A DNA stretch of 23,686 nucleotides, from the NCBI GenBank assembly GCA_027061995.1, contig JAMOUT010000092.1, forward strand, positions 1 through 23,686, read 5' to 3'. A model generated the notes under the pieces. That model did no database searches. It was not told the origin of the DNA and was given only the letters and a program-made list of their open reading frames with translations. The translations under genes were made by a program, and so were the position numbers. This DNA comes from Candidatus Aminicenantota bacterium (GTDB taxonomy: Bacteria > Acidobacteriota > Aminicenantia > JAMOAD01). This document shows, piece after piece, positions 1 through 23,686 of the stretch (within the stretch, counting starts at the first letter, position 1; every line of letters begins with the position of its first letter).

Positions 1-116
1 TTATCATTATGACTTTTACAAGCCGAAAACAAGAATAACAAAAACAATATTAATAATACGGGATAAGCAATCTGTTTTACTCCGAAATTCCTAATCCCCG
101 ATTCTCCGTTCTCCAT
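1..116 (-). CDS. Lipoprotein, N-terminal part only (runs off the left edge)
   Basis: Reading leftward from an ATG at 116-114 the frame stays open to the window edge, giving 38 codons. The ATG follows a good Shine-Dalgarno sequence, GAAGGAG, 5 nt upstream. Residues 14-32 carry a Lys, then a hydrophobic run (VLLILFLLFLFSA), then Cys33, so FSAC looks like a signal-peptidase II lipobox and the mature protein would be lipid-anchored. The segment before the hydrophobic core is long (about 19 residues) for a lipoprotein signal, so part of it may be repeat-derived sequence recruited into the reading frame. The mature domain lies outside the window, so the function cannot be judged. Confidence 0.6.
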   Translation of the reverse strand, partial: MENGESGIRNFGVKQIAYPVLLILFLLFLFSACKSHND

Positions 117-126
117 AATGTCTCCT

Positions 127-240
127 TCAAAAAAGCTTCCAAGCTTAAAGCTAAAAGCCTCAGGGCAGCTTTCTGGGCTCAAATAGCTATTGGAGCCCAA
201 AGCATAGAACCTCGAAGCTTCAAAGCCACAAGCTCTTTTA
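127..240. repeat. Degenerate AGC(C/T)TCNN octamer array with a 26-bp near-palindrome
   Basis: This non-coding stretch upstream of the leftward lipoprotein gene is built of variants of an octamer: AGCTTCCA, AGCTTAAA, AGCCTCAG, AACCTCGA, AGCTTCAA, AGCCACAA. Inside it, 174-199 form a near-perfect palindrome: TGGGCTCAAATAG followed directly by CTATTGGAGCCCA, with 12 of 13 positions pairing. It has no T-tract on either strand, so it is not a typical terminator. The same octamer family recurs at 331-490, so the whole spacer seems to be one repeat-derived region. Confidence 0.6.
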
Positions 241-313
241 AAGCTTTTTTTAAAATATACATCAGCATAAGCTGAGTGTTTTATTAATATTATTTATACA
301 ATATTAAAGAGAT

Positions 314-500
314 TTTTGCAAGAGATTTAAAAAAGCCTCCAAGCCTCGGAGCCTCGGAGCTATTTTAAATCGTGCAAACTTTTGCAAAAGCTTTATGAAA
401 AGCCTCGGAGCCTCAAAGCTATTTAAAACCGTGCGAACTTTTGCAAGAGATTAAAAAAAAGCTTCCAAGCTTCGGAGCATCGGAGCTATTTTCAAAGCGG
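314..500. repeat. Three imperfect tandem units of about 60-66 nt
   Basis: Each unit starts with TTTTGCAA(G/A)AG (314, 380 and 439), runs through an A-rich stretch into one to three octamers of the AGCCTCGG type, and ends AGCTATTT. The first and second units continue into AAA(T/C)CGTGC(A/G)AAC before the next TTTTGCA. Start-to-start distances are 66 and 59 nt. The units diverge by base changes and by the number of octamers, and no ORF crosses them. They look like an intergenic repeat family rather than CRISPR, because nothing between them behaves like unique spacers. Confidence 0.65.
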
Positions 501-552
501 ACTACAAAAGCTGACGGATTTATTAATTTTTCATTTCTTCAAGATGGGTTTC

Positions 553-581
553 TTGAAACTTATTCTTAAATTTTATATCAT
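553..581 (+). promoter_or_regulatory. Sigma70-type promoter for the methyltransferase, probably leaderless
   Basis: TTGAAA at 553-558 and TATCAT at 576-581 are separated by exactly 17 nt, each one mismatch from consensus. The -10 hexamer ends 5 nt before the ATG at 587, so transcription should start at or next to the start codon. No Shine-Dalgarno sequence precedes that ATG. Confidence 0.55.
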
Positions 582-586
582 CATAT

Positions 587-1492
587 ATGCAAAAAAAAGA
601 GATGGAAAGAGTCCACAAATGTCCGATATGCGGAAACTCGAAGAGAAAAAAGATTTATAATTCCAATATATCCGATTTTTCTTCCGATGACTTTAATATA
701 ACAGATTCTCAATACGGTAAAACATGGGATTTTTACAAATGTTCAAATTGCGGGTTCTATTATTCCGACCCGACCCCGTCTGCCGAACTGCTCGTAAAAA
801 TATATTCGGCGGTTGAAGATCCCGATTATGAGATGGAAAAAAGAGGAAGAGAGGATAATTTCAAGAGAATAATAAAAAGGATATTAAAAATTAAACCTGA
901 AAAAGGGAAGATTCTTGATGTTGGAGCTGCCACAGGTATTTTTATGGGACTTGCGAAAGAAAATGGTTTTATGGTAGAGGGGATTGAACCTTCAAAGTGG
1001 GCGGTTGATTTTGCAAAAAAAGAGCATAATATTGATATACACAGGACAGATCTTTTTTCATTTGAAACAGATAAAAAATACGATATCATAACTTTTCTTG
1101 ATCTTATAGAGCATCTCAAAAATCCTCTTGAAGGGCTGAATAAAGCGAACTCATTATTAAAAAACGATGGCATTCTTGTGATTGTTACCCCGAATATAGA
1201 GAGTTTACTGCCGAAAATTATGAAAAACAGATGGTGGCATTTCCGTCCTCCGCACATAAATTTTTTTACGAATCGTTCAATAAAATATATTCTTGATAAA
1301 ACAGGATTTGAAATACTCTCAATAAAGCCTTACCATTGGAGATTTTCTCTCTATTATATTGTTTCGAGATTCTCCACAGGGAAGAAAATATGTGATAAAA
1401 TAAAACCTTTAAAAAGTTTATTAAAATTTATAAAAATAAAACTTTATCTTTTTGATTCCATGGAGATTTATGCAAAAAAAAGAGATAATTAA
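587..1492 (+). CDS. Class I SAM-dependent methyltransferase with N-terminal zinc ribbon
   Basis: The 301-aa protein opens with two cysteine pairs, CPIC at 12-15 and CSNC at 52-55, a zinc-ribbon-like module. The glycine-rich SAM-binding motif I follows (DVGAATG at 111-117), with an acidic residue about 20 residues later (EGIEPS) that would hold the ribose, and a motif IV region (FLDLIEHL). This order is usual for Methyltransf_23/12-type enzymes that often modify sugars or small molecules in envelope gene clusters, but the substrate cannot be told. The ATG at 587 fits a leaderless transcript; an alternative ATG at 602 has only a weak AGAG before it. The 3' end overlaps the next gene by 23 nt, so the two are probably co-transcribed and perhaps coupled. 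Confidence 0.8.
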   Translation: MQKKEMERVHKCPICGNSKRKKIYNSNISDFSSDDFNITDSQYGKTWDFYKCSNCGFYYSDPTPSAELLVKIYSAVEDPDYEMEKRGREDNFKRIIKRILKIKPEKGKILDVGAATGIFMGLAKENGFMVEGIEPSKWAVDFAKKEHNIDIHRTDLFSFETDKKYDIITFLDLIEHLKNPLEGLNKANSLLKNDGILVIVTPNIESLLPKIMKNRWWHFRPPHINFFTNRSIKYILDKTGFEILSIKPYHWRFSLYYIVSRFSTGKKICDKIKPLKSLLKFIKIKLYLFDSMEIYAKKRDN

Positions 1493-2387
1493 TTACCTGA
1501 ATGCTTTAAGACTTGAAAGATGGCCGAGAAGTTTCGCTATATACATAGGAACTTTTTCATACTTTCTGTTTTATCCGAATTCAATAGAAATTTCGGTTGA
1601 ATTTTTCTTAAGACTTTTTTTATCTTTCCTTTTTACATGGGGTATATCAACAGCAAACTATATTATCAATGAGATAGCCGACGCCCCTTTTGACAAACAT
1701 CATCCTATAAAAAGAACGAGACCTCTTGCAGCGGGAAAGGTTAAAGCAAGTGTTTTATATATTATGTTTTTTGGTGCTGTCGGTTTTTCACTGTTTTTTG
1801 CATATCTTTATTTCGGAAAAATTTTTACGATTTATCTTTTTTCACTGCTCATAGCGGGATTTTTATATAATATTCCCCCCGTAAGATTTAAAGATATCCC
1901 TTTTATTGATTTTATCTCGGAATCAATAAATAATCCGATAAGATTTTTAATCGGATGGTTTGCTTTTTCAAAAACCGTTTTCCCTCCGTGGCTTTTACTA
2001 ATTTGGTGGTGGTTCTTCGGAATGTTTCTCATGATAGGAAAAAGAATTTCGGAAAAAAGATTTCTCGGAGCCGACCAATCGGGAGCATACAGACCATCTC
2101 TTAAAAATGTTTCCGAAAAAAGTTTAAGAATAGCTATGATTTTTTCAGGGCTTCTTTCTTTCTTCCTTATCTTACTTTTCGGAATTCAGTATAAGATATT
2201 AACTTTTACGATTTTTTCATTTGTTCTACTCGGAGGATTAATATGGATTTTCATAATAATAAACGGGGAAAAAGGGGAACTTGAAGAACCGGAAGAGATA
2301 TTAAAAAATCCTTTTTTATCAATAATAATTTTTGTTATGACATTTATCTTTTTTATCTCTCTATATATAGAGAAAGTTGTCAAATAA
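1470..2387 (+). CDS. UbiA-superfamily membrane transferase, polyprenyl-phosphate phosphoribosyltransferase-like
   Basis: The protein is 305 aa and highly hydrophobic, with about eight or nine membrane segments. The first acidic motif is NEIADAPFD (residues 67-75, an NxxxDxxxD pattern), followed by HPIKRTRPLAAG. That combination of an Asp motif then HPxKRxRPxA is characteristic of the decaprenyl-phosphate phosphoribosyltransferase branch of UbiA (mycobacterial Rv3806c type), which transfers phosphoribose from PRPP to a polyprenyl phosphate. Other UbiA branches (menaquinone, heme O, archaeal ether lipid) share only part of it. I chose ATG 1470, preceded by TGGAG four bases upstream, over an in-frame TTG at 1452 with no ribosome site. 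The overlap with the methyltransferase suggests a shared glycolipid or prenyl-lipid pathway. The branch assignment is inference; the UbiA fold is fairly safe. Confidence 0.7.
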   Translation: MQKKEIINYLNALRLERWPRSFAIYIGTFSYFLFYPNSIEISVEFFLRLFLSFLFTWGISTANYIINEIADAPFDKHHPIKRTRPLAAGKVKASVLYIMFFGAVGFSLFFAYLYFGKIFTIYLFSLLIAGFLYNIPPVRFKDIPFIDFISESINNPIRFLIGWFAFSKTVFPPWLLLIWWWFFGMFLMIGKRISEKRFLGADQSGAYRPSLKNVSEKSLRIAMIFSGLLSFFLILLFGIQYKILTFTIFSFVLLGGLIWIFIIINGEKGELEEPEEILKNPFLSIIIFVMTFIFFISLYIEKVVK

Positions 2388-2394
2388 ATCTTTT

Positions 2395-3324
2395 TTATGT
2401 TCCTGTAATAATTTCTATTTTTCGGGGAATATTTTTAATTTTAACCTGATTAAACATTGCGGGATTTTCCCATCCCCCTATAATATCACCGTCAACCTGA
2501 ATAAAAAAAGGGATATTGCTTTTAACTCCATATTCTTTGGCTCTTTCTATCAATATCCTTTTATCTTTCGTATGTTTCCCTTTGGATGCAAGAATACCGA
2601 GCCTTATTAAATTAGAAAAAGAGGATTTTTTAAGAAAAAATCCGTCAAGATAACCATCGTCGGTTATTGCATCGGGAAGTAATAATTTACCTGTTGCCCA
2701 ATATTTTATATTACTGAAAAGAGCGATTGTCCATTCCGAATCATATCCCTTCTTTGAATCAAACTCTATATATAAATTCAGAGGCACGGTTTTATTTTTA
2801 AAATTTTTAATAATGGAATAAATACCTTGAATTACCTGAGGTAATCTCTTTTTCACAAATCTTGAGCTTTCCACATCTCTGTTTACAAAAGCCCCCAAGC
2901 CTATATTGGCTTGACCTATAAAATATATTCCACCTTTTTCTTGATCTTCAATTAATCCGAGATCAATAATTTTTGTTTTCCCCTTTTTAATCGCTAAAAC
3001 ACTTTTTTCAATTGTTTCCAAGTTAAACTCTTTCGGAATATCATTAGATGACCCTACACCTATCATAGCCAGCTGTTTATTAAGCCCATTATTGATCATT
3101 TCATTCACTACAATTGTAAAAGTCGAATCTCCCCCCGCAACAGCGAGTGATTCTTCAGAGCCTTTCTCGGATACCTTTTTAACCAATTGTCTTAAATGTT
3201 TTTCACTTTTACTCATATACAATCTGTATTTTATTGAATGTTTTATCAAGAGGGATTCAATCTCCTCCTTATATTGAACAGCTCTTCCCCCTCCCGATGA
3301 AGGGTTGAAAATAATAGGAATCAT
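2395..3324 (-). CDS. Lipid kinase of the diacylglycerol kinase catalytic family (YegS/DgkB-like)
   Basis: The 309-aa protein starts with the family hallmark FNPSSGGG (residues 6-13) and has a nucleotide-binding GGDST at 64-68, where the family usually reads GGDGT. GVGSSND (89-95) replaces the common GTGND, and later PDAITDDGYLDG and QVDGD match the C-terminal beta-sandwich. Members phosphorylate diacylglycerol, sphingoid lipids or ceramide at the inner membrane face. The Gly-to-Ser change in the GGDG loop is unusual but may be tolerated. It is last in the ruv-queA operon: its ATG directly abuts the TAG of the preceding gene with no clear Shine-Dalgarno, so translation is probably coupled. The 3' end faces the UbiA gene with 7 nt between stops. 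The lipid substrate is unknown. Confidence 0.8.
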   Translation of the reverse strand: MIPIIFNPSSGGGRAVQYKEEIESLLIKHSIKYRLYMSKSEKHLRQLVKKVSEKGSEESLAVAGGDSTFTIVVNEMINNGLNKQLAMIGVGSSNDIPKEFNLETIEKSVLAIKKGKTKIIDLGLIEDQEKGGIYFIGQANIGLGAFVNRDVESSRFVKKRLPQVIQGIYSIIKNFKNKTVPLNLYIEFDSKKGYDSEWTIALFSNIKYWATGKLLLPDAITDDGYLDGFFLKKSSFSNLIRLGILASKGKHTKDKRILIERAKEYGVKSNIPFFIQVDGDIIGGWENPAMFNQVKIKNIPRKIEIITGT

Positions 3325-3969
3325 CTACTTTTTCTTTGCTCTGACTTTTGCTTTAAATTTTATTTTACCGTCTTTTATCTCATAATCAAGGGAGAACTCC
3401 TTATCCTCCCCGAATTTTTCCTTAAGCTTTGTTAATTTTGATTTAACGGCTTTTTCAACAACCGAAAGATCGGAAATTTTCGATTTATTATTAACGAGGT
3501 CTTCAAAAATCCTTTTGGATAAATCCTCCGCCGTTTTATCAAGAGTCTTGGCTTGAACTTTAACTTTTCTATTTTTGGGAGATTTATTTTTAGGGACAAT
3601 AGTCTGTTTTTTTCGGTGTTTTTCATTCCACAGCTTTTCCTCCTCAAGCATATGCTCTCTCATCTCCTTAACCCTTTTGGCATCCGCTGTTCCATATTCA
3701 TAATACATCTCAAGTTTTTTATCCCAAAGAGATTTATAAAGGTTGTATCTTTGAACCAAATTAGAGATTCTAAATTGAAGAGAAGGGGCATATCTGTTTC
3801 TTGTTATAAGCCTAATCATATTCTCAAGAGCCGTTCGTTTTTTCTCGGGAGGAATTCTTAATTTTTTTGTAAAATAAAGCTGGTATTCATGATCCAACTC
3901 TTCCATATGAAACTTTATTTTTTCGATCATACCTTTAACTTCCGCTATTGTTAGAAACCTTTCCGCCAC
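3325..3969 (-). CDS. Conserved-looking unknown protein, charged and helical (possibly MXAN_5187 C-terminal-like)
   Basis: 214 aa, very rich in Lys and Glu and predicted to be almost wholly helical. Residues 58-85 (RNRYAPSLQFRISNLVQRYN) are the most conserved-looking part and resemble my memory of the MXAN_5187 C-terminal family of deltaproteobacteria, whose role is not known; that link is a recollection, not a search result. A lysine-rich linker at about 120-142 is followed by a second domain of helix plus beta strands (about 145-210) ending in a basic tail. The start is a GTG that shares one base with the TAG of the upstream gene (TAGTG), a typical coupled junction. No signal peptide or membrane segment is seen. 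The position between orf115 and a lipid kinase gives no clear clue to function. Confidence 0.7.
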   Translation of the reverse strand: MAERFLTIAEVKGMIEKIKFHMEELDHEYQLYFTKKLRIPPEKKRTALENMIRLITRNRYAPSLQFRISNLVQRYNLYKSLWDKKLEMYYEYGTADAKRVKEMREHMLEEEKLWNEKHRKKQTIVPKNKSPKNRKVKVQAKTLDKTAEDLSKRIFEDLVNNKSKISDLSVVEKAVKSKLTKLKEKFGEDKEFSLDYEIKDGKIKFKAKVRAKKK

Positions 3970-4316
3970 TATTTTATCCTGTTAATCCAAAATAACAAAA
4001 GCCATAAAGATTGGGAATAGGGTAATCTGTAATTATTGATAAAAACTTTCTTATGCTCGAAATTATTCACCAAATCCCACAACTCATGCAATATTTCAAC
4101 ATCCTCGGGTAAAAAAGCCGCACAATGATACCCGTATTTATCCTCTCCTTCGGCCCAATATGTTTTAAGTGAATTCACGAGATTTACAGCTTTTTTTGAT
4201 TTCTCCGATAAATTCTCTCTGAAACAAACGGTTATTTTAAATCTTCTCTTTTTTCTTCCTTTTGTTAATATATCCTCAAGAATCTCTTTGTCCACTACCT
4301 CTTTGTAGTTTTCCAT
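3969..4316 (-). CDS. Hypothetical protein, 115 aa
   Basis: I do not recognise this protein. It has a Lys/Arg-rich N-terminus (KGRKKRRFKI), then a compact stretch with several aromatic residues and a single CAAF, and ends in an aromatic and hydrophobic tail (LWLLLFWINRIK). That tail is amphipathic rather than a clear membrane span. The start is well supported: ATG 4316 is preceded by GGAGGAG four bases upstream. It lies 12 nt after queA and overlaps orf214 by one base, so it belongs to the same transcript. Its coding capacity is supported by this tight packing rather than by a known domain. Confidence 0.65.
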   Translation of the reverse strand: MENYKEVVDKEILEDILTKGRKKRRFKITVCFRENLSEKSKKAVNLVNSLKTYWAEGEDKYGYHCAAFLPEDVEILHELWDLVNNFEHKKVFINNYRLPYSQSLWLLLFWINRIK

Positions 4317-4328
4317 ATCTCCTCCATT

Positions 4329-5360
4329 CTATAATATTAACATAGAATCTCCGTAACTAAAAAATCTATACCTATTATTTATAGCATATTTATAAGTTTT
4401 TTTCATCATCTCCAAATTTGTCCAAGCGGAAACAAGCATAAAAAGTGTTGATTTAGGCAGATGAAAATTGGTTATAATCCCTTTTATAACTTTAAATTCA
4501 TATCCGGGATAGATAAATAGATTCGATTTATAACTCCCTTTTAATATTTTACCGTCGGAATAAGCACTCTCAAGAGTCCTGACACTCGTAGTTCCCACCG
4601 CTATTATTCTTCTCCCCGCTTTTATCGCATTGTTGATTTTATCTGCGGCTTCCTCTGTTATCTCAAATGATTCGTATTTCATTTTATGCTCTTCTATTTT
4701 CTCGACTCTGACAGGCTGAAAAGTGGCTTCCCCTACATTTAATGTTATCTCGGCAAATTCCACCCCTTTTGTTTTTAATTTTTCCATAATCTCTTCGGTA
4801 AAATGAAGCCCTGCCGTGGGAGCCGCGATTGAAATCCCTTTTTTCGCAAAAATAGTCTGATATCTTTTTAAATCAAACTCTCTCGATTCAAAAGGATTCT
4901 CCCTTTTAATATATGGAGGAAGAGGCGCAAGTCCCTTTTCAATTAATATTTTATTCAAAACCCCCTCTCCGAAATTTATTACTCTATGCTCTTTATCATT
5001 CCATCCACCGATTGTTCCGAATAATTCAGGTGTAAAAACTATCTTTTCCCCCTCTTTGAATTTTGCGGGTTTTTTAGCAAGAAAACTCCAACTGTTTTTA
5101 TCTGTTTCACTAACGAGAAGGAGTTCAACCTTCTTACCGTTTTCCCTGTTGCCTATAAGTTTCAAAGGGCTGACTTTTGAATTATTCACAACCAAAAGAT
5201 CACCCTCTTTTAAAAAATCGACAACATCTTTAAATTTTTTATCTCTAATTTCACCTGTCTTTCCGTTCAAAACAAGGAGCTTTGATTCATCCCTTTTATC
5301 CGCGGGAAACTGCGCTATCAATTCTTCGGGAAGTTCAAAATCAAACTCTTTTAAAAGCAT
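4329..5360 (-). CDS. queA: tRNA preQ1(34) S-adenosylmethionine ribosyltransferase-isomerase
   Basis: QueA transfers and rearranges the ribosyl group of SAM onto preQ1 at the wobble position of tRNA, giving epoxyqueuosine, the penultimate step of queuosine synthesis in the cytoplasm. The 343-aa length is normal. Visible signatures are the N-terminal LLKEFDFELPEELIAQ, GDLLVVNNSKV, the core APTAGLHFTEE, VGTTSVRTLES and the C-terminal GIITNFHLPKSTLFMLVSA. Its ATG overlaps the ruvB stop (TAATG), continuing the ruvA-ruvB-queA order found in many bacteria. No other queuosine gene is seen in the window. Confidence 0.97.
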   Translation of the reverse strand: MLLKEFDFELPEELIAQFPADKRDESKLLVLNGKTGEIRDKKFKDVVDFLKEGDLLVVNNSKVSPLKLIGNRENGKKVELLLVSETDKNSWSFLAKKPAKFKEGEKIVFTPELFGTIGGWNDKEHRVINFGEGVLNKILIEKGLAPLPPYIKRENPFESREFDLKRYQTIFAKKGISIAAPTAGLHFTEEIMEKLKTKGVEFAEITLNVGEATFQPVRVEKIEEHKMKYESFEITEEAADKINNAIKAGRRIIAVGTTSVRTLESAYSDGKILKGSYKSNLFIYPGYEFKVIKGIITNFHLPKSTLFMLVSAWTNLEMMKKTYKYAINNRYRFFSYGDSMLIL

Positions 5361-6355
5361 TAAAACAACCTCCCGTCAAACAATTTTATGTTAAAATGTT
5401 GATAAGCCCTTTTTGTTACGACTCTCCCTCTGCTTGTTATCCTAAGAAAACCTTTTCTTATAAGAAAAGGTTCATATACATCTTCAATAGTGTCCTTTTC
5501 CTCATTTACGGCCGAGGAGAGTGTTTTTATTCCGACAGGGCCTCCGTCAAAATTTTTTATTATTGATAAGAGAATCTTTCTGTCTAATTCATCAAGACCT
5601 TCGGAATCTATGTCCAATATGGAAAAAGCCTCTTTTGCTATCTCCTCTTCTATAAATTTAATATCTTTAACTTCAGCCACATCTCTGACCCTTTTTAAAA
5701 GAATATTCGCTCTTCTCGGAGTTCCTCTCGATCTTTCCGCTATAATTTCCGCTGTTTTATCCGATATCCGTATTTTCAATATTTTCGCGCTTCTCAGAAT
5801 TATTCTTTTCAACTCTTTTACACCGTAATAATCAACATGAAGTGTAATTCCGAATCTTGACACCAAAGGGTTTGTAAGAAGACCTATCCTTGTTGTGGCA
5901 CCGACAAGTGTGAATTTCGGAAGGTTTAACCTTACATTTTTCGCACCCCTCCCTTTACCTATAATAATATCTATGTGAAAATCTTCCATGGCCGAATATA
6001 GTATCTCCTCAACCGAGGGATGCAACCTGTGAATCTCATCTATGAAAATCATATCATTTTCTTTTATTGTTGTTAAAATCGAGGCAAGATCCCCCTGTTT
6101 CTCAATCGCAGGTCCAGAAAGATATTTTATGGAAACCCCTAATTCTCGAGCTATTATTTTTGCCAAGGTTGTTTTACCGAGACCCGGAGGACCGTATAGT
6201 ATCGTATGATCAAGATGCTCCTTTCTTTTTCTCGCGGCTTCTATATATATATTAAGACTGTTAACTATATTCGGTTGCCCTACAAATTCATTAAGAGTCG
6301 AAGGTCTTATCCCCTCTTCCCACGGGAAATGCTCTTTTTCATAAACTTTACTCAT
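5360..6355 (-). CDS. ruvB: Holliday junction branch migration ATPase RuvB
   Basis: The 331-aa AAA+ motor drives branch migration of Holliday junctions together with RuvA. Walker A is GPPGLGKT at 55-62, Walker B IFIDEIH ends at 109, sensor 1 is GATTR at 152-156 with the arginine finger in SRFG at 166-169, and sensor 2 is TPRRAN at 212-217. A C-terminal winged helix ends in FNIKLFDGRLF. Length and motif order are normal. The start ATG overlaps the ruvA stop by 4 nt (ATGA), so the two subunits are translationally coupled. No ruvC is present in the window. Confidence 0.98.
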   Translation of the reverse strand: MSKVYEKEHFPWEEGIRPSTLNEFVGQPNIVNSLNIYIEAARKRKEHLDHTILYGPPGLGKTTLAKIIARELGVSIKYLSGPAIEKQGDLASILTTIKENDMIFIDEIHRLHPSVEEILYSAMEDFHIDIIIGKGRGAKNVRLNLPKFTLVGATTRIGLLTNPLVSRFGITLHVDYYGVKELKRIILRSAKILKIRISDKTAEIIAERSRGTPRRANILLKRVRDVAEVKDIKFIEEEIAKEAFSILDIDSEGLDELDRKILLSIIKNFDGGPVGIKTLSSAVNEEKDTIEDVYEPFLIRKGFLRITSRGRVVTKRAYQHFNIKLFDGRLF

Positions 6356-6936
6356 TTTTCAGTAAACCTTTTGAGACTCTCCTTTAAAATTTTTTCTATG
6401 GTATTCTCTTTTCCGGTGGAATCCGATAATACTTCACCAACAACTTTTGATGCTTCGTTTTTCTTATAACCGAGACTAATTAAAGCTTCAACAGCATCAC
6501 CAAAATATTCATTTTCAATCTGTTCATCAGGTTTGGCAAGTTTCCCGCTAAGTTCCAAAATAATTCTCCCCGCTGTTTTTTTTCCTATACCCGGAACCGA
6601 AGAAAGAGCCACACTATCTTTATTATCTATCGCTGTCCTTATCTCATGATAATTCATTTTGGAAAAAAGGGTTAATGCTGTTTTAGGACCGACTCCCATA
6701 ACTTTAATAAGTCTTGAAAAAAGTTTTTTTTCTTCGAGAGTTTCAAACCCGTATAAAATCAAATCATTATCAGAATTTGAAATCATCAGTATGAACAGAT
6801 TGACAATATTGTTAAGTTCGGGAAGATTCAGAAAAGTTCTCATAGGGATGTTAATTTCAAATACAATACCATTAATGTCCAATCCCGCTTTTTCATAATC
6901 TTTATAAACGAGGTTTCCTTTAATTGAATATATCAT
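6352..6936 (-). CDS. ruvA: Holliday junction DNA-binding protein RuvA
   Basis: 194 aa, typical size. The N-terminal OB fold (1-62) starts MIYSIKGNL, and two helix-hairpin-helix motifs follow, MGVGPKTA (80-87) and VPGIGKKTAGR (114-124), which grip the junction backbone. A short flexible linker leads to domain III, which contacts RuvB. This is the first gene of the six-gene minus-strand operon. The ATG has an AAGGA ribosome site about 6 nt upstream. A TATAAT -10 and a 23-bp inverted repeat lie just upstream, so the operon probably starts here. Confidence 0.96.
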   Translation of the reverse strand: MIYSIKGNLVYKDYEKAGLDINGIVFEINIPMRTFLNLPELNNIVNLFILMISNSDNDLILYGFETLEEKKLFSRLIKVMGVGPKTALTLFSKMNYHEIRTAIDNKDSVALSSVPGIGKKTAGRIILELSGKLAKPDEQIENEYFGDAVEALISLGYKKNEASKVVGEVLSDSTGKENTIEKILKESLKRFTEK

Positions 6937-6950
6937 TTTATCCTTTTTTT

Positions 6951-6987
6951 ATTATATATTTTACTTTGATTTGCATAATTAATCAAA
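6951..6987 (-). promoter_or_regulatory. Putative ruvA operon -10 and inverted-repeat operator
   Basis: On the minus strand a perfect TATAAT occupies 6956-6951, 14 bases before the ruvA ATG. About 8 bases upstream of it is a perfect inverted repeat, TTTGATT (6965-6971), 9-nt spacer, AATCAAA (6981-6987), which would cover the -35 position. No good -35 hexamer is seen, so the promoter may need an activator or may be weak. The inverted repeat could be a repressor site; an SOS role is only a guess. Confidence 0.4.
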
Positions 6988-7009
6988 TGCCCTATATTCC
7001 CCTCCCTGA

Positions 7010-7297
7010 AAATCGAATAATAAAGATAAAAGCAGTGGAAAAGGCTTGTATGCCGCACTTAATCATAAAAATAAGAACCTCTCGTTTATGTTCTCTGAAA
7101 CCTTTTTGACAGAGGAATTATTAAACCTATTAGATGTTCCCGCACCAATTTAAACGGCTGTTAAATACAAGTATAAACCGGAATCAGACTATTCTTTTAC
7201 CATTTTAGAACATTGTAGTATTACAGGTGATTCATAATCGTCCGCCTATTCTGCAATTATAAAAAACACACCCGGCACAATTTTAAAAAGCTTTTGA
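7010..7297 (+). pseudogene. Probable decayed gene fragment, unidentified
   Basis: One forward frame reads like protein from 7010 to 7297 but is broken by in-frame TAA codons at 7151 and 7235 and closed by TGA at 7295. The three segments have protein-like composition, for example NLSFMFSETFLTEELLNLLD before the first stop, YKPESDYSFTILEHCSITGD between the two, and SSAYSAIIKNTPGTILKS after. There is no start codon with a ribosome site. I cannot name the family. It may be the relic of an older gene between ruvA and the por operon; in such A+T-rich DNA a chance reading is possible. Confidence 0.3.
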
Positions 7298-7336
7298 TTG
7301 CACAAGGTAGAGACTGTTCGATTTTTTTATATATTA

Positions 7337-7392
7337 TTCAAGTTTTTCGGGAGAAAAACTTACTTGAAAAAAAATAATAATTTTGTTAATAT
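7337..7392 (+). promoter_or_regulatory. Putative por operon promoter overlapped by a nested inverted repeat
   Basis: TTGAAA (7364-7369), 17 nt, TAATAT (7387-7392) form a plausible promoter facing porG, with predicted start near 7399. Overlapping its -35 is a nested dyad: outer arms TTCAAG (7337-7342) and CTTGAA (7363-7368), inner arms AAGTTTTTC (7340-7348) and GAAAAACTT (7353-7361) around GGGA. No T-tract follows on either strand, so it is more likely an operator than a terminator. Confidence 0.4.
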
Positions 7393-7398
7393 TCAATT

Positions 7399-7500
7399 AT
7401 GAAAAAAGAGAATTATTTTTCTTTATTTTTCCTTTCATTTTATTTTTTTAATCAGACAAGCGAATCAGAAATAAAGAGGATCAATACAAAATTTATATAG
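7399..7500 (+). CDS. Possible 33-codon leader ORF upstream of porG
   Basis: An ATG at the predicted transcription start opens 33 codons with a basic start (MKKEN), a run of Phe, Leu and Tyr that could be a short membrane segment, and a charged tail. It ends with TAG at 7498-7500, directly before the AGGAGG of porG. It has no Shine-Dalgarno and would need leaderless translation, which other genes in the window also seem to use. Composition alone does not prove that it is coding. Confidence 0.25.
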   Translation: MKKENYFSLFFLSFYFFNQTSESEIKRINTKFI

Positions 7501-7508
7501 GAGGCATA

Positions 7509-8063
7509 ATGTTAGAATTAAGGCTTCATGGAAGAGGTGGACAGGGAACTGTTGTTGCTTCAAAAATTTTGGCAGACGCTGTTGTTATGGCAGGAAAATA
7601 TGTTCAAGCATTTCCCGAATACGGTGTTGAAAGAAGAGGAGCACCGGTTGTTGCCTTTGTCAGAATTGACGATAAATCTATCAATTTAAGGAGTAAGATT
7701 TATAACCCTGATCATCTTCTTGTTTTGGATCCTACCTTAATAGAATCTATTAATGTTACGGAAGGACTAAAAGAACAAGGTATTATTCTTATTAATTCGG
7801 AAAAAGATCCTTCCTCTTTTAATTTTGATGGGAATTTTAAAGTTATGACTGTTGATGCGACAAAGATAGCAATCAGCCATAGACTTGGTTCCAAAGCATC
7901 TCCTATCGTTAATACCGCTATCTTAGGAGGTGTTATAAGAGCTTTATCCATCGCATCACTTGATAATCTTGTTGAAGCTATAAAAAACGGAGTTCCCGTA
8001 AAAGTTGAAGAAAACATTGCTGCGGCAAAAGAGGCATATGAAAGCTTAAAAGGAGGTAATTAG
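7509..8063 (+). CDS. porG: Pyruvate-type 2-oxoacid:ferredoxin oxidoreductase, gamma subunit
   Basis: 184 aa, the normal size for the gamma subunit, which helps bind coenzyme A and supports the heterotetramer that converts a 2-oxoacid (most likely pyruvate) and CoA to acyl-CoA, CO2 and reduced ferredoxin. The hallmark GRGGQGTV is at 8-15, with AFPEYGVERRGAPV at about 39-52. A strong AGGAGG site lies 5 nt before the ATG. It is first of porG-porD-porA-porB, the subunit order seen in thermophile-type Por/Vor operons. Pyruvate and branched-chain enzymes cannot be told apart from this subunit alone. Confidence 0.93.
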   Translation: MLELRLHGRGGQGTVVASKILADAVVMAGKYVQAFPEYGVERRGAPVVAFVRIDDKSINLRSKIYNPDHLLVLDPTLIESINVTEGLKEQGIILINSEKDPSSFNFDGNFKVMTVDATKIAISHRLGSKASPIVNTAILGGVIRALSIASLDNLVEAIKNGVPVKVEENIAAAKEAYESLKGGN

Positions 8064-8064
8064 A

Positions 8065-8358
8065 ATGTTTAAACCCGGTAAAAAGATAAATTTTAACTCG
8101 GCAAAAGATCTTCCTCCGACACCCGCTTCAGTAGGAGATATGACTCATAATTTTACAGGCTCATGGAGAAATCTCAGACCTATAATCGATTATGAAAAAT
8201 GTATAGATTGTATGATTTGCTGGAAATTTTGTCCTGAACCCGCGATTTTTATTGAAAAAGAGAGACCCAAAATTGATTATTATTTCTGCAAAGGATGTGG
8301 TATTTGTGTTACGGAATGTCCTGTGAAATGCATTGCTTTTGAGGAGGAAGGAAAATGA
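8065..8358 (+). CDS. porD: Pyruvate-type ferredoxin oxidoreductase, delta (ferredoxin) subunit
   Basis: 97 aa. Two complete CxxCxxCxxxCP motifs (Cys 46, 49, 52, 56 and Cys 75, 78, 81, 85) would hold two [4Fe-4S] clusters that pass electrons from the catalytic dimer to external ferredoxin. The N-terminal 40 residues, with SWRNLRPI before the first motif, are typical of PorD rather than of a free ferredoxin. An AAAGGAGG site precedes the ATG by about 8 nt, and the gene starts one base after the porG stop. Confidence 0.95.
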   Translation: MFKPGKKINFNSAKDLPPTPASVGDMTHNFTGSWRNLRPIIDYEKCIDCMICWKFCPEPAIFIEKERPKIDYYFCKGCGICVTECPVKCIAFEEEGK

Positions 8359-9509
8359 AAAAAGTTTTAATGGGAAATCATGCCATCTCTATAGGGGCGA
8401 CTTTATCAAGAGTTCAAGTTATAGCAGCGTATCCTATAACTCCGCAAACTCAGGTTGTTGAAAAATTGTCGGAAATAGTTGCAAACGGGGAACTTGATGC
8501 TGAATTTATTAAAGTTGAATCAGAACATTCGGCCATGGCTGCCAGTATAGGTGCGGCGGCAGCGGGAGCAAGAGCTTTCACTGCAACTTCAGCGCAAGGA
8601 CTTCTTCTTATGCACGAAGTTTTACACTGGGCATCAAGAGCAAGACTTCCTATTGTTATGGCGAATATAAACAGAGCCTTGGCTCCCGGATGGACTATTT
8701 GGACAGATCAAAATGATTCTTTGTCTCAAAGAGATACAGGATGGATACAACTGTATGCTTCAGACAATCAGGAAGTTCTCGATAGTTTGATAATAGCTTA
8801 TAAAGTAGCGGAACAACTTTCTCTTCCTGTTATGGTTATTCTTGATGCTTTTGTTTTATCTCATACTTACGAACCGGTTGAGGTTCCGGAGCAATCAGAA
8901 GTTGATAAGTTTTTACCCCCTTTTAACCCCGAATGGAAACTTGATGTAAACAACCCACATGCTTTCGGAGGATTAACAGCTCCCAATATTTATATGGAAT
9001 TTCAATATAACCATCATAATGCTATGTTAAAAGCAAAAGAACTAATAAACAAAGAGGGAGAAGCTTTCGGGAAAATATTCGGAAGAACTTATGGAAATAT
9101 TGACAAATATAAAACAGATGACGCCGATTATATCCTTTTAACATCGGGAACACTTGCAAGAACTTCAAATATAGTTGTTGATTCATATAGAGAGAAAGGG
9201 ATAAAATTAGGAAATCTGAGGGTAAGAACATTCAGACCTTTTCCTACCGAAGAGATTTATGATGCTCTTAAAAAAGCTAAAAAAGTTTTTGTTGTAGATA
9301 GGAATCTGTCTTACGGTCATAGTGGTATTTTCTTTGAAGAGACTAAAGCCTCATTATATAACAGTGATTTGGATATTCCTATTTTCGGATTTGTTACTGG
9401 TTTGGGAGGAAGAGATGTTACTCCGGAATTAATAACAGAGATTGTTGAACATGGTATTAAAAGCGAAAAACCGGAAAATGATGTAATTTGGATGGGGGTG
9501 CAAAAATGA
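8355..9509 (+). CDS. porA: Pyruvate-type ferredoxin oxidoreductase, alpha subunit
   Basis: 384 aa. The N-terminal pyrimidine-binding domain shows AAYPITPQTQVVEKL and KVESEHSAMAASIGAAAAGAR, both very typical of PorA, followed by TATSAQGLLLMHEVLHWA and NDSLSQRDTGWIQLY. The C-terminal part is the transketolase-like domain II. With PorB it forms the thiamine-diphosphate catalytic site. The ATG overlaps the porD stop (ATGA) and has GGAAGGA just upstream. The motif set favours pyruvate as substrate, but 2-oxoisovalerate enzymes are close relatives. Confidence 0.95.
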   Translation: MKKVLMGNHAISIGATLSRVQVIAAYPITPQTQVVEKLSEIVANGELDAEFIKVESEHSAMAASIGAAAAGARAFTATSAQGLLLMHEVLHWASRARLPIVMANINRALAPGWTIWTDQNDSLSQRDTGWIQLYASDNQEVLDSLIIAYKVAEQLSLPVMVILDAFVLSHTYEPVEVPEQSEVDKFLPPFNPEWKLDVNNPHAFGGLTAPNIYMEFQYNHHNAMLKAKELINKEGEAFGKIFGRTYGNIDKYKTDDADYILLTSGTLARTSNIVVDSYREKGIKLGNLRVRTFRPFPTEEIYDALKKAKKVFVVDRNLSYGHSGIFFEETKASLYNSDLDIPIFGFVTGLGGRDVTPELITEIVEHGIKSEKPENDVIWMGVQK

Positions 9510-10408
9510 GCGAAAAAAAGAGAAGATTAAAATTATCAATTCCTGAACAAGAAGTTATGAGACCGGGAAATTTAGCATGTCAAGGTTGCGGAGCATCTCT
9601 TGCCATGAGATATGCTTTAAAAGCTCTCGGGAACAATGTTATCTTGGATTTACCCGCTTGTTGTTGGAGTGTTATAGACGGACCTTTTCCCTATTCTTCG
9701 GTTGGTGTTCCCCTTTTACATATGGCTTTTGAAACTGCCGCTTCAACTGCATCCGGAATCAGAGCCGCTTTAAAAGTTTTGGGGAAAGAGGATACAAAAG
9801 TCGTTGCTTGGGCAGGAGACGGGGGAACTTTTGATATAGGTTTTCAAGCATTATCAGGAGCCGCGGAAAGAAACGAGGATATAATTTATGTATGTTATGA
9901 TAATGAGGCATATATGAATACGGGAATACAAAGAAGTGCCGCCACCCCTTACGGAGCATGGACAACTACAACCCCTGTAAAACATTTTAAAAAACTTCCA
10001 AAAAAGAATATTGTTGAAATTCTTGCCGCACACAGAATACCTTATATAGCTAATCTTAATGTGGCTTATCCCGAAGATTTCATAAAGAAATTTCAGAAAG
10101 CTATGTCAATAAAAGGGATGAAATTTTTACATATTTTTTCTCCCTGTCCTCCGGGATGGAAAATGAAACCCGATGATACTATTAAGGTTGCAAGGTTAGC
10201 AGTTCAAACAAGGACTTTCCCCCTTTATGAAGTGGAAGATGGTTTGAAATATACACTTAATGTTAAAGTTAATAAACCTAAACCTGTTATTGAATATCTT
10301 AGATTACAGGGAAGATTCAAACACCTTACTGAAGAACAAGTCTCCACTATTCAAAAAAATGTTGATGAAGAATGGGCTCTTTTGATGAAAAAAATAGATA
10401 AAGAATGA
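9506..10408 (+). CDS. porB: Pyruvate-type ferredoxin oxidoreductase, beta subunit (TPP-binding)
   Basis: 300 aa. It carries the thiamine-diphosphate/Mg motif, GDGGTFDIG from 104 to YDNEAYMNTG at 131-140, and the cysteines that hold the proximal [4Fe-4S] cluster: CQGC (25 and 28), Cys52 or 53 in ACCW, and Cys214 in SPCPPGW. I chose ATG 9506, which overlaps the porA stop (ATGA) and follows a GGGGGTG stretch, instead of an in-frame TTG at 9488. The substrate-side sequence LPACCWSVIDG is typical of pyruvate/2-oxoacid enzymes. The kinase gene follows after 3 nt. Confidence 0.95.
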   Translation: MSEKKRRLKLSIPEQEVMRPGNLACQGCGASLAMRYALKALGNNVILDLPACCWSVIDGPFPYSSVGVPLLHMAFETAASTASGIRAALKVLGKEDTKVVAWAGDGGTFDIGFQALSGAAERNEDIIYVCYDNEAYMNTGIQRSAATPYGAWTTTTPVKHFKKLPKKNIVEILAAHRIPYIANLNVAYPEDFIKKFQKAMSIKGMKFLHIFSPCPPGWKMKPDDTIKVARLAVQTRTFPLYEVEDGLKYTLNVKVNKPKPVIEYLRLQGRFKHLTEEQVSTIQKNVDEEWALLMKKIDKE

Positions 10409-10411
10409 TTT

Positions 10412-12754
10412 ATGGGTGAGTATAATAGTTATATAAAAATAGCTCTTGCTTTAATTGCGGTTTTGATTTTCGTTAAATTCGTCCAATCTCTTTTTCACTC
10501 AATTAAACTTTCCGAAATTAGGGATAAATCATTTTTATCAACTTTTTTTGATCAGTTTTTTAAAAAAACCGTTTTGATAAATAATGCAAAAAAAGCTTTA
10601 AGAAAAGAGGATTTTGTAACCGCCGGGAAATATTTTGAAGAAGCTGGAGAATTCCCGCAGGCTATTTCCGCCTACGAAAAAGGGAATGAATACTATAGTT
10701 TGGCAAAACTTTTTGAAAACATGAAATTAACAAGAAAGGCAGCCATAAATTATGAAAAGAGCGGTTATCTTAGGGAAGCTGTCAGAATATATAAAAAGAT
10801 GGGGGATAATCTATCCGCTGCAAGAATTTTAGAAAAAAATCAACAGTATGAAGATGCTGCGGATCTATATATGTCGGCAAAAAAATATGATGAAGCGATT
10901 AAGATCTTCGAGAAATTCGGCTACCATAATTATATAGGCAAAGCTTATGAAAAACAGGGGAAATATAAACAAGCTGCGGATGCTTATCTTAAATGGTTTA
11001 AACACATGAATGAATCAAGAATAACCTCCATTGAGATAACGGAGGAGGTTCTTAAATATCTGTTGAAAGCAGCTGATTTATATGTTAAGGTCGGTGAAGT
11101 CGAGAGAGCTATCGGAATTTTGGAAGATGAGGGGATATACGATAAAGCGGCAAAACTATGTGAAACTCACGGAAAATTAGATAAAGCGGCTGAACTTTAT
11201 GAATTAAACCATGATTATAAAAATGCTGCGGAAATATATTTAAAAGCAAATAAAGAGGAAAGAGCTAATCTTATGTTTGCCGATTATTATTATGAAAAAG
11301 GGGAAACACTGTCTGCCGCAAAATATTATTATCTGTCGGGAGATTATGGAAGAGCTGCGGAATTATTCGAGTGGGAGAGAGACTATGAAAAAGCGGCGGA
11401 GGCGTATAGAAAAAATGAAAGCTATTCTTCTGCGGCTGAAAATTACTTAAGAATCGGGAAAAAGGAGATTGCTGCGGAATTATTCATGCTTGGGAATGAA
11501 TATCTTAAAGCAGCGCATATTTACCGTGAGTTGGGAGAATTATCAAAAGCGGGAAATGCTTTTCTTATGGCACAGGATTATTTTAATGCGGGTTTATCAT
11601 ATTATGATAGTGGAAATGCAAAAAAAGCTATTGAATCATTTCAAAAGGTTGATATAAATGATAAGAATTATCATTCTGCAATACTTTTCATCAGTAAGAT
11701 TTTTCTTGCCAGTGGAAAATTGGAACTTGTGTTAAGCACTTTATCAAAATATCTTGAGAATAGACCTGTTTCCCTTGAAACTATAGATCATTATTATATT
11801 TTCGCCCTTGCTTACCAAAAATCGGGAGAATATGAGAAAGCTATTGAACTTTATAAATTGATTCAAGCTGTTAATTTTGATTATAAAGATACTCAAAAAT
11901 TGATAGAGGAAGCTTCTAAACAGATGTCGGAAAAAAAGCAATTAGAATTAGTTAATTCTACCGGCGAAGGAAATATGAGATATAGAATAATAGAAAAAAT
12001 CGGTGAAGGTGGAATGGGACAGGTTTATAAAGCGGAAGATAAAGTTCTGAAAAGGATTGTTGCTCTTAAAGTTTTAAAGAGTAGCTCTATAAGCGGAACC
12101 AAAGCGGAAAATAAGTTTTATTCGGAAGCACAACTTGCGGCCAAGATGAATCACCCCAATATTGTTACTGTTTATGATGTTGGAATGATAAAAGATCAAC
12201 CTTTTATTTCAATGGAATATATAGAAGGGGATAATTTTATCTCTCTTCTGAAAAGAAGAAAAAGATTTAATTTTAAACAAATCGTATTCGTCGCTTCTTA
12301 TCTTTTTAAAGCTCTTGAATATGCTCACAAAAAAGGGATTGTTCATAGAGATATCAAACCGCAAAATATTATGTTAACTAAAGATAAACAGATAAAAATA
12401 ATGGATTTCGGACTCGCAATTATCAAAGATGAATTTAGCACGGATGATAATATAATAGCGGGAACACCTACCTATATGTCTCCCGAGCAAATAAACGGCT
12501 CGAGTCTTGATAATAGAACTGATATATATTCGGCCGGAATAACGCTTTTTCATCTTACGGCGGGATATCCCCCTTTCAAAGGGGAAAATGTGGCTAATCA
12601 ACATCGCTTTGATAAAGCCCCTTTATTATCGAGCATAAGAGAGGATATACCTATGGAATTTTCTAAATTTGTTGAAAAATGTATAGAAAAAAATAAAGAA
12701 AACAGGTTTACATCGGCATCCGAAGCTCTTCTTGTTCTGAAGAAGATGAAATAA
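10412..12754 (+). CDS. Membrane-anchored TPR-repeat Ser/Thr protein kinase
   Basis: 780 aa. Residues 8-26 form one transmembrane helix and the rest should be cytoplasmic. From about 50 to 510 runs an array of short helical repeats of the form AAELYExxGDYxKAAE, a TPR-like solenoid expected to bind protein partners. A complete Hanks-type kinase follows (522-780): glycine loop GEGGMGQVYKAE, VALK lysine near 554, catalytic HRDIKPQN near 645-652, DFG near 665, TPTYMSPEQ activation segment and DIYSAG. All catalytic residues are present, so it should be active. The order (membrane, TPR, then kinase) is the reverse of the common bacterial kinase-TM-sensor plan. It starts 3 nt after porB with no clear ribosome site, so it is probably co-transcribed with the oxidoreductase. 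Its target is unknown. Confidence 0.88.
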   Translation: MGEYNSYIKIALALIAVLIFVKFVQSLFHSIKLSEIRDKSFLSTFFDQFFKKTVLINNAKKALRKEDFVTAGKYFEEAGEFPQAISAYEKGNEYYSLAKLFENMKLTRKAAINYEKSGYLREAVRIYKKMGDNLSAARILEKNQQYEDAADLYMSAKKYDEAIKIFEKFGYHNYIGKAYEKQGKYKQAADAYLKWFKHMNESRITSIEITEEVLKYLLKAADLYVKVGEVERAIGILEDEGIYDKAAKLCETHGKLDKAAELYELNHDYKNAAEIYLKANKEERANLMFADYYYEKGETLSAAKYYYLSGDYGRAAELFEWERDYEKAAEAYRKNESYSSAAENYLRIGKKEIAAELFMLGNEYLKAAHIYRELGELSKAGNAFLMAQDYFNAGLSYYDSGNAKKAIESFQKVDINDKNYHSAILFISKIFLASGKLELVLSTLSKYLENRPVSLETIDHYYIFALAYQKSGEYEKAIELYKLIQAVNFDYKDTQKLIEEASKQMSEKKQLELVNSTGEGNMRYRIIEKIGEGGMGQVYKAEDKVLKRIVALKVLKSSSISGTKAENKFYSEAQLAAKMNHPNIVTVYDVGMIKDQPFISMEYIEGDNFISLLKRRKRFNFKQIVFVASYLFKALEYAHKKGIVHRDIKPQNIMLTKDKQIKIMDFGLAIIKDEFSTDDNIIAGTPTYMSPEQINGSSLDNRTDIYSAGITLFHLTAGYPPFKGENVANQHRFDKAPLLSSIREDIPMEFSKFVEKCIEKNKENRFTSASEALLVLKKMK

Positions 12755-12758
12755 ATAG

Positions 12759-14105
12759 TTAAAAGGGAAATAACTTCTTCTTTTTATGTTTTAATAATTT
12801 TCGATGAAATTGGAGAAACATTTCATCTTTGGGGAAATATTGTAAGGCTTTTAAAACAATTGGTTTTGCTCTTGTTGTAAGATTTTCCTCGTCATATAGA
12901 AGCAATAATTGATAATAAGCTTCTTTCATCCATGGTTCTTTTTTAATTAACTCTAATAAAATTTTTTCCGCATCTTTTTTATAAGAATCTATCTTTGCTT
13001 CAGCCTTAGCTAATAACAAAATGGTTTTATTGTTTAATTCACTATAATTTAAAACATTTTTAATAAGCCGAACAACTTCATTATATTTTTTAAGTTTAAA
13101 CAGATAAGAAGCTCTTGAAAGAGTTTGGGTAGCAAGTTCTTCATCACTAACCTTTTCCTCCTTATCGGATTCCTTTATCTCGCCTAATGAGAATGCTTTA
13201 TTTATAGCGTCGAATATCACCTCAACCATATTTTTCACTTGCTTATCACAATCGGGGGGTAAACGATCGGGATGAAATTTTTTCACCAATCTTAGGTAAT
13301 TTCTCTTTCTTTCGTTTCCTTTTCCTTTAAGGATGGTAGAATAATTCTTGTTCTCTGATAATTCATAATATTCTTGTATCTCTTCAAGAAATGATTCGGA
13401 AATTTTTTGCTTATTTAATTTTTTTTTCTCTTTATCAGTGTTCTCTATAGAGATAAAACCTAAAATATATAGTTTTAATAATGTTTTTATTGTTTCCGTT
13501 TTTTTTAAAAGTTCGGAACTGTCATTTCCATCCTCAATAGTCGTAAGAAATCTCTTTTCTTTTTCGGAAATAAGAGATTCAAAAACCGATTTTTTCGGAT
13601 AATGTTTTGTTATCTTTCCTAAGAGAGAAAGCTTTATTTCATCGGTAATAATAGCAAATTCATTTATTTCTAAAAGTATTTCAATAAGAGATATCTTTAA
13701 TTTATTAGGGTAAGATACATTAGCTTTTTTCTCGGAGAAAGATATTTTCAAAGAAGAATTTTTTGATATATTAAGAGCAATCTTTTTAGCTTGATATCTC
13801 AGTGCCGCATAAAGTTGAGAAGGGGAAATCACTTTATCATTAACAAGTTTTTGTCCTGTTTTTAAATTACTTTTTTTAATATTCTTAATAGCACTCTTCA
13901 AACCATTGTATTTTTCTTTATCAATAATATTCAGGGAATACAAAATATTTAATAGTTTTTCTTCCTCTTTTGTTGTTTCACAGAATGTTAACACCCCTTT
14001 TTCTACATACAGAACTCTCTTGACACTTTGTTTTTCCGCTTGTATTGTCCCCGTTTTATTTTCTTCGATAATTTTACGCAAAAGTGAAATATACTCAATA
14101 TTCAC
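12759..14105 (-). CDS. DUF4388 / J-domain / TPR protein
   Basis: 448 aa in three parts. Residues about 10-220 resemble DUF4388 (TGTIQAEKQSVKRVLYVEKG near the start), a domain common in gliding and predatory bacteria and thought to be regulatory. Residues about 245-310 hold a J-domain-like module with the key HPD at 278-280 (KKFHPDRLPPD), which would stimulate an Hsp70. Residues about 325-448 are TPR-like helices. This order is seen in deltaproteobacterial proteins of unknown function. The start is a GTG with GAGGG about 4 nt upstream. It lies 28 nt behind the PLP enzyme gene and is probably co-transcribed with it; its stop faces the kinase stop with a 4-nt gap. No signal peptide. Confidence 0.75.
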   Translation of the reverse strand: MNIEYISLLRKIIEENKTGTIQAEKQSVKRVLYVEKGVLTFCETTKEEEKLLNILYSLNIIDKEKYNGLKSAIKNIKKSNLKTGQKLVNDKVISPSQLYAALRYQAKKIALNISKNSSLKISFSEKKANVSYPNKLKISLIEILLEINEFAIITDEIKLSLLGKITKHYPKKSVFESLISEKEKRFLTTIEDGNDSSELLKKTETIKTLLKLYILGFISIENTDKEKKKLNKQKISESFLEEIQEYYELSENKNYSTILKGKGNERKRNYLRLVKKFHPDRLPPDCDKQVKNMVEVIFDAINKAFSLGEIKESDKEEKVSDEELATQTLSRASYLFKLKKYNEVVRLIKNVLNYSELNNKTILLLAKAEAKIDSYKKDAEKILLELIKKEPWMKEAYYQLLLLYDEENLTTRAKPIVLKALQYFPKDEMFLQFHRKLLKHKKKKLFPF

Positions 14106-14133
14106 ACAACCCTCTTTATTTATATATAAAGTT

Positions 14134-15315
14134 TTATATTATATTTAAACCTTTTCCGGCTTCATAAAAAGCTTTTAAAACAAATTGTAATTCTTCATCA
14201 CTATGAGTCGCCGTATAACTTGTCCTTATTCTTGAATTATCAGGAGATACCGCGGGTGAAATAACGGGAGTAACAAATATTCCCATCTCCTTTAAAGCAT
14301 ACCATAGTCTAAAAGTTTTTTCATCATCTCCGATTATTACCGGAACGATAGGTGTTATTGTAGGCCCCGTCTTATATCCCATTTTCTGAAATTCCTCTTT
14401 CATCATTACCGAGATTTCCTGAAGTCTTTTTCTTCTTTCGGGCTCTGTCTTGATAATATCTAAAGCTGTTTCCGCTGCCGCAGCTGCCGCCGGTGTTATT
14501 GAAGCCGAGAAAATCATAGGTCTGCCGAAATGTTTTATATATTCTATAACTCTTTCTTCTCCCGCGACAAAACCTCCGAGAGAAGCAAAGGATTTTGAGA
14601 AAGTGCACATTATAATATCGGTCTCATCAATAAGATCAAAATATTCCGCAGTTCCCTGCCCTTTTTCTCCGAGGATTCCAACTCCATGAGCATCATCCAT
14701 AAATATTCGTGCTCCGTATTTTTTCTTAAGCTCCACGATTTTCGGAAGATCAGCGACATCACCATCCATAGAATAAACACCGTCAATAACAATAAGTTTG
14801 CCCATGTCATCGGGGATTGATTTTAATATTCTTTCGAGATCATTCATATCATTGTGTCTGAATTTATAAACTTTACTAAAAGATAATCTTGTTGCGTCAA
14901 TTAGAGAAGCATGATCCAATCTATCTAAAATTAAGACATCGTTTTTGCTCGCAATAGCACTTATTATGGCAAGATTCGTTTGATATCCGGTTGAAAGAAT
15001 TATCGCATCCTCTTTCCCCATAAAATCAGCTATCTTTTTTTCAAGCTCAACATATTTTTTCAAAGTTCCGTTCAATAATCTGGAACCACAGGTTCCGGAG
15101 CCAAACTCATCAATGGCTTTTTTCATTGCCTCATTGATTCTTTTATCCCCGACAAGACCGAGATAATTATTCGAACCAACCATAATCATCTCTTTCCCGT
15201 CAACCTTTATTTTATTCCCATAAACCTCATCAATAGGTATAAAAAAGGGGTAAATACCTTTTCCCTTAGCTTCATCCGCTTCTTTAAAATTATAGCATTT
15301 CTCAAAAATATCCAT
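14134..15315 (-). CDS. Alpha-oxoamine synthase, serine palmitoyltransferase-like
   Basis: The 393-aa PLP enzyme condenses an amino acid with an acyl-thioester. Family marks are GSGTCGSRLLNGT (72-84), LDHAS at 133-137, DDAHGVG at 207-213 and the PLP lysine K241 in TFSKSFASLGG. The family includes BioF (biotin), Kbl (threonine breakdown) and serine palmitoyltransferase (sphingolipids). FGRPMIFSASITPA and NSRIRTSYTATH, together with a neighbouring epimerase-type reductase and the absence of biotin genes, make the sphingolipid branch the most likely; this is inference. I chose ATG 15315, which follows GGAGGA, over ATG 15327, which contains that site. A lipid kinase also lies in the window. Confidence 0.8.
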   Translation of the reverse strand: MDIFEKCYNFKEADEAKGKGIYPFFIPIDEVYGNKIKVDGKEMIMVGSNNYLGLVGDKRINEAMKKAIDEFGSGTCGSRLLNGTLKKYVELEKKIADFMGKEDAIILSTGYQTNLAIISAIASKNDVLILDRLDHASLIDATRLSFSKVYKFRHNDMNDLERILKSIPDDMGKLIVIDGVYSMDGDVADLPKIVELKKKYGARIFMDDAHGVGILGEKGQGTAEYFDLIDETDIIMCTFSKSFASLGGFVAGEERVIEYIKHFGRPMIFSASITPAAAAAAETALDIIKTEPERRKRLQEISVMMKEEFQKMGYKTGPTITPIVPVIIGDDEKTFRLWYALKEMGIFVTPVISPAVSPDNSRIRTSYTATHSDEELQFVLKAFYEAGKGLNII

Positions 15316-15333
15316 TTTTTCCTCCATTTAAAT

Positions 15334-15367
15334 TGTGATAAAATATTTTATGAATTATTTTATCACA
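15334..15367. promoter_or_regulatory. Palindromic divergent promoter/operator
   Basis: A perfect inverted repeat, TGTGATAAAATA (15334-15345), 10-nt spacer, TATTTTATCACA (15356-15367), lies between two divergent genes. Each arm contains TGATAAAAT, which fits an extended -10 (TGn-TAAAAT): the left arm points to the epimerase gene and the right arm to the PLP enzyme gene. The rightward -10 ends 5 nt before ATG 15350. The leftward one would start a message about 36 nt before ATG 15315, ahead of its GGAGG. It could also bind a dimeric regulator or form a hairpin around the start codon. Confidence 0.5.
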
Positions 15368-16336
15368 GGTGCTACCGGTTTTGTAGGTATTCATTTAATT
15401 AATTTACTACAAAGAGATGAAAAGGTCAAGAGGATATATGTTCTTGTGAGAAACCAAAACAAATTGGATGAAAGATTGACAAGTAAAGAAAAAATATTTG
15501 CTATACAAGGGGATTTATTTAGTCTAAAAGAGATTCCTCAAGATGTAAATTTCGTGGTTCATTTAGCGGGATTAACAAAAAGTTATAAAAAAGAAAATTA
15601 CTATCGTATAAACAGAGATGGAGTTAAAAAGATAATAGAGAAATCAGCGGCTCTGAAAAATCTTCAAAAATTTATTTTGGTAAGTTCTCTTGCCGCACAA
15701 GGACCTTCTCTAAAGTGTAAAGTATGCAAGGAAGAGGTTACCCCTCATCCTGTTTCAGACTATGGAAAGAGTAAGTTGGCAGGTGAAAAAGAGGCTCTTA
15801 AATTTAAAGAAAAAATGGATATTGTCATATTAAGGCCTCCTGCCGTTTACGGAACATGGGATTTTGATTTTTTGGAAGAGTTTAAAATGCTGAAAAAGGG
15901 AGTTTCTATTAATGTCAAACATAAACCTTCGGAGAGATTTGTCTCTTTGATAAATGTTGAAGATCTTGTGAAAGCCATTTTGTTTTTTTCAAGGGAAAAA
16001 ACAAAAAGCGGAGAGAGTTTTTGTGTCGCCGAGACTAAACAATACTCTTGGGAAGAGGTTGAAAAAATATCAAGTTCTCTATTGGGAAAAAGGGTGAAAA
16101 TTAGTATTACCATACCTCTTTGGATTGGCTATATAATAGCTTTTATTTTAACTTTCATATCATACTTATCTAAAAAAGGATATATCTTTAATCTTGATAA
16201 AATTAATGAAATAAGATACAGGTGTTGGATTTGTTCTTCGGAAAAAGCAAAAAAATACGGATTTACCGCTGAAAAAAGTTTTAAAGATTCATTGAAAGAT
16301 GTGTTTGAATGGTATAAACGACATGGTTTTCTATAA
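15350..16336 (+). CDS. NAD-dependent epimerase/dehydratase-family reductase (ceramide-reductase-like context)
   Basis: 328 aa, extended short-chain dehydrogenase. The Rossmann motif FITGATGFVG is at the very N-terminus, VSSLAAQGPS supplies the active-site serine strand, and the catalytic pair is YGKSK in PVSDYGKSKLAGE, followed by ILRPPAVYG. Near the C-terminus a hydrophobic stretch (IPLWIGYIIAFILTFIS) may touch the membrane. In Caulobacter an enzyme of this family next to serine palmitoyltransferase acts as ceramide reductase (CerR); the same pairing here suggests a role in bacterial sphingolipid synthesis, but sugar epimerases share the fold. ATG 15350 is chosen over an in-frame GTG at 15335 because it gives the expected short lead to the Rossmann motif and lies 5 nt after a -10. 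No Shine-Dalgarno. Confidence 0.8.
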   Translation: MNYFITGATGFVGIHLINLLQRDEKVKRIYVLVRNQNKLDERLTSKEKIFAIQGDLFSLKEIPQDVNFVVHLAGLTKSYKKENYYRINRDGVKKIIEKSAALKNLQKFILVSSLAAQGPSLKCKVCKEEVTPHPVSDYGKSKLAGEKEALKFKEKMDIVILRPPAVYGTWDFDFLEEFKMLKKGVSINVKHKPSERFVSLINVEDLVKAILFFSREKTKSGESFCVAETKQYSWEEVEKISSSLLGKRVKISITIPLWIGYIIAFILTFISYLSKKGYIFNLDKINEIRYRCWICSSEKAKKYGFTAEKSFKDSLKDVFEWYKRHGFL

Positions 16337-16513
16337 AAACAGATCATCACTCCCTAAATATTTAAACAATTCTTTTTATATGCAAATCATACCTAATGAT
16401 TGTAAATAAGATCAAGAAAAGGAAAAATCGCCGAAAAAGCATGAATGTTTAAAATAATGAAAAAAGAGGGAATAATACCGGAATTTATAATAAAAAAAAT
16501 CTATTAAGTAAAT

Positions 16514-17548
16514 TCATGTTTTTATTATTTTGCTTATAATTATTTTATTCCCCGAACTTTTTGCAAGATAGAGTGCTTCCTCGGCACTTCTAAACAGATA
16601 ATCTATTTTTTTTACAGGAGATTCCGTAATGTATGATTGGACTCCTCCGACTGAAGTTGTAATTTCCATTTTCAGATATTTTTCCGATTCTATACTCTTT
16701 CTTATTTTTTTAGAAAACTCTTCGAAATAGTTTTCTTGAATATCAGACAGATATAAAATCAATTTATCATCTCCGTATCGTCCGATTAGGTCTGATCTTC
16801 TTACATGCGTTTTAATCCGATTTGCGATTAATCTTATAATTTTTTCCCTTTCAAGCGGAGAAACTTCCTTAAATGTTTTTTTAAATTGGTCAATATCAAA
16901 GATTAATAAACCCACATTATATTTTTTCCTCATTGCAAGAAAGGAAAGCGGCCTGATATTATGAAAAAATCCCCTTATATTCAGAACTCCGGAACTTTGA
17001 TCAAAAAAGCTTTGATACATCAATTCTCTATTTTTCTTAATTATATCGTTCAGGTATTTTCCAAGCAGTGATATCTCAAGATTTTCCCCCCGTGATTTTA
17101 AAGCCTTTTGGTAAAGTATATCAAGCTGATTATAGTAAGACTCATCTTCGGATATCTCCGAAAAAAAAGTTTTTATAAAATTATGGAGTGTTTCAAATAC
17201 AGGGTGTAGTAGATAGTATTCTATTTGATAAGCTGTTATAAAGGGGTTGTTTTTATCTATATCATCGGATTTTAATATTTTTTTAATCTCTTTTTTATAA
17301 ACGGTCAACTCCTCTTTTATTTTTACGGTATTGGAAAACATATGCAAAAAGATTGTCTGATCTGAAAATTTCAATAATTTTTTGTAATAATTAGTATGAA
17401 TTTTTCCCCTTTTCCCCATCTTTTGCCAAAAATTTTTTAATTTTTCATCGGAACATAAGTTTAATAATTTTTCATATATTTCAGAGATATCCTCCTCTAT
17501 TGTTAAACATAAACCTATAATATCAGAAAAGATTTTTTCATCTTCCAT
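16514..17548 (-). CDS. Ferritin-like/degenerate GGDEF protein
   Basis: 344 aa. Residues about 10-130 are helical and resemble a ferritin-like four-helix bundle (LTIEEDISEIYEKL, then KRGKIHTNYY), but the usual ExxH metal ligand pair reads GKIH, so metal binding is doubtful. Residues about 180-344 form a GGDEF domain: DIDQFKK at 218-224 is kept, but the signature reads GDDKL (259-263) instead of GGDEF, so diguanylate cyclase activity is probably lost. RRSD at 250-253, five residues before it, matches the RxxD inhibitory-site position, so c-di-GMP binding remains possible. The gene is divergent from nrdD. Upstream is an AGAGA-like weak ribosome site. A sensor or effector role is inference. Confidence 0.7.
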   Translation of the reverse strand: MEDEKIFSDIIGLCLTIEEDISEIYEKLLNLCSDEKLKNFWQKMGKRGKIHTNYYKKLLKFSDQTIFLHMFSNTVKIKEELTVYKKEIKKILKSDDIDKNNPFITAYQIEYYLLHPVFETLHNFIKTFFSEISEDESYYNQLDILYQKALKSRGENLEISLLGKYLNDIIKKNRELMYQSFFDQSSGVLNIRGFFHNIRPLSFLAMRKKYNVGLLIFDIDQFKKTFKEVSPLEREKIIRLIANRIKTHVRRSDLIGRYGDDKLILYLSDIQENYFEEFSKKIRKSIESEKYLKMEITTSVGGVQSYITESPVKKIDYLFRSAEEALYLAKSSGNKIIISKIIKT

Positions 17549-17686
17549 TTTTTATCTCTTTTCCCTAATAAATAATATATGTTCAAATAGAAAAAAAGCA
17601 AATATATTTATAAAAAAACAATAAAAACAGTGCTTTTTTTATAATGCTTTTAACCCATTTTTTGTAAAAGCCTGAAAATATTAAAT

Positions 17687-17702
17687 ATACAACATATAGT
17701 GG
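17687..17702 (+). promoter_or_regulatory. NrdR box-like site 1
   Basis: ATACAACATATAGTGG matches 13 of 16 positions of the published NrdR consensus acaCwAtATaTwgtgt. It is the distal of two boxes before the anaerobic ribonucleotide reductase promoter. NrdR is an ATP-cone repressor of ribonucleotide reductase genes; its own gene is not in the window. Confidence 0.55.
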
Positions 17703-17716
17703 TATTTTAAAAAAAA

Positions 17717-17732
17717 ATACAAAATATTGTAT
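17717..17732 (+). promoter_or_regulatory. NrdR box-like site 2
   Basis: ATACAAAATATTGTAT matches 13 of 16 positions of the NrdR consensus. It is the core of a perfect inverted repeat, AAAAAATACAA (17712-17722) and TTGTATTTTTT (17727-17737), around AATA. It starts 30 bp after site 1, about three helical turns, close to the spacing usual for NrdR box pairs, and ends 7 nt before the -35. Confidence 0.6.
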
Positions 17733-17739
17733 TTTTTCC

Positions 17740-17768
17740 TTGACAATTTTCAAAAAAAATAATATATT
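17740..17768 (+). promoter_or_regulatory. Consensus sigma70 promoter of the nrdD operon
   Basis: TTGACA (17740-17745), exactly 17 nt, TATATT (17763-17768). The start of transcription should fall near 17775, which puts the AAAGGAGG of nrdD at the very 5' end of a leader only about 16 nt long. This is the strongest promoter in the window. Confidence 0.75.
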
Positions 17769-17790
17769 ACTAAAAGGAGGATGGAAGAAA

Positions 17791-19929
17791 ATGAGAGATA
17801 ATGGAAAACTTATTCAAAAAAGGGATGGCAGGTATGCACCTTTTGATGAAACCAAAATTTTTAATGCGATTTACAAAGCATTTAAAGCTGTAGGGAAAAA
17901 GGATGAAAATACGGTTTTATATATTTCCAAAGAGGTTGTTAAAATTATAGAGGAACATTATTTTAATTATGGTGTTACTCCGAGTGTAGAAGATATTCAG
18001 GATCTCGTGGAAAAGGTTCTTATTGAAAAAAATGAAGCGGCGGCTGCCAAATCTTATATTCTTTACAGAGAAAAAAGATCCGAATTAAGAGATATAAGAC
18101 AGAATTTTCTTGATGGTATCAAGGTTATAGATGAATATCTTAGTATGAAGGATTGGAGAGTCAAGGAAAACTCCAATATGTCATATTCATTACAAGGACT
18201 GAACTTGCATATATCTTCAACTCTTGTTGCAAAATATTGGTTAAGGAAATTATATCCTCTTGAAGTTAGAATGGCTCATGAAGAGGGAGATTTTCATATC
18301 CATGACCTCGGGATACTCGGACCTTATTGCGTGGGATGGGATCTTGAAGACCTTTTGAAAGTCGGTTTTACAGGAGCAAGAGGGAAAATCGAATCAAACC
18401 CTGCAAAGCATTTTAGAACAGCTCTCGGACAGATAGTAAATTTCTTTTATACTCTTCAAGGGGAAGCCGCCGGAGCTCAGGCTTTTTCAAATTTTGACAC
18501 CCTTCTTGCACCTTTTGTCAGATATGACGGATTATCTTATAAGGATGTAAAACAGGCTCTTCAGGAATTTGTTTTTAATGTTAATGTTCCCACAAGAGCA
18601 GGTTTTCAAACCCCTTTTACAAATATTACAATGGATCTTGTCCCACCTTCAACTTTAAAAGATAAAGCTGCCATTGTAGGGGGAAAAGAGATGCAAGAAA
18701 CTTACGGTGAATTTCAGAAAGAGATGGATATGATAAACAGTGCTTTCGCCGAAGTTATGATGGAGGGAGATGCAAAAGGGAGAATATTTACTTTCCCGAT
18801 CCCGACTTATAATATTTCCAAGGATTTTGAGTGGGAAAACGATGATCTTAAACCCTTATGGGAGATGACAGCAAGATACGGAATTCCGTATTTTGCCAAT
18901 TTTGTTAATTCCGACATGGACCCCGAAGATGCAAGATCAATGTGTTGCAGATTAAGGCTTGATAATAGGGAGTTGTGGAAAAGGGGCGGCGGACTTTTTG
19001 GTGCGAACCCTCTTACAGGTTCAATAGGCGTTGTTACCATTAATCTTCCGAGAGTTGCCCATATAGCGTCCAATGAAAATGAGTTTTTCAGTCTTCTCGA
19101 AGATAGGATGGACCTTGCGGTCGAAGCTTTGGAGATAAAGAGAAAAAATGTTGAAAGATTCACTGAAGCTGGTCTTTACCCTTATACAAAATTTTATTTA
19201 AGAGAGATAAAAAAGACTCATGGTAAGTTTTGGAACTTCCATTTTTCAACGATAGGATTAGTCGGAATGAATGAATCAATGATTAATTTTCTCGGAAAAG
19301 ATATAACCGATCCCGAGGCAAAGGAATTCTCAATAAAAGTTTTGGATTTTATGAGAGATAAAATTCAAAAGATTCAGGTGGAAACCGGAAATATGTATAA
19401 TTTGGAAGCCACTCCCGCCGAAAGCACAGCTTACAGGCTTGCCAAAGCCGATTTAAAAAGGTATCCGGGGATTAAAACAAGCGGAGCATCCGAACCTTAC
19501 TATACAAACTCGGTTCACCCACCTGTTGATGCTTATAATGATGCTTTTGAACTCCTTGAACATCAGGATGACCTTCAAATAAAATTTACCGGAGGAACGG
19601 TTGTTCACCTGTTTTTCGGAGAAAATATAAAAGATTGGAGAGTTGTCAGAGAACTTACGAAAAGAATTTCATCCAAGTTCAGATTACCCTATTTCTCGTT
19701 TACCCCCACTTTCTCAATATCTCCTGTCTCAGGATATATTGCGGGTAAACATAATTTCGACCCTAACCCCGTTAAAGAGGAAGATATTGATAAGTTCGGA
19801 GTGGTCGTGGAGATGACGGAAGAGGAGCTTGCTAATTTACCTGAAGGCTCCTATATAAAAATAGAGGAAGAAGAGGAACCAAATAATAGTTCGGAAGATA
19901 AAGTAAGCTTTAATTTAAAGCTGAACTAA
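17791..19929 (+). CDS. nrdD: Anaerobic (class III) ribonucleoside-triphosphate reductase, catalytic subunit without glycyl-radical tail
   Basis: NrdD reduces ribonucleotides to deoxyribonucleotides without oxygen. The 712-aa chain has an N-terminal ATP-cone (about 6-95, beginning IQKRDGRYAPFDETKI) for allosteric control and the barrel core with active-site cysteines in SMCCRLRLDNRELWKRGG (Cys near 385-386). Two things are odd. First, at about 640-660, where related enzymes read FSICPxHGY...CPxC and bind zinc, this one reads FSISPVSGYIAGKHNFDPNP, with no cysteines. Second, the chain ends in an acidic tail without the glycyl-radical motif, which is on the next gene. I chose ATG 17791 after AAAGGAGG; an in-frame TTG at 17740 is really the promoter -35. 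Transcription is likely under NrdR. Confidence 0.93.
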   Translation: MRDNGKLIQKRDGRYAPFDETKIFNAIYKAFKAVGKKDENTVLYISKEVVKIIEEHYFNYGVTPSVEDIQDLVEKVLIEKNEAAAAKSYILYREKRSELRDIRQNFLDGIKVIDEYLSMKDWRVKENSNMSYSLQGLNLHISSTLVAKYWLRKLYPLEVRMAHEEGDFHIHDLGILGPYCVGWDLEDLLKVGFTGARGKIESNPAKHFRTALGQIVNFFYTLQGEAAGAQAFSNFDTLLAPFVRYDGLSYKDVKQALQEFVFNVNVPTRAGFQTPFTNITMDLVPPSTLKDKAAIVGGKEMQETYGEFQKEMDMINSAFAEVMMEGDAKGRIFTFPIPTYNISKDFEWENDDLKPLWEMTARYGIPYFANFVNSDMDPEDARSMCCRLRLDNRELWKRGGGLFGANPLTGSIGVVTINLPRVAHIASNENEFFSLLEDRMDLAVEALEIKRKNVERFTEAGLYPYTKFYLREIKKTHGKFWNFHFSTIGLVGMNESMINFLGKDITDPEAKEFSIKVLDFMRDKIQKIQVETGNMYNLEATPAESTAYRLAKADLKRYPGIKTSGASEPYYTNSVHPPVDAYNDAFELLEHQDDLQIKFTGGTVVHLFFGENIKDWRVVRELTKRISSKFRLPYFSFTPTFSISPVSGYIAGKHNFDPNPVKEEDIDKFGVVVEMTEEELANLPEGSYIKIEEEEEPNNSSEDKVSFNLKLN

Positions 19930-19950
19930 ATTTAATTAGGAGGTAATACA

Positions 19951-20157
19951 ATGGAGAGTATTATGGAAAGAGAGGAGACTAAGGCTGTGGAAACAAAAAG
20001 AAAGGTAAGAGTGAAAGTTGTTCCTACCGAAATTTATTCAAGAGTGGTAGGATATTACAGACCTGTCCAAAATTGGAACAAAGGTAAAGCCGAAGAATTT
20101 AAACACAGGGCAAGCATTGATCCGAATCACCCTGTTAAAAAAAGAATAGAAATTTAA
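19951..20157 (+). CDS. Separate glycyl-radical polypeptide of the anaerobic ribonucleotide reductase
   Basis: 68 aa. Residues 27-53 contain TEIYSRVVGYYRPVQNWN followed by GKAEEFKHR, which is the usual C-terminal glycyl-radical segment of class III reductases; Gly34 would be the radical site made by NrdG. It is in the same frame as nrdD but separated from it by two TAA codons (19927 and 19933) and has its own AGGAGG seven bases before ATG, so it is a real separate gene and not a frameshift. No cysteines are present, so the zinc ribbon that normally precedes the radical site is missing here too. It probably works with the upstream subunit in trans, somewhat like the YfiD spare part of pyruvate formate-lyase. 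The start region is charged and variable. Confidence 0.8.
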   Translation: MESIMEREETKAVETKRKVRVKVVPTEIYSRVVGYYRPVQNWNKGKAEEFKHRASIDPNHPVKKRIEI

Positions 20158-20182
20158 TTTGGATATTGGAAAAATTTAATCC

Positions 20183-20219
20183 GCGGAGAAAGCTTATTGC
20201 TTTCTCCGCTCTATTCTTT
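20183..20219 (+). terminator. Hairpin with weak T-tract between the nrdD pair and nrdG
   Basis: A perfect 11-bp stem, GCGGAGAAAGC and GCTTTCTCCGC, closes a TTATT loop and is followed by TCTATTCTTT. The stem is strong but the T-tract is interrupted, so it may stop only part of the transcripts or protect the 3' end of the nrdD message. Either way it would keep nrdG below nrdD. It ends 8 nt before the nrdG ribosome site. Confidence 0.65.
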
Positions 20220-20227
20220 AAGGAAAA

Positions 20228-20923
20228 ATGTTAATTAAAGGTTTTCTTGGAACAAGCTTAATTGATTATCCGGGAAAAATTTCCGCTATTGTTTTTACGG
20301 GGGGGTGCAATTTCAGATGTCCCTTTTGCCATAATTCGGATCTTGTCATAGCGCTTGATACTTTACCTACCATAACTGAAGAGGAATTTTTCAAAAAGAT
20401 TGATAAAAGGAGAGGATTTATAGACGGGATTGTTATTACAGGAGGAGAACCTTTAATTAACAAAGATATATTAAATTTTATTGAAAAAATAAAAGAGAGA
20501 GAGTTTCTTGTAAAACTTGATACAAACGGTTCTTTCCCCGAACTGCTCAATGAAATATTAGACGCTGATATAGTTGATTTTATCGCAATGGATATAAAAT
20601 CATCTCCGGAAAAATACAGTATGGCTTCAGGTGTAAAAGTTGATTTATCGAAAATTGAAAAATCAATAGAACTCATAATGAAAAAATCCCCCGATTATGA
20701 ATTCAGAACAACCGTAGTGCCGGGAATAACGGAAGAGGAGGATATGATTGATATGGTTAAAATGATAGAGGGGGCAAAATCATATGCTATTCAACAATTC
20801 AGACCCATGAAAGTCATAGATCCTCGGTATCTAACAATTAAACCTTTTCCTCATGAAAAATTATTAAGATTCGTAGAGATCATCACCCCTTTTGTTAAAA
20901 AGGTTGAACTGAGAGAAGAATAA
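20228..20923 (+). CDS. nrdG: Anaerobic ribonucleoside-triphosphate reductase activating protein (radical SAM)
   Basis: 231 aa. The CxxxCxxC cluster motif is GGCNFRCPFCHN with Cys27, 31 and 34, preceded by SLIDYPGKISAIVFT, which is typical of NrdG-type activases. GGEPL near 74-78 binds the SAM amino group. The protein uses a [4Fe-4S] cluster and SAM to form the glycyl radical, here on the separate 68-aa polypeptide. It is longer than E. coli NrdG and closer to the 220-240 aa anaerobic type with a fuller barrel. ATG 20228 follows AAGGA; the gene lies 70 nt after the glycyl-radical gene, behind a hairpin. Confidence 0.93.
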   Translation: MLIKGFLGTSLIDYPGKISAIVFTGGCNFRCPFCHNSDLVIALDTLPTITEEEFFKKIDKRRGFIDGIVITGGEPLINKDILNFIEKIKEREFLVKLDTNGSFPELLNEILDADIVDFIAMDIKSSPEKYSMASGVKVDLSKIEKSIELIMKKSPDYEFRTTVVPGITEEEDMIDMVKMIEGAKSYAIQQFRPMKVIDPRYLTIKPFPHEKLLRFVEIITPFVKKVELREE

Positions 20924-21243
20924 AGAATAAAAAAACACTTACCCGTTTTTTGAGATATATACATAATATTTGTTATTGTTAAAGCCTATACCTTTTTATA
21001 AATAAAAAATTGGTTACAAAAAAAACACAATCTTTTAATACTCGCCTCTTCCCTTTTGCCTTTCCCATCCACACCATCTTGCTTTCTCTTATTCTCTCCT
21101 CTTTTAAGTTTATCCGTTTTTTCTCAGTGCCGAGCCATTTATTATATGTAAAAATAAAACTTTTTCTTCTCTTCTATGTGACATAATTTATTGTATTGTT
21201 TTATGACATTTTTATTTTGTAATTTCACAAAGGGAAAAGATGC
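20924..21243. other. Intergenic spacer with pyrimidine-rich tract
   Basis: No convincing gene is seen between nrdG and the lipoprotein promoter. Just after nrdG, A7C (20929-20936) and GTTTTTT (20945-20951) could form a weak hairpin. From 21041 to 21105 the plus strand is 57 of 65 pyrimidines, much richer in C than its surroundings. The rest is A+T-rich without recognisable repeats. Confidence 0.5.
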
Positions 21244-21272
21244 TTGAAATCACCGAGAAATAGTAGTATATT
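21244..21272 (+). promoter_or_regulatory. Sigma70-type promoter for the lipoprotein-tat operon, probably leaderless
   Basis: TTGAAA (21244-21249), exactly 17 nt, TATATT (21267-21272). The -10 ends 5 nt before ATG 21278 and there is no Shine-Dalgarno, so the message probably starts at the start codon. Confidence 0.6.
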
Positions 21273-21277
21273 ATAAG

Positions 21278-21643
21278 ATGAATAAAAAAATGGTAATCAT
21301 ATTGATTTTTTTATTATTCTCATTAGGCGGATGTATTCAAGATTATCTCGTTGCTCCCGAGGGAACAACTCTGTATGTAAATGCTTATCCGACCACAATT
21401 TATTATGAAAATGATTATTCCCTTATAACCGTAACAGCATTTGAAGCTTCGGGAAGACCCATCAGAGATGATGTAACCGTTTATTTTTTTACCGATTTGG
21501 GGACTATTACTTCCGAAGCAAAAACGAAAGATGGAAAAGCGGTTGTCAAACTTTACAGTGATAAAAGGGAAGGAACCGCTACCGTAAAAGTATCTATGCC
21601 GGGCGCGGGGGAACAAACCGTTTCAATTGAAATTGTCAGATAA
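21278..21643 (+). CDS. Lipoprotein with a single Ig-like domain
   Basis: 121 aa. The N-terminus [19 protein letters not shown] is a lipoprotein signal with lipobox LGGC and lipidated Cys19. The rest is beta-rich and resembles a bacterial Ig-like (invasin/intimin, Big_1-type) domain: [20 protein letters not shown], then TDLGTIT, then [11 protein letters not shown] and TATVKVS. Such domains are usually found in tandem on surface proteins, so one alone on a small lipoprotein is unusual. It overlaps tatA by one base (TAATG), so it is the first gene of the tat operon and may be translationally coupled to it. A role in export is not shown. Confidence 0.75.
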
Positions 21644-21984
21644 TGTTTGGTAATCTCGGACTTCCGGAATTAATTCTTATTTTTATAGTGGCTCTTCTTG
21701 TGTTTGGCCCTGAAAAATTACCTGAAGTAGCAAGAACAATAGGGAAAACAATAAGAGGGTTTAGAAAAGAGATGGCCGGCGTTAGAAAAACAATTGAAGA
21801 TGAAATCGGAGATATAACAGAAGATTTGGATGATATTAATGAAAACATTATTTTGGCAGGAGATCTTGTTGAGACTTCCGAAAATGAAAAGAAAGACGAG
21901 AATAATGGTTTGACAAAAGAAAATAATAATATAGAGGAAAAAGTGATAGATGGCGGAAAACAAACCAATCAAAGAAACGAATAA
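21643..21984 (+). CDS. tatA: Twin-arginine translocase subunit TatA/TatB family
   Basis: 113 aa. A short N-terminal membrane helix ([15 protein letters not shown], 6-20), the FGP hinge at 21-23, and an amphipathic helix ([20 protein letters not shown]) are all present, followed by an acidic, poorly ordered tail. This family forms the pore or the receptor partner of the Tat system, which exports folded proteins with a twin-arginine signal. The Glu in the membrane helix (LPEL) and the longer tail allow either TatA or TatB; with only one such gene in the operon it may serve both roles. The gene overlaps tatC by 35 nt. Confidence 0.88.
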
Positions 21985-22759
21985 TAAGATAGATAAAATT
22001 GACAAACATAAAAAAAGAAAAAAAAATCCTGATGATATGTCTTTTTGGGAACATCTTGATGAATTAAGAAAAAGAATTTTTCATTCCATTATTATTATTA
22101 CTATCGGTTTTTTAATCTCTTTCAGATACAGTGAAAAAATATATATTTTTATGGCCAAGCCTGTTTTAAAGTATCTGAAAGGGGGTTCTTTAGCCTACAC
22201 TTCTCTGACAGAACCTTTTATGATGTATATGAAGCTTGCGTTTTTTGCTTCCATCTTCCTAACCTCCCCTCTTCTTTTTTACGAATTTTGGAAATTTATT
22301 TCTCCCGCTTTAAAGAAAAAAGAGAAGAGGTTAGCTATCCCCTTTATACTTTTTTCAACAGCCTTTTTTCTAATAGGCGGGTGGTTCGGTTATACAATAG
22401 TTTTTCCGGCTGCGTGTAAATTTTTTCTCGAAATAGGGAAATCCTTTACTCCGGTAATAACAATCAACCAATATCTTTCACTTGCAACCAAAGTCCTTTT
22501 CGGAGTGGCAATAACCTTTGAATTACCGATTCTTATCTTCTTTTTGGCAAGATTAGGAATTATAAATGCCAAATTCCTAATTAAATATTTTAAATTTTTT
22601 ATTCTCTTGGCTTTTATTATTGCCGCCGTTATAACTCCCACCCCTGACATGGTAACACAGAGCATTATTGCTTTACCTTTAATAGGGCTTTACCTTGTGG
22701 GGATTCTTGTTGCTCTAATATTCGGTAAAAAGAAAAAAACGGATGATAAGCAAAATTGA
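21950..22759 (+). CDS. tatC: Twin-arginine translocase subunit TatC
   Basis: 269 aa, six membrane segments. TatC recognises the twin-arginine signal. Key parts are [13 protein letters not shown] (31-43), the periplasmic loop leading to [15 protein letters not shown], the conserved FELP in the fourth-fifth helix region, and [16 protein letters not shown] near the C-terminus. The first 29 residues are an extra, strongly charged Lys/Asn/Asp-rich extension, since most TatC proteins begin near Met30; a start at Met30 has no ribosome site, whereas ATG 21950 has GAGG about 12 nt upstream, a long spacing. Start choice is therefore less certain than identity. It overlaps the sirtuin gene by 17 nt. Confidence 0.94.
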
Positions 22760-23480
22760 TGAAGCGGCAAATATAATTAAAAATGCAAAGAGAATAGTGG
22801 TTTTTTCCGGTGCAGGAATATCGGCTGAAAGCGGAATCCCCACTTTCAGAGGCGTGGGTGGGATATGGAAAAAATACAGAGCTGAAGAGTTAGCTTCTTA
22901 TAATGCTTTTAAAAAGAATCCGGAATTGGTTTGGCGATTCTATGATTATCGCAGGCAAATAATAGCAAAAGCCGAGCCTAACAATGCCCATATATTATTA
23001 TCCAAGATGGAAAATATGTTTGATTCTCTTCATGTTATCACCCAAAATATAGACGGACTTCATAAAAAAGCCGGTTCAAAAAATATTTTGGAATTACATG
23101 GTAATATATGGAGAGTTAGGTGTGAAAAAGAGGAAAAAGTATTTGATTTTATGCAGAATCCTGTTGATCCTCTTCCTCCGAAGTGTCCGTTTTGCGGAGA
23201 TATTTTAAGACCTGATGTTGTCTGGTTCGGAGAATCTTTAAATTCCGATATCCTTAATAAAAGTTTCAAAATTGCGGAAAAAGCCGAGATTGCCATAGTA
23301 ATAGGGACTTCATCCATTGTTTATCCTGCTGCACATATCCCTCTATTAACAAAAAAGAAAGGGGGAAAAATATTGGAGATTAATATAGAAAAAACCCCTC
23401 TGACCGATATTTCCGATATATTTATCAAAGGGAAAGCTTCTATGATAATACAGAAAATATTTTATAAAATTGCCGATTAG
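22743..23480 (+). CDS. cobB: NAD-dependent protein deacylase, SIR2 family (class III/CobB-like)
   Basis: 245 aa. NAD-binding GAGISAESGIPTFRG (23-37), TQNIDGLH (100-107) and the catalytic His119 in ELHGN are all present. Tyr67 and Arg70 in FYDYRR match the Y-x-x-R signature of SIRT5/E. coli CobB-type enzymes, which also remove succinyl and malonyl groups. The zinc site shows Cys127 and the pair Cys148 and Cys151; the fourth position of the usual CxxC pairs is Glu (CEKE), as E. coli CobB also lacks a Cys there. The gene overlaps tatC by 17 nt, so it is translated from the same message. It would reverse acyl-lysine marks in the cytoplasm. No acetyltransferase or acyl-CoA synthetase gene is nearby. 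Confidence 0.92.
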   Translation: MISKIDEAANIIKNAKRIVVFSGAGISAESGIPTFRGVGGIWKKYRAEELASYNAFKKNPELVWRFYDYRRQIIAKAEPNNAHILLSKMENMFDSLHVITQNIDGLHKKAGSKNILELHGNIWRVRCEKEEKVFDFMQNPVDPLPPKCPFCGDILRPDVVWFGESLNSDILNKSFKIAEKAEIAIVIGTSSIVYPAAHIPLLTKKKGGKILEINIEKTPLTDISDIFIKGKASMIIQKIFYKIAD

Positions 23481-23524
23481 CCATTTTTTTATAATAATCT
23501 CTATCATTTTTTTAAATAATACAT

Positions 23525-23530
23525 TATAAT
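23525..23530 (+). promoter_or_regulatory. Perfect -10 hexamer 5 nt before the last gene
   Basis: TATAAT at 23525-23530 ends 5 nt before ATG 23536. No good -35 is seen at 16-18 nt upstream, so this is weaker support than the promoters at 553 and 21244, but the -10-to-ATG distance is the same. Confidence 0.4.
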
Positions 23531-23535
23531 TTGAG

Positions 23536-23686
23536 ATGGTTAAAAAAGTTCTTTTTTTCTTTATCTTTTTTGTTTATGCTTTTAACAGTTACAGTTACGG
23601 ATTAACTCAAAATTTAGTTTTTCCTCTAAGAAAGGACATAATGTCAGCAATCCCATTAAATTCCGATGATGCAAAAGTTACCTTCT
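23536..23686 (+). CDS. Secreted protein, N-terminal part only (runs off the right edge)
   Basis: The frame from ATG 23536 is open for 50 codons to the window edge. Residues 1-22 look like a signal peptide: MVKK, a Phe-rich hydrophobic core (VLFFFIFFVYAF) and a likely signal peptidase I site around SYSYG. The visible mature part, LTQNLVFPLRKD then IMSAIPLNSDD, cannot be assigned to a family. No Shine-Dalgarno; leaderless translation is possible. It begins 55 nt after the sirtuin gene and is probably a separate transcription unit. Confidence 0.55.
   Translation, partial: MVKKVLFFFIFFVYAFNSYSYGLTQNLVFPLRKDIMSAIPLNSDDAKVTF

Follow-up and report, generated by a model that had tools for sequence, protein, structure and literature searches.

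The window, the whole 23,686-nucleotide stretch that was analysed (contig JAMOUT010000092.1 of a Candidatus Aminicenantota bacterium), carries a class III ribonucleotide reductase (RNR), an anaerobic enzyme that supplies DNA precursors, whose catalytic subunit is encoded in two pieces (Table 1). The glycyl-radical loop, which is of the RVxGY type, is present as RVVGYYRPVQNWN, carrying Gly34, on a separate 68-aa chain. Barrel and radical loop are thus located on different polypeptides, with stop codons and a new start between them, and this split is conserved. The initial annotation, made from the sequence alone, had described the small radical gene as lying in the frame of the core, after two stops and with a new AGGAGG and ATG, which is correct, and its assignment of both chains to NrdD is borne out by profile searches. 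Both match the Pfam family NRDD, the core over profile positions 1–521 of 562 (5.1e-176, 587 bits) and the 68-aa ORF over positions 533–560 (33.5 bits, against a cut-off of 26.2), and the core also matches the NCBIfam NrdD profiles PRK08270 (2e-300) and TIGR02487 (502 bits, against a cut-off of 326). Elsewhere in the window, positions 10412–12754 encode a 780-aa protein in which many TPR-like repeats precede a Ser/Thr protein kinase domain; its gene adjoins a pyruvate:ferredoxin oxidoreductase-type gene set. A 214-aa ORF at positions 3325–3969 has no Pfam match.

Table 1 Features of the split nrdD locus (positions are those of the window)
Feature	Positions	Strand	Details
nrdD core gene, class III RNR without glycyl-radical loop	17791..19929	+	712 aa; ATG 17791, TAA 19927-19929
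ATP-cone of nrdD core, residues 7-98	17809..18084	+	PF03477, 4.1e-22
NxN flap motif N127-S-N129 of nrdD core	18169..18177	+	ENSNM invariant in 18/18 split cores
Cys180, conserved active-site cysteine of nrdD core	18328..18330	+	invariant in alignments
Finger-loop double cysteine C385-C386 (MCCR)	18943..18948	+	invariant in alignments A3 and A4
Metal-less zinc-ribbon remnant FSISPVSGYIAGKHNFDPNP	19711..19770	+	S, S, D, V replacing C, H, C, H; loss pattern shared by 7 genomes
C-terminal extension of nrdD core, common to split clade	19771..19926	+	predicted: residues 663-690 folded, then acidic disordered tail
Intergenic stretch	19927..19943	+	TAA stop of core; further in-frame TAA at 19933-19935; AGGAGG (Shine-Dalgarno) at 19938-19943
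Small glycyl-radical subunit gene, 68 aa	19951..20157	+	own ATG 19951; Gly34 codon 20050-20052
nrdG2, radical-SAM activase	20228..20923	+	TIGR02495 NrdG2, 4.5e-64, above cut-off

The catalytic cysteines of the barrel and the finger loop (C180, C385 and C386) are all present and invariant in the alignments, and the activase that such an enzyme requires as a partner is encoded 3' of the small ORF in the form of NrdG2. When core and small chain are joined, these three are the only cysteines, all at active-site positions, and a ribbon cysteine occurs in neither chain, as had been claimed from the first reading. In fused relatives the C-terminal ribbon has the form FSxCxxHGYxxGxxxxCPxC; the core in the window reads FSISPVSGYIAGKHNFDPNP at this place, and the zinc-binding ligands are absent, with S/S/D/V at the C/H/C/H positions. 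Throughout the zinc-less group, the Cys-His-Cys-His set that is found in CPYPH-type cores is replaced together by S, S, D and V or by comparable residues. That C, H, C and H disappear in concert suggests a former ligand role for the four residues.

A scan of 142 genomes of the class to which the window belongs found the zinc-less split in 7 genomes, namely in each of the five sampled from the family of the window and in two from another family, which answers the question raised at the outset as to how many genomes share it. In the zinc-less relatives, NrdG2 likewise adjoins the split nrdD. The start of the small ORF is kept in relatives, as is its Shine-Dalgarno sequence where this was checked, and comparison with close relatives yields a pN of about 0.11 and a pS of 0.60–0.81. 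With pN far below pS, the small ORF is, by this measure, under purifying selection. Its frame varies: in relatives it may lie in another frame or overlap with the core, and the stops ahead of it may be two or only one (TAA or TAG). The same-frame layout that was noted initially is thus true for the window but is not conserved. Production of a full-length NrdD by programmed read-through or frameshifting, to which the frame shared by core and small ORF in the window and in some relatives would lend itself, is rejected because the frame differs between relatives; two in-frame stops in the window and the small ORF's own Shine-Dalgarno sequence and start also argue against it, which leaves this explanation very improbable. 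Even though the assembly is a draft of 104 contigs, a decaying pseudogene or a sequencing error has a negligible probability, with the latter ruled out at both stops by an architecture and ligand losses that are identical in 7 genomes from separate assemblies, and with a small ORF under purifying selection in a genome where no other RNR was found.

In the genome from which the window is derived (2.36 Mb, estimated 95% complete), the core and the small ORF are the only matches to NRDD. The initial annotation had proposed a split, zinc-less NrdD with a radical loop acting in trans, and had named a full-length nrdD elsewhere in the genome as the finding that would speak against it; neither such a gene nor another RNR large subunit was found in the genome, and the proposal stands. 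The class I/II catalytic domain PF02867 was detected in none of the five genomes of the family, which are drafts and four of which are 95–99% complete, and a profile search of the window's genome for PF01228 (Gly_radical) proteins was also negative. Since no other RNR was found in the five family genomes, the two-piece NrdD is probably the sole RNR encoded in these draft genomes, and it must work.

Split NrdDs were also found in Thermodesulfobacteriota (Thermodesulfatator, Caldimicrobium and others), in Fermentibacterota and, within the class to which the window belongs, in a third family; their cores end in FSxCPxHGYxxGxHxxCPYPH. In a maximum-likelihood tree of the cores, these CPYPH-type sequences group with the zinc-less split cores in a common clade (ultrafast bootstrap 100, SH-aLRT 98), inside which the zinc-less cores are a single clade (support 100/100). 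The split clade that contains the NrdD of the window spans at least three phyla. Since the sister members retain Cys-His-Cys-His, the tree indicates that the split predates the metal loss, i.e. that the split came first and that zinc was lost later, in one lineage. The two had been read jointly in the initial annotation. A zinc-less split indeed exists and a loop acting in trans is supported, but the two events are separate, and the suggested coupling of zinc loss to the split has to be abandoned: many split NrdDs keep CPxHGY...CPYPH or CPxHGY...CPxC, and one clade lost the ligands.

Further splits (L016, L022 and L024), in which CPxC is kept in the core, stand apart from the main clade and from each other on the tree. 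By this topology there are therefore at least four independent origins of the split, at least three of them besides the clade of the window, and all at one joint. More splits of the CPxC type are found in Thermodesulfobacteriota (L236, L237, L239 and L248). In a sample of this phylum, the match table gives a core that ends at profile position 526–534 for roughly 18 of 129 NrdD-positive genomes, and ten of these roughly 18 short-core loci were read directly. In some Thermodesulfobacteriota the small radical subunits end in cysteine pairs such as GCCR, GCGCG, CACSK and CGCGA (L033, L035, L039, L067, L244 and L251), which are possibly a redox tail. The NrdD cores in the split loci L119, L249, L250 and L251 are 1000–1500 aa long and probably contain inteins.

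The placement of the radical loop was modelled with AlphaFold2 on a single read-through chain, in which both TAA codons were read as Gln, using a 44-row alignment that included fused NrdDs. The joined-chain model has a mean pLDDT of 83.6 and a pTM of 0.80, with mostly 78–92 for the radical domain, whereas the artificial linker at residues 695–734 is disordered (pLDDT mostly under 50). Alignment with VIA-align superimposes 485 residues on T4 NrdD (1h7b) at 2.4 Å, from model 130–761 to chain 26–587, and 563 residues on the P. copri enzyme (8p2s) at 2.9 Å, up to model residue 777. With three T4 entries the end pairs are 761/587, 763/589 and 759/585, and therefore model residue 754, which corresponds to Gly34, is opposite T4 residue 580, which we take to be the radical glycine (Gly580) of T4 NrdD. 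The idea that a predicted structure would place Gly34 in the active site is thereby upheld in part, as Gly34 does lie opposite Gly580, but the fused rows in the alignment and the tether favour that placement. A control with an alignment of split sequences only gave a mean pLDDT of 65.8, the whole model being of low confidence.

New elements are present at the joint. The cores of the clade carry a specific extension, not found in fused NrdDs, with the approximate pattern EE[IL]xx[FY]Gxx[VE]...LxxxSYxx[IV], and its residues 663–690 are predicted to be folded (pLDDT near 90 in the AlphaFold2 model with fused homologues). A strand resembling KVKVxPxEVYSR is common to the small chains and precedes their radical loop; in the window this N-terminal strand reads KVRVKVVPTEIYSR. 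The second type of split keeps the core motif CPxH...CPxC, and several of its members (L016, L022, L026, L236, L237 and L239) are rich in Lys, Glu and Leu at the C-terminus of the core and at the N-terminus of the small chain; these segments are probably helical and may form a paired-helix tether.

Class III RNR is regarded as an enzyme with a one-chain catalytic subunit, in which a zinc finger supports the radical loop. For the window we propose that the enzyme is an obligate two-chain form of class III RNR whose radical subunit acts in trans, a reading to which we assign a probability of about 85%; activation of the free subunit, its docking and the activity of the two-chain enzyme are inferred. 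The 712-aa core would supply the ATP-cone, the NxN flap, the barrel and the catalytic cysteines, and the 68-aa subunit would supply the radical glycine. NrdG2 would generate the glycyl radical on Gly34, and the RVVGY loop of the small chain would enter the mouth of the barrel, bringing Gly34 close to C385/C386 of the finger loop. From this position, the transfer of the radical and the reduction of the nucleotide would proceed as in ordinary NrdD. Since the zinc clamp that joins core and radical piece is lost, the radical piece would have to attach to the core as an external part; the role of the ribbon may be taken over by protein contacts of the metal-less hairpin and the C-terminal extension of the core with the strand KVRVKVVPTEIYSR of the small chain. 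In the P. copri enzyme, for which the NxN flap was described, the radical domain is ordered in the presence of ATP but is not visible in that of dATP (PMC11226230), and the double-cysteine motif is one of two finger-loop types in class III (PMC9669993). Ordinary NrdD thus already has a mobile radical domain, and the separation of this domain can be considered a modest step.

The system in the window is a variant of class III RNR and not a separate kind of system. It has in common with NrdD of T4, T. maritima and P. copri and their NrdG the ATP-cone, NxN flap, barrel, catalytic cysteines, RVxGY loop and adjacent activase, and its predicted fold matches the solved class III structures. Unlike in these enzymes, the radical domain forms a 68-aa chain of its own, metal ligands are lacking and the core possesses an extra C-terminal extension. 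The proposed action of a small glycyl-radical protein in trans on a barrel enzyme resembles that of YfiD/GrcA and T4 Y06I. However, YfiD rescues damaged intact pyruvate formate-lyase, whereas the small chain of the window would be an obligate NrdD-type subunit; it lacks the PF01228 domain, and its genome has neither a full-length NrdD nor a PF01228 enzyme to rescue. Class II NrdJa/NrdJb is also an RNR in two chains with a separate C-terminal region, but it is B12-dependent, and PF02867 is absent from the window's genome. In phages phiAS4, 949 and c-st, nrdD is in pieces as well, but what has been reported there are intron or intein interruptions or fragmentation, and no functional radical-domain gene (PMC3653736). 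No description of a split NrdD, a separate glycyl radical subunit or a core-less phage radical domain was found in a literature search that covered mostly journals without subscription, which is not proof of novelty.

Regarding the reason why the split persists, the main alternative is neutral gene fission, in which a chance break at a flexible joint was tolerated and a particular function of the two-chain form need not be assumed. We consider this somewhat short of an even chance. Several origins, all at the same flexible joint, speak for it, as does the existence of a split class II enzyme, NrdJa/NrdJb (PMC9669993), but the long retention over several phyla and the new conserved elements at the joint, namely the C-terminal extension of the clade and the helix-like tails on both CPxC-type chains, are less easily reconciled with it. 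A functional explanation, which at present appears rather unlikely, is that the small chain can be replaced at low cost: after cleavage by oxygen at Gly34, a freshly activated copy would dock and the 712-aa core would be spared. Pyruvate formate-lyase that has been cleaved by oxygen is served in this way, in trans, by YfiD, and the same study regards comparable spare parts of other glycyl radical enzymes as possible but unproven (PMC8683613). The existence of at least four origins and of free-standing NrdD-type radical domains on phage contigs is consistent with such a function; against it, the gene for the small subunit is single-copy, lies in the nrdD operon and has no extra copy, and no intact NrdD is present alongside that could be rescued.

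The phage domains were found in a scan of viral contigs, which yielded many short, separate NrdD-type radical ORFs. Most of 33 such or similar viral records have no NrdD core, including contigs of 65–87 kb, when the whole records, which are fragments, are searched. Free-standing radical ORFs of 50–120 aa with no core on the record are present on L114, L115, L120, L123, L127, L150, L152, L154, L156, L163 and L166, and further core-less viral contigs with ORFs of this size are L168, L173, L174, L176, L177, L182, L183, L184, L187 and L188. These domains are candidate spare parts for host NrdD. The 138-kb viral contig L170 encodes an NrdD core with probable inteins, in a 1501-aa frame at about 106.8–110.7 kb, and a radical-domain ORF at 127.5 kb, about 17 kb from the core. 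A search of phage records with the small protein of the window gave three records, none of them close, and PHROG profiles gave weak matches to full NrdD families. A broader proposal, more doubtful still than replacement in the window itself, is that the class III radical domain has repeatedly become an exchangeable cartridge, which would be charged by NrdG off the enzyme, swapped after oxygen damage and carried alone by phages so that NrdD activity of the host is maintained or regained; the zinc-less form would then illustrate that a free cartridge can do without the metal joint.

The only RNR found in the window's genome thus has its radical domain as a separate subunit; splits at this joint evolved on at least four occasions, and the metal was lost in one lineage. 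Such an enzyme provides a natural two-part system for asking whether radical installation can take place off the enzyme, whether radical domains are exchanged and whether zinc is needed, and it bears on the question whether spare-part rescue of glycyl radical enzymes extends past pyruvate formate-lyase.
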